A stretch of 64,000 bases of DNA, taken from assembly GCA_033182465.1 (NCBI GenBank), contig CP137330.1, positions 248,001-312,000 on the forward strand, written 5' to 3'. This DNA comes from Sanghuangporus weigelae (Eukaryota > Basidiomycota > Agaricomycetes > Hymenochaetales > Hymenochaetaceae). Below, piece by piece: positions 1 to 64,000 of this stretch; the stretch's first letter is position 1; every line of letters starts with the position of its first letter. The translations under genes and the position numbers were made by a program. A model generated the notes under the pieces. It ran no database searches and was not told the origin of the DNA. It saw only the letters and a list, made by a program, of their open reading frames with translations.

Positions 1-526
1 GCGACCTTATAACTGTTGATGTAGATGATATGCTTGCCCAACACGGTAACGTGGACCAGGTCACCTGGAAATCTGTCAGAGCCGAGTAACTGCTATGGAA
101 CAAATGTCTAGACACACCATATTCTTCTCCCCATTTCGTAAGCGCTTCCCATTCGCGCTTCATCGGCATATCAAGAGCATTTCCAATGATCGGCAGAGGC
201 TTCGGACCAGGTGGCAGTGGAAGTCCATGTCCTCTGGTTCGCTTCTCGGGTTCTTGAGCTCGTCTGCGATGATACAAGTAAACCCCTAGTCCAATAGTCC
301 AAAGGAATCCAGCGGCAGCGACTATACGTGCCCCAGTTCGACCGATGGGGAGCCATCCCAGAACAACTTGGTCGGAAAAAGGGAAAGAAGAGAATGCCAT
401 ATTGTAGAGTACAACAACAGATACCGACAGCAAAGAAAGAAGAGGAACGGATACTGTACAGACCGGACCAGCTGACTTCGAACGGATGAAAGGGAGAGGT
501 CCTGCGATCAACTGGAGCACCCACAT
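1..526 (-). CDS. Cytochrome P450, N-terminal part (runs off left edge)
   Basis: This is the amino-terminal part of a microsomal cytochrome P450 monooxygenase; the haem-binding end lies beyond the window. Two exons are visible (118-526 and 1-64) around a 53-bp GT-AG intron at 65-117. Splicing joins WGEEYG to DLVHVTVLGKHI, a typical P450 beta-sheet-1 start. The first about 100 residues hold a hydrophobic stretch (around residues 67-86, ARIVAAAGFLWTIGLGVYLY), then a basic segment and the proline-rich hinge PPGPKPLPIIGNAL that places the enzyme on the ER surface. The first ATG is at 526; a second in-frame ATG at 400 would give a shorter leader. It lies on the same strand as the UbiA gene about 1.1 kb away, so a shared secondary-metabolite role is possible. 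The P450 family cannot be set without the rest of the gene. Confidence 0.9.
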   Translation of the reverse strand, partial: MWVLQLIAGPLPFIRSKSAGPVCTVSVPLLSLLSVSVVVLYNMAFSSFPFSDQVVLGWLPIGRTGARIVAAAGFLWTIGLGVYLYHRRRAQEPEKRTRGHGLPLPPGPKPLPIIGNALDMPMKREWEALTKWGEEYGVSRHLFHSSYSALTDFQVTWSTLPCWASISSTSTVIRS

Positions 527-1665
527 TATTTATTGGATTGTCGAAGGATTGCAGATGATTGATGAGTCTGGAGATACCAAAAGACTGATGGTAAAGCGGC
601 CACGTTCCGTACTTTACCATCATCTAGTCATTAGATCGTACTAGTTCGTAGCCTTGGAATAATAACTAAAAATTGAGAACCGTATGTCGAGCACGAGTCG
701 GGAGTACGTTTTCTGCGAGTCTCTGTAGATCTCCGCCGACGCCGAATCGCCGCCTCAAACCGAAAAAACCTCACTTGAATAGGCGAAGAAGCTAGTTCTA
801 GGAAGCGTCTTTCAACCCTGGAAGTAAAAATCTAGAGGATGTCAAGCTACTAGGACGAAAAGGCAAGATGGATCCACGCAGACGTACAAGGACGCGTGTC
901 GCTCCGGAACAGCATCCGGTGTAGAATAAGCGCATAGAAGCAACGGAACACGTTTTCTACTTCATCGTGCCTTATCACTTTTGCATAGATCCTTTGGCAC
1001 AACGTTGCTTCCGGGGCTTGGTGCTCTGTGATCATGTATTCAGCAGATCAGTCCCCGATAAGATCGTCCGCGAGATTCCTCCGTCTTGTGCTCATTGATA
1101 TTCAGGACCCTGAACCACATTCTACCAGAGTGGATGAAAGAGATGGGTGGATCGAGCTTAGAGGAGATCCTCGGAAGTAACTCGAGGTGAACACGTGTCT
1201 CGTTTCTTGCTTTCCCGGGCTACTTGCACGTGCCTTTACTTATGGAAAATGTACATAGTTACATGAGAAGCCGTCGGGTACAAACTACATTGTCTCTCGC
1301 AGCGCAGCAATTTTATAACCAATCTAACTGATTCATTGACGAAGAGAGATGTAGATGGTTTGGTCTAATAATTATCGTGAAAAATAGTACAGACATGACT
1401 ATTCAAAGCTGCCGAGCACACGCCGGAGAGTATAACGAGAGATTTAGGAAGCACATCACTGACGTAGCAGCTATGACACAGCAAAGGAAGCATGGAGACA
1501 AGAAAGCTTAGACGAACGAAGAGAATGAGGAAGAAGCAGAACATGAAACAGATGAAATGTCATTTTATACAGAAACGTAAGAGCGAAGAAAGCAAGTGCA
1601 TGTATAAATGCGATAATCATCTAGAAGCCAGTGCAGAAGGACTCGTTAAGCGATACGTCGGCGAA
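527..1665. other. Intergenic, no gene recognised
   Basis: This holds the P450 promoter and the UbiA 3' flank. A short basic open frame near 1492-1719 overlaps the last UbiA exon on the other strand and has no recognisable motif, so it is not called. Confidence 0.5.
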
Positions 1666-2760
1666 TTAGAACACCGGTGCCTGAGCAACGAAGCGGAAAT
1701 ATGCTGGCAGTGCATGTGAAGCAGAAAGCCATACCTTAAAATCAAGTTAAGCGAGGCACACAAAAGGAAGATAGCCGCGTAAGGAGACTCAACTCACATT
1801 ATACAGATAAAAGCTGCGCTGGTCAGATTTGATTGAGTTCAAGGTAACATAGCGGGCTCCGACTGCCAGCGCCAGGACAACATAGGCAAGTGAAGCTCGG
1901 GTACTAAGGTGCCAGAGAGCGCTCAGTCCGACGGACCATGCCAGAAGAGCAAGCATCAAGGTTGGGCGTGCAACTCCTGGAGCGATGATCGGCAAAGTCT
2001 TCCTTCCAACGAGACGATCGCCCTCGGTGTCCTTGAAGTCCTGAGCTTGAATGGTCGTTGCAAAGATACCCGCGCTGCACAACACAGAAAGCCAACTAAT
2101 ATTGTCAAGCGCATGGCGATTTGATCCTGTGACAACGAAAGCTTTAGCATTGCATGTTGATTTAATACAAGTAGAAAAGTGAGAAATTACCGGCAATGAG
2201 ACAAGAGCCGACTTCAAACGACATGAAGCCGAGTGCGTTCACAACGTTACGGCCGAGCCAGTGACCAGCGGCAAATCCCATTTCATCGTAAACATATGTC
2301 AGAATACATAACGCTATGCTTGCATAGACAGTCTCAATGCTATAACAAGCAGAGAGTGCCCAGCAGGAAGGCACAAGCGCCCAGCGAAGAATCAGTGCAT
2401 TACGCCAGGTTATGCGCTTAGAGGGAAGCGGACGGTCGCGCTTGTTGAATTCATCTTCCTCCGGTTTTAGCGTCTGATTAGAAACATCGAACTGGAGAAC
2501 GTGAAACCAGATCCAAAAGACAACATGCGGAAGATGTGAAATTTGACTGAGTGGCGCCGAGGCTATTGCGAGTGACGTCTAGCAAGGACAAAAGTCAATA
2601 CCATACCAACATGGACTTTGCAAGGTGACTCCAATCGTACAATAGGTATCACAGTTGTCTTGATGTCCGACTTTGTGAACAGGAATAGTGTCCACAGGTG
2701 GTACAAGATGCTGGACGGAAGATTGAGGAGGAAGCGAAGCACTGACATAGCGAAAGACAT
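1666..2760 (-). CDS. UbiA-family membrane prenyltransferase or terpene cyclase
   Basis: This is an integral membrane enzyme of the UbiA superfamily, which transfers prenyl groups or, in some fungal members such as the fumagillin-pathway cyclase, cyclises prenyl diphosphates. Four exons (2641-2760, 2191-2578, 1798-2126, 1666-1734) give 906 nt, 301 residues. The first aspartate-rich region reads EEDEFNKRDRPLPS and the second reads QDFKDTEGDRLVGRKTLPI; both are the Mg-diphosphate binding loops expected of the family. Several hydrophobic helices surround them. The N-terminus (MSFAMSVLRF, then FLFTKSDIKTTVIPIT) and the C-terminal exon (VWLSASHALPAYFRF) match the usual basidiomycete layout, which supports the ends chosen. 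It shares its orientation with the P450 on one side and, past the repeats, with an FAD monooxygenase on the other. The substrate cannot be predicted from the sequence. Confidence 0.9.
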
Positions 2761-4877
2761 GAACTCGTCGACTTCTTTTGCCTACGAAGATATTTGCAAC
2801 GGGAGTGGAAGGAGGTTTGTGGGCAATTTGAGATCCAAGTAAAGCCGGGCCTCCAATTCCAAGAGGTGCAGCTTATATGGCAACTACCTATAGCCATGAG
2901 TAGTGTAGAAGAAATCGGAATCATAGCGCATCATGATTGTCTCTGAGAGGTGCATCCAGAAGCGCCGTGTACGTCAAACATTCGTACATGGTCCGTAAAG
3001 AGAAAAGGGGCGTGCATCCTCTAGTTTGAAGAGCCATCAGGTGAGATCTCATGGGAGATTGGCGCAAGGCGAATCTAGTTTCTCTTACATCAGGTCCTCG
3101 AATATTAACGGCGTGCCGTGCCGTCGCTTAGCTCAAACCCGACAGATACGCCGAAAGTTGTATTGACATCGGCGAGACCCTAGGGGAAACCGACTGTCTC
3201 ACCCACCAAAAGGTGTGCGAACTTGTGTTTTCCGATCCTGTTATCAAATTTCATACAAATCTATGTCAGAGTTGCTAGGAGGCTAGTTTTGGATGAAGGA
3301 AAGCACCAAATTAGTTATGACAGTCCATATAGAAATAAGCTCTGAGTCAGTTTATGCCGCGTTCTGCCAACTACTGGCTACTTTCTTGAAGTCAAAGATC
3401 TTGTCATCATCAAGGCAAGTCTTTCGACCGCTCTCCTGCAGACGGTATATCAGTGTATCCGACACAACGTGGTAGCACATCGACCAATGATGGTATCAGT
3501 GCAATTCGGTGTTTCGGTTCAAGAAATTCGCACTTCAACACCTGCACGCCCTTGCGTTCAAGGTATATTCTACAGCGCGTTGGAGTACTAACCAAAACAC
3601 AGTCGAGGCATACAGTGTGTCATCGGAAAGAACCGTTTGTTTGCGTACGTAAGTCCGAGGAGGAAGACGTCCCGCTATATAACAAGTCACGTTAGTATTC
3701 TGGGCGCCACAAACGTATTGCCGCACGTACGAGCCAGAAATCGGGGACTGAAGGAGAGCGCAGGTCATGGAGCATTCCACTCAGAACGCTGCGATATCGA
3801 TAAAGGTATACTAGTACAGGGCACAAGGACACTACGCAAGAAAGACTTACCGGGAGAAAAGAAGACGTGTCCGTGTCGAAACCCTTTCTGCCAGTCCTGT
3901 TGCAGATCCAATCTTTGAGCGAATATCTGGCGAAAGAGTTACAGGCCGGCCTAAGCCAGTAATCATCAATGACTAGACGTATTAGTTTGCGATTGCGGAG
4001 ACCGGTCTAGCCGGAAGCGTTGAAAGGCGAAGCACACGTTACGAGCAGCCCAACGATACATAATACTCCTGTAGAATTCGGATAAGAGATTGCATGCTCA
4101 ATCGGCGCAGCAGGAATATCCGGTGACCGCCATGAGCAGCTCATTTCAGAAGTTTTGCAGCCATCAGAATATCCATCGAGAAAAATCATGTCCCTTCCAC
4201 CTCGGTGATTACGATTGAACAAGATGTAGCATAATCTGACTGCGATTATCCCCCAGCATCTTCCTCGAGGGTGACTCCAGATCTTCTTATCAACCGCAGC
4301 CAGTATTTCGGGTCATAGTTATGAGAGATCCAACCCGGACTTCCCTTGGGAAGTTTGAGCAATAAGCACGTCGTTGTGAAGGTAGGCACATATATAGTTT
4401 CTCTCGAAAAGCCAAGTTTTCCAACAATTGACAAGAAAGCAAAGCAACTGAATTAACACTACTTTTCCCTTTCTCCGGCGTCAGCATGGACAACGCTGAG
4501 TAGCGGAGCGCCGGTTTTGTCGGATAAGTGCTCGCAAGTCAAGCGGCGGTCGGCGAACAACAACTGATTAAAGTTACATAATATTCTCAATATATCCGCC
4601 GTAGACATGTCACGTGGAAGTCATCCAAATTAAATTACGATTCTACGGAAGCAATCAAAAACCAAATACGCGCGTCAAGATTTCTTTCACTACTGAAAGT
4701 ATCATGTTCTTTCTTCGGTGTCATTATTGCGAACACTGGATCGGACCTTGTGAATTTCCGCAAGTTCTGGGCTGGGATTCATGAATGCGCGGTTCGCAGG
4801 TGTTCAATTGTTCCTAATCTTTCTGGTCCTATGGATAGCATGAGCCACCGGTATTTTAATTACTTTGGCTAGCGGTC
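2761..4877. other. Intergenic, no gene recognised
   Basis: Both strands carry only short overlapping frames (for example around 3290-3920 and 4010-4490) without motifs, plausible splice chains or family resemblance. Nothing can be supported here beyond the UbiA promoter next to 2761. Confidence 0.45.
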
Positions 4878-4905
4878 CGCGAAGAGTATCCAAATACTCT
4901 TCGCG
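4878..4905. repeat. Perfect 12-bp hairpin palindrome
   Basis: A perfect inverted repeat, CGCGAAGAGTAT (4878-4889) and ATACTCTTCGCG (4894-4905), surrounds the 4-nt loop CCAA. It lies about 135 bp before the foldback tract. It may be chance, a terminator-like stem or part of the repeat region. Confidence 0.8.
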
Positions 4906-5040
4906 TTAATCCGCATGCGTTCTCTCGTCTCTTGAAGATTTTTTTTCTGAACCCTGTTCGAGGGGAAAAGACCGGGGTGAGTTTCTTTCTCGGTACTCGG
5001 TGTGCTCGGTGACAGGTGCTTACAGCCGTTTTCAAAATAC

Positions 5041-5802
5041 CTACTGTTTTTCATATGTATTGTCACTCGCGACTTCTGTGATTTTTGTCACACAGAACAC
5101 CTCAAAATATAAAAATCACCATATCTCACTCAATTCTCGACCGTTTTGCATAATCTAAGTTTCGAAATTCATAGTTTTAAAATATGTTTCAAATCTAACA
5201 AGGATGAAGAGAAATGAGCAAAGAATGAGTGAGATATGTCGTAAAAGGTCGGTTTTAGACACATCTTTCATGTGCAGTTTTTCCTGCCCTCATCCCTGCT
5301 TCTACAGTCCTATAAGCAAGTCCAAAATGATATGATTATTTTATTTTAAGTTTACAGGCTGACTTTGAGCTCTATTCTGTGTTGTATCTGCTGGTTTGAT
5401 GCATGTCTGGGCTGAGCTCAAACCTACCTTTTCTCAAGGACCCCCAGACCTCAAAATAAATTTATTCTTAGGAAATCTGATGTCTTCAAATTCATATTAT
5501 ACCAATAGCATCACTTTGGTGCAGTCTAGGTTGTTGTAGCACCCAGTCTGAGGGCAGGAAAAACTGCACATGAAGGAAGTGTCTAAAATCGACCTTTTAC
5601 GACATATCTCACTCGTTCTTTGCTCATTTCTCTTCATCCTTGTTAGAGTTTGAAACATATCTTAAAACTATGAATTTCGAAACTTAGATCATGCAGAACG
5701 GTCAAGAATTGAGTGAGATATGGTGATTTTTATATTTTGAGGTGTTCTGTGTGACAAAAATCACAGAAGTCGCGAGTGACAATACATATGAAAAAGGCAG
5801 TA
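5041..5802. repeat. Foldback unit 1 (imperfect inverted repeat, 250-bp arms)
   Basis: The left arm (about 5041-5292) reappears as its reverse complement at about 5550-5802 with scattered differences; the spacer is about 257 bp and AT-rich. The arms contain the line CACTCGCGACTTCTGTGATT and its mirror. The unit has no coding frame. Its spacer resembles inner parts of unit 2 (both contain AGTTTACAGG, an AAAATGATA..ATGATTAT run and TTTGA.GCATG.CTG in the same order), so units 1 and 2 look like diverged members of one non-coding foldback (MITE-like) family, with part of one inner arm missing in unit 1. Confidence 0.85.
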
Positions 5803-5836
5803 AGAGACACGTGATTGCATCACTTTTCTTGTCACA

Positions 5837-6813
5837 AGAGACTCAAAACACAAATAATTTCGTATCTCACCCAACACTCAACGGTTTCACATCTTCTAAG
5901 CTGCCAAATTTATTTTTTCGAAAGGGCTTTCATTTAGAAACAAAAATCGAGAAAATAGAGTAAACACTGACCCAAAAATGGCGAAAATATGGTTTTTTGC
6001 CTCTTCTTTGCATGTGCATTTTTTTCTGTGATCCCTGCTGATCCAGAACTTCCCCAAAGCTGTCAAAAATGATAATATGATTATAACATGAGTTTACAGG
6101 TTAAATTTGAGTTGAATTGTGCACCAGAACATACTGCTTTGAGGCATGCCTGAATCACTCAAAACTCATCATTTCCCCCAGCCTCCCAAGCTCCAGGAAA
6201 AAATCTTACAGGCCAGATTCATGCATGTAAATTCATTTCAGATATAATAGACTAGGTTTGTATATTAGCTAGGGCCTCAGCATCCACTGGTGAGCTGGGC
6301 TGAGCAAGAGGTTCTGGTCATATGCACCATTCTAGACAGCATCTCCCCAGCTCACCAGTGGATGCTGAGGACCTAGCTAGCACATAAACCTAGTCTATTA
6401 TATCTAAAATGAATTTACATGCATGAATCTGGCCTGTAAGAATTTTTCCTGGAGCCTGGGAGGCTAGGGGGAAATGATGAGTTTTGAGTGATTTAGGCGT
6501 GGCTCAAAGCAGCACATTCTGGTACACAATTCAACTCAAACTCAGTCTGTAAATTCATTTTATAATCATATTATCATTCTGGATAGCTTTGGGGAGGTGC
6601 TGGACCAGTAGGGAGCACAGAAAAAAATGCACATGCATGTAAGACGCAAAAAAAATGATATTTTCGCCATTTTGGGGTCATTTTTTGCTTTATTTTCTCA
6701 ATCATTTTTCCTTAATGAAATCCCTTTCGAAAAGATGAATTTAGCAACTTAGATGATGTGAAACCATTAAGATTTGGGTGAGATATGATTTTATCTGTGT
6801 TTTGAGGCTCTCA
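5837..6813. repeat. Foldback unit 2 (imperfect inverted repeat, 465-bp arms)
   Basis: The left arm (5837-6299) and right arm (6346-6813) are reverse complements over almost their whole length around a spacer of only about 46 bp; the outer ends read GAGACTCAAAACACA and TGTGTTTTGAGGCTC. The unit is non-coding and AT-rich. The arms have drifted by substitutions and small indels, so it is a real old structure and not a copied read. It starts 34 bp after unit 1 and ends 3 bp before the large palindrome. Confidence 0.9.
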
Positions 6814-7480
6814 TGATGTTAGGGAGTAGGCCCGGGGTTACACCGGTTCGATCCTTTTGCCTAAGCAGCGGCGTGTTGTGCAGAGGTGATCTTATCTACC
6901 CACGTCTGGCTGTACCACGTGGTCCCTTACTACTCTTCCTAGTCGCGGTCCGAGTTATGGATGCTTTCAGATATGAGGTAATAGTAAAGCAGATTGAGAT
7001 TTCCAAGAGGCGTGATAGTACAAAGCACACAGTAATAGCTCGCTGTAGGGCAAGCTTTACACCAGTGTGTTAAGAGGATCGAAAGATGGGGAAATGAGGG
7101 CCTAATCCTACAGCTATTTATGCTCCCAGATATTCCATTTTCTATCCTATTTCTTACTCATCCTGTCTCCACTTTACTCCACTTTTCTCCACCATTACAT
7201 CTGTTCCTTTGTCATCCTGCTGCGCTTCGCTCCACTTTGCTCCAATCTTTGTAAGGTCGTCTCCACTATGACAGAATTCTGTGGAGTTGCTGACTGAGAC
7301 AATAGAGGTGGTGCTTCGATATGGAATGCCCCACTGTCAGTACTCCATCACGATGTCATTGCTGTCATTGAGTGGCATCTTTGCTCTTGGAGCGATGTAG
7401 GCTGCTCGGTATGTGATTCTTCGGAATTCATCTCGAGGTCCAGTGAGGGTAAGCATAACTCGCACGTCAGTGTTAAGGTG

Positions 7481-7978
7481 TCAGGTTGGTGTAGAGTATG
7501 GTCCAAGGCATATCATGAACTGCATAAGCTCTGCTGGCGGGTTCTGCTGGGTTCTGGTGACTAGCCATGCTTTGCCTTCGTATCGTATATCTCGAATGTA
7601 GTGCCATATCCTTCGTTGTATAAGGAGTTGTAATTGCTTGGTCTCCAGGTTCGCATCTCTTGGTAAATAAAGGTTTGCCTGTATCGTGGATGCTGGACAT
7701 GGTGTGTGCAACTCTGGTCTATACCATCCAATCATTCTCCAAGTTATCGGGTTCGCAGTTCGAGGGGTTCGTGTTGTGATCGTGAGCTCCTCTCGTTTCT
7801 TGAGTACTACTGGGTTTGGTGGATTGGAATGCATTGTATCCTGAAGGTGTCGCTCGGTTTCAATGTGACAGTCACGTGTACCAACTGTTGCCGTGCATAC
7901 TATGTAGTATACTTCATAAAGGACTATGTAAACTCGTGCACAGACTTGACAGTGCTGAAATGCCAGTGATGTCTCCAT
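7481..7978 (-). CDS. Unrecognised ORF on left arm of palindrome
   Basis: A 165-residue open frame starts with ATG at 7978 and is read outward from the palindrome centre. It is the mirror copy of the 213-residue ORF on the right arm and nearly identical to it where they overlap (METSLAFQHCQVCARVY start; PNPVVLKKREELTITTRTPR core), but shorter. No known domain is recognised. Two cysteines and two histidines near the start (HCQVC ... CHIETERH) could be a small metal site, which is inference. It belongs to the repeat and is probably not a host gene. Confidence 0.35.
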   Translation of the reverse strand: METSLAFQHCQVCARVYIVLYEVYYIVCTATVGTRDCHIETERHLQDTMHSNPPNPVVLKKREELTITTRTPRTANPITWRMIGWYRPELHTPCPASTIQANLYLPRDANLETKQLQLLIQRRIWHYIRDIRYEGKAWLVTRTQQNPPAELMQFMICLGPYSTPT

Positions 7979-8229
7979 ACACCTTATTAGCCTTTAGCCT
8001 TTTAGCATTTAGGCTTTAGTAGTTGTGCTTCTAGACTTCTAAGAAGTTTGATTGCTTCTTTTGATCGAGGTCGCTCTGGTTGCTTGGTCGGCGGCGTTAG
8101 AGTGGTAGTCTGCGGTAATAGGCAGTCGGCGGTGTTAGCTGTTAGCGGGATTACGTATTCGCTTTGGTGCTTCTAGCACTCGGGTGGTAACGGGTTACTG
8201 TTGCCTAGGCCGCTCGATCGCTTGGGCCC

Positions 8230-8328
8230 GTGATAGCTAGCTTGGTTACTGGTCGCGTTTGGAGAGCTGATCATGTAGATCTGTTGATCGCGTCGATCCT
8301 GATGCGAGATTTTGAGCGGATCCTTTCA
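8230..8328 (+). repeat. Spacer of palindrome, direct repeat copy 1
   Basis: The 99-bp centre of the palindrome (starting GTGATAGCTAGCTTGG and ending GGATCCTTTCA) occurs a second time, in the same orientation and with equal length, just outside the right arm at 9703-9801. The outer copy has lost several CpG dinucleotides relative to this one. Confidence 0.9.
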
Positions 8329-8581
8329 CACAGGCCCAAGCGATCGAGCGGCCTAGGCAACAGTAACCCATTACCACCCGAGCGCTAGAAGCACCAAAGC
8401 GGATACGTAATCCCGCTAACAGCTAACACCACCGACCGCCTATTACCACGGACTACCACTCTAACACCGCCGACCAAGCAACCAGAGTGACCTCGATCAA
8501 AGAAGCGATCAAACTTCTTAGAAGTCCGGAAGCACAACTACTAAAGCCTAAACGCTAAAAGGCTAAAGGCTAATAAGGTGT

Positions 8582-9223
8582 ATGGAGACATCACTGGCAT
8601 TTCAGCACTGTCAAGTCTGTGCACGAGTTTACATGGTCCTTTATGAAGTATACTATTTAGTATGCAAGGCAACAGTTGGTACACGTGACTGTCACATCGA
8701 AACCGAGCGACACCTTCAAGATACAATGCATTCCAATCCACCAAACCCAGTAGTACTCAAGAAACGAGAGGAACTCACGATCACAACTCGAACCCCTCGA
8801 ACTGCAAACCCGATAACCTGGAGAATGATTGGATGGTATAGACCAGAGTTGCACACACCATGTCCAGCATCCACGATACAGGCAAACCTTTATTTACCAA
8901 GAGATGCGAACCTGAAGACCAAGCAATTACAACTCCTTATACAACGAAGGATATGGCATTACATTCGAGACATACGATATGAAGGCAAAGTATGGCTAGT
9001 CACCAGAACCCAGCAGAACCCGCTAGCAGAGCTTATGCAGTTCATGATATGCCTTGGACCATACTCGACACCGACCCGACACCTTAACACTGACGTGCGA
9101 GTTATGCTTACACTCACTGGACCTCGAGATGAATTCCGAAGAATCACATACCGAGCAGCCTACATCGCTCCAAGAGCAAAGATGCCACTCAATGAGGGCA
9201 ATGACATCATTATGGAGTACTGA
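8582..9223 (+). CDS. Unrecognised ORF on right arm of palindrome
   Basis: A 213-residue uninterrupted frame starts with ATG at 8582 and ends at 9223. It begins METSLAFQHCQVCARVYMV, has a basic, threonine-rich middle (KKREELTITTRTPRTANP) and tryptophan/arginine-rich stretches (ITWRMIGWYRPE, IQRRIWHYIRDIRYEGK). No domain is recognised. The frame is repeated on the opposite arm, so two transcripts leaving the centre would share long complementary stretches. It may encode a protein of a non-autonomous element or may simply be an open stretch kept by chance. Confidence 0.4.
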   Translation: METSLAFQHCQVCARVYMVLYEVYYLVCKATVGTRDCHIETERHLQDTMHSNPPNPVVLKKREELTITTRTPRTANPITWRMIGWYRPELHTPCPASTIQANLYLPRDANLKTKQLQLLIQRRIWHYIRDIRYEGKVWLVTRTQQNPLAELMQFMICLGPYSTPTRHLNTDVRVMLTLTGPRDEFRRITYRAAYIAPRAKMPLNEGNDIIMEY

Positions 9224-9702
9224 CAGTGGAGCATTTCATATCGGAGCACCACCTCTATTGTCTCAGTCAGCAACTCCACAGAATACTGTCATAGTGGAGA
9301 CGATCTTACAAAGAGTGGAGAAAAGTGGAGTAAAGTGGAGTAAAGTGGAAACAGGATGAGTAAGAAATAGGATAGAAAATGGAATATCTGGGAGCATAAA
9401 TAGCTGTAGGATTAGGCCCTCATTTCCCCATCTTTCGATCCTCTTAACACACTGGTGTAAAGCTTGCCCTACAGCGAGCTATTACTGTGTGCTTTGTACT
9501 ATCATGCCTCTTGGAAATCCCAATCTGCTTTACTATCACCTCGTATCTGAAAGCATCCATAACTCAGACCGCGACTAGGAAGGCTAGTAAGGGACCGCAT
9601 GGTACAGCCAGATGTGGGTAGATAAGATCACCTCTGCACAACACACCACTGCTTAGGCAAAAGGATCGAACCAGTGTAACTCCAGGCCTACTCCCTAACA
9701 CT

Positions 9703-9801
9703 GTGATAGCTGGCTTGGTTACTGGTTGCATTTGGAAAGCTGATTGTGTAGATCTGCTGATTGTGTCAATCCTGATGCGAGATTTTGAGTGGATCCTTTC
9801 A
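9703..9801 (+). repeat. Direct repeat copy 2 of the palindrome spacer
   Basis: This 99-bp segment matches the palindrome centre (8230-8328) without gaps and begins 2 bp beyond the right terminus. The differences are mostly transitions at CpG sites, which fits methylation-driven decay. It shows that the DNA trapped inside the palindrome is a copy of the DNA flanking it. Confidence 0.9.
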
Positions 9802-10039
9802 GAATATTGCTATCATATGCTCATATGTTATGTATCCTGGGCTAGGCTTTTCTACCCCATCTTGTATAATGTATCCTGGGAATATCCTGTGTGTTGCTCA
9901 TATGTCGAAGTTCATTTGTAATACTTCGGTCATCAGGATCAATGTAATTATTGTACAGTAAATGTCCCATCTGATTTGATGTGCTTGTTGACATTTCTCA
10001 CAGTCCTTTACTTCTGGCCATTCACTGGCTCGTCCTTGG

Positions 10040-10453
10040 TTAACTATTCTCTTTGTCATGGCTTTGAGCATTCTTGATGAGCGTGTATACATCTTGCTTG
10101 TATGCTGTCACGTGCATTCTATAATGCTGACTAAAGCAATTTCTAACAAATACCAATCGTTCCACGAAATTCTTCATGAGCCATTCTGAGAGTACCCAGC
10201 TTCGTTGGTATGCCAAGTAACAATTGGCACATACCAATCCTTCGACCAATCCTTCGTGGATAAACCTTCTAGTCGCACCATGTTGATAGTATCTTCGTTG
10301 CAGAAGTTCTGTATACCTTGCGACATTCCTGTCTTTCATAATTGCCAGACTGCGTTCTGGTGGAGGAGTGTGGCCAATATGCATATTAGTTAGTCCTAAC
10401 CGCAAATCGCTTGAGTCCTCCGTGTCTTCTTCAGACGATCCGTGATTCACCAC
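10040..10453 (-). CDS. Unrecognised ORF with cysteine pairs, probably repeat-derived
   Basis: A 137-residue frame with no in-frame ATG at its beginning (it opens at GTG) reads MVNHGSSEEDTEDSSDLRLG and later contains EGLVCANCYLAYQRSW. Directly downstream, in another frame on the same strand, are the words KDCEKCQQAHQIRW. CxxC pairs in an arginine- and glutamine-rich context recall proteins of mobile elements, but no domain can be named. It sits next to the palindrome and its duplicated spacer and may be part of a larger degraded element. Confidence that it is expressed is low. Confidence 0.25.
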   Translation of the reverse strand: MVNHGSSEEDTEDSSDLRLGLTNMHIGHTPPPERSLAIMKDRNVARYTELLQRRYYQHGATRRFIHEGLVEGLVCANCYLAYQRSWVLSEWLMKNFVERLVFVRNCFSQHYRMHVTAYKQDVYTLIKNAQSHDKENS

Positions 10454-11806
10454 TCATGAATCACCACCACTATTCTGCCTGAGCAACCTTTCAAAATAGT
10501 CTTGATTTGGCATCATAATTCAGTGTGTAAATTGTCTTAGCCCACGCCACATTAGTCAACCACAATTTTCATAACACTTAAGATATGAAATAATGCTTTT
10601 CATGATATTCAAGCAAGTCTATGCTGAGTTTCAAGCACCCATGGAATCTATAAGAAATGACTCTTACTAATAATGGTTAACTAAGCATAAAATTACCATA
10701 TATAGGCTGTATTAGTCATTCGGACTTCTTCAAAAAATCCAGAGGTCAAAATTTCCAAAATTTCTGAAACTTCGCCAGAATGATGGAAAATGAATTCTGA
10801 GCCATTTGGTACAAAAAAACTTGTTTCCTTAATTGGTCGGCCAAATCTTAGTATTTTGGAAAATTAAAAACATATATCTGTAGGCATCTACAATCCAAAG
10901 ACATGTATGCAAAGCAAATGTATGCTTGTGAGGTGTGGGAGGCAGAATTAAAGAGTTGTGTTGTTGTGCCAAATGAGGAAGGTCAGGGTCGCGCGATGCA
11001 CATCACAGCCAGTCGAGTTTATACTTTCCCTACCTTAGCTGTAATCTTTTATGCACGAGCCGTCGGTTCAAGGGATCGAATGCAATAGGAAACCTTAAAA
11101 TATCCATCATCACTGGATATTTCACTATCTTAGGTAAGAACGACAAATTTTCTTTCCCTAAAGCATATGGCGTGGCACACATGCGTCTCGGAGAAAGGGA
11201 TACACTGATAGGAAATGTCTGGATAGCGCCAACTACACCAATGAACCTTTTCCTCTTGCACTAAAATGGCTCTTGGTGTTCTCGTGTCCCGAGAAACTGT
11301 AGAAGGACTTGTGGCTTCGTAATTGTGATGCCGACCATGCGGAGTCGCAGCGATACTCTGTCGAATTCCGCGTATGCGTGTCAGGAATCCGTTGAAGCTG
11401 CGGGGAGTACTCTGTCCAATTAATATAAGCCCTCGGCTGGAGAGCATGGAATAACAGATATTCAGGACTTATGAAAGAAAAAGGTAACTCTATCACAATA
11501 CTAGCATTCACGGTAAGTATGTAAAGTTTGTTAGAGACGCAGAAACAAGATATTTGACGTTTGATAGCGTATCATGATGAAAATGCAACCGTAACTTCCT
11601 GATCCGATCGTAATAAAAACCATTGTACTTAAAGCGCATACAAACAAGGTCGATGGGGACGGCTATTGTACACTCTATATAATAGATGAAAAAGTAGGTA
11701 AAAATGACGGCACAGCAAGAGTCTAAGAGGCAGATGGGAATGATAGCTACAGACTGGATAATGAAGAAATTGGCCCCCAGTAAACGCGTCCACAAGACAG
11801 CCCAGC
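10454..11806. other. Intergenic, AT-rich, no gene recognised
   Basis: The sequence is AT-rich to about 10,900 and then mixed. Short frames at 10,900-11,090 and 11,130-11,800 have no motif. It contains the 3' flank of the FAD monooxygenase. Confidence 0.45.
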
Positions 11807-13842
11807 TTAGTTTCCGACGGTAGTGACGAGGGTCTCCTTCTGCAGCCCGTTTATAATGGACGTACGAGCACCCCTTGATTGGGTCCCATTTTCACTGCCG
11901 CTGTCACTCTCAGCAGCAGCAGCAGCACCAAGACGCAGCACCAGTACGCCCCAGTCAATCCACCAATCGTCAGCAGCGTCGTACGCTTCATACCCGAAGG
12001 AGCTACGGAACTCTTCCCAAGCGCTACGTAATACGTCCTCGTCCACGTTTTCCCAGTCGAGTGCCTGATTTTGAGAAGTTTTTTTGAACCCCTCATTCCG
12101 CTCGTCTCGAGCCGGCCCGGGAGGTAGGGAGGAGAATGTCAGAAGTTCCACATCAGTCTGCAAGATCGCGACACAACGGCCTTGCCGAACTTCTTGGTAA
12201 GCTGCGAGGAGTCGCAGAATTTCTTCTGTGGAATTCGTGCGGAGCCGGGACAGAAGACTACCAAGAACTGCACCATCTTCTACCGATAATGCCGCTTCGT
12301 TCATCGAACCGGGCTGCAAAACAAATGCCATCAGTACCAATAATTAGGTAAATGGGTTTCATCACTATACGTACGTTAGTGACATGAACTGAATTTCCGA
12401 CGAGCACGACTTTCCCTTTGTCGGAATACCAGCTTTCAAGAGATTCCTGAATGAGATGTTGGGACTCAATTCCTTGATCGAGAAACGAGGCGAGTCGTTG
12501 TAATCTGGATTATACATCGGTTCAAAGCATGTCTGATTATACGTAACATACACCAACCTTTCCTCCGCATCAGAAAAGTATGAACGCCGCAATGGGACAG
12601 TCTCTGTCCACCCAGGCCTCATGCTCGATTCGGGTGCAGTCCAGCTCATCGCATAGTATTCAGGAGACTAAGTTCCAGCAAACATAAATTACTTGATAAG
12701 GTAAATTTGAGAAACTTCGAAGAAAAGCTTACTGCGACATAACCCAGAATGCATCGTAAGGTTCCAGTCCACAGCGACCACTAAGCTTCCGTGAGCTTCT
12801 TATCTCCAGGGAAAGAGAACAGAATTCCGCTTACCGTGCCATCTTTTATGAGAGGCGCTAGTAGAGGGTCGTCTCGTAGTTTATTTATGGGGATCAGGAA
12901 ACTACATAATAATCAACGATCGTCCGCTTAGTGTATATCAGTGGGCCAATCACTCACAATTGTGCGGTTTGAAACCCAACTTCTTGCTTTTCTTTGTGAC
13001 CAGCAAGCTTCTGCCTCACGAGGCTATGTGCACCATCAGCTCCAACAATCAAGTCTGCATGGATCGTGTCGCCGCTTTCCAACAATACAGATGGGGCATC
13101 TACGTCTACATCCACCACAGTCACGTTATAATCAATTTTCACACCGGAACGGAGAATAAGATCACGGATCATCTCATAAAGATCGGCATACTGTTTGAGT
13201 TTGAGAGAAGGGAAGAAGCAGGATTCGCCATAGTTAGCATTTGGCAGTCAGAGAAGCCGACGTGGGAAACTTACAGGAAGGTTATAAACATCAGCTTGCA
13301 ACTCTTTCATCAGTTCTTTATGGTACGCAATGATAGCCAGGCGTTCTCCAGTCAGGTCTACCTCAGCAATTTCGAATTCAATCACGGAAGCACCGACCGC
13401 CAAATGCACGTAAACAGCCTCATTCGTATAGCCGGAGAATTTGAAAAGAGGACTCACCATCAATAAAGTCGATTTTAGGACATGTCACAGACTTCCTTCG
13501 TAGCTGCTCCCCTATTCCCCAGTGCATAATTAGTTTCGCCATGTTCGGGGGTACGCGAACGCCAGCGCTGAACTGAGACGAACCAATATTAGCAAAGAAG
13601 GAACGATTTTAGATGTGGTAGAATTCCCGCACCTTGAGTTCTCCATCTGATTTTTCGAGCACACGAACATCATGTCCAGCCTGCTTGAGGTTATACGCCG
13701 TGGAGAGCCCGGCTATACTGCCCCCGACAACCACCACCTTGAGAGAAACCTCAGCCCGGCGGTGAAACAGGTTCTCGTAAACTGGGGATGACGGGAAAGT
13801 CATCGTGGACAAACGCGGACGCAATCTCGTGGGGGGAACCAT
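11807..13842 (-). CDS. FAD-dependent monooxygenase (salicylate-hydroxylase-like)
   Basis: This is a flavoprotein monooxygenase of the PHBH/salicylate hydroxylase class, using NAD(P)H and O2 to hydroxylate an aromatic or terpenoid substrate. Nine exons (13633-13842, 13458-13572, 13275-13357, 12958-13190, 12835-12901, 12733-12780, 12558-12667, 12375-12504, 11807-12313) sum to 1503 nt, 500 residues. The dinucleotide motif is KVVVVGGSIAGLSTAYNL and the DG motif is ADLIVGADGAHS. The usual GDAAHP motif is instead GNSVHVTNPGS, so the conserved aspartate is asparagine; the flanks (ESWYSDKGKVVLV, MNEAALSVEDGAVLG) are normal. The C-terminus (EEFRSSFGYEAYDAADDWW) suits the basidiomycete subfamily. ATG 13842 leaves about 35 residues before the Rossmann strand. 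It faces the same way as the UbiA and P450 genes across the repeat tract and could work on the UbiA product. Confidence 0.9.
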
Positions 13843-15287
13843 CACGGTTTGATCGTTAGGACTTATAAGGTTCTCGGAGTGCGAGTTGCTTGCGACGGGT
13901 CTAGGTAGAAATCCAAGAAACTGATGCTCTCACGGCGAACTGATGGAGAACAGGAGCGTAAGACTTAACAGGGGCCGTTAAAGTCCTCGTGGGATAAAAG
14001 CACCATCGGTGTACAAATCGTGCCAGAGGCGAGGAATTCGAGAACAAGAACATTTTATGTCATTAAGAAGCCCATTCATCCTTACCGTTCTAAATTTTGG
14101 GGGTCGCGGCCCCGTGCTATGGCGAGCCAATTGTTCTTGAGCAGATGTGGTCCTGCAAGCTTACCTGATAGGATCATGCCGGATCGACAGCTCCTCCGTA
14201 GCACGGAGAGACGGAAGAAAACTCACCAATGACTCCCCATATTCGCTGCTCAGTTCAAACAATCTTCACCTCCACCTACTGCTCATATTTCAACCCAAAA
14301 AGGCATGTTGAAAGACACAGGTAACAACTTAGCTTGGCAACAGTACCTAGTACTTAGCAGAAACTGCTTCCGCAGAAAATCAGATCCGTGCTTTTCGAAA
14401 AAGAACTAGGTGCGCTCAACCCGGAAGCGATCATCACTGAACTCATTTTTTGCACGTGAAGTACTTGCTTATCCGCGAACCGCTCAACAATGCAGTCTGC
14501 ACGCATCGTACCTTTCTTACTCCGCAAGATCCATCCATCCAGGTTAAATACAGGGCACGCACCTTTCCTACTCGGCCTTGACATTCGAAGACGTCCAACA
14601 CGAGGAAAACTACAAATATTATTCGTCGCATCATTGACGGAAATCACCCGTTTCCCATCTGGGATGAAACGACTAAGCGACTGGTAAGAGGCGGCCGGGA
14701 ATTTGGATTCGCACCAGGGTTGTCGGAAACGTGGACTATGGGCGCCAGACGGTTAGAAACTAAAACCTAGCTGACTAGACGGGTTGAACTGAACTATGAC
14801 GAACAGCCGAGTGGTAACCTTATCCAATCCCACCATGACCGACAGAGAAGCCACTCAGACCCCTCCCCTCCAAGCCATGTGAGCCTCTTGGAAAGACGGG
14901 TTAAAGTATATGTAATATTTTTAAGAATATAAAGACATGCGATGCGAAACATTAATGACAAAACGATAAACGCATAACATAACGGAAAGGGAACATGTAC
15001 AAGCATTGGGAACGGTCCCGGGCATAGCGCTTAATTTCTTGGTTGAACGGATGTTAATAGATTATTGTTCTGTTTGCAATGATATACAGCGATGCGATGC
15101 GAAGAGATGCAATGCAAATCGAAGACGGTCTAAGCGAAGAGGTATAGGAAGGTGGGTGGTGAAAAATATTCCATGTAATCCGCTTAAGACGAACAAAATG
15201 ATTACGGGGATAGGAAGGGCGTTTCACTCGTGAGCAAGAGCGTTCATCATATAATGCTGATACAGTTTTCTTGCCACGTCGTGTCGT
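13843..15287. other. Intergenic, no gene recognised
   Basis: A region at 14,350-14,700 is open on both strands for about 95 residues but has no motif or splice support. Near 15,090-15,125 there is a short run of GCGATGCGAAGAGATGCAATGC-like repeats. Nothing else is supported. Confidence 0.45.
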
Positions 15288-17232
15288 TCATACGACACGA
15301 CCTTCCTGTAGAGCCGCGAGTTCTAAGGCATGTTGTCGCGCTGCTGCTTTGAGTTGAGGCAGATCCGCTTCGAGGTCCACCAAAGTTCGCTCTTGCCATC
15401 GATCAAGGGCCCATTCACGTACAAAGACACTCGCCTAGGCAAACTATTAGCGAAAATAGGAGGATTGCAATAGAGCGGGACATACCTTCATGAAACGCTT
15501 GGACGCATATTTCTTGAAAAACGACTCGTGCGCAATCGGTTTCAAGATATAGTTTAGCATAAGATTCGCGGTCGGTATTAATGCTTCTTCAGGGTACGAT
15601 GAGAAATGTCGAAGATTCGGAGTCTGGGAAAGAAGAGCTCAATACAGTTCTCTTCCAAAAAAAAGTGATAAGTACCCAGTCTGGACAGTCAAGTACGAGA
15701 CGCGCAAGCCACATTGCAGATGCAGCTAATAAAGACGGTGGAGCAGCTATTAAACGCCACTCAAGACACCCGACTTCGCAGAAATATTTCCCGAGCGTTC
15801 GTGTCTGAACATTGTACTCGTCCGCTTTGCTGATGCGCCGCAAGAAGTTGTACGGTGGCGGGTAACTGAGGTTCCAGTCGAGTGTTTTGAGAATATACTT
15901 CTCGGCTTGCAGTATCTCCTGTTCGGTATAACAAGAATCCGTACAATAGATGAAGTTTGTGACGGATGGTGCGATGGTCTCTTCCACTTTCGCGGCAATG
16001 AACATGCACGTGACCCCTACTAATTGAAGCTTCGCAAGAGACACAACACGCGCCGAGAGGAAACGATCGATGAGGTTGACGCATAGGAATAACGTCTCGG
16101 GTACCAGTCTAAAGCGAGAATGTACTTGAATAAGCCAGTCCATGAGGATGCCCCGCATCTTCCAGGCGAGCTCTTTTTGATTCTCCATGTAGTTGGGATT
16201 TGGCATAGTTAATTGCTGTAAACATTTCAGTTATAAGTACAATTGATGAATGCAGATGACTGTACCTCGAGATGTTTAAGGTAGTTGAAAATGTCGGCGG
16301 CATATTCACTGACCATGCAAGGGTCTTGCCAATCATCTCGGTCTAAATCGTCCCAGTCCTGGACGTGCTCAGCCGGTTGCTCTTGAACAGCCTCAGGAGC
16401 AACTTCGTCCTCTTCGGGAGGAACTGACTCTGACTCTTCAACGATGTTCTCGAGAAGCGCTCGGTCCCCGACATCGATAATTTCATCCCCAATTTCTGAT
16501 GAAGTCTTTCTTCGTTTAGATACAGGTTCTTCGTCAACGCCGACCTCTATACGAGCAACGGGAGCCCTCTTGTGAACTGTTTTACGAACAGTGGTCGTCG
16601 CAGAAGCAGTTGTACGTGCGGTTCGTCGCGTGGTCTGAGGATGAACGGGTATCTCGACAACTGGGACTGTCTTTGGAACAGTCTTCGTCGAAGCCTTTAC
16701 GGCAGGGCGTGGGCGCTCTACAACAATGGTTTCAAGCTTCTGTGTTTTCGACTGCACAGTATTGCTTTTTGTGGTTCTGGTTGTCACAGTGCGTAAAGGA
16801 ACACGAGAAGTTGTCGTCGAAGTCGTCGAATTAGAAGGAGGTTTGACAGGTTTAACCGGAACGTTGATCGTCGTCTCCTTGCCCTTGCCTTTTGCCTCCG
16901 TGTGAACGTTCCTGACTCTGTTATTCACAGATTTTCCCGTCACCTCTCCCAGAGCTTCCCGTTTTCGTTTTTGAGCGGCAGGATCAGCTAAAACCGATGG
17001 ACGAGTGGTTACGCCAGTCGCAGCAGAGGAGGAAGGTGGCTTTGCACGAGTCGTGATTCGCGACGGGCGAGCATTAGCATTCTCATTGTCCTTCATGACA
17101 GTCGCACGAGTCACCCGGGTTACCCGTCGTGTCTGCAACGTCTAAGGGATGAGTAGGGCGCAGGATAGTCAACGATGTTGAACTTCGTCACCGGCAGTGG
17201 ATAGATGAACTTACGGGTATGTTGGACGACAT
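15288..17232 (-). CDS. G2/mitotic B-type cyclin
   Basis: This regulatory subunit of the mitotic cyclin-dependent kinase drives entry into mitosis and is destroyed by the APC/C. Six exons, including an 18-nt first exon (17215-17232, MSSNIP), then 16266-17141, 15676-16215, 15486-15623 and 15288-15434, total 1719 nt, 572 residues by this model. The long disordered basic N-terminus contains a destruction-box-like REALGEVTGK. The first cyclin fold begins near PNYMENQKELAWKMRGILMD (with the MRxILxDW signature) and continues through FIAAKVEETIAP; the second fold ends in ESFFKKYASKRFMKASVFV. The C-tail closes with LAALQEGRVV. It is transcribed divergently from the mitochondrial IleRS gene, with 302 bp between the start codons. 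Confidence 0.95.
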
Positions 17233-17534
17233 GGCGGCTTAGATATGCAGAATGAAGTCGCCTCGAATACCGTTGACGCTAGCTCGTCGCCGTCGTGGAC
17301 GATGTGGATGATGGGTAGACAAGATGGTAGTGGCTGAAGACAAGGTTCGGATATAAGCCGTCGATTTAACGGGTGGCAAAGACGAACCGAACGCGACCGC
17401 GCCAAACAACCCCAAGCAACGCGTAACGCGTCTGTCACATTTTCTTCTTCTCACTCTTACCACTTTGAGTGCGATTGCTGCCGTCCACGTATCTTCATGC
17501 CAGTAATTCAGAGTTTATAATTTCCGTCGGGATT
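17233..17534. promoter_or_regulatory. Shared divergent promoter (cyclin B / mitochondrial IleRS)
   Basis: The two start codons are 302 bp apart on opposite strands, so this segment must hold both core promoters and 5' leaders. No clear TATA box was seen. Confidence 0.5.
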
Positions 17535-20500
17535 ATGTCGGCATGGAGATTTTGTCGTAGGCTTTTCTCGCTGTCTGCGACAACGCGGGCGGCGGACAAC
17601 TCGAAGGCGTATTCAAAGACCCTCTGTCTCCCTAAAACGCCGTTTCCGCAATGGTGTGACCCGCAGAAGTCTGAGCTGCCATTTCGCGCAAAAACGACGA
17701 GCGAACTATACAAATCGCAGGTCAGTCACCTGCTCTGTGTCAGGAAGCAGTATTCCAGCTTACCCGTTTAGTAGGAAGAGAATGCACAAGGCTCACTTTT
17801 TGTGCTCCATGACGGCCCACCTTACGCAAATGGAAACCTCCATATGGGTGAGCTGAGCTTCAACAACAACGTACCGACTCTAAGGCTGCTATTATGATGA
17901 GGTCATGCAATGAATAAAATCTTGAAAGATATAATCAACCGGTTCCATCTACTCCAGGGGCAAAAGATCAAGTGAGTTTCCTCTTAAATCCGTTTAAATG
18001 CGAGCAACCACCTTAGATTGATTGAAATATCGTGATCCACGATTTTACCATATTTCAAAAGCTATATTCCGGGCTGGGACTGCCACGGGTTACCCATTGA
18101 AGCAAAAACACTGAAGGAACTTAAAGTACGTATCAGTTGCTTGGAGAGCGACCAACTTGTCTCATGGATTATAGAAAGAAGCGCATGAGTTGCCTGCTCA
18201 TGTCATACGTAGGGCAGCCAAAGCTGTCGCTAATCGTGAGATCGAGACGCAGAAGGGCGAATTTCAGGAGCTGGGTATAATGGCGGACTGGAGCAAGGAA
18301 GGGACCTATCGGACTTTAGGCAGGTCAAGGTCAACTTAAACGTTTCAGAAGTTGATGTTGGCCTTTCAGATAGAACTTACGAACTTCGTCAATTGCGATT
18401 GTTTCAGAAAATGGTCGAGAAAAGTTTGTTCATCGCCTGTACCTGGGAGGTGTATACTCATAAAATTTAAGGGCTGATTTATAGGAATTACCGACCTGTC
18501 CATTTTTCGCCGTCTTCTCGCTCGGCATTGGCGGAGGCGGAACTGAATTATCGCGACGACCATGTTTCGCGCTCAGTTTATGTTCTCTTCAGCGTGGATG
18601 CTTCGAGCATCAATTCAGCATCTCCTTTAGCCGGTTTACCTAAGGACAAGAAACGGTCTATCAAACTGATGGTTTGGACGACGACACCATGGACCTTGAC
18701 AGCTAATATGGTATTTGACTAACCTCTTTGCACTTATTACACAGATCTAAGAATGATGCAGGGTATTGCTGTCAATCCGGAAATGATTTACAGCGTCCTG
18801 GAGATGACATCCGGTGATACAATTATAGTCGCGAAAGAACGTCTATCTGTTTTAAGCTCCATTCTTGGTGAAACGCCAGAAGTATTCTCTCTTAAAGGTA
18901 CCGCATGTTACTCTGTACTGGGCTACAACACACACTAAAACTTTACATTCTTAAATTAATCGCTCCAGGGTCAGACTTGGTCGGAGTGTACTACTATCCA
19001 TTATTTCCAGACACGCCACGATCGCTTGCACCATTCAAGATCATCGCAGCACCACATGTCACGCCTGACTCAGGTACTGGTCTTGTTCACTGCGCTGCTG
19101 CACATGGTGCAGAAGATTATGCAGCCTTCCGCGCGCTTGGGCTTCTCGGCGAGCACGACTCTAACACTCTCGTTTGTCACGTTGACGGTGAGGGACGCTA
19201 TGGCAGGGGTGTCATCGACGTAGTTGGTTCTCAGCTGGGACAACGGCTGGTTGGACTGGACGTTCTGGTCGGAGGGACGAACGCAGTCGTAGATATCTTG
19301 AAGGAGATGAAAGGTGTTCTTGTGAAAGAGGAAAAGATCAAGCATCGGTACCCTTACGACTGGAAGACCGATAAGCCAGTAATCGTGACGTATGTCTATC
19401 TGATCTTGTATGAACTCTCGTTCCGATTATTGACTTCCAGTTATGAAGTGCGACATCTCAGTGGTTCACGAGCCTGGAGTCTATTAAGGAAGAGGCACTA
19501 GCCGCGCTTAAGGACGTCGAATTCTATCCTCCAGAGTGTATGTCCCTATAATACCATTCTTGACTATGCATTGATGTTTCATGATCAGCTCGCAACCGTC
19601 TCGAGTCCTTCATACGCTCACGCTCCGAGTGGTGTATATCTCGGCAACGCGTCTGGGGTGTACCAATTCCGTCCTTACACCACAAGCTTACAGGCGAATC
19701 AGTTCTCACGCCTGAGTCCCTCGCACATATTCTATCCGTCCTAGAGGAGAAAGGTCCAGAGTACTGGTGGGATGGGCCCATCGCAGACTTTGTCCCTCCT
19801 TCCTTGAGAAAGGGGTTGAGTGACTCCGAGTTGGCAGAAGAATGGACAAAAGGCACAGATACGATGGACGTTTGGTTTGATAGCGGAAGCTCGTGGTCAC
19901 TTCTTGCCGAACGTGGCTTACGATCTGGTACTGATGGTCGGTGGGCGTATGCGGATTTATGTCTCGAGGGTTCTGATCAACACCGTGGATGGTTCCAGAG
20001 CATGCTGCTCACAGCGGTGGCATCCGCTGCTGAGGACAAAGACGAGTCTGTGCTGCCATATAGAACGCTTGTCACGCATGGGATGGTCCTGGACCAGGAA
20101 GGAAAGAAGATGAGCAAGAGCCTGGGGAACATCATCAGCCCTATGACGGTTATCCGTGGTGGAAAGGTAAGCCCCATCATCATCAGGCGATCTCGGTTCG
20201 CTGCTTGATTTACGGCTCTATCCAGGATGAGAAGAAAGAACCCGCATACGGAGCTGATGCGCTCCGATTCTGGGCTGCCTCGGTGGAGTTCTGGCGTGAT
20301 GCACCTTTAGGGCACAAGGTGCTCTCACAATCCGCCGAAGCATTGAGGAAGATCCGTAACACTGCAAGGTTCATGCTGGGTAACATCGGCGAACGCAGAG
20401 ACCAGCCCACACTCTCATCAATCGACATGTCGAACTTGAGCATTGTGAGTTCACTCCCAGAAGTCGGTGTTAGGATTTACCTGAATGATTCTTCCAGGCA

Positions 20501-21642
20501 GACAGATATGTCCTCAGGGAACTCTTGCAGGTGGACCAATCCGTTCGGACGTACTACAAGGATCTGAACCTTGCAAGGGGTTCGTATGACTCTTCCACTA
20601 CACTATATTTTCCCACTGATTCCTTTCTAATCTAGTTGTCCAATCTGTTACTTACTTTTGCAACGTCACTCTCTCCGCTTTGTACTTCGACATAACAAAG
20701 GACATCCTGTACGCCAATAGAGTAGACAGTATCGAGCGTCAGGCTGTCGTTGCAGTATTAAATCAAGTGGGTAACATACTTTCGATTTCAGTCTTGGTAT
20801 ATCGTTCTGAGAATGTGATCGATACGAAGGTCCTTGAAACGTTAATGTATATGTTGGCTCCTATAACACCCCACCTTGCTGAAGAGATATTTTACTATCG
20901 CAATGGCGCTCAGACTGAAAAGTCCGAGGGACCCTCTATCTTCTCGAACCCTTGGAGACCGCTGGTGTGTATCTTCTCGTCCTGTACCTCGCGGCCCCCA
21001 TAATATCTAACGTATTGCGAAAAGACGGATAATCCTGACTCTTCGAAATGGGCCGATGATCAAGTTGCCGATGAGATGGATATTCTTTTGAAGCTGCGCG
21101 ATACATTGAATGGGCTCCTTGAGGTTGCTCGTAGCGGGAAGTGCGTCTATATATTTTTCCATTGAGCAGCTTAACTCAGTTCGTTTGCGCGTGGTTAGGA
21201 AACTGGGAAGCTCCCTTGAGGCAGAGGTGGACATTGTCGTACCCGATGTCATGTCGAGTTGGCTATCCGAGGACAACGTGGTTGCGAACACCTTTCTTCG
21301 TCATGGTAAGTCACGCGCCAATTCATCTCAACGAATATCTCAAAAGACTGATATGAACCACAACTATCAGCCGACTATTTGAAAACTCTATTCATCGTCT
21401 CCGATGTCGAGTTGATTGACGAGGGCTCACTTGGGATCAGCACGGACGGCGACTGGTGGTCATATACTGGGTCCGTAGAATTGCCTGGTGGTCCTGGAGA
21501 AGACGATTGGCAAACGCTTGGTGTCCGTGTCCGACCTGCTCGACGGCGAAAGTGTCCGCGATGTTGGACTTATACGCGCCCGGAAGCGGAGGCCCTGTGT
21601 GAGAGATGTAAGGATGCTATTGAACATGGGCCTATAGCATGA
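17535..21642 (+). CDS. ISM1: Mitochondrial isoleucyl-tRNA synthetase
   Basis: This class I synthetase charges mitochondrial tRNA-Ile. The ATG at 17535 begins [19 protein letters not shown], an arginine-rich mitochondrial presequence, followed by [13 protein letters not shown]. The HIGH box is encoded as [12 protein letters not shown] across an intron. The CP1 editing domain follows ([18 protein letters not shown]), then [15 protein letters not shown], the KMSKS loop ([14 protein letters not shown]), the anticodon-binding helices, and a bacterial-type C-terminal zinc knuckle ([20 protein letters not shown]). It has at least fourteen exons separated by roughly 40-70-bp introns. One of them (18320-18369) is best read as a GC-AG intron, because only that join keeps the frame in [18 protein letters not shown]. 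The gene appears intact. Confidence 0.93.
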
Positions 21643-22072
21643 ATCTGCAGGTATTGGACAAGCTCGTCTTTTAAGCAGTAGCATTATGAACTACCTCAGG
21701 TAGCAGTGGATTCCAATTACTACGTATTTTAACTTCTCCCTGTTTAGTTGGAGCATAGACCTACATACAAATTCTCCTTTGTAATTCACAGTGACAGAAA
21801 TGCTCCACTCAATGCAAAAAAAGTAATCCCACATCAACCTAGTAGAAGCTGGCTAAAACTGATTGCAATGAGTCACCAACGGCCATGGTCAATCTTGACT
21901 ATATGCGTTTTCAAGTGTTTTTTGTTTTTTGAGTTTCAGCCTCGGGTCGATCATTTCTGAGAAAAAAATCTCGATAATTTCATTTTTTTTAATTCGCCGC
22001 TACCGACGCGACAGTGACACGTCGACCACAACGTCGACCACACCGACGACATTCGACGTTGACGACCACTGA
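21643..22072. other. Intergenic with tandem GTCGACCACA motif
   Basis: This holds the 3' flank of the IleRS gene and the promoter of the ProRS gene. Just before the ProRS start, CGTCGACCACA occurs twice in tandem (about 22018-22041) in a CGACG-rich stretch that could bind a regulator; that is inference. Confidence 0.4.
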
Positions 22073-24784
22073 ATGCTGGTGGCGCGACGATGCGTCGCCG
22101 GCGTATTTTCGCGTCGTCTCAGTTCAAAAAATCTGACTCGTTCTGGTTTTCACTTCTGCCGCGTCCAGTCACAGTTTCCCTTTGCCCACGCGCAGGTTGT
22201 TCTATCACCAGCATCACGTCCTTCTCCTCGTTGCAGTCGTTATTCCAGTATGTCTAGCGCCGTCGATGCTGTGAGCGTACAATTGGCGAAGTTGTCGATT
22301 AAGCCTGTAGCAAGCGTCAAACACGCTGCGCAGACTTCTCCTGCTTCGTGGCGAGACGCGCTCGTCGCGACGGCCGGCATACCTTCCGGTTTCCAGCTCA
22401 CCAAAACTCTTGTATTCAAGCCCAAGACTGCGAAATCTGCAACGCCCGTGCCGGTCGTGGTCATCGCACGTGAAGAGACGGAAACGAGCTCTGCTGCGTT
22501 GGGCAAGAAATTGAACTTGAAGGACTTGAGGCTTGCATCAGCAGATTTGCTGAAAGAATTCTTTGCGTTGGATAAGGATTCTCGTGAGCACGATTTTACC
22601 GATAATGTAGCAATCATTTTGCTGATATGTTTATTAAGTCTCTCCATTGGCACTCAACGCAAGCATATTTCCGAAAGTTGTAACAGTACTCGACGCTTCA
22701 CTCGCATCCTCATCATCCACTTTCGCCATTCACGCACTCGCCCCTGACTCTACCGTCCTTCTATCCGGATCCGATATTGCCTCATATCTACAATCTCTAG
22801 AATCTGAAGTTTCGAAACTACATGTGGTAGACTTTGACGCGCTCAAAGCAGGGGAGGCTGCCGCGCCCGCTTCTTCGAAGCCTGTCCCAGAAAAGGCGAC
22901 AAAAGAGGGCGCAAAAATAGAGGGCGCCGTGCAGATCGCTATTGGTGTAAAGAAGGAGGCCGACTTCGCCAGCTGGTACACCAATGTATGTTGATCTCAT
23001 CCATAGCATATAGTTTAGATACTAATTTTTCCTCAGGTTCTGATCAAAGCCGATATGCTGGATTACTACAGCGTCAGTGGATGTTACATCCTAAAGCCTT
23101 GGGCATACAGTATCTGGGAGGTTATCCAAGGTATATCAGTCAAACTATGCTACTACTAGCTTCTAATTCTCCGCAGACTGGTTCAACACTAGGATTAAAG
23201 AGATGGGTGTAGAGAACGCTTATTTCCCGATGTTCGTATCTCAGAAAGTCCTTGAGCGTGAAAAGGACCACATAGAGGGCTTCTCTCCTGAGGTTGCTTG
23301 GGTGACTAGGGCGTAAGTGCTATCGGCATTCTTTTATGAATGATATTGACGTTCGCTGTGTGACCAGAGGGAGCTCTGAATTGGAAGAGCCGATCGCTAT
23401 TCGTCCGACCTCAGAAACCGCTATGTATCCTTACTATGCCAAGTGGATCAAAAGCCATCGAGACCTCCCACTAAAGCTCAATCAATGGAACAGCGTCGTC
23501 CGATGGGAGTTCAAGAATCCGCAGCCGTTCCTTCGCACACGTGAATTCCTATGGCAAGAAGGCCACACCGCGCATCTCAGAAAAGAAGAGGCCGACAAGG
23601 AAGTGCTCGAGATTTTGGATCTGTATCGACGCGTATATGAGGACTTGCTCGCTGTCCCGGTCATCCCTGGTGTCAAGTCCGAAAAGGAGAAGTTTGCTGG
23701 TGGTTTGTATACTACGACTGTAGAGGGCTTCATCCCAACAACGGGTCGTGGTATTCAAGCAGCGACCTCCCATTGCCTGGGCCAGAACTTCTCCCGTCCA
23801 GAGATGTTCAACATCGTCGTCGAGGATCCAGACGATCCACAAGGCAAAGGACCCAATGGCGGTAAACTATACGTCTGGCAGAATTCATGGGGTTTGAGCA
23901 CGCGCACGATCGGTGTTATGGTTATGATCCACGGTGATAACCAGGGTCTTGTCCTCCCGCCTCGCGTAGCGAATCTTCAGGTGGTTATAGTTCCTTGCGG
24001 GCTGAAGGCGAGTAAACAAGAGGATACAGCTGCGCAGAAGGACAAGGCGAACATCGAGAGGGAGGATTTGTATACTCGTTGCGAGGAGCTTGTGAAGCGC
24101 CTGAGGAAGGCGGGTATTCGCGCCAAGGCAGACGTACGAGAAGGGTATACTCCTGGATATAAGTTCAACGATTGGGAGCAGAAGGTACGCTTCTTTGGCA
24201 CATATCTTGTACAATTTCTCATTTGGTGGATTTATTCAGGGCGTCCCACTGCGACTAGAATTCGGTCCCAAGGACATCCAGAAGCAGCAAGCCCTCTCCG
24301 TTCGCCGAGACACAGGTGTCAAGTCTCCCATCCCTCTCACAGAACTCGAAACAGCCGTCCCCGAACTTCTCGAGACGATCCAGAAAGATATGTACGAGCG
24401 TGCAAAGGCGCTTTACATGTCACGTCTTCGTGTTGTAACCAAATGGGAAGACCTGGTGCCAATTTTGGATAGCAAATGTGTTGCCGTCCTTCCATGGTGT
24501 GAGGTTGAGGAATGTGAGGACGATATCAAAGAGAGAAGCGCTCGGGCGTGCGTATCTCCAAATTCTCCCTATCTCCTTCGCTACCTTCCTAACGTTCTGT
24601 CGTTACCCTCATATATAGCTCTGCGTCGGAACCACAAGACGCCCGCGCTCCCTCAGCAGGAGCCAAGTCCCTCGCTATCCCGTTCGACCAGGGACGATAT
24701 CCGGCTATCGAACCTGGTGTTACGAAATGCCCGGCTTGCGGCAAAGATGCGAAGCGCTGGACTATGTTTGGTCGATCCTACTGA
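22073..24784 (+). CDS. Prolyl-tRNA synthetase, possibly dual-targeted
   Basis: This eukaryotic-type class II prolyl-tRNA synthetase has an N-terminal appended YbaK/ProX-like region (residues from [19 protein letters not shown] to the [13 protein letters not shown] linker), then the catalytic core. Core landmarks are [20 protein letters not shown], motif 2 ([20 protein letters not shown]), [16 protein letters not shown], the anticodon domain, and the C-terminal zinc-binding/Tyr tail [19 protein letters not shown]. Introns lie near 22590-22640, 22988-23037, 23132-23176, 23310-23370, 24185-24240 and 24550-24620. Two in-frame ATGs exist: 22073, giving a 59-residue arginine/serine-rich leader ([18 protein letters not shown]), and 22250, which matches the normal cytosolic start. 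The layout suggests mitochondrial and cytosolic isoforms from one gene. Confidence 0.93.
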
Positions 24785-25574
24785 TCATAGGCGATTACCT
24801 GCCTAGAGGAAAAGGAAAAGCGAAAATTCTATAGTAAACAAAGTTGTGTATTGTTGTTTGTTGCCACTGTTACTGTCGATGGGGCTTTGATCTACTGATT
24901 TGTTTTGTCACGTAGAGTGTCACGTAGAGTAATTAGAACTGATGAAGTTTTTTCAGAATTGTAATATAGGATTATGCGGTTGAGCAAGACCACGCGCCGC
25001 GCTTCTCCCAGGGTCGATCGTACCGTACATGAAGACTTCCACTTACTGTAATGAAACTCAGAACAGTGTTTGACGCTCTCTACATTATTGGCGACATTTG
25101 ACATCTCGACCGGCTCTTTACCTCGCCGCATCTCAACATACGTACCATAGCATCTTCGCTTCTACGCAGACTCATTGCCTTGAGGCATCCAAGTGCGATT
25201 TTCAACTGAAACTCCCTCTTCAGAAATGATGCTGAAGATCCGACTGTCACTGTTCTGCATTTCAGGCGGGACCGATCTGTTTCCTACCTTCCTGGCACTC
25301 CGGATCAATCGAAATGGGCAGGAGTCTCGCATTTTAAAGCTGCTGTTTCCTATATCAAGCTTCCGGCGGGAGAAAAGAACGCTCGATCTTCTTCGCTGCT
25401 CAACCTGCGTTTCTAACCTCATGTTCATCGAATGAAACAGTGCGGCCCATTATCTATGAGTAGCACTCGTTGCCTTGCGCCCGTTGATGTTGCGTTTCAC
25501 GAGTACCGACTCCAGCTGCTTATAAGAATGCCGCCGTCTTTACTTGAGTTCATACCACTAACGAAGCATCCGGC
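24785..25574. other. Intergenic, no gene recognised
   Basis: This is the 3' flank of ProRS. GTCACGTAGAGT occurs twice in tandem near 24907-24930. Short frames on both strands at 24,890-25,440 have no motif. Confidence 0.45.
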
Positions 25575-25943
25575 GATGATCAGAGTCTCGTCCGATTGGT
25601 CGTCTCGCAATACTTTAGTGTGGCTCTTGCAGCTGTTCTAGTCTATCGTCCTAGTAAGCCTTATTGCTTCTTCTCAGCTGAATGGAATCTAAAAATCAAC
25701 TTGAAGTCATTACGTTGCATGACGAGGTGTTTTAGCTTGCGAATGAAAAACGTGCTGGAGTCTGACCGTTTATGTAGCGTTATATCCTGCTGCGTTCTGA
25801 GGATGGCGGATAACAGTCTGGAGGACGTTGATCCCTTCGTTTTGAACCTTTACAATGCACTGAGGAGTCCGACGTTGCTCTGTATACTTGCAAACCAGCT
25901 CCTGATAAATTTGAACGAAGCAGGGGAGAGGGGGGCGAATTGA
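25575..25943 (+). pseudogene. DUF6533-family membrane protein, internally deleted relict
   Basis: Only the two ends of a DUF6533 gene remain. The first-exon motif QYFSVALAAVLVYRP (around 25608-25650) matches EYFAVSLATVLVYHA of the full gene at 43921. The last exon, SVISCCVLRMADNSLEDVD through SPTLLCILANQLLINLNEAG to the stop at 25943, matches that gene's last exon. Everything between (the middle membrane helices, normally over 1 kb of exons and introns) is absent and replaced by about 120 bp of unrelated sequence. One frame is open across the join, so a short product is possible, but it would lack most of the membrane helices. Confidence 0.75.
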
Positions 25944-27291
25944 GGAATAAATTACACAACGAGGAGTATGAGCGGAATTGATTTCGCATGATGGATCTAT
26001 TCGACTGTTATCTACCAGAACGCCTCATCGGTCGCACCGTAGAGAACGAACAGAGCATCTGTTTCTGGCCTGCTCTTTGATGAAATTTCGTTGTTCACGA
26101 GTGGCAATCAACACTGCGTCCACATCATGAGAATGTCAAACTGCTCCTCCGAGGTGCGCAAATCAGAACCGACCCACGGATTGCATGGGGAGGTAGTGCT
26201 ACTTTTGAAGAATAGACCTCCAACTCACCCGCAAGGAGCGAAGTGATGGAGGTTACGTAGCGATTGGATTGACTCCTGCCGCTGAATACAGGCTCCAATA
26301 GCTTTCACTCGCCTTGTGTTTCCAAGAACATTGGATATCGGGCCTAGGCAATGCAATCGACCTACGCTAGGTCACTCGTTGACTGCAAATCATAGAATCC
26401 AGGGCGAGAATGGAGGGACGATCGAGTATTTCAGGGGAGTCTTGCGAACGTTCAGAGAGCATCCTTCCTTGCTGGCTGGCTTTTTGCGTGCTGCCCGAAA
26501 TCAAGTTTCTCGCTAAAAGCTCCATTCTGATCTTGATCTTGAATGGACTAAGAGAATGTCGCGGTTCCCTCCGGTGGCCCATAGAGAATTTGAGGCTCGA
26601 GGCATAATCTGTATGTATTTGTAATGTATGAGCTCTGAATGGCAAAAGCTACGTACAAACTTGATGGAATTTTGGGGCCGGGACAAGCACCCGTCAGCTC
26701 CGTTTTACTCCTGCCCAGCTTTGAGTTACTGCGGCGAATGGATAGAAAAGTCGAACGATTTGCTACTTTCCAATTTTTCAGTGATCCCGACCTCAGATCT
26801 GAGTGGCTCCAAAGTTTCCACATCGATATGCATAGGTTATCTCAGCCACTGATATCTCATCTCGGAGCCACTTCATGAGAAGCCCAATCAGCTTTCCATT
26901 CATTGAAGTGACTATAGATTCATATGATATACGGACTAGGCTTTGCTACAACCGAAGTTTACATCAAAAGAAGCATCCCGCAAACATATGCGTTGTGACA
27001 ATTCACAAGATTGGGGATAACGTGGCGTGAGAAATGTTTGGTAAAGCCCACTGGATCGCGCTGTATCCTGTCATTTCCGACGAATATACAAGATTCCAAG
27101 GGCGAGAGGATGTGGAGGATGTCGGAGACGGATGACCGTCAGGAGATTTTCTGATAACAAGTGGTCGAGAAATGGGAGAGAACGGATTCGAAGGTTATCC
27201 CCACCCCGACTTGCATTTCCAAATCTGGACGAGTCGGCAAGTCCCGAATCCCCAAGATTTGCGCGCTCAGATCTGTGCTCCAAAATTAAGA
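25944..27291. other. Intergenic, no gene recognised
   Basis: This contains the upstream region of the desaturase. Frames around 26,320-26,880 are open on both strands but show no motif. Nothing is supported. Confidence 0.4.
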
Positions 27292-27298
27292 TATAAAA
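27292..27298 (+). promoter_or_regulatory. TATA box of the desaturase gene
   Basis: TATAAAA lies about 140 bp before the ATG at 27433 and is followed by a pyrimidine-rich leader (27319-27362), a layout common in strongly expressed fungal genes. Confidence 0.55.
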
Positions 27299-27432
27299 TC
27301 GCTCTGTACCGTGTAGTTCTTTCTCTGCGTCCCCCTTCCACCGTCCTCCCGCTACCTCGTCCGCCACTCTTGCCGACGGCTTCACCAACGTCTGGCACGC
27401 AAAACGCACGAATTTTGCGAGAGGAAAACACA

Positions 27433-29063
27433 ATGACCGACTCAGTAAAGCCGTCGCGCAAGACGCCTCCACCCGACATCGCGTCGCCTCCGGATTCACC
27501 AAAACTTAAGAGCAAGGCGTTCAAGGAGGAGCAGCCTGCAGACATCGACATTCCTGATAACTATGTGCAATGGACGCTTAAGCGTGCGAAACCGCGTCCA
27601 CCTCTGTCGTGGAACAACTTCTGGGGCGAGCTCAACTATATCTCTATCGCTGTCCTTACGATCACGCCTAGCATTGCTATTTGGGGTATTTTGAACGTGC
27701 CTTTCCAATGGAAGACATTTTGGTTCTCCGTTCTGTACTATTTCATTACTGGTTTGGGCATTACTGCTGGTGAGTTGGCTTGTAAGCCTCTTTTTTCCAT
27801 TCCTTATGTCAGAATACTGAACTGGCCAATAGGATATCATCGGCTGTGGGCGCATCGCTCGTATAATGCCTCAAAACCTCTCGAGTACTTCCTCGCAATG
27901 GCCGGTACCGGTGCTGTAGAAGGTTCTATCAAATGGTGGTCGAGGGGTCACCGTGCTCACCACCGCTACACGGATACGGAGCTTGATCCATACAACGCTC
28001 ATCGGGGTTTCTTCTGGTCGCATATCGGTTGGATGCTCGTGAAGCCTCGCATCAAGCCTGGCGTGGCTGACGTCAGTGACCTTTCAAAAAGCGCGGTTGT
28101 TCGGTGGCAGCATCGGTGGTACATTCCGCTCATCCTCACGATGGGCTTCGTTGTACCGACGGTTATCCCGGGCCTCCTCTGGGGAGATTTCCTTGGTGGT
28201 TTCGTCTTTGCCGGTGCAGCTCGTCTTACCTTCGTGCACCACTCCACGTTCTGCGTCAATTCTCTTGCACACTGGCTTGGTGGACAGCCTTTCGACGATA
28301 AGCTCACTCCACGCGACCATATGGTCACTGCGTTTGTGACGGTCGGCGAGGGATACCATAACTTCCACCACCAGTTCCCCATGGATTATCGTAATGCTAT
28401 CAAGTGGTACCAGTATGATCCGACAAAGTGGTTCATCTGGTGTATGGCGAAGCTCGGACTCGCGAGCCATTTGAAGACTTTCCCGAGCAACGAGATCCGA
28501 AAGGGTCAGTTGACAATGGAACTCAAGAAGCTTCGCGAAGTTCAGGATGGGATTTCATGGCCGCGAGACAATAGCAAATTGCCTGTCATCTCTTATGAGA
28601 GCTGTAAGTCTTTGCTCTTTAGGCGTGTCAGTAAATAAAGCTGTTTCTAATTACCTTTTAGTTGTCAAGCAGGCGGAGAGACGTCCTCTCATTCTCATTG
28701 CTGGATTCATTCATGACGTCGGTTCGTTCTTGGATGAGCATCCTGGGGGTCGCCATCTTCTTGTCAAGTATATCGGCAAGGACGCGACGACTGCTTTCTT
28801 TGGTGGCGTTTATGACCATTCCAATGCCGCCCACAACGTGAGCATCCGTCTCAATTGATGGTGCATTGTCTTTACTCACTTTCTTGCAGTTGCTTGCCAT
28901 GAAGCGGGTCGGTGTCCTACAGGGCGGAATGCCGCATGCTCTTGATGAAAAAGTTATTCCGCCGTCCCAAAGACTCCGTATTATGCGATACAGCGAAATC
29001 GGCTCTTCCGATTCTTGGGGTTCTGCCACGGCAGTATCTGATGGCGAGGGCCTGCTCGGATGA
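27433..29063 (+). CDS. OLE1: Delta-9 stearoyl-CoA desaturase with cytochrome b5 domain
   Basis: This ER membrane enzyme introduces the cis-9 double bond into palmitoyl- and stearoyl-CoA, the main source of oleate. Four exons (27433-27769, 27833-28603, 28662-28837, 28890-29063) give 1458 nt, 485 residues. The three di-iron histidine boxes are present: HRLWAH (about residues 115-120), HRAHH (152-156) and HNFHH (288-292). The C-terminal cytochrome b5 domain follows with the haem motif [10 protein letters not shown] near residue 394. The ATG used gives a disordered leader and then [23 protein letters not shown], as is usual for the family. An in-frame frame extends further upstream but would cross the TATA box and leader. 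Confidence 0.96.
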
Positions 29064-30117
29064 TTGGTTCCTGATTCATCGTTTCTTTCGCAGTTTCCGA
29101 GTTAAAGAGAGGGTGGATCAAGGTGGTGAAAAGATACTTGAAAGACGCTTGTGAACGACACTTTATGTTACTATTCTCTATGCGTTCCTTTCATTACCAG
29201 TATGTCAATTTAACGGGCCCAATGATGCCGAAGGAAATACGCTTCCACATCTGTAATAGAATAGACTACATAGAATCAGAGAATTGAAAAGAGCCCCCCT
29301 TCCGAACGCTCTATGTTCGTATCGTATACAATTTTGAAGACGTGTTACATAAGTGGCATTGACAGAGCTTTTACTTAATCATGTCGGTTACGTAACAACG
29401 TAACGACAAGTGATTCTGGTGCAATTACATTCAAATCCTTACATTCAAATCCTAAACTCAGATACACCTCTGAAAGTTGGCGCACATCGCTGCTTGTTCT
29501 AACGAGAGAGCTGAGGCTGTTTCGACTCGAAACTCAGGCTCTGTTGATTGACCAGCAAGCTTAGGTAAATAACTATCCATCTGTTATCCTGTTTTGCAAA
29601 GTTACCTATTCTGCGGGGGCGGAGGAGACACTGTGCGGCACATGAGTGCCGTCTTCTGATGTTGTGGAGTTTGAGACAAACTGAGGCAAACTGCCACTGA
29701 GCATTGCTTTTTTTTGTTGGCGACTATCCAGGATTTGGCTTATAGCTCTAAACTTGGCAACGTATCTGAACACAAGAATAAGCCTCAGTCACGCTATGCT
29801 ATAGTCGCTTCACTCACGGAGACGGAGACTTCTCTGGGCTTCCACGTAATCTTCCGCTTCCGAGACACGGCTAACATTTCATCACATCACGAGTATGCAT
29901 TGGACTGCTGCGATGCTGACATTACGCGTCAGCTGGATAATAACCATTTCGTTGAGCGTTGGGCGATAATACAAAGCCTGTCACTTGGCATCCATCAGAA
30001 TTTGACTTTGTCAGAGTCATAAACACACTATTGATCAGATTTAGATGATTCAGCCTTCAAGGAAAACGCTATTTAATCGGTGTAGTCTGCTCCGTGGAAT
30101 GCAACACTTGAATTCCA
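29064..30117. other. Intergenic, no gene recognised
   Basis: A direct repeat TTACATTCAAATCC occurs twice near 29,427-29,455. A 102-residue frame at 29,714-30,022 has no motif. A TATTTAA near 30,069 may serve the following NmrA-like copy. Confidence 0.4.
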
Positions 30118-31132
30118 ATGTCTGGCTTCAAGAACTTCGCTATCGCTGGGGCCGGAAATATTGGCAAAGTCGTTGCTGAGGAATTCCTCAGAAGGAAGGA
30201 TGCAGGGGAAATATCTTCTGTCACCATTTTGACTCGCTCCGTATGTTGCGGTTGAGTTTTCAATCGACTCTATCTTTAATATGATTCATTCTAGGTAGGA
30301 AGCCACGAAGACCTCGGAGCGAAAGGGGCGAAGATAATTCCTGTCGATTATTCGTCTCCGTCGTCTCTGAAAGCTGCACTCTCCGGTACTGACGTTGTCA
30401 TCTCATCCCTTCCTGAGGGGTATGATGAAAGAGGTCTTGCGGAAGCCGCCAAAGAAGCGGATGTCAAGCTCATCGTACCATCCGACTACGCCAGCGGTCC
30501 GGTCGAAGAATCCAAAGATCACCCTTTGTTCCGCAGCAGAATGCAGATGCGGCAAAAGTGCAAGGAAACTGAACTCCCGTATGCTGTATTCTGGACTGGC
30601 ATGTTTTCTGATATGATGTTTGCACCGTAAGCATTTATCTGATATGTACTAATAACGTGGACTTATTATTTCTCTCAGAGGGTACTCCGAAATTCTCGGC
30701 TTCAACTTTGATAAGGGCGAGTTTACGATTCCAGGCTCTGGTACTGCGCCTGTTTCATGGACTTCGTCGACGGACATTGCTCGGTTTATTGGACATGTTC
30801 TAATCAATCTGCCTCGCGAGAAGCTTGAGTGGAGGATCTTCCGCATTGAAGGTGATCGCATCGTAAGTGACGTATCTCCTTTGAGAACTTAGATGGGGAT
30901 CGTCTATTTATTTCAGGGCTTGAACAATATCGCTGCATCGTGGCAGAAGTACTCAAACAAGGTAGTCTCGATTTCGCACCGTCCGCGCTCGGAGATTGAG
31001 GATGAAGAGAGGAAGAATCCAAATGATATAGGTCCACCTCATCGTCGGGAGTCCTGACGAGCTGATGAATCACGAGTTTCCGCAGTAGAAGCCGAAGAAG
31101 GTCATTGAAATACTTGGAGAGTTTATGACCAA
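30118..31132 (+). pseudogene. NmrA-like oxidoreductase, copy A (decayed 3' end)
   Basis: This NAD(P)-binding NmrA/isoflavone-reductase family gene is the first of three same-strand copies. The Rossmann motif is FAIAGAGNIGKVVAEEF; later landmarks are PVDYSSPSSLKAAL, GEFTIPGSGTAPVSW and PREKLEWRIFRIEGDRI. Three introns match those of copy B in place and phase. After ERKNPNDI the frame is lost: about ten residues equivalent to LFILALDDG are missing, the continuation VHLIVGSPDELMNHEFPQ lies in another frame, and the codon for the tryptophan in the conserved PxWKxKKVI is TAG. The open frame ends at 31057. The protein would lack its last 45 or so residues, so this copy is probably non-functional. 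Confidence 0.8.
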
Positions 31133-31815
31133 TGAATTGCTACGAGCTCCACTCCATCTGTCTGAGAATGATTTCCAAAGTTATGAAATTGTTCCAGTTT
31201 AGGTCTGAAATAAAAGGTTTTCTTTGTATCTGTAATTTTAAGAAACTCTGAAAGTCGGCCTAACGCAGAACACGGCATTCAAGTTGACGAACCCTACGGC
31301 CTACCATCCGATCCCTTCTTGATCTCGCCATCATTGCTTTTATTCCGACAACCCTCAGAGAGGCATAGCAAGGAGAAGACAAAGATTATTCCAATAACGT
31401 TTATAACGCATTTTGATGAGTGGGGAGACTCGGAGAGCGAATGAGGGACTAAGGTCTGGTCACGGTCTCATGACATTTTCAGCGCTGATCTCCACTACCA
31501 TGTCCAGAAGGGAAGTTATGATCCGCGTCGACAGGCTTGATCGGCGATTCACTCCTCCCCTTGCCACTCGACTCGCGAGTTTTCTTGGTTTCCTTTGAAA
31601 CCGCCTGCGCTACGGCAACACTCGACTGCCAAATGGGCGATTCTTCACGACCTCCAATTTGCCAATTGGCCGTAAACCTGTGTTAGGGGCTCGCGGGTCC
31701 TGTGTGCCACTGTGCCTCATGGCTGTGAAAGTTCCAGATGAATTGCGCGAGCCTGAACTTGAGACAATATTAAAGGGAGGCATGGTTTGCTCTGAAATCC
31801 GCTTGAACGACACCG
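31133..31815. other. Intergenic between NmrA copies
   Basis: No gene is recognised. The segment supplies the promoter of copy B; a short frame at 31,413-31,598 has no motif. Confidence 0.45.
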
Positions 31816-32893
31816 ATGTCTGGATACAGGAACTTCGCAGTCTCCGGTGCCGGAACCATCGGCAAGCTCGTTGTCGCGGAACTCGTAAAGAAGAAGGATG
31901 AGGGAGCGATAGCCTCAGTGACTATCCTGACGCGCTCTGTATGTGTCGCCATCGATTTGTTCAGGTTTTTTGACGTCAGATTGCCGCGCTTCAGCTGGAT
32001 GGCCACAAAGATCTCGTGGACAAAGGCGTTAAAGTTGTAGCTGTCGATTACACTTCTCCGTCGTCGTTGGAGTCCGCTCTGTCAGATATCGATGTGCTCA
32101 TCTCTACCCTGGGTCTACTTGGAATCGGACACCAGACTGCGCTTGCCACGAGTGCTAAAGCTGCAGGCGTCAAGCTCTTTGTGCCATCTGATTTCGGCAG
32201 CGATCCGCACGGTCAGACTCAAAACCCGATATTCGCACAGAAGGTGGCTATCCAGCAAAAGCTGAAGGAGCTGAGTCTTCCGTATGCCACTTTCTACACT
32301 GGACTGTTCACCGAGAAAGTCCTAGTATCGTACGTCGACGTAGTGCCGTTAGGCTCAGGAATTCACTGATGATCTGTTTCTTTCACTGGTTGCTAGTAAT
32401 TACGCAGCGGCATTAGGATTGAACTTTGCGACAGGGGAATTCTCCATCCCAGGTTCTGGGACTGCTGATATATCCTGGACAACAGCCGGAGATGCAGCTC
32501 AGTTCGTTGTGTATGCATTGGCTGCTCTTCCTCGTGAGAAGATCGAGTGGCGTATATTCCGCATTGAAGGCGATCGTCTCGTACGTAGCACATATCAGTT
32601 GCTCTTCATCATACAATGCTCAACTCAGTCCGCTGCTATCTCAGAGTTTCGATGAAATCGCCTCGGTTTGGGAGAAACACAGTGGCAATGCTTCCACCGT
32701 TTCGCACCGCCCTCGCGTCACTTTCGAAGAGGCCGTGCAGAAGAATCCGATGGACTTTATTTCCCTGTTCATATTGGCGTTGGATGACGGACTTCTGACT
32801 GTCGGGAATCCGGGTGACCTGTCGAATTCCGATTACCCGGGTTGGAAATCAAAGAAAGTTATCGACGTCCTTTCCGAACTTTATGCCAACTGA
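31816..32893 (+). CDS. NmrA-like NAD(P)-binding oxidoreductase, copy B (intact)
   Basis: Four exons (31816-31938, 31995-32329, 32397-32580, 32645-32893) give 891 nt, 296 residues, near the family's usual 300. The dinucleotide motif is FAVSGAGTIGKLVVAEL; then come AVDYTSPSSLESALSDIDVL, KAAGVKLFVPSDFGSD, GEFSIPGSGTADISWT and the C-terminal WKSKKVIDVLSELYAN. Relatives are isoflavone/pinoresinol-type reductases or redox-sensing NmrA proteins; the catalytic substrate cannot be set, and the lysine of true phenylpropanoid reductases was not confirmed. It is the best-preserved of the three paralogues here (A 30118, C 36188). Confidence 0.9.
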
Positions 32894-33149
32894 GGTTTGT
32901 AAAGTCAGCACTTCTCTTCGATTTGAATGAATGTCAGCATAGATATACAACGCGATGAAACAAATATATTTGGGACGTTCCGCGGCGAGTTCTGTTTTAG
33001 GAGGACGTTGTCGATCGTTACATAAAACTTGATTTATAAATTGCCCCAATCAAGAATACTTTTACAACTTTTCAACCTACGTGGACTATTCGAAATGTTT
33101 GGAGCTCGAACGTCTCGGGCGCAACAGTTGCTACTTCAGAAAGTGTGAT

Positions 33150-33450
33150 GCTAAAAGGCTCTGTTCATCTTCCCTCCCCGGTCGTCTCGTCCTCGTCAGA
33201 TGCGAGCTCACTTCATGTGCCGTTGGACAAAGACTACGCCCGTCAAATCGTGGAGCTGAGCTTTCGTAGCGACAATCCGTTTGTGACCTCCCTTCTATCC
33301 GCATTAGGGAGTCCATCGTTTTTTAGTATCCTCGGATCACAACTCCTTATCAACCTTAAAGAAGTATCTGAGAGGAGGGCTGATGGGGGGACGAATTACA
33401 CGCCGAGGAATGCCAGTGACATCGAACTGCCTGAAATAAGCCCAGTTTAG
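33150..33450 (+). pseudogene. DUF6533-family relict, last exon only
   Basis: The end of this frame, SALGSPSFFSILGSQLLINL through KEVSERRADGGTNYTPRNAS to the stop at 33450, matches the last exon of the DUF6533 gene at 43921 (SSAGSPTLLCVLGGQLLINL). No upstream exon of that gene is found in the 250 bp back to NmrA copy B. It is a 3' fragment left from a duplication or deletion. Confidence 0.7.
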
Positions 33451-34068
33451 TTGTTTATGAAGCCCGTACCAAACTTAATAGGAAAACTCTTTTCGGCATA
33501 TCGTAGCGAGCAACATGCTTTCGTTTTCTTTTATTTATTTATTTTGCTCTAATTTTTTTTTCTTTCTATTCACGTAGCATAGAGCGAAGGTCTGAAGGTG
33601 GGAATATATTACGTAATAGTATACTTATCCTGACAACACAGCACTGCTGACTATTTAGTATAACTTTATCTCTTGCCTCTTGTAATGATGCTGCTATTCC
33701 TCTAAAACTGTGGACTTTTCAAGTACGTCGATCGTCGGGGAGGAGATGTCAACTTATGTACCACATTACCAGTGCCGGCGCTTGTCCATGCACTCGGAAG
33801 CTTTACGTAGTTTGTTATTTTGCATGATGCACCGCCTTGCTATGCATGCTTTTCGGCCTCACATGAAGGCCTTCTAAGTTCTAGTGCCTGATTCACGCAG
33901 CCATGGTCCGACTCACGGGTCTGATTCTTTCTCGGTGATGGCCTTTTTTTGCCATAATGCTATGTGGCGAACTCTATAAAAGCTAGGATTTCTGGTGGCG
34001 AAGCAGCCTTTACACTCCCAACGCCTCTTGTTCAAGCAAACGGCCCCCCATTGAAAACCCTCAATCTC
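33451..34068. other. Intergenic, no gene recognised
   Basis: This is AT-rich with a T-rich tract around 33,530-33,570. It contains the promoter of the next gene. Confidence 0.45.
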
Positions 34069-34738
34069 ATGATGTCTGGCAGACGCTCTCCAAACCCTTC
34101 ATCTTGGTCCTCTGGAAAGCAACCTACACAACAGACGAAGCAGAAGAAAGTTCCTGCCGAGCTGGTCACGTATTCTCTGAACGGAGAAATGGTCTATGTT
34201 GAACCTGCACGGGATTACGAGGTACTTTAAAGTGGTTGATCTTGCCTCGTTCTCAGGCTGAATCATCATTTCCCCCCAGCAAGCATTGAATTTTGCGCAG
34301 TCCGTTTTCCCCCAGCTTGCAGAGATGTCACGGACACGCATCGGCTTCCTTGTGAACGTACGGGTAAATGGGGCCCTGCGGAAAGTGCGCATCGCTCCAA
34401 TGGCGTGGCCGCGCGTCTTGCAATCACTTGCCACTTACGAGATCATCGAGCTCTCCATCCTTCCCGAGTCACGCGCCTCTCACTCTGAAACAGAGCTCGC
34501 CACGTCCTCGCAAAACAGCGGCGCCACGATTGTGACCGAAGAAGCGCCACCAAAGTACGGAAGTGCTAACATGCTTGGCGCGGATCTGTGCAACCCGTTT
34601 TCGGATAGTAGCAAGTTTCACGACTCAGAGAAATCTCCATATTTTACGCTCGAAACTCCTGGCGCCCAACGGCCCCCTCCATCACCAACAGTAAAGCGAT
34701 GCACGAGCGCATTCAGCTGGTTCAGCAGACGTAACTGA
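34069..34738 (+). CDS. Basidiomycete protein of unknown function
   Basis: A two-exon gene (34069-34221 and 34280-34738, 57-bp GT-AG intron) encodes about 203 residues. It is not recognised. The central part looks structured: VPAELVTYSLNGEMVYVEPA, then QALNFAQSVFPQLAEMSRTR and FLVNVRVNGALRKVRIAPMA, ending in ATYEIIEL. The first 30 residues are serine/glutamine/lysine-rich and the last about 90 are disordered with an acidic and proline-rich tail. There is no signal peptide or membrane segment. A second ATG at 34072 follows directly, and an in-frame ATG further upstream (33964) would add 35 residues. The clean splice and conserved-looking core argue that it is a real gene. Confidence 0.65.
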
Positions 34739-36187
34739 GGATGTTTCCCATCATCATTGCCAGAAGTTTACGAAGAATGATAATAGGATACCACGTATCG
34801 CAGAGCGCATTTGGTGTTGTTGATACGATCGCCGTTCTTGATACTTTACTCCACTTCTGATATTTATTCATCGTTCCGAGCCCATATTGCTGTCATTTCC
34901 CCGTATTGCTGTATCCGCACTGCTGTATATCCTGCACTACTGGATTCCCAGTAACTACTTCACTGATATTACACTGATGTTAGACTGTTGAAATAAAAAC
35001 ATGGCATCGTTCATTTTCATGCCTAATCATATTTTCATGTAGACTGTACAGCTTGTATTCATTAATTCCATCAGATTGTATCTATATTGCTTCGTCTACC
35101 TGTGCATTGATTATCACACTTCGAAAGATCTGTATCTCAGTCATTATGATTGATATCGACAAGTAGAGTTCTTAGCATCCATACCCAGTACTCGTCTCCT
35201 GATGAGGAACTCAGCCCTATTGTGGACGAATCACTGTGTAAGGTACACCAAGTTAAGTAGGGGATTGTTGGTCCATCGCGGCGGTGCAGATTGGCCCTTT
35301 GGCATGCACAGGATGGTGCATAATGGAGTGAGGCGTCGGACCAGATCCGGCTCGTCTCCGGGACCATAGGAAAGCAATAGATCAAATCTCTACGACAACT
35401 AGGCGCCTAGTCCTTCGTACCTAAAGGGTATATGCGGCCGAGTCATGAGAAGCCTCAGCGATCGTGACATCCAACATTACTTCAGAGTACTGCACAGCGC
35501 TAGTCTCCGATTGAAGTTTCAGATGTTGCTTGAACGAGCAAAACCGTCGCAGCTTACGGCACACATGGCTCGAACAACTTCATTTAGGAAGAGATATTTA
35601 AAACATGAGAAGACTTCGAAGAACAGGCATGTGTGATCTATCAAGGTGAGGAAACATCGCAATTGGAGAACTGGGTCCGTTGTGGTGCAAAGTGATCAAT
35701 GCGATTCCCGAAGTCCTTGTTTATAGTAAATGACCAGCACTATCAGGACAAAGTTACGGAAAGAAAGCAGAAACGATTATTGTTGGGAAGTGACTCAGTA
35801 AACGCATGTTGTAGCCCTTTTCTTGTATTCATCATAATGATTTGATTTGAAAGCGGCCCACAGGGCAGGGCATTTGGCTGTTAGTCCGCATGGTAATGCA
35901 ACGACTCGCACAGCCTGCAACATTCACCGAAACCCCGATGAGGTGCGATCGTCATGTCCCAAAGAAGTAAATAAGTAGCCATTCGCATGATCGACATAAC
36001 TTTCATCAGTATACCTTAAAAGGAAATAAAAATAACTTCCTGTCGTACCCGAAATCGAAGTATGTACGCCTCTAATTCCCAACACGTTAACACGCACCAT
36101 GTACAAGCTGCATATTCACATGTTCCGTAGTAGCTGCGGTCACAGAGGTTTAAAAGGAGGTCCGAGGTATTTTGTGCTTCCCCCCAA
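34739..36187. other. Intergenic, no gene recognised
   Basis: About 1.4 kb with only short frames. TTTAAAAGG near 36,150 is a possible core element for NmrA copy C. Confidence 0.45.
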
Positions 36188-37229
36188 ATGTCCGCATACA
36201 AGCAATTCGCAGTCGCCGGAGCTGGCTCGATTGGCAGAGTTATCGTTGAAGAACTCGTAAAAAAGAAAGATGAAGGGAAATTTTCAAGGCTAGAACGGAA
36301 CGTACTTATTCTACGAGTTCTGGTCTAGTCGGGTTGGTGTGAAGATCTCGTTTCGAAAGGCGTGGAATTTATTCTAGTCGACTATAAATCGCCTTCATCA
36401 CTCGAGGCAGCTCTGATCGGAGCTGATGTAGTGATTTCAACTTTAAGCCTCCTCAGCCTCATCCACCAAAATGCTCTCGCAACGTATTCCAAAGCGGCCG
36501 GCGTCAAGCTCTTTGTGCCATCGCAGTTTGATTGTGACCCATGCGGGAAGAGCGAGATGCTACTACTCAAACACAGAGAGGTATTTCGTAGAAATTTGAA
36601 GGAGATTGGACTATCATACGCTGTTTTCTGTACAGGGCTACTCATAGACAAGGTCTTTGCACCGTACGTCCCTCTTCTCGCAATGCGTTGGCGACTGCTG
36701 ACTTCGCCTTCGGTACTGACCCGGTAGCACCTTTGCTGCGGCACTGGGGTTGGATTTCTCAAGCGGAGAGTTCTCCATTCCTGTATCTGGCACTGCGCCC
36801 ATCTCGTGGACTACAACGGAAGAAGTCGCACAGTTCATAGCACATGCTCTGACAATATTTCCTCGTGAGAAGATCGAGTGGCGCACTTTTCGCATCGAAG
36901 GGGAACAAATCGTTAGTTTCTTTGTCCTTCTCTCCTGTTGCGAGCTGACAAGGAATCGTCCTCCTTCTCTTTGACGGCAGAATCTCAACGAGATCGTTGC
37001 TCTGTGGGAGAAGCGATTCCGAAGAACAGCTTTGGTCACCCATCGTCCACGAGCAGTAATCAAGACAGCGGTGAAACTGGATGCGACAGACTTCCTATCT
37101 AGCTTCATTCTCGACCTGGACGCGGGACACATGGCCGTAGGCGATCCAGAAGAGGTTTCAGATCGAGAATTCCCAAGATGGAGACCGAAAAGAGTTATAG
37201 ATGTTTTGGACGATCTTTATGAAGATTGA
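36188..37229 (+). CDS. NmrA-like oxidoreductase, copy C (doubtful first splice)
   Basis: This is the third NmrA paralogue. Its ATG at 36188 gives FAVAGAGSIGRVIVEELVKK, and the rest is well kept: LVDYKSPSSLEAALIGADVV, KAAGVKLFVPSQFDCD, GEFSIPVSGTAPISWTTT, PREKIEWRTFRIEGEQI and the complete C-terminus RWRPKRVIDVLDDLYED. Introns 2 and 3 are normal. The first intron is the problem: after KKKDEGKF the sequence diverges from copies A and B, and the only GT...AG pair that restores the frame (about 36310-36336) would be a 27-nt intron, too short for this genome. Either exon 1 is damaged and the copy is a pseudogene, or an unusual splice is used. Confidence 0.65.
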
Positions 37230-37707
37230 ACTTGAACTTAATGTCAATTACATTATGCCGAAGATAATCACTGATGAAGTCCACTCCATGTATTGACGTG
37301 ACGTAGTATCTGCTAACACTCTAAATCAGATTCAGTCACCGGATACAAAAAGGCCAGCCCTTACTGGTGGAATCACTTGGATTGCTTTGTGTCCGTGTAA
37401 TGATGACGGATTGCGGCCTATATATCCACAGCCGGTGAGCTAGACTGACTAGACATGTATCTGAAAGACACTGTAAAGTATTTGCGTGGTACAGGCGTCT
37501 CTAACGAGGGCTCATGCCTGGATGGGGAGAAAGCTTGTCAGCTACTCTTTAGTAGTAGTAAATGGGAAGATAGAGATCTCGTAGGAGGTCTTTAATTATT
37601 AGAGACTGATACAATCAACGACTTACTATTCGTCGCCTACATTTGCATCCTACATTTGCATAAACATCGACAGAGCACATGTATCAGTCAATGAGGTCTG
37701 CTCGCAG
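37230..37707. other. Int ergenic, no gene recognised
   Basis: This is the 3' flank between the convergent NmrA copy C and RRG7 genes. A duplicated CTACATTTGCAT occurs near 37,640-37,662. Confidence 0.45.
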
Positions 37708-38490
37708 TCATCGCTCAGAAAGCGGGACCCAACTCTCCAGATGAGTTGAATGAAACCAGAGAGACGGACGTCTAGGAATCGTAGGGTCCTGGGATAGCTC
37801 CCAGCGCAAGTCAATCTCCCATCCAAGTATCCCCTTCTGACCACCGAGTGCCGGATTCCAAATTGCCGAAGCAAATCCATCTGTACTTTTAGGATCGTCC
37901 TCGACGGCCACCTTGGAGGTATTTGAAGACGAGAGACGAGGAAGGTGAAGCAAAAAGAAAGGTAAAGGAGACGACAAAGCACACAGAACTGTTGCTTTGG
38001 TGAATTCTGATTCGGAGACGAGAAGCGCAACGGTCGGAAGTGTTTTCGTGTCCTGCTCATGCGAAGGGATAAGATGAAGATGTCGATACAGTACACCCTC
38101 CAATTCGCGCACGTAATTTGGACCAAGTTTCTTTCGCTCAGCCTTACATTGCGCAAGGACTCGAATGCGGCGCCGATGAATACCTGTATTGTCCGTGACC
38201 AAGTCCGCTTGTTCAGGGTCATTAGAGCGCGACGTAGGGGACGGAGCAGGCAACCACCACCATCCCTGCAAATCAATTCCACCGTCACTTCTGCCACCTA
38301 TCCGTGTAAGTGACATCGAGAGATATCGAAGCATCATCATCGCGCGGTTCTCAAAGGCCGTTCCACGGTGCACACTCGAAAGAGTTTCGGCAGAAGGGCT
38401 GGAAGCGGTTGAAGAAACCCCACGCGCTGACAACACGAAAGGACAGCGACGAGTACCAGACAAGGGGATCCATAACAGTTTCGAAGCCAT
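37708..38490 (-). CDS. RRG7: Mitochondrial RRG7-like PD-(D/E)xK protein
   Basis: An intronless 260-residue frame with ATG at 38490. The N-terminus (MASKLLWIPLSGTRRCPF) is basic and lacks acidic residues, as expected for a mitochondrial presequence. The family core follows: RGTAFENRAMMMLRYLSMSL, then IGGRSDGGIDLQGWWWLP and, after a short insert, RVLAQCKAERKKLGP. GGID and QCK are the conserved metal-site elements of the restriction-endonuclease-like fold found in RRG7/DUF2034 proteins, which in yeast are needed for respiratory growth. Nuclease activity is not established. It is transcribed divergently from SWC5, 182 bp away. Confidence 0.8.
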   Translation of the reverse strand: MASKLLWIPLSGTRRCPFVLSARGVSSTASSPSAETLSSVHRGTAFENRAMMMLRYLSMSLTRIGGRSDGGIDLQGWWWLPAPSPTSRSNDPEQADLVTDNTGIHRRRIRVLAQCKAERKKLGPNYVRELEGVLYRHLHLIPSHEQDTKTLPTVALLVSESEFTKATVLCALSSPLPFFLLHLPRLSSSNTSKVAVEDDPKSTDGFASAIWNPALGGQKGILGWEIDLRWELSQDPTIPRRPSLWFHSTHLESWVPLSER

Positions 38491-38672
38491 TGGTGTCGTT
38501 GTACTTTTGTAACTATCGCGTCTAACGAATTACTTTGCCATTGAGGAGAGAATTGAAAATAAAATAACAAGATAGATCGTAATCAACGTGACCGTGCGAT
38601 AGTCACAGCCACACCGCCTTCAACCGCCGCGGCTGTCTTCTTTCCGCTAACTATTCTCTCCGGCTTACCGCC
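38491..38672. promoter_or_regulatory. Shared divergent promoter (RRG7 / SWC5)
   Basis: Only 182 bp separate the two opposite start codons. An A-rich patch (GAAAATAAAATAACAAG, about 38553-38569) and a GC-rich CCGCCGCGG element (about 38622-38630) are visible. Confidence 0.5.
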
Positions 38673-39690
38673 ATGTCGACTATTTCCAATGTGGTCCTCG
38701 GAGACTCTGACGATGAGTACGATCCAGACTTCGTGCCGGAAGATCAATCAGGTTAGCACGCATTGTATAATTCAGATGCGGCTGCTTGTGTTAATCATTT
38801 GTATGTAGACATCAGTGAAGAGGAGATGGTACTACGACCCGACCCAGATGCCGTAGAAACAGAAGCACAGAAGGCTGAGAAAGAGAAGTGAGCATGCTCT
38901 TACGCTTCATTAGATCTGCGTTGACCTATCTGTTTCCAGAGCACGTGCATCGTTATGGGAGAGCTTCCAAGCATCTATCGCTGCAACTACCGGATCATCT
39001 TCGACGAATGCCTCGCGATCAGTGAAACTCGTGAAGATAGAAAGGAGGTATAGATTTGCAGGCGAGGAGGTCTCGTGAGTGAGTTCAGAATCTGTCGGTT
39101 TCGAATATTTATCAAGTTATTTCACTGATGCTTTTTTAACTCTGTACAGAGAAGTGATCGAAGTTCCAGAGGACTCGGAAGATGCAAGGAAATGGCCTAG
39201 GTGGATTCCACAGTCCACTCAGGGAGAAGAGGTGTCTACAAGTGGAGCGTCACATGAAGATACCAAAGATGATGGCGATGGTGCGTTGGCAGCAGCAATT
39301 GAGAGCACGAACGCGTCAAAGGCATCAGAATCTTCAAAGGATGCTATCTCAAGTACGAGTGGCTCTAAGTCGACAGTCTCTAACGCAACCAAACCTACTT
39401 CACGTTCGAAACCGGGTCCACGGAAACCCAAGACTACGCTCGCCTCTCTACCATCTTCGAAACCGAAGAAGCTTACGACGCTCGAGAAATCCGCAATGGA
39501 TTGGCGTGCGCATATCTCTCAGAGTGATTCGACCACGGAAACGACACCAGGAGGTGTAAGCATTGCAGACGAGCTCGAGCGAAACAGACGGAGCGGCGGG
39601 TATCTTGAGAAGGTCGCGTTTTTAGAGCGTGTTGGAAATCGGAGAGAAGATTTGTTCGACGAAAGTAGAAAGAAGCGTCGAAAGAGCTGA
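38673..39690 (+). CDS. SWC5: SWR1-complex subunit Swc5 (BCNT family)
   Basis: This subunit of the SWR1 chromatin remodeller deposits histone H2A.Z. Four exons (38673-38751, 38809-38887, 38940-39074, 39150-39690) give 834 nt, 277 residues. The N-terminus is acidic (LGDSDDEYDPDFVPEDQSD) and binds histones in homologues. The C-terminal BCNT-C domain is clear: KLTTLEKSAMDWRAHISQ, DELERNRRSGGYLEKVAFLE and RVGNRREDLFDESRKKRRKS. The middle is a serine/threonine-rich linker. The length fits the family. Confidence 0.9.
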
Positions 39691-40494
39691 TGCTAGAGTT
39701 TTCTTGTATCTTTATCGCTTGTGCCGGTATGTTCCTAGTTTATTTCACCTCTTACAGGACTGTTGTGATGGTGATTGTCATCTTGATCTACACATGCGAC
39801 TCCTTTCGTTCTTGATGAATTTCGCATGTTAGTGTCCCTGGATTTTGGAGGATCAATGCGTTGACTTTTCGCCCGTTTGTCCTGCATGCGTATTCATTTA
39901 AAACGTTGACGATCAAATTATGTTTCATTCACTGGACTTCTACCAGAGCGACTGCTTGATTCCTGCCTCGCTATGTCAGAATATGGAGAGTACGTACAGA
40001 ACTGTCGGTATTTCAAATGTCGCGGATACGTCCTATATGTTTCCTACATTGTCAGGGCATGATAGGTCTTGCATTGGAGATTTTTCTCATAGATTCACTA
40101 AGCTGCTGTATGATCAAACATTTTAATGTCGCTTAAGATACCAGTGGCGAACATATGCAATTGTAAAGATACTGTGAGGCAACTGGACAATTAAGTTAAT
40201 CTATGATGTACAGCATAAAATAAAATAAAAATCCTGATCAGGGGTAAGATCTGATTAGATAGTGGCTATGCTATTGCTGACTCAGAGAATTGGACGCCTT
40301 AAAATATCCCGTTGACGCTCAATCCTGTTCTTCCCCGTAGGCAAAGCCCGTCTTCACCGGGTCATCCAACGGCATAGTTTTCAACATGCGGTAACGTTCC
40401 TATTAGACTCTATCTACCAACTTGCCGTTGCTGTATCGAGTCGTCGAGAAATTGTCAAGACGAACGGAAAAGAACTGAGTGGAACTTGCTGAAG
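39691..40494. other. Intergenic, no gene recognised
   Basis: This is the 3' flank of SWC5 and the promoter of the carrier. It is AT-rich around 40,190-40,230. No supported gene. Confidence 0.45.
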
Positions 40495-41806
40495 ATGGAA
40501 GCTCCATCTCAAGAAATTCGCGACGCGGCGATTATGGAAGGCGTGAAGGACGTCGCATTTGGCAGTGTTCGTTTACTTACAACCTTTTGATAGAGATCAG
40601 TGCATTAACTTGTGGGCAGGTAGCGGGGATGGTCTCCAAAGTCTTCGAACACCCGTTCGATCTTTGTAAAGTCCGTCTGCAGTCGCAAGTCCTAGATGCT
40701 ACAGCGCGCTTCAAGGGCCCTGTTGATTGCTTGATGACAACGTGGAAGAAAGAAGGTTTGAGAGGACTTTATAGAGTGAGTCTGCTTTATTTGATCTTTG
40801 AGGAGCCGCGAGACCTTGGCGTTGGTGTCCGACTGACGTGAATCCATCTTCGAATGTTCTTGAGCATAATTCTCATTTACGGTATTTTTCTGACATTCAG
40901 CCCTATCTCAGGGTTTACCCGCTCCGGTAGTCGGCGCCATGGTCGAGAATGCGACACTTTTCCTGACCTACGGTCAGCTCCAACGCCTCTGCCGCTGGTG
41001 GTCCGGGTCCTCAGACCCACTTATGACACCTCAAATGATCTTCTCCGCAGCTGGTGCAGGCGCTGCTACAAGCTTCCTCCTGTACGTACACTCGTATCCA
41101 AACAAGCGAGAAATACGAATGCTAAAGAAAAGACCATAGAACTCCCATAGAACTCGTAAAATGCAAAATGCAAGTCCAGCTCCTCGTGCTGGAGTCATCC
41201 AACCCAGCAGCGGCCTTGCAAAACCTAGAGGGCAGTGCAAACACAGCCTTACTCGGCTCCTCATCAAAGCCAAATTTCAACGCTTTACCAGGCCCACTTT
41301 CCGTTCTTCGTAATGTTCTTCAAACACATGGGCCTCGCGGTCTCTGGCTCGGTCAGACGGGTACACTGATTCGTGAGACGGGAGGTGCAGCCGCCTGGTT
41401 CGGGACGAAAGAAGGCGTTTGCGACATGCTACTTCGTTGGAGGCAAAGAAAACAGCACCCTTTCCATGCAGAACCGCTAACGAAAAAGGACTTGAAAGCC
41501 TGGGAGAGCGCTTTCGCTGGTGCTTGTGCGGGCGTTGCTTATAATGTCATACTCTTCCCCGCCGACTCAGTTAAGAGCGCTTTGCAAACTGCTGAAGAAC
41601 TCCGTCCTCATGATCGTGCTCATTCTGGTGGGAACGGTCTTGCCAGGAAGATGCAAGCAACGTTCTGGGGTACGGCTCGCGATATGTACCGTAGTAAAGG
41701 CATACGCGGATTGTACGCCGGGATGGGCGTCACCGTCGCCCGTGCGATCCCGAGTAACGCATTGATCTTCTTGGTCTATGATGGGTTGTCTAAGAGGTTC
41801 GGATAG
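40495..41806 (+). CDS. Mitochondrial carrier, ornithine/arginine type (Ort1/Arg-11)
   Basis: This six-helix inner-membrane carrier would exchange ornithine and related basic amino acids between matrix and cytosol for arginine synthesis. Four exons (40495-40566, 40620-40775, 40912-41081, 41140-41806) give 1065 nt, 354 residues. The three carrier signatures are present: EHPFDLCKVRLQ, TPIELVKCKMQVQ and LFPADSVKSALQT. The GLWLGQTGTLIRETGGAAAWFG stretch and the third-repeat AGACAGVAYNVILFPADSVK support the ornithine carrier branch over other carriers. Intron 2 (136 bp) is longer than its neighbours. The long loop between helices 3 and 4 (SSNPAAALQNLEGSAN) is an insertion. Confidence 0.85.
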
Positions 41807-42072
41807 TAGCAGTGGTTGATACCATTCTCGTTGGAAGCATTAAATTTAGAATTCAATAGATTTTTTGTGTATGTAGAGTAATCTTGACACTATAGACATT
41901 TCTTGAAGTCCAAGCTGGATTATTTCTGCTTTAAGGCGCGCCCATCGTCCCACGAACTAGTAATGATATGGATTATATTCTGCTCTTTGGTCGACAAGTA
42001 TTCTTTCTCGGAGACTCCGTCTATAGTTGCAGTCGAAGGTACGTATCGCTGGCAACAGATCCTTCAACCAGT

Positions 42073-42496
42073 CTACTCTTCATCCTCATACCCTTGAATT
42101 GGCCTCCTCGCACGCTGCGGCACTGCAATAGCATCAAAGTTAATCAGCATCAACACCTTTCAGAGTAGGACGTGGACGTACAAGGGTAGGATGTTGGTAT
42201 CGGCGGGGGCGGTACGTAGCCGAAGAAGTGTTTCCGAATCGGCGGGACAGTGAACGCGAATATAGGGCTCGTAAGGCCTAGTACGCAAGACCAGAAGATG
42301 ACGGGGTTTTCATGTGCTTGTCGTTGCTGGAATATCACAAGCAAGATCGGTCATTCAACGAGGTTCAAGAACATGGCCATGAAAACAATGTAAGAAAATA
42401 TACTCAGCAAGCATTGCATGTGAAGTAAAAGAAGAATGAGCTCACGAAGTAGCGGTATGTCGCCTTGAAAGGCGTCCTCAATGACGCCAGCGCCAT
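42073..42496 (-). CDS. NADH-ubiquinone oxidoreductase 9.5-kDa subunit
   Basis: This small accessory subunit of respiratory complex I is split over three tiny exons (42446-42496, 42182-42326, 42073-42122) that sum to 246 nt, exactly 81 residues. The protein reads MALASLRTPFKATYRYFQ, a membrane segment VIFWSCVLGLTSPIFAFTVP, then PIRKHFFGYVPPPPIPTSYP, and after the second intron LPQRARRPIQGYEDEE. The VPPIR...GY.P..PIP..YPLP pattern is diagnostic of the family. No single open frame shows the whole gene; the second intron begins inside the codon after TSYP, so a naive reading ends in the wrong C-terminus. It is convergent with the mitochondrial carrier. Confidence 0.9.
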
Positions 42497-43920
42497 CTGC
42501 GTTGGTCGGCTTCGAGAGTTGTTGACGACGACGGCAGGAATATAACGAAATGTAATTACTAAGTTCTTCTCACGGTCTTGGTGGTTTTCGGCCCTCACTT
42601 GTTTACGCGTCAGTAGTTATTGTCGTGCTACGATTCTCTTTGAACGAGTAAATTGCCTCTTAAAAAGAAGCGAAACCAGTGAACGTCCAGAGCGAGCTCC
42701 TGCGTTGCTTACTAGCTCTTAACAATGCGCGATGTGTCGTCGATATTGTCGAGGAACCACACGAGCCGGCGTGCAAGCATTAGAGTAACAATCTGCAGAC
42801 TGAAGCCAACGTCGATTTGCTCTTCGTATTGATGCACGAATGATTCTATATCCGCCACCAAGGCTTGCTCATGGCCATCGCACGAGGTGAATTCATCAAA
42901 GGAAGATAGTTGAGAATATGCCAAATTTTTTCATAAACCTCACTAGAACACTGCTTTCACTCGACTCCAGCCTTGATGAAACCGGTGGCAAACCACGAGT
43001 GCCTTCTACCAGTTCCTGGTAGAATGAGACAAAGGCCAAGTGACAGAAGAATCAAATGAATGCGAAGAATAATTATTCTCGAACAAAAGGGCCACATGCC
43101 GTCTCTATTTTTGTTTGTCGTTTCCGGGGATTTGATTGTGAAGAACGTAACTATTCTTGCAGACAGATGTTTTGCCTGCCGTCTGGATCATGGATGCATT
43201 AGTGCGGAGAAGTTCTCTTGGAGCATTGATCTTCCGTTTCAGTACGTATCATCATTCTACAATCAGAGTCTAATTACTGAACCTTGCTGTCCGTCTGGAT
43301 AAAGAATCCAATAGCTCTAGTTGGCAGTTTCATTCGAAAATTTCAGCAAGTCGTATTACTATGTCATATACTTCTCGACGAGCCGTATCAGTAATTCGGG
43401 ACTCTGCTCTCGGCTTCCGGCGAGGGATAAGCACCCGGTCCTGCAATACTATACTCCAGATAACATCCTTCCTGCAGAGATATGAGACGCTGATGAGGCA
43501 GGTTACTATTACTGAAACTTCAAACGCTTTCCGGGGCTGTACAACATGGAAGGTTCCGGTCGAGAACCCACAAGAGCGCTAGCACCATGATGCATCGTGT
43601 GTCGTGTTCGAAAAGTATCAGGCAATCTGCTTCCAAATGATTGATATATCGGATTTTCAGCCGGCCGATTGGATTGGAATACATCCTCTTAACAGGATGG
43701 GTTGATGACCTATTATTCGCATACTTTATTCACCGGCGATGGTAGTGAACGCGAGCCGAAACGAAAACGTGAGTTCAACAATCACGTATCAATCAGTATC
43801 TGCGGTAATGTCGCATCTCGACTGAGTCGATGTGACTTCCGGCAAGAGATGTTGATCTGTTCTAGGTATAACAATCGTATTTAAGGTAGCTCGTATTCTT
43901 CTTCTCTAAACGCCCTAACC
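42497..43920. other. Intergenic, no gene recognised
   Basis: Short frames at 42,712-42,924 (minus) and 43,060-43,880 (plus) carry no motif. TATTTAAGG at about 43,879 is a likely TATA-like element for the DUF6533 gene. Confidence 0.4.
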
Positions 43921-45549
43921 ATGTCAATTCCCAATGTACTCTACGCTTTCGTGACTCGGTCTAGTGCTGAGCCTGTCGATCCCAGTGCCGTGCCCTTATG
44001 GGTTTCTGTGAATACAAACACCGAATACTTTGCTGTATCTCTTGCAACTGTCCTAGTCTATCATGCTAGTGAGTAATCTTAGACTATAGTAAGAGGAAGC
44101 TCTTGTTGATATATTTGCAAATTGAAGTTATCATGCTCGACATGGAGGTGGGTTATCATACATTTGTTGTTGTGTCAGCTTCTTATCGAGATATGCTTCT
44201 AGGTCAAGCACCTTTGGGTCAGTCCAAATCATGTCATTGAACTGTGGATGCTGTGGACTTAAAACGGTGCAGACAAATCCTCGAAGTTTGGTCAGCTTGT
44301 TTTTCTTTGCGGTAAGATCATTTTAGAATAAAAGTGTCCGGCTTTTGACTCTGATTTAGAATCGTTTCATCGGACTTTATGGAGCAATTTGTAAAATTTT
44401 TGGTTTATTTCAGAATTTTGGTATCTCTCTCAGTTTTCTGATTCTGAGATATATCATCGAACTAGGTCAATCCTTCGCACAAAGTCTTTCAAGGTATGCA
44501 CTCGACTCAAACATGACCATAACAATTGTGATATCTAACAATTTGCATATGCAGCTGTGTGTATTGTCATGTTATTATTGATACCATTCTTACAGATTTC
44601 CTGCAATTATAGGTCGTCTGTCCATCTGGTCTGTGGGTCTGTCCGGTGAGTGCCAACTACACCAAATCATTGCTACTCAACTCAGTGAACTGGATAGATT
44701 TCCTGGTTATTATATTGATCGATTGTAAGAAATGAACTCTGCAAGTGCCTCAGCTGACTTCCTTGCTTGTAGACATATTACACATTCGCGTCTTGGCTTT
44801 GTATCATCAAGGTGAGCATGTTCGGTCATGCTGCGCAGTCTGATGTTTTTAATTTCTACCAGAAAGAAGATTATCCATTTTTCTTAAGCTCCTTCTTGGT
44901 TTGGATACAGGTTTTGGTCTCGGTTTGCTGCTTTATAGTGGATTGTTTGACGAGAGTAAGTCAATTGCCCTTTTCTTTCTGTTTTTTTTTACCTATGACT
45001 AACGGTAACTTCATTAGTCACTATTGCTGGTCTTCCAAATGTGGGCACTGCCTGCGGAGTCCTTAGGAAACCATCACAGACACTCGGCATCATATCATGG
45101 TAAGATTATACTTGACATCAGTACATTGCTTTCGCTCACTCAGCATAGGGCCATACCAATGACATATGGTCTGATCTTATTGGGTCTCGCTCTTTACAAA
45201 ACTGCAGAGCATTGGAGAATGCCATCCGGGTTCAAAGGACTTCATCTTATTCGTGTTGTCATCCAGGACGAAATAATGTACTACAGCTTGTAAGCATTAT
45301 TTTGCTTTATGTGGCTGAATAGGTTCTTATTGATGTAGTGTCATTTTCTGCTGCATCATGAGCATGCTCCATATCACCATCCTGAACAGCAACATCTTCA
45401 TCTCAAATCTCTTGTCTTCGGCAGGGAGTCCGACTCTTCTATGTGTGCTTGGAGGACAGCTTCTTATCAATTTGAAAGAAGCCGGCGAGAAGGGCGTAGA
45501 TGGAGGGACCTACAATACCCGTACCGTGAGCGACATAGAATTTGCCTAG
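43921..45549 (+). CDS. DUF6533-domain seven-helix membrane protein
   Basis: This is a multi-exon integral membrane protein of a family expanded in mushroom-forming fungi; its function is unknown. The first exon ends in NTEYFAVSLATVLVYHA, the DUF6533 hallmark, and is followed by very short exons (IIMLDME; VKHLW; TNPRSLVSLFFFA; NRFIGLYGAICKIFG onward). Later exons give ILHIRVLALYHQ (the usual RIYALY element), FLKLLLGLDTGFGLGLLLYS, ITIAGLPNVGTACGVLRKPS and a final exon VIFCCIMSMLHITILNSNIF ... SPTLLCVLGGQLLINLKEAG. The part at 44,540-44,720 could be spliced in more than one way. The gene looks complete and is the only full member here; relicts lie at 25.6 and 33.2 kb. Confidence 0.82.
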
Positions 45550-46082
45550 AGCAATTTGTGACTATCAGTTCGCGCGCTGAACTTGATTGATTGCTTTGGA
45601 CTCAAGCACTCAATTAGGTTGCGGACCTTTGTGCACTGGCACTGTAATTTATTTTGTTTCTGTTGCGATCTGCGACAATATTCCAAAGTACAGGCTCCAA
45701 GGAACATGCACTCGTGCCCAAGGACTCGACTTTCGTGAGACTCAGAATAGCTCGTGCTTATCAGTCAGCCCTACTTTGAGCGTCTTTACCACGTCGAATT
45801 CATAGTTCTTGCTGAAACTCTTTCACACGACAGACGGAGATCCATTCTAGCTCAGTCAAGTTGTCCGTTGCTTGGCACTCGTCACAGCTCTCTTCTATTC
45901 TGCATACGTCTTCTCGAATTGCTATATTCTGAGATTGATCTTGCATTTGCATGACCGACGGGAATCAACAAGTTCCGACTTCATCTGGACTTCTTTGGCC
46001 AAGCCGGGATTTTATTCATTCGTTATAACCGTATCAATATTTGCATGAAACTCGGTCATAAGCAATGCGCTGAGCCAAACTA
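45550..46082. other. Intergenic between convergent genes
   Basis: No gene is recognised; this is the 3' flank of both neighbours. Confidence 0.5.
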
Positions 46083-48464
46083 TCAAGTGACATATCTGAA
46101 CATAGGCGCCTTTACAGAGGCATCCATTCAATTACATCAGTAAAAAAAAATACTGGGAGATCATGCGATCTGACCATCCTTACCTTGTCAGCCAGCTCGC
46201 TCACGTCAACTTTTGCCTCAGGTTTCGGTCTTCCGTGCGAGCGGTCTCTACGGCGGTTATCGAGGAGATACGATGCCTGCGAAAATGCGCTCTTGAGTTT
46301 ATACAAGACAGAAACGAGCTCTTAAACTTACAGAAAGAAGGAGAGCACATAAAGCCGCGAGGAACTCGAGTGCACAAGTCACTGAGTGGGTAAGAGTGAT
46401 TCAGAACTTGCGCCTTATTCTGCCTATCGCTGAGCGCAACTCACCCGCAAATCCTTTGCTAGAAGCCAAGAAGGCTCGCATAAATAATCGAGGACTTTGC
46501 TAGTAAATCACTAGAACCCACATGTATCGCGGTCCTTCATCCGAAGGATAGACGTGCGAACCAAGAACGCTTCCGCACTGCCCGATGGCCATGAACATTG
46601 GTATTCCTGTTGCACGTTTCGTCTCTGAGCCGAGATTATGGGCATCTATGAGAAAGAAAAGTCAGCTGTAATCCCCCTCGAGGCATAGAGATCAGCAACG
46701 AACACCACGCGATGATGAGTCCGATAGTCGTATACGTCCCGCTCGTGATGCAAAACACAGCAAAATACTGAGCATGAACGTTATTCGTGACAGTGAGGAG
46801 AATCCTAATGATAGAAACAGAGTAAGATTTATGAGATCATAACAACAACATTGATGATAATGTCTCGCGTACAAATATCCGATCCCTCCAACTGCGCTTG
46901 CACCTGCCATGAAGATTCCACGATGCTGGAAGCGATCCGAGGCGTATGAAGTAAGAGTAAGTACAACAGAAGCGACCGCGTAAGGTGGAACAGTCAAAAG
47001 CTGTGCAATAGCGTTTGCTGATAATCCACATTAACCATAGCCCGCGACATGAGACATCACGACGTACTGAATCCAAATGTCTTGATGATGGTCGGAAGGA
47101 AGGCAGAGATAGACGCTAGGGCACAGTTGAGGCCGAAGTATATCACTCCGCCCGTGTATACCTGTGGAATTGTTGAGAATCGAGGTGCGGAACCATTACA
47201 TATCGAGGAGTATGAACGAACCCTCCAGTCCTTCAAAGCAGCCCAGACATGAGCTTCACAAGTAACCGTCAGCATGGTTCTCCGTAAGTCAGCACGCGAA
47301 TAAAAGGAACCTTTATTTATTACCAATCCAGTGTCTCCGCTAATCGATCGATTCATACGAGCAATTGCAATCTTTCGTTCATTCTCGTTGAGAAAACGCG
47401 TCATATCCGGTCGGTCCGGAAGAAACGCAACGGCTACGAATCCCAACATGACTGCAGGTATTCCCTGAACGTGATAGATCGAATTCAGATATTGAACAAG
47501 ACATGAGGGAAAGTTGAAATATATCCAACCTCAATAATGAAAAGAAGTCTCCAGTTCGCTATGGCTGCGTGCGCGTGTTGAACGCCGAACGCGATGAGTC
47601 CGCCAAATGCACCAGCAACTGCAGCAAAGCCAAACCAATACGCCATGCGTAAACCCATTTCATGTTTGGTATAGAAAAGTGCTGTGTAAGCGTAATTAGT
47701 GGCCAATCACGCGCTGTCTTGTATGCGATAGACTTACATAAATACACAGGAATGCCAGGTCCAAACCCAGCCTCGAAAACTCCTAAACCAATTCGAGTGA
47801 CTAAGAGACCTGGAAAGTTGAACGCCGTTGCCTGTAAGAGTAAAATCAGCTGACGCTAAAGCTGAAAAAGCCAGAAACTGGATATTTTAAACTAACCATA
47901 AGCGTCGAAGACAGACCCCACCCTAACGCGGCCGCTCCGAGCCATAATCGAGGCGGAAAAAGTTTCGCGATAACGGAAGAAGGGACTTGAAACAGTATCT
48001 GCGTTACAAGAAAATAATTGAAGCAAGATCATTGAGTATCGGAGCAAGTACGTAACACACATAAGAGAAATAGAAAGCGGAGAAAACCCAGTCGTATTTC
48101 GTGCCAGTTGGGTCTCCTTGGAGAGTATCTTCAGGAAGTCCTTGCAAACGTGCATTTCCTAGGTTTGATCGATCCAGGACTGCGAATGAGGTTAGTAACG
48201 GCAATTAATAGCGAGACAATGCCAACGTAAAAAGAAACTCGGAGACGCACAGGCAAAAAGATACATCAGACATGCGATTGGAAGGATGCGCCAGTCGAGC
48301 TTCCTGACCAATTTTCTTTCTTCATCAGAGATGATCAAGCTTTTCTCCCCATCGTCTGTTTTTCGGCCGTCTAGGCCTGCTTCCTTCGCTTCTTCGATAC
48401 TTGCCTCCTGCTTGATCTCAGCATCATCCTTCTCAGAACTACTGTCTCGTTTGAAGGAGTTCAT
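46083..48464 (-). CDS. MFS transporter, anion:cation symporter family
   Basis: This plasma-membrane permease of the Dal5/Tna1-like ACS family exports or imports small organic anions; the substrate is unknown. The start MNSFKRDSSSEKDDAEIKQE is followed by SDEERKLVRKLDWRILPIAC and the family signature FLDRSNLGNARLQGL. Further exons give AFYFSY/ILFQVPSSVIAKLFPP, NFPGLLVTRIGLGVFEAGFG, FYTKHEMGLRMAYWFGFAAV, FLPDRPDMTRFLNENERKIA, LTVPPYAVASVVLTLTSYAS and SETKRATGIPMFMAIGQCGS. The C-terminus passes through GPRYI/KGFAV/TCALEFLAALCALLLS and ends APMFRYVT. About a dozen exons were identified and no stop was found between them, so it appears functional. Confidence 0.87.
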
Positions 48465-49877
48465 GGTGGTCAGAAAGCAAACCACCGCACTCCCAGCGCC
48501 GCTCTAGTGCCTTAGCTGGTAAGGAACGATTTGATAGAATTCCCACAACATCCTCACATGACGCCTTGCATTTGCTCAGAAGCCAAGGAACTGAATGTTA
48601 TTTTTATCAGTACAGGACTAACGTGTCACGTGAGACCATATGCCGGTCCGAGCCAACGTACCCAAATTTCAGAGAACCATGCTCACCGTTAAAACAGAGG
48701 AACAACCCATGCGCAGTCGCGCAGCTTCATCGCGTGAAAATGTCCCTTGCATGTGAACAGCGACTTGCTATGCTATGGGAAATTTTTGCGATTTGAAGCC
48801 TACAGGTAATGATCTGGATACTGGACAAAGTGTAAGCCGAACATTGACCAATCATACGTCCTACTCGTGTTGGACGGGAACGATCCAATAGCCATGGAGA
48901 TATCGCCAACAATGAGGTCAAGAAGGAAAGAGTCGAGAGTGTACACGTGCAACGTAGAAAGCATATCAAGTTTGTCACTATTTGGATTTATTGCTGATTA
49001 AAATGATCTGCCTTTCTTGGCAACAGGCAAAAAATCTGACCGATGGGTTGCGCTTACAGCCCACAAAATACACGTAGCGGCATACCCTACTGCGCCATTC
49101 AAAAGCATTCTCCGAGAATGGCTCCTTCTCTTGTCAGAACCTCCTGCAGAGATCTTCTATGTTCAAAATTCTGAGGTGCTATTACGTCGTTCATCTCTTC
49201 CTTTTCTTGTTCAACTATCTCTGATTCTGAAGAAGTTCAGGTCTCCGTTGCGGTTCAAAATGGAATATAGACAACGAATTGCAATCTCGATTTCTTCCAG
49301 TAACGTCCAGACTGGCAATCGGAGTACCAAAAAAACGCAAGTTTAAACGGGGATTCGAAGCTATGATCGCTCGTTTAACTCGTTCAGTGAGTTTGAGCGA
49401 CTATCATCACGGTACTCGCTGACGTGCTCCAGTATATCCGTCCCCTATAGTCGAGGGTGCGCCATGAGAGGAAAAGACATGCGACGGGCAAGCAATCTAA
49501 GCAAGAGAACTTTCATGACAAGACAGCGAAACGCACGAAGATCGTGGCGGCGAACTGATCGTACGTTCCACAAGGGATCTGCGAAGTTCTCGGCACATAT
49601 TGCGCTTCCTGTTAGGACTGAAAAGAGGGCATTGAGGCCCGATTGGCATCATCATGCCGATGATCTCGCTACTGTGTGCGAATACGGAGTTCTCTGTCCA
49701 ATATTCGCATTTTGAAAGGGCTCGTGGCAATGCTACAGTTTGCTGTACTCTGCTTCGATTTCTCATCCTTCTGGTAATGGGTGTAGATGCTGCATCCAGA
49801 CTAACAAATAGCTCCGAGAAGGAGCATGGCGCTGATTGTCACGCTTTCAACTCTGTTGGTCCTGAAGTCGAGTCTGG
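48465..49877. other. Intergenic, no gene recognised
   Basis: Short frames at 49,017-49,346 and 49,464-49,900 lack motifs. This may be partly the upstream remains of a lost MFS gene whose exon follows. Confidence 0.4.
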
Positions 49878-50037
49878 AAGTACTGGAAGCTCGAGCGCAA
49901 GCTGATTTGGAAGGTTGACTGCAGAATATGGATGCTCTCGCTCTTGAATGTTTTGAATAATGTAAGTGAAAAACACTTCTATCTATGAAGGCCAACACTC
50001 GCTAGTGCTCCTTCAAAAGATCGATCGAAACGGTACT
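49878..50037 (+). pseudogene. MFS transporter relict (two N-terminal exons)
   Basis: LERKLIWKVDCRIWMLSLLN (from about 49,890, followed by VLNN and a GTAAGT donor) aligns with LEHRLVRKFDCRISMLLVLN of the next gene. After a 58-bp intron-like gap, IDRNG (50,020) matches its IDRNN. No further exons follow before 50,650. This is a fragment of a duplicated MFS gene. Confidence 0.7.
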
Positions 50038-50649
50038 GTAAGTTTTAATTAGTCGGCCGTGATCGACAATAACGACTACGATTGATTACGCTATCGTGGT
50101 CTATGTGACTGCAAGAATGGGAGTCAGCTCTCGAACTGCTTGATGTTCTATCTCGGAAGAAGATGAGACGACTTCGGAGAGTTTTCCTGCTATGGCTTAT
50201 AGCGGAAGGATTTTCGACTTCTTGCGCCATGGGACAAAGATACGCAGTTCAGCAACAATTCAAGGCAATGAACCTGCATTCCAAAACAGCCCCTAACAGG
50301 AAGCTCTATTAACGCGCAGTGAAATTTGCGAAGTTCGTATGTATCATATGGTATACCACGAAGATTTCAGTATGTATAATCCTTCTATTCATTTGCGGGG
50401 TTAGTGGATATTGATGCAGCAATGAGAAGGAGATCCAAGCCTTCGCGAACGACTGTCCTCCATACAAACACCGTTTCGGCTTCTCGCTGAGATAGAGAGC
50501 CAGTAGGAAGTTCGCCGTTGAGAGCTTACGTCTTCTTGCCCGATAGTCACTATTCTACCAGTTTTTCGTGCCTTCCTTTTTCTTCTTTAAAAGTGGTGCA
50601 CAGGACGAATCAGGAACCGTGCACTCCGTAGTACGAGTTCTTTCGCTTG

Positions 50650-52860
50650 ATGAATGCCGACGACGTATCTCGTTCTCCGCGCGGCTTCGAGAAGGACGAT
50701 GATGTCGAGAGTATTCACGTCTCCAACGTTGCCACTCCGCATCTCGGACTCGGAGATTCCGAAGATCAGCGAATTCTCGAGCACAGGTTGGTACGGAAGT
50801 TCGATTGCAGGATATCGATGCTTCTGGTCTTGAATATACTGAACAATGTACGGGGGAGAAGTTCCTTGCTGACCTACACGAACTGAGAAACTGACAACAG
50901 ATTGATCGAAATAATGTCGCATTCGTTTGGTTTCTCTAACTTTGCAACATATTGAGGATCGCTGGTTAACTAGACGTATACTATAGCACTGCTCGACTTC
51001 GAGGATTTGAAAGTGATTTAAGGCTCACCGTGAGTATACCTTGGCCAAGTTCAGTGGATTTACACTGAAACCTTGACAGGGGAAAGAGTACGACACTGTT
51101 CTCTCCATCTTTTACATTGGGAATATCCTGTTCTAAGTACCCTCGTAAGTATTGATTCTCCATAAAGATGAGATGTTATTCACTAATTTTCACCAAGAAA
51201 CATGTTCTTGAACCGCACTGGTCGTCCGTCTCTGTACCTTCCGACATGTGTTGCAGTTTGGGGAGTTATTACAATCCTGAGAGGTACATTGCCTGAATGC
51301 TCTCATCAAAAAAAAATGTATGTACTTACTTGGGTTGTATCGGATCGACATACATTAGGCGTTGTCAACAGGTACGAGTGCTATGTTTGATTCTTGGCCT
51401 ATATTAAGACCCAGTGATCTCTTACAGTTTCACAAATGTACTCTTGATACGATTCTTTCTCGGCATTGTCCAAGCCGCTTTCTTTGCTGGAGCAGTGTTC
51501 CTGCTGTCAAAATGGTATACTCGCAAAGAACTAGGTAGTTATGTCCATTTTCGTTCCCAATGCAACTTACTCTTAACGTGCACTAGGATTACGCATCACC
51601 TTCCTCTACTCTGCGCACCTCATTGGAAACGCGTTCGGAGGACTCCTGGCTTCCGGTATCCTGGATGGAATGCAGGGTAAATCCGGTCTGCCTGGTTGGA
51701 GGTCAGATTGTCTATTCCACGCCTCGTTCTTCACATGAACTGACTTATGGTCAACAGACTCAACACCAGGTGGCTTTTCTATATTGAAGGAAGCTTGACT
51801 GTCTTGATCGCGATTAGTGCAAAATTTGTCCTTCCAGACTTCCCTACATCGTCTAGATGGCTTAGTCCGGAGGAGCGAGAGCTTGCAATGCATCGCATGG
51901 CTGTGGATGGCGGGATCAACGTCGACGACCAGGAGAGTACTAGACAATCTACTCCAGAGACCTGTAATGGACGTATGCCGAAGCTGCAATTGGTCATAAG
52001 AACCCTTGGTTATTACGGGCGCGGCGCCTGGCTAGCTATGCGGGATTGAAAAATCTGGTGGCTGCTAACGGCTCACTTTATACAGTATTGGGCGATATCC
52101 TTCTTCCAGTTCTTCCCGACACCGGTCGCTTCTCTTGGTTACAGCCGCCGTGTGGCGCTTATTCTTGTTGCGCCGCCATGGATCTTGACTGCCGTCATAT
52201 CATTGTTTATTTCTGGGTGAGTCCAAGCAGAATCGGGCTACATTATAGGATCTACTGGCCTTTTTTCGTTTAACCGCTCCGATAAAAGAGGAGAGAGATT
52301 CTTTCACATATTATGACCGCTTATTCTTGGAATCATTGGATATATAATTTGGATCTCAAGTATGAACGTCGTTGCTCGCTACATTTCATTGTGAGCATCT
52401 TGAGATTCTATCCCCGCTTATTTTTGTTTTTCACAAAACAACCGTTTGATGAACTTGATTTTGTAGATTCTTGGCCGCAATGTCGAATTGCGGAGAGATC
52501 ATTGCGCTCTCATGGATCTCAAGCAGCATTCCCCGCCCACGCTCTAAGCGCGCTGCTGCTATTGCTTTGCTTTACGGCCGTGGGCAGCTTGGCACCTTCG
52601 CGGGGTCGTCAGTGCCTAAAAACGTCCCATACGTATATTTTTAGGCTGACTCTGAATCTTGGGTATCTGATAGGTACTGTTTTCCAAGCAACTGGGGCCC
52701 ATCATACCGAGCATCATTTGCAATTTGCCTTTCACTCCAGATACTTAACATTCTGATGTGTTGGGTTTTTCGGACGCATTTGGAACGGTTGAATGACGAG
52801 ATGGAGGAGACTGAACACGCTGCTGGTCAACAACAAAAGGGCTTTAGGTACTTGCTATGA
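50650..52860 (+). pseudogene. MFS transporter (ACS family), decayed paralogue
   Basis: Most of a second Dal5-like transporter is present: ATG at 50650, EHRLVRKFDCRISMLLVLNI, RLRGFESDLRLT, GKEYDTVLSIFYIGNILF, NMFLNRTGRPSLYLPT, NVLLIRFFLGIVQAAFFAGA, ITFLYSAHLIGNAFGGLLAS, LFYIEGSLTVLIAISAKFVL, LTAHFIQYWAISFFQFFPTP and a full C-terminus ending QQQKGFRYLL at 52860. Two conserved codons are stops: the glutamine of ILFQVPSN is TAA (51134-51136), and the tryptophan of HILWPLILGIIGYI is TGA. The exon after IDRNNVAF also lacks a clean splice. It is therefore a pseudogene, related to but distinct from the intact copy at 46083. Confidence 0.8.
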
Positions 52861-52962
52861 ATTTCACTGCAAAACTTTTTGAGTTGGTTTGTAAACAGCA
52901 TCGATGGATAATACAAAGCGTGATACCAGGAATGCTGTGTCTGTGTCGAGACATTTCAAGTT

Positions 52963-53610
52963 TCACCAGTGCTTTTCACTAATGAACACTTTGTCCACCT
53001 CCTCGTCGGTCATATTGTCGGAGAAAAAGCGCTCGTGCTCAGCAATCTTGACATTATTCCCACTCATCTGTCTCTTTGTCATTATTCCGTTCTCGTTAAA
53101 TGTCCAGTCCTCTATGTAAACTTCCATGAGCAGTGTTTCCGGTCAGAAATGTCATGAATATGACAAACCAAGTCCATAGCATCTGAACCAGCTTCGCTCA
53201 GCCTCATCGTAGAACTCATACCAGAATTGCACTGCAATCCTGCTATCCGTCCACGCAAACAACTCTTTCCTGAGCCTGCATCAGAAAAGATTTATCAGGA
53301 ACGGAGTCTATTGTCAAACTTGAGTGACAAATGACTAACTTGTATCGAGTCTCCTTCTGCCACTTTTTCGTGAGGAAATCGATAATGTCTTTCCTTCCAT
53401 GAGGGAATTGATCTCTGTTACGCCATATGCTGTCTTCTGTATACGCCAGAGCAACCTTAGCAGGATCGCGAGTGTTCCACAATTTCTGAGCAAGTTTCAC
53501 TTTTTCTGCTGCCACATAAGAGACAATGCCATGTGGAAGCAGACGTAGCCGGACTCACCATTGGCAGTTTCCCGGGTGAAAGGAGGAAGAGGAGGTCGAA
53601 CAGCTGACAT
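52963..53610 (-). CDS. DUF1348 / SnoaL-like (NTF2-fold) protein
   Basis: Four exons (53559-53610, 53340-53508, 53169-53275, 52963-53111) give 477 nt, 158 residues, the standard size of this small soluble family. It begins MSAVRPPLPPFTRETANAEK, then QKLWNTRDPAKVALAYTEDS, IWRNRDQFPHGRKDIIDFLT, WTDSRIAVQFWYEFYDEAER and DWTFNENGIMTKRQMSGNNV. The cone-like alpha+beta NTF2 fold often binds small hydrophobic ligands, but no enzymatic role is known for DUF1348. It is convergent with the decayed MFS gene, 102 bp away. Confidence 0.9.
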
Positions 53611-55159
53611 TGGGATAGGCTATTAGGCGGGAGCGACGAAACACTCTTGTTCTTGGTTCGGTTGTGAGACGTCGGTGGGGCACAGCGCATATATATGGAA
53701 TCTCATGGAAGACGAAGTCGGCGGAATTCTTCTGGCATCCCATCCAATCACCGCTGCTTCTCGACTTCCGGGTCGATTATCAATCTCTTCTTGTGCAGGA
53801 AAGACAAATGAATAAGTAAAGCAGACCCTCTACTTGATATAGTATTAGTACTGGTAGAGAGTTAGTCACCGTTTACTTATCTTTTGAGATGCAGAGAAGA
53901 CACATGATGAAATCTGAAAAAAGCTATTTCCGTAAGTCAATTCATATGATGGGTTCTCTAGTCCTTCATCATAAAGATAGCTGTAATCTTCGGGTCAGCT
54001 TCGTTACGTGAGTGAGAAGACAATTAGAAAGCCGATTTCGATTTGCAGCTCATATTTTATTTGGGCTGGAATCCAAAGTTGAGGGCAGGCTGTCATGTCA
54101 CGTGAATTCAGAATTTCCAGTGCTGAAGACTCAGCGGAAGTAAGTGTTTGTTCAAGTCAGCTCCTTGAATCATCCATTATACTCAAAGGTAGAATGTCGT
54201 CTTGAGGAGCACAGGCAATCCCCAGAGCACTTGAGCGGCAATTCTATGGCTACATATACGGAAAAGTCGGAGGCTCGAAGGATGAGATACAACGAAAACT
54301 CTCAATCCATCCAAAACTCACTAAAATTGACCTGAATGATGAACTCATTTGCCGCTGTAACCATGAAAATTTTTAAAGACCACGATTGTGCACTTTCCGA
54401 TACAGGTCTAGAGATACATTCAGGAAACAATTGCTCTCACTGCGTGTCGGGCCTATCTATTCGTATCTTACTAGACAGACGCAGATCAGCTGGAAGTATA
54501 TGTCCTAGTACGGCAGTAGATGGCCTAGATAAGTCAGTGCATAGATGAAAATATATAATCTTTTATTACCTATGAAAGTCTTGTTTCTAGATTCTCTTAG
54601 TCTATTATCTTGAAAGACAAAACCAGAAGCTCTTAGTATACCTATAAGGTCTTACTCATAGATCATCTGTTCAAAATGTTCAAAAAAGCAGAACTAGATA
54701 AGCTATTTTGATCTATGCAATGCATTCCAGATGATCTACAGCCATCTGTACCACTAGATGTAAATGAAGAAATGGACTTCGTGTTTTCACAGATCCCCAC
54801 ATTCCTGGTTCCTCCTTAACCCTGAACCACTATGTCGAGTCGTCGTCCTCTACCTTGCCTCTTTGTGGTATCTGCCACACTGATTTTTATAATAAGATAT
54901 AATGGTTATGCACCCCTGATACACTTTCCACTTGCTATGTCGCAGTCAATGGATGGGTTGAGCACATATGTGCCACTGCTATTGTTGACTACGTCAATAG
55001 CAAAGTAGGTCAGTTGCAGACTGCAGTAGCTCTTCTTTTCATCAATCTTCCATCTTCTCTTGCTCTGCCTGCGCACTCGCATACACTCAACTTCAGCCAG
55101 TCCATGGTCCGACTTGCGTCTCAAGCCTAGCAAGTACCTCCTCCGCTTCCTCTAAACCC
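53611..55159. other. Intergenic, no gene recognised
   Basis: This contains the DUF1348 promoter. Short frames at 54,140-54,550 and 54,900-55,130 have no motif. The region is AT-rich around 54,550-54,700. Confidence 0.45.
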
Positions 55160-56720
55160 GCATACGCATACTCTTCAGCTCGCCGGTACGGAGCGACGAC
55201 CAAAGCGCGGAGACGAGGATTATATCAAGCGACCAGAGAATGCATTCATCTTCTTTCGTCGCGAGTGCTGCCTGCGAAAGAACGAGGTGGAGGCAGCGGC
55301 AGCGTGGGAGGGAGACCCGGTAACGCGACGACAGCGCCAAGCGGACCTATCAAAGACGATCTCGCAACAATGGCGTGTCGAAAACAGAGCCGTCGCCGGT
55401 CTTGCAACAACAACGTAGATTCGGTTTGTCCCTCTTTGTGACCACTGAGGGCAAACGCGATGTGTAACTATGGAAAGTACATGTAATATATATCTTTTCC
55501 TTATCTGAGGCATATCCCCGGGGCATCCGAAACAGTTCCCGAGCTCGGACGACACCCCGAAATCCAACATGGCGTTCGTTATCTGCAGGAGAGCGCAAAT
55601 ACTAGGATGACTTGGCGAAGCAAAGAAAGAAGGAGCACAAGGAGATGTACCCGTGGTACGTCTATCAACCTATCCGCTCTGATAAGAAAAAGAAGAAGGA
55701 TGAATCGACAGCGGGTGGGAAGGCGAAGAGGGAGAAGGAGGGCAAGAAGGAGAAGCGAGATCGTACGAAGTCGACGAGTCGTGTTCGCGGTACCGGTGCG
55801 TGAGCACGGAATAGTTCTGCGTGTTCAACGAATAGCACAGTTAGCATGACGAGCATGTCGTCGTCTGCGTCGACCGTGGACTCGGAGTACTTCAGCGAGC
55901 TCGGTTCGATGTCCGGCAATGGATCGCTTTACGGCGCCTACGGGTATGCGAACGGGGCTTGTGGAAGTGTGCCCGAAGTGGAGGTTGCGGATCTTACGGA
56001 CTTCGATATGAGTGAATCCGAAGGACAAGGTCAGCTTTCGCTTCCGCTCCGCTGAGCCTCTCCATCGCTGGATCAGGCGGGAGTCTCGCAATCGATACCC
56101 ATAAAGCGCTCGCAAGCTTTTCGCTGGAGTCGGATCACATCTCGTCATCCTGTTCTCACCATGGAGGACTTGGGCGTGGTCATGGTCATTCACTGTCTGC
56201 GCAAATTTCAGCTCAGACTGTCCAGAGCATTGTTCCGGGACCTCTTAGCTTTGTGCTCCAGCAGCGCCGTCGCTCGACAAGCGCTCCAGGAGCTCCAGCT
56301 CAGCAAACGGACCTCTACCAACCAGCGCCTCCTGCAATAAAGCTTCCGCAGCTCCTGGAGACAAACACGATCTTGAATAACGATTCCTACAATGAATGCC
56401 AGCTCAGTTGGTGGACAGCAGGAGCAAGTGAACGGAACAGGTTGCGGCGCAGCAAAGAGAAAGCAAATACAACGTGATGAATACGGTCCAGTTCCCGAGT
56501 TCACATGCGCAACCGCAGCAACCGAATGCCTTCGGTATGCAAGGAGAGGTACCCGATTTCTAGACTGCTGGCGGCCAGATGCAGGTGTGTAAATTTCACG
56601 TTCGGACTTCCGTCTCGTTGTCGCTGATTCTTCAATCTACAGAATTCTATGTTCCACGTTTATGAAGTGGCGCCGGCCATGCGTGCTCAACCTCATACCC
56701 TTATGCGACTCTCGAGAACC
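55160..56720 (+). pseudogene. HMG-box transcription factor, probably decayed
   Basis: The first half of an HMG box is clear, KRGDEDYIKRPENAFIFFRR through RRQRQADLSKTISQQWR (about 55,203-55,375), and its end LAKQRKKEHKEMYPWYVYQP follows at 55,612. The 225 bp between them is far longer than other introns here, and no frame in it supplies the missing LP..E...W piece. Downstream, a serine-rich part (SMTSMSSSASTVDSEYFSEL) can be joined by a normal 45-bp intron, but the next segments (SAFASAPLSLSIAGSGG; QQRRRSTSAPGAPAQQTDLY; SSHAQPQQPNAFGMQGEVPD) lie in different frames. No start codon was found before the box. I read it as a decaying gene of the fungal GDEDYIKRPENAF class; sequencing error or odd splicing is the alternative. 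Confidence 0.6.
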
Positions 56721-57518
56721 ACTTTTCTTTCCGCTCAGTCTGGACCAGCGACCTGCCGAATACGGGTCTCGGAGAAGGACTAGTATTAATATCATATCGT
56801 TTTTGTTTTCTCTGTATACAATAAATACAAAATTAATATTTATTTGCAATCCTCGGCGGAGCGAGCGTGCTTACATAAATTTCGGACCTTGAACTGTTTT
56901 ACATAAGCCTGAGCAGGCTCAAAGAGATCTGAACAGATATTCGAGTCATTCAATAGATGTCCCTATATCTTATGAGTATGCTATATTATCTTCATGTTCA
57001 TGAGACCTTGACAAGGTAATTTTCGAGAGTGTTCGTCTGTCTGTGCTTGGATGCATCTACATAACCTAGTACATGCCATTATAGGTCAAAATAGACTCTC
57101 TGTTCACGTCTGCATAACCCCCTTCTAAATGGACCCGACACGCGGTGTCTCTTTTGCACGCGGCGAAGTCTGACTAGGATGTGTCAGGCCGTCTATGCAT
57201 CATACGTATCTACACTCCAATTCTAAGGTCCCTCATGTCAAGGTCTCTGTGTCATTAAAGCCTGTTTGGATCGTCTTGAGTAGAGAGTATACTTCCTACA
57301 CAGCCGCCATTCCCAGGAGGCTGGTGGATAAAGTTTCCCGCGGACAGGTCGAACTTCCCAAAATATTACACGGCAGCTGTTTGAGCGGCCTACCTTGAGA
57401 AGTTCTCACTATTTCCAGACTTCTGGAAGTTTATAGTATCTGTATGGAGCGCCATGCTCTCTGCAGCTCTTATCTGGAAGCTGCATAGGCCTAGGGTGCC
57501 ACTCTCCCACTGTCCTAG
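56721..57518. other. Intergenic, no gene recognised
   Basis: No gene is supported; it includes the promoter of the second FAD monooxygenase. Confidence 0.5.
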
Positions 57519-59359
57519 ATGCGTTCACGACCACGACTTCGTATAGCTATCTGGTATGTGCCCATATTCTGAGCTATGCTAGCATAGTACGTCTGACGAG
57601 CAGATTTAGCGGCGGTGGCATTGGCGGCCTAAGTCTGGCCGTAGTTCTGGGAAAGTACTGTAATGATGTCGAAATCGACGTCTATGAAGCACAGCCGCAA
57701 TTTACGGAGATAGGTGCGGGCGTTTCTGTATGGAACCGGATGTGGGCTATTATGCAAACGCTCGGACTGGATCAGAAGCTCGGGAAGATGGCAGCTCAAG
57801 TGCCTGTGAAGGAATTGAGTGAGTTACTGATCCCCACACTGCTTACTGTTCTTGCTGCTGACATGTTTTTCGCAGAACCGGCACATTGCTATAGGAAAAG
57901 TGATCCAGGATCGGAAGGGTTCGAGTTCATTCAGCTGGTAGTTCCATGTGAGTAATCGATACTGAGCGCTTTAATTCTCGAGTCGAATTTCGACATTGTC
58001 GTAATATTACAGATGGCTTCATCAGTCTTCATCGCGCCGATGTGCTCAAAGTGTTCGTTGAAGCTCTCCCGTCTCCGTCAATGTTCCATGCACATTTCAA
58101 CAAGCGGATGGTCTCATACTCGGCTAAGAGTGACTCTGTGGTTCTTCACTTTGCCGACGGTACTTCCGGCGAAGCGGATATGTTGGTTGGTGCGGACGGG
58201 ATCAAGTCAGCGACGCGTGCCGCAATGTATTCAGCGCTCGCTGATAAGGCTCAGGCAGGAGGAGAGGAGAAGAACAAGCTGAGAGGATTCGTAAATGCGA
58301 GCTGGGCTGGGCTCTATGCATATCGTGCTCTCATTCCGACGGAAAAACTGTTAGCTGCTGTCCCAGGGCATCAAGCTGCGACAAGAATGATGTTTGTGCG
58401 TCTCGTTTTATTTTCTCGAATACTGGACCAAGCAGGCAACTGATTTGAGTTGCAATAGTGGTGCGGGAAGAACAAAGTAAGTGGCGACTTATGTTGCAGA
58501 AACAAATCAAGCCTGACGAGTTGTCAGCATGTCGTTTCATATCCTATTTCGCAAGGGCGACTTGTCAACATTGTACCGTTCGTGACAGCAGCCGATGATG
58601 AGGGAAAGCCGTACGATGGACTTGCCGTTGTCGACGTCTCCAAGCAAGAGATGATCAACGAGTACAGAGGCTGGGAACCTGAGATTTTGCAGCTTCTTGA
58701 AGTATGTCTTATCCCTTTTGTTCTTGTTTTATCATTCAGGATGATTTTGATAATTATTACAGAGCGCTGATAGTGTAACCAAATGGGCAGTCAGCCAAGT
58801 CCGTGATTTGCCCACCTATGTGGATGGCCTCGTAGCTATCCTAGGAGATGCTGTAAGATAGTGTTTTTCAATGCTTTGCATTACTAACTGACAAGTTTTG
58901 GAACGCAGGCACACGCTATGACTCCACATCTCGGTGCAGGTGCAGGACAAGCTATTGAGGTGCGCGTAGCAACTCATGAGTATAATGTTCTGGAGATTGA
59001 ATCTGTCTGTCAAGGATGCCTACATCCTCGGAAAATTATTGGCTTCTCCGATCGCTACCACTTCAAACCTGCCTTCCGTACTAAGGATTTACGATGCCGT
59101 CCGGCGACCATATGCAAATCATATCGTTGAGCGCTCGTATACGTTGGGACGTCTTGCCGAGTTCATCGGGGTTCCGGACTATATAGACGTAGTACGGGCG
59201 CAGAATGGTTCTAAGGAAGAGTTGCAAATGATCGGAAGGAAGATACGAAAGAAATGGGATATTCACTGGGCTTCGGTTCCAGATGATGATTGGAAAGAGG
59301 CAGAACGGATGTTAAAGGAACTGAGCGAGGCGCCGGGTCAGGTCATGGCTAGGATGTGA
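57519..59359 (+). CDS. FAD-dependent monooxygenase, salicylate 1-hydroxylase type
   Basis: This flavoprotein hydroxylase is likely to act on a simple aromatic acid such as salicylate. Nine exons (57519-57553, 57610-57818, 57876-57947, 58013-58395, 58459-58476, 58528-58701, 58763-58852, 58909-58959, 59015-59359) give 1377 nt, 458 residues. Motifs are complete: RIAICGGGIGGLSLAVVLG, EIGAGVSVW, the DG motif ADMLVGADGIKS, and GDAAHAMTPHLGAGAGQAIE. One exon is only 18 nt (WCGKNK) and is needed to join RMMF to HVVSYPISQG. It is not closely similar to the FAD enzyme at 11807, whose GD motif is altered. The start is chosen because the first exon puts the Rossmann strand at residue 8, as is usual. Confidence 0.93.
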
Positions 59360-59527
59360 ACAGGTATGATCGAGGGTGGATGAAAGTAAAGCAGGGTTGT
59401 AATGAGTGTGATGTGATGAGATACTTTGAGCTTGATTATATTTGATGTTAGTGTTACGGCATTTTTTGGCCCACGTGACCGGAAAACGCGTTTGTGACGC
59501 GTCCTGCTTTGCATCTATTGCATACAA

Positions 59528-59574
59528 CCACCACCACCACCACCACCACCACCACCACCACCATCACCACCACC
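59528..59574 (+). repeat. (CAC)n microsatellite
   Basis: About 15 CAC/CAT triplets lie just upstream of the PITH start codon (59589). Read in the frame of that gene they would encode a run of about 15 histidines. Confidence 0.95.
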
Positions 59575-59588
59575 CTGACCCTTGGAAA

Positions 59589-60371
59589 ATGAGCTCCGAG
59601 AAGAACACAGCGCAGGATGTATGTAAATTTGAAAAACGCAATATAGAGCCCATAAAACTAACAGAGTTATTCCATTTTTCAGAAGAACTTACGTGATCAC
59701 ATCGATCCATCCCAGGTCAACTGCCTCAACGAGATTCATGAACATAGCTTGAAGAGTATACTTCCAAAAGGCTCTGACGGCGCATATTTGGAAAGTGATG
59801 CGGATGAGCAACTACTTCTTAACGTCTACGTGCGTCATCGTGCGCGCATTTATCGAGGGAGCGTCGCTGATCCAGTCGCTATCATAATAGTTCACTCAGA
59901 GAGTCCGATTACGAAGTATCGTGATCCAAACTAATGAGAAGCACATTTCTCAAGCGCCAAAGACAGTCAAGCTCTTCACGAACCGTTCTTCAATCGGATT
60001 TGAAGACGTTGAGGACGCGAGTGAAGCTCAGACAGCTCAAACGCTTGAGTTTACCGAAGATGATGTACAGAACGGAAAGGCCATCCTTCTACGCTACGTT
60101 CGATTCCAGAACGTAGATAGCGTACATGTGGGTAGCGTCGCTTGCTCTTCTTTCGCGCGAGTCTTGTACGGGAGCAGTTCTCATTAGAATTTCACAGATT
60201 TTTGTTGCGAGCAATCAAGGGGACGAAGAGACGACACGGATTGATCGGATTGAGTTCTTTGGAAACCTGAATGAGTATGTTCACGACGTATCCCTTGAGT
60301 GATCTGTAAGTTGATGTTCATATTCTAGAGGAACGAAGGACCTGAGTGGACTACAACGAGAGGAGGAATAA
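59589..60371 (+). CDS. PITH-domain protein (PITHD1/TXNL1 C-terminal type)
   Basis: The PITH domain binds the 26S proteasome in thioredoxin-like TXNL1; stand-alone forms such as this one are widespread. Five exons (59589-59618, 59683-59823, 59891-60127, 60198-60274, 60329-60371) give 528 nt, 175 residues. Landmarks are VNCLNEIHEHSLKSILPKG, LESDADEQLLLNFTQRVRLR, APKTVKLFTNRSSIGFEDVE, ILLRYVRFQNVDSVHIFVAS and RIDRIEFFGNLNEGTKDL. Initiation at 59589 fits the family. The frame stays open upstream to an ATG at 59445 and would add a 48-residue leader including a histidine run; this is unlikely but possible. Confidence 0.9.
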
Positions 60372-60463
60372 GCTGCATGATTAGCCACCAATGAACTATC
60401 TAGAAGCGTAGAAAGATGATCTGCACAATAGTTGTACTACGAAGTCTTGTAGACCCATTACGA

Positions 60464-62412
60464 CTACTTGCCGTCAATCTGCAACCACATCCTCCAGTAC
60501 CTCTCTTCCTCGGCATCACCTTCGAACTGCCAATTAACAGTTTTCACCTCCTTGAGTCCCTCATCAATCGTCGGTTCCTCATAGCACTGCGAAAAGGATA
60601 CGAAGGCACTGTACGGGATGAGTTTTCGCTCCTAGATACGATACCACCATTAGAACCGGCAAATGCAGGCGAATATTAATGGCACCTTAGTTTCCGCTGC
60701 AGTTGAACCGGACAGCAAAGGCAGACAGAAAGTTCGATACAGGTTATTGTGCCATGCAAGCTCTCTAGAGATCTTGAATATAAAGCATCTTAAAGCGAGT
60801 ATTAGCAGAATTTTCCAAGTTCTGGTGAATAGTCAACGAACCTGACGGGGATATCCAACGATTCGGCAAGATTGAGGTAGAATTGGCGTGTCTTCTTGTC
60901 TCGATTTGTATTATCTTGCACAGCCGTGTCATTTAGTGATGGTAGAATGGACGCAGAGTAAACTAACCGACAACACAACTCTTTCCTTTTTGGAGGAATT
61001 CTTCCGCTGCTTTGAGACACTTAGGTCGACTACCAAGGGTATCTTGGTTGACGTGTTCATAGCCAGCCGGAAGAAACATGCGCTCGAACAGCGTTGTCTT
61101 TCCTGATGCTGGGAAACCGACAAAAAGCAACATTTCCGGCCTCTTTCCATTCACAGGTAATATAGGTGTGGATGTCGGAGTTATTCTTGGGCCTGAGTAT
61201 GTGAGAGGGATCTTGAATGAAACGGACCAATGAATAATGTTACCTTTGTTTGTTTGTAATTTGCTGACATGGGTTCCCTTGTATTGGTATGGCTGAGCTG
61301 ATTGTTTCAAGAAGTACTCCTAGAGCAAAACGATGTCAAGTAGGTCCGACATAATTTAAGGCGAGGTATACTTCAGGGGTACAAAACCTCACTCCTATGT
61401 TCTCCGCAAACTTCCTGTCGGTGCTCGCAAAATCACCCTTTCGACCGGCAGCATCTCCGACGAAGAATGATTTTCCTTTGTCTGGCATGCGAAAAGATAG
61501 TCAAAATGCGCACTTTTGATCGTGGAATTGACGGCAAACCTATGACAACCCCAGCTTCATTAGCTAATCTTTCTAAGGCGACCCACATGCCAGGCATAGG
61601 CTTTCTATACCCATCCCTAGCAGTGGACGTGAACATAAGGAATGGAACTTCGTGAAGCTAAGGCATCATCAGAATGGCATCCCAGCTCCTTTTGGAGCCA
61701 TCATGACGAACCGCTCGAGCAATAAATCCGATTTTCTCTCGCCATTTAACGAGTTTCTTCTCGGGATAGAGCTGATTACTGAATAACACGACAGTGTGGC
61801 TGAAATGCATCAACGTCAAGGCAATCGTAACCAGTGAAAGAATCTATATGAGAAGACTACCGACCCTGAGTCGTGAGCTTCTTTCAGAAAGCGCGACATA
61901 TTCGTATGCCAGAATTCCCATTCTAGTTCTCCCTTCGAAGGTAGAAATTTGACCACGGTCCCGTCAAGGTCAAAAGCAGCGATTTTATGTCGGGTTTCTG
62001 CATTCAAATTGTCTCCGTGAAGACAGGTTGAGGGAAGAAAAGGCAATTTCTTCCACTGAAATGAACCGGCGGATTCGAATGTGTTATTTGTTTCAGAAGG
62101 CTTCGAGAAAATCGGATACACTTCTATCAAGTATGATGGAAGTTTTGAGCCGTTTTCCCCAAGTCACAGACATGCATCTACAAACTTTTTTTAGAAGGAG
62201 GCGATTGAAAAGATAGTTCAGTTTCATCCGAAGAACGCTTTTTGGACGTTCCGGCAACGCTCGTGGCTTTTGGAGAGGCCAGATTACTGCTAGAGGCTTC
62301 AAAAGCATAGGTGCAACCTGTTTTTTGTGTGCAACGCAATGGACATACCCATTGTCATAGCCTTGGTGATGGACTGAGCTTGAGTGTATATCCTCCGAGT
62401 AAGAGGGTTCAT
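60464..62412 (-). CDS. Polynucleotide kinase 3'-phosphatase
   Basis: This DNA-repair enzyme restores 5'-phosphate and 3'-hydroxyl ends at strand breaks. The phosphatase half comes first: [40 protein letters not shown] and the HAD motif [13 protein letters not shown], then [20 protein letters not shown] and [20 protein letters not shown]. The kinase half has the P-loop [52 protein letters not shown] and [13 protein letters not shown], ending [10 protein letters not shown] at 60464. About ten exons join in frame. The model starts at ATG 62412 ([20 protein letters not shown]), a basic leader that looks mitochondrial; a downstream start at MTMG would remove it. No FHA domain is seen, as in the fission-yeast enzyme. 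Confidence 0.9.
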
Positions 62413-62700
62413 GCAAGGAAGATGCAACAACAATACACGTCCAAACAACTTAAAACATGTACAGTGTATAATCAATCACGTGGTTCTGTGACCTTCGTCA
62501 CTCGGGCAAATAATACAAAAATACCGTAACATAGACATCTAATCAGATAAATCACCACCGACACTCTGTTGGGATCTTTCCACGAATACCGTATTATAGC
62601 ATGATTTCCATCACAAGACATCTTGGCCGATCATAATAATCGTAGATAATCAAAATAATTAATCCATTGAAAGTATCCGCCCCTTTCCACATCCTTCCTT

Positions 62701-64000
62701 TCAGTTCGGACCAACGACAAACTGCTTGGTCTTGTTGAGATGCGCGATTGTCTCATCGCTTAGATCGAGATGAGCCTTCACCAGTTCTGGCGGTGTGAGC
62801 GCAAGCCATTGCTGCAAGCTGATGTCTTCGACGCGATCTGGAATCAACATGGTAAGGCGAGTTCTGTAAGCCTTAGTGTGAGTTCAAGTTACTGACCTGA
62901 TGCGAAAAGCTCAAGATAAGTAAGCGTCGTGTTTCCAGTGTTCTCGATATAATGTCCGTAAGAAGGAGGAACGTAGCCTAGAAATTTTTCTAGTTTTCAT
63001 ATAGGCCTATATAAGAATCAGAACCAGAACATACCAATATCACCGGACTATATGACAGCAATTAGCAATTAGCATTTTCAGAAAGATGGAATATCAGCGG
63101 CATACACGATAATCAAAGGTATTAGCCGTCGCTGACGATGCAAATAGAGTCATCCGGGCTTCGCCAGAGCTATATCAAGAAACATTCGGTGGAAGGAACA
63201 GTAATCAGAATTGAGCGTGCTCACATAAAATAACTCCACTCGGGCTCGGTTGGGTGCCACTAAGGATCTCGTCAGAATATTGAAGATTATCTCCTAGTTT
63301 AAACTTACGTGAAGCTCACTATTCATAATTAGATGCTTATCAGACATGAAGTTTATAGTCAGCGCTGGAAAATTCGTACCGCATTCCTCCGGGTTCGACT
63401 GTAACCAGTGCTCCAACAATCGAAGTAGCAACGGCGAAGACACTTGGGTCAAATATCTTTATAGAGCCACCAGCCAAAGGCGTAGCAGGAGCTTGTGAAA
63501 GAGCATACGAGAATGGCTGTGGAACGGCACCATTTGGATCTGACGGTGCTGTTTCATTCTTTGCCGGAGGCTCTGAATTACCGTGCGTTAGCATCATAAC
63601 TCTTGAGAGCAGAGAACAAATCGTGCTACCTGACGGGAAGATATACAACTGTTCCGATGGAATATGGTCGAAGGCCGAGATATTCGTTTGGAAGTCTTTC
63701 GCAAGAACCTCCTTCGGTATGTGCGCCGTCCAGTCCGTTAACAAGAATGTCGCATCTTCGTTGAAGGCCCCTGAGTCAAATACCTAGGGAGAAGAAATAT
63801 GTATTCACGTTATCATCTTGTTCAGTTGCTTAAGTCGACTCACGAGAAGAAATTCGGTCCCGTCGGGATCGCCATCCGTTCCTTGAAGAGAATGAGGGAT
63901 TCCCGGAGGGAAGTACCAGAGATCACCTTCGTTCTAGAAAGGTGAAATGAAGCATGCACTATATTATATGGAAAGAGACTCTTACCACGACTGCATAGTA
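62701..64000 (-). CDS. Oxalate decarboxylase (bicupin), 3' part
   Basis: This Mn-dependent bicupin converts oxalate to formate and CO2; fungi use it to control secreted oxalic acid. The 5' part with the signal peptide and most of the first cupin lies beyond the right edge. Visible are GDLWYFPPGIPHSLQGTDGD, LLTDWTAHIPKEVLAKDF, PSEQLYIFP, VTVEPGGMR/ELH/WHPTEPEWSYFI, SGEARMTLFASSATANTFDY, SGDIG/YVPPSYGHYIENTGNTTL and the tail DISLQQWLALTPPELVKAHL. The metal ligands HxH...E and the later GHY histidine are kept. Two micro-exons are required: 10 nt at 63309-63318 (encoding R-E-L-H across its ends) and 13 nt at 63045-63057 (S-G-D-I-G). Confidence 0.92.

Follow-up and report, generated by a model that had tools for sequence, protein, structure and literature searches.

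Fungal chromoviruses comprise clades that include MarY1, Laccy1, and Tcn1 and range in length from approximately 4.4 to more than 13 kb, according to the excerpts of the literature used here, in which an additional ORF of unknown function is mentioned for some element in a figure legend (PMC2864245). The genes located in long terminal repeats (LTRs) that are described in the portion of the literature covered belong to vertebrate retroviruses. These genes, sag and nef, are placed in the 5′ third of the LTR, and the LTR of MMTV is 1,300 nt long (excerpts of PMC2664473). The same excerpts describe LTR ORFs of HML endogenous retroviruses, which are mostly antisense and have no start methionine (PMC2664473). 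A phrase search of the available text of a review of plant LTR retrotransposons (PMC7264820) matched no mention of an ORF within an LTR, and no fungal or Ty3/gypsy element whose LTR carries a conserved ORF was found in the excerpts of open-licence PMC literature covered.

The window analysed here is a 64,000-nucleotide stretch of the Sanghuangporus weigelae genome (C13:248001-312000; genome searched, 33,870,148 bases in 13 contigs). It contains a palindrome, both arms of which are LTRs from a Sanghuangporus family of Ty3/gypsy chromoviruses.

The palindrome and its element

The segment 6817-9700 matches its own reverse complement with 90.9% identity over 2,938 columns in a BLASTN comparison of the window with itself, and a repeat finder recovered the same arms in pieces. 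The self-pairing is not explained by chance and agrees with the initial annotation, which described a 2.9-kb palindrome with one frame on both arms. The frame METSLAFQHCQVCARVY (METSLAFQHC...) is present on each arm and is directed outward. The arms, described initially as approximately 1.4 kb long, are mirror images of unequal extent: a full LTR makes up the left arm, whereas the right arm lacks the first 96 bp of the unit, which are found at 9706-9801 in the opposite orientation (Table 1). The left arm is 96.2-96.6% identical to the full-length LTRs examined, and the right arm is 92.5% identical to the left over 1,416 columns, 44 of which are gap columns. The numerous substitutions reported between the arms are present (62 in 1,372 aligned bases), but the many small indels were an overstatement, as there are only two gap runs totalling the 44 columns. 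The arms are too different for a simple assembly copy, as had been claimed. Their divergence was also taken as a sign of an old structure; the divergence is real, but it provides no simple date for the palindrome, because 24 differences from the young copy L046 are common to both arms. Since nine of these 24 occur in another LTR examined, much of the divergence from young copies appears to be older than the palindrome.

Table 1. Features of the palindromic locus (positions in the window).
Feature	Position	Strand	Description
Left arm	6817-8328	-	Complete 1,512-bp LTR; sense strand 8328 -> 6817, TGAAAGG...CCCTAACA
Right arm	8329-9700	+	LTR positions 97-1512, sense orientation; terminates with CCCTAACA at 9700
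96-bp spacer	8233-8328	-	LTR positions 96 -> 1 of younger LTR; presumably flipped relative to simple nesting
Target-site duplication, copy 1	8329-8333	+	CACAG; adjoins LTR terminus
Target-site duplication, copy 2	9701-9705	-	CTGTG on + strand, CACAG on - strand
Older LTR, 5′ remnant	9701-9801	-	Sense positions 101 -> 1; includes one target-duplication copy
U3 ORF, right arm	8582-9223	+	213 codons; intact
U3 ORF, left arm	7978 -> 7481	-	Stop at codon 166
TATA-like CATAAATAG	9395-9403	+	Downstream of U3 ORF; presumed part of LTR promoter, by motif only

The initial annotation had proposed to locate the element ends by a genome search; the unit defined in this way is a 1,512-bp LTR with 5-bp target duplications at most of the LTR pairs read. 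When the whole palindrome was used for the search, the matches consisted of a unit of approximately 1,512 bp, and the 2.9-kb whole was seen only once (best 40 of 421 candidates scored). With up to one mismatch allowed, the genome contains the 16-base LTR end motif at 371 places, compared to two places for the reversed control. A same-strand partner is located 10.6-10.9 kb away for 116 of the 150 scored ORF copies, and the commonest spacings between ORF copies are 10,779 and 10,778 bp. The 5-bp flanks are identical in eight of the nine LTR pairs read, the exception being the pair L036/L037. The family thus has paired direct LTRs with TG..CA ends and a short target duplication of fixed length, as is typical of LTR retrotransposons. 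It also has the PBS-like sequence TTGGATCGAAAG after the 5′ LTR, found by eye, and a AGGGGGGG tract before the 3′ LTR, with the polypurine tract AGGGGGGGTG likewise identified by eye.

The internal region of the copy L010 encodes a gag of 362 residues with a CCHC knuckle and a pol of 1,492 residues. The CCHC knuckle, RT, RNase H, integrase, SH3, and chromodomain of L010 are above the Pfam cut-offs, and the matches to the gag and protease models fall slightly short of them. The domains of the pol frame, with the protease below the cut-off, follow the order PR-RT-RH-INT of Ty3/gypsy elements, and the C-terminal chromodomain on the integrase (PF00385, E 3.9e-10, residues 1422-1470 of 1492) assigns the element to the chromoviruses. 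The strand of gag and pol in L010 determines the sense direction of the LTR, TGAAAGG...CCCTAACA, and the full element is approximately 12.3 kb long. The window LTRs adjoin neither PBS nor PPT sequence; both arms are solo LTRs. The initial annotation had seen no recognised element class in the palindrome and had named beforehand, as the finding that would contradict it, membership of the arm in a well-known transposon family whose coding region does not include the ORF. The arms do belong to such a family, with gag, RT, RNase H, integrase, and chromodomain between its paired LTRs, and the ORF is outside gag-pol.

Two extra ORFs are present in L010. The first, of 344 residues (69-1103), overlaps gag and has weak matches of coiled-coil type; the second, of 358 residues (6880-7956), is located after pol. 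Neither ORF matches a family above the cut-off. Six proteins from four Sanghuangporus species are homologous to the 358-residue ORF. The annotation of S. weigelae tags this ORF as ACEPAI_3467 and the homologue of the U3 ORF as ACEPAI_3465, which suggests that the two genes are neighbours. At G000:C6:1181158-1215809, four LTRs in direct tandem, with a spacing of approximately 10,779 bp, are followed by a truncated LTR, and CGGAC is present at both outer ends. The four LTRs imply three internal regions with shared LTRs, one of which was read.

Origin of the palindrome

The reading that is considered the most probable (approximately 0.85) is that the palindrome consists of nested inverted solo LTRs, with CACAG duplicated at the insertion site and the spacer flipped, and that the frame common to both arms is an accessory gene from the U3 region of the element. 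The insertion of a younger element, in the opposite orientation, at positions 97-101 of an older LTR would have duplicated CACAG, and the inserted element would then have been reduced to a solo LTR. The younger LTR has CACAG at both ends, whereas the same site is CACGG in the left arm and CAAAG in 39 of the 39 LTRs compared (the 40 full-length LTRs with L028 left out due to an indel shift). The presence of CACAG at both junctions is therefore most simply explained by duplication of the sequence of the older LTR during integration. The remnant at 9701-9801 is 89% identical to the LTR end and differs from the young copy L046 at 10 of 99 bases, seven of the ten differences being C-to-T at CpG. 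The orientation of the 96-base spacer is the reverse of that expected from simple nesting of an oppositely oriented LTR, and its flipping would have required a crossover or gene conversion between the inverted pair of LTRs. The crossover point was sought using the changes private to each arm; it was not located, because the 25 private changes of the left arm and the 36 of the right are scattered along the arms. Self-nesting of this LTR occurs elsewhere in the genome, in the same orientation at L013 and L033 and in the opposite orientation at L030.

The outer flanks of the older LTR have no matching target duplication, which counts against this reading. The left flank is the cut end of a palindromic repeat, most other read copies of which continue CATGGCGAGAAAAG or nearly so. 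The right flank is inside a 347-bp repeat; five of the six other copies of this repeat have TCATGTGA upstream of that point, and in the sixth, L062, an LTR is positioned there. The unmatched flanks indicate that the older LTR either arose through recombination between elements or underwent a later rearrangement.

The order of the pieces (a complete LTR, an inverted piece, and a leftover end) could also result from direct tandem LTRs, in one of which the first 1,416 bases (TGTTAG...TTTCA orientation) became inverted with no nested insertion. However, such an inversion predicts no 5-bp duplication, whereas CACAG/CTGTG stands at both junctions, and it additionally requires that one breakpoint fell by chance exactly on the LTR terminus; this origin is thus unlikely. 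Long inverted repeats are hard to assemble, and two reads or haplotypes may be falsely joined, but the 62 substitutions separating the arms and the target duplication in its proper place make an assembly artefact highly improbable. The direct contact of the palindrome with two palindromic repeat families (5042-5802 and 5837-6811) might point to an independent fold-back or palindromic DNA transposon. This explanation is scarcely credible, because the 2.9-kb whole was seen once among the best 40 of 421 candidates and elsewhere the unit is the 1.5-kb LTR. The nested pair of inverted solo LTRs and their element class are of kinds that are already known, and the palindrome is ordinary transposon wreckage; the gene that it carries matters more.

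The window from approximately 5 to 11 kb is one nest of repeats. The sequence 5837-6811 is a near-palindromic dispersed repeat of approximately 1 kb, most matches of which are full length with 90-94% identity (best 40 of 214 candidates scored). Other copies read extend approximately 25 bp further on each side, and several end with TGATTTCACCACTTTTCTCGCCATG and its complement; the right end of the window copy is cut by the LTR. A second dispersed palindromic repeat, of 761 bp, is located at 5042-5802 (best 40 of 67 candidates scored); it starts with TACTGCC in six of the six other copies read and ends with GGCAGTA in five of the six. At C2:2982400-2984800 (L067), the 761-bp repeat is again near a copy of the ~1-kb palindrome, in reversed order. 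Three more dispersed repeats are positioned back to back at 9802-10148, 10150-10577, and 10577-11038. An open frame of 137 codons (10040-10453, minus strand) is located inside dispersed repeats, and profile comparison showed no relation of this frame to the U3 ORF. The window also contains a direct repeat of 170 bp with 70% identity (32404-32573 and 36735-36904).

The open reading frame in the LTR

The ORF is in the sense orientation and occupies positions 351-992 of the 1,512-bp LTR, and the TATA-like box is at position 1207 (sense LTR of L046). These positions place the ORF in U3, provided that the box marks the U3/R border, so that the LTR would contain a sense frame within U3, as do LTRs with genes of the sag/nef type. 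The 213-codon ORF is present in 40 of the 40 full-length LTRs examined, a set to which partial LTRs do not belong, and the frame is open in all 150 scored ORF copies (best 150 of 428 candidates); scoring was limited to the best candidates, so that both samples are biased to young copies. Each of the five remaining frames that span the ORF contains between 5 and 14 stops.

The best homologue of the ORF product is an S. weigelae protein with 98% identity. Two proteins from S. baumii and one from S. vaninii, 212-213 residues long, are 70-73% identical over their full length, with one 1-residue gap. All the homologues in NCBI are named only "hypothetical protein". A profile search with the alignment, which depends on shared five-residue words, retrieved the same four proteins from 998 candidates; like the first homologue search, it gave none from outside the genus. 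The absence of a recognised domain, stated in the initial annotation, agrees with the profile searches proposed there, since Pfam with the window ORF and NCBIfam with two homologues gave nothing. The structure prediction suggested at the same time was performed with AlphaFold for five sequences and gave a mean pLDDT of 46.7 and no usable fold. A sequence search of the PDB with the ORF protein gave seven matches, the best with an E of 0.26. Kinship of the ORF with gag or with the 358-residue ORF was considered and rejected, as profile comparison shows no relation. The conserved residues include H9, C10, C13, C37, C94, and C157, and it is conceivable from the sequence that the conserved histidine and cysteines bind metal.

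The pattern of substitutions in the U3 ORF is that of a gene under purifying selection. The haplotype set contained 67 frames, 17 of them distinct, with nine partial or gapped matches skipped and some copies present in two overlapping loci; after removal of both arms of the window palindrome and of one L033 copy that contains a stop, 14 intact haplotypes remained. The 14 haplotypes differ at 41 sites, of which 5, 3, and 33 are at codon positions 1, 2, and 3, respectively. Although the counts are small, 34 of the 43 changes are silent and nine alter an amino acid, compared to 30.3 (sd 3.0) altering changes expected (ratio 0.11), and none of 5,000 simulations produced as few as nine. The pairwise ratios from three lineages, with three comparisons each, are similar in the 213-residue ORF (0.09-0.14), gag (0.04-0.15), and pol (0.08-0.18). 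The ratios for the 358- and 344-residue ORFs, from one comparison each, are 0.025 and 0.37, with the L090 copy of the former (1-base gap) and the L091 copy of the latter (9 gap columns) left out.

The lack of a domain and of a confident fold would also be expected if the 213-residue frame were open by chance and kept by a constraint on the DNA of U3, with no gene present. This is very unlikely, because the changes are concentrated at third codon positions and the proportions are reversed in sense frames +1 and +2 (5 silent, 38 altering). The antisense frame -1, with 33 silent and 10 altering changes, gives a count similar to that of the ORF, since their wobble positions coincide, yet every antisense frame holds at least five stops. 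Furthermore, in comparisons between subfamilies, L081, L082, L089, and L009 show greater divergence in the DNA of the ORF than in either LTR flank, and in L079 the ORF is intermediate; in the near-identical L030 and L033, the ORF diverges less than the flanks. The higher divergence of the ORF between subfamilies shows that there is no general conservation of the DNA and that the signal is codon-specific.

The best-supported reading of the ORF is that it encodes an accessory protein that is selected together with the element and would function in its replication. The genomic RNA would carry the U3 frame at its 3′ end, in the 3′ LTR, and each round of reverse transcription would copy the frame into both LTRs. 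It is predicted to be expressed from the 3′ LTR through a subgenomic or spliced RNA. Candidate roles of the protein are RNA handling, regulation, and escape from silencing, with regulation or export of the RNA of the element itself as the first guess. It is possible, but doubtful, that the genus-restricted U3 gene gains two copies per retrotransposition and persists as a complete gene in each solo LTR, so that the LTRs, hundreds of which are present in the genome, form a dispersed gene family that acts in trans on the element or its host.

Comparison with known LTR genes

The element shares with the fungal Ty3/gypsy chromoviruses, as described in the excerpts used, the organization LTR-gag-pol (PR, RT, RH, INT, chromodomain)-LTR, the TG..CA ends, and the 5-bp duplication, and its length of approximately 12.3 kb is within their size range (PMC2864245). 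Unlike the fungal chromoviruses described in these excerpts, it has a 1.5-kb LTR with a selected U3 gene and, in addition, the 344- and 358-residue ORFs. Additional ORFs of plant LTR retrotransposons are similarly conserved in their elements and of unknown function, but those covered in the available text occupy the internal region, in most cases the stretch from pol to the 3′ LTR (PMC7264820). According to the portion of the S. weigelae assembly paper used here, TE-containing genes were removed before the final annotation (PMC10803629). Together with the naming of homologues as hypothetical proteins, this indicates that genes such as the U3 ORF are easily overlooked. The many near-identical copies in a mushroom genome provide a test case for the role of such a gene.

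MMTV sag and lentiviral nef resemble the ORF described here in being sense frames that precede the promoter of a long LTR and are copied to both LTRs (excerpts of PMC2664473 and PMC12548423). In contrast to their described placement, the frame at 351-992 of 1,512 starts in the first third of the LTR and continues through its middle, and the host is a fungus and the element Ty3/gypsy. The likeness to sag and nef is best regarded as one of layout, not of descent. A codon-selected U3 gene in a fungal chromovirus suggests that the solution of carrying a gene in the LTR, which in the literature covered is that of vertebrate retroviruses, also arose outside them.
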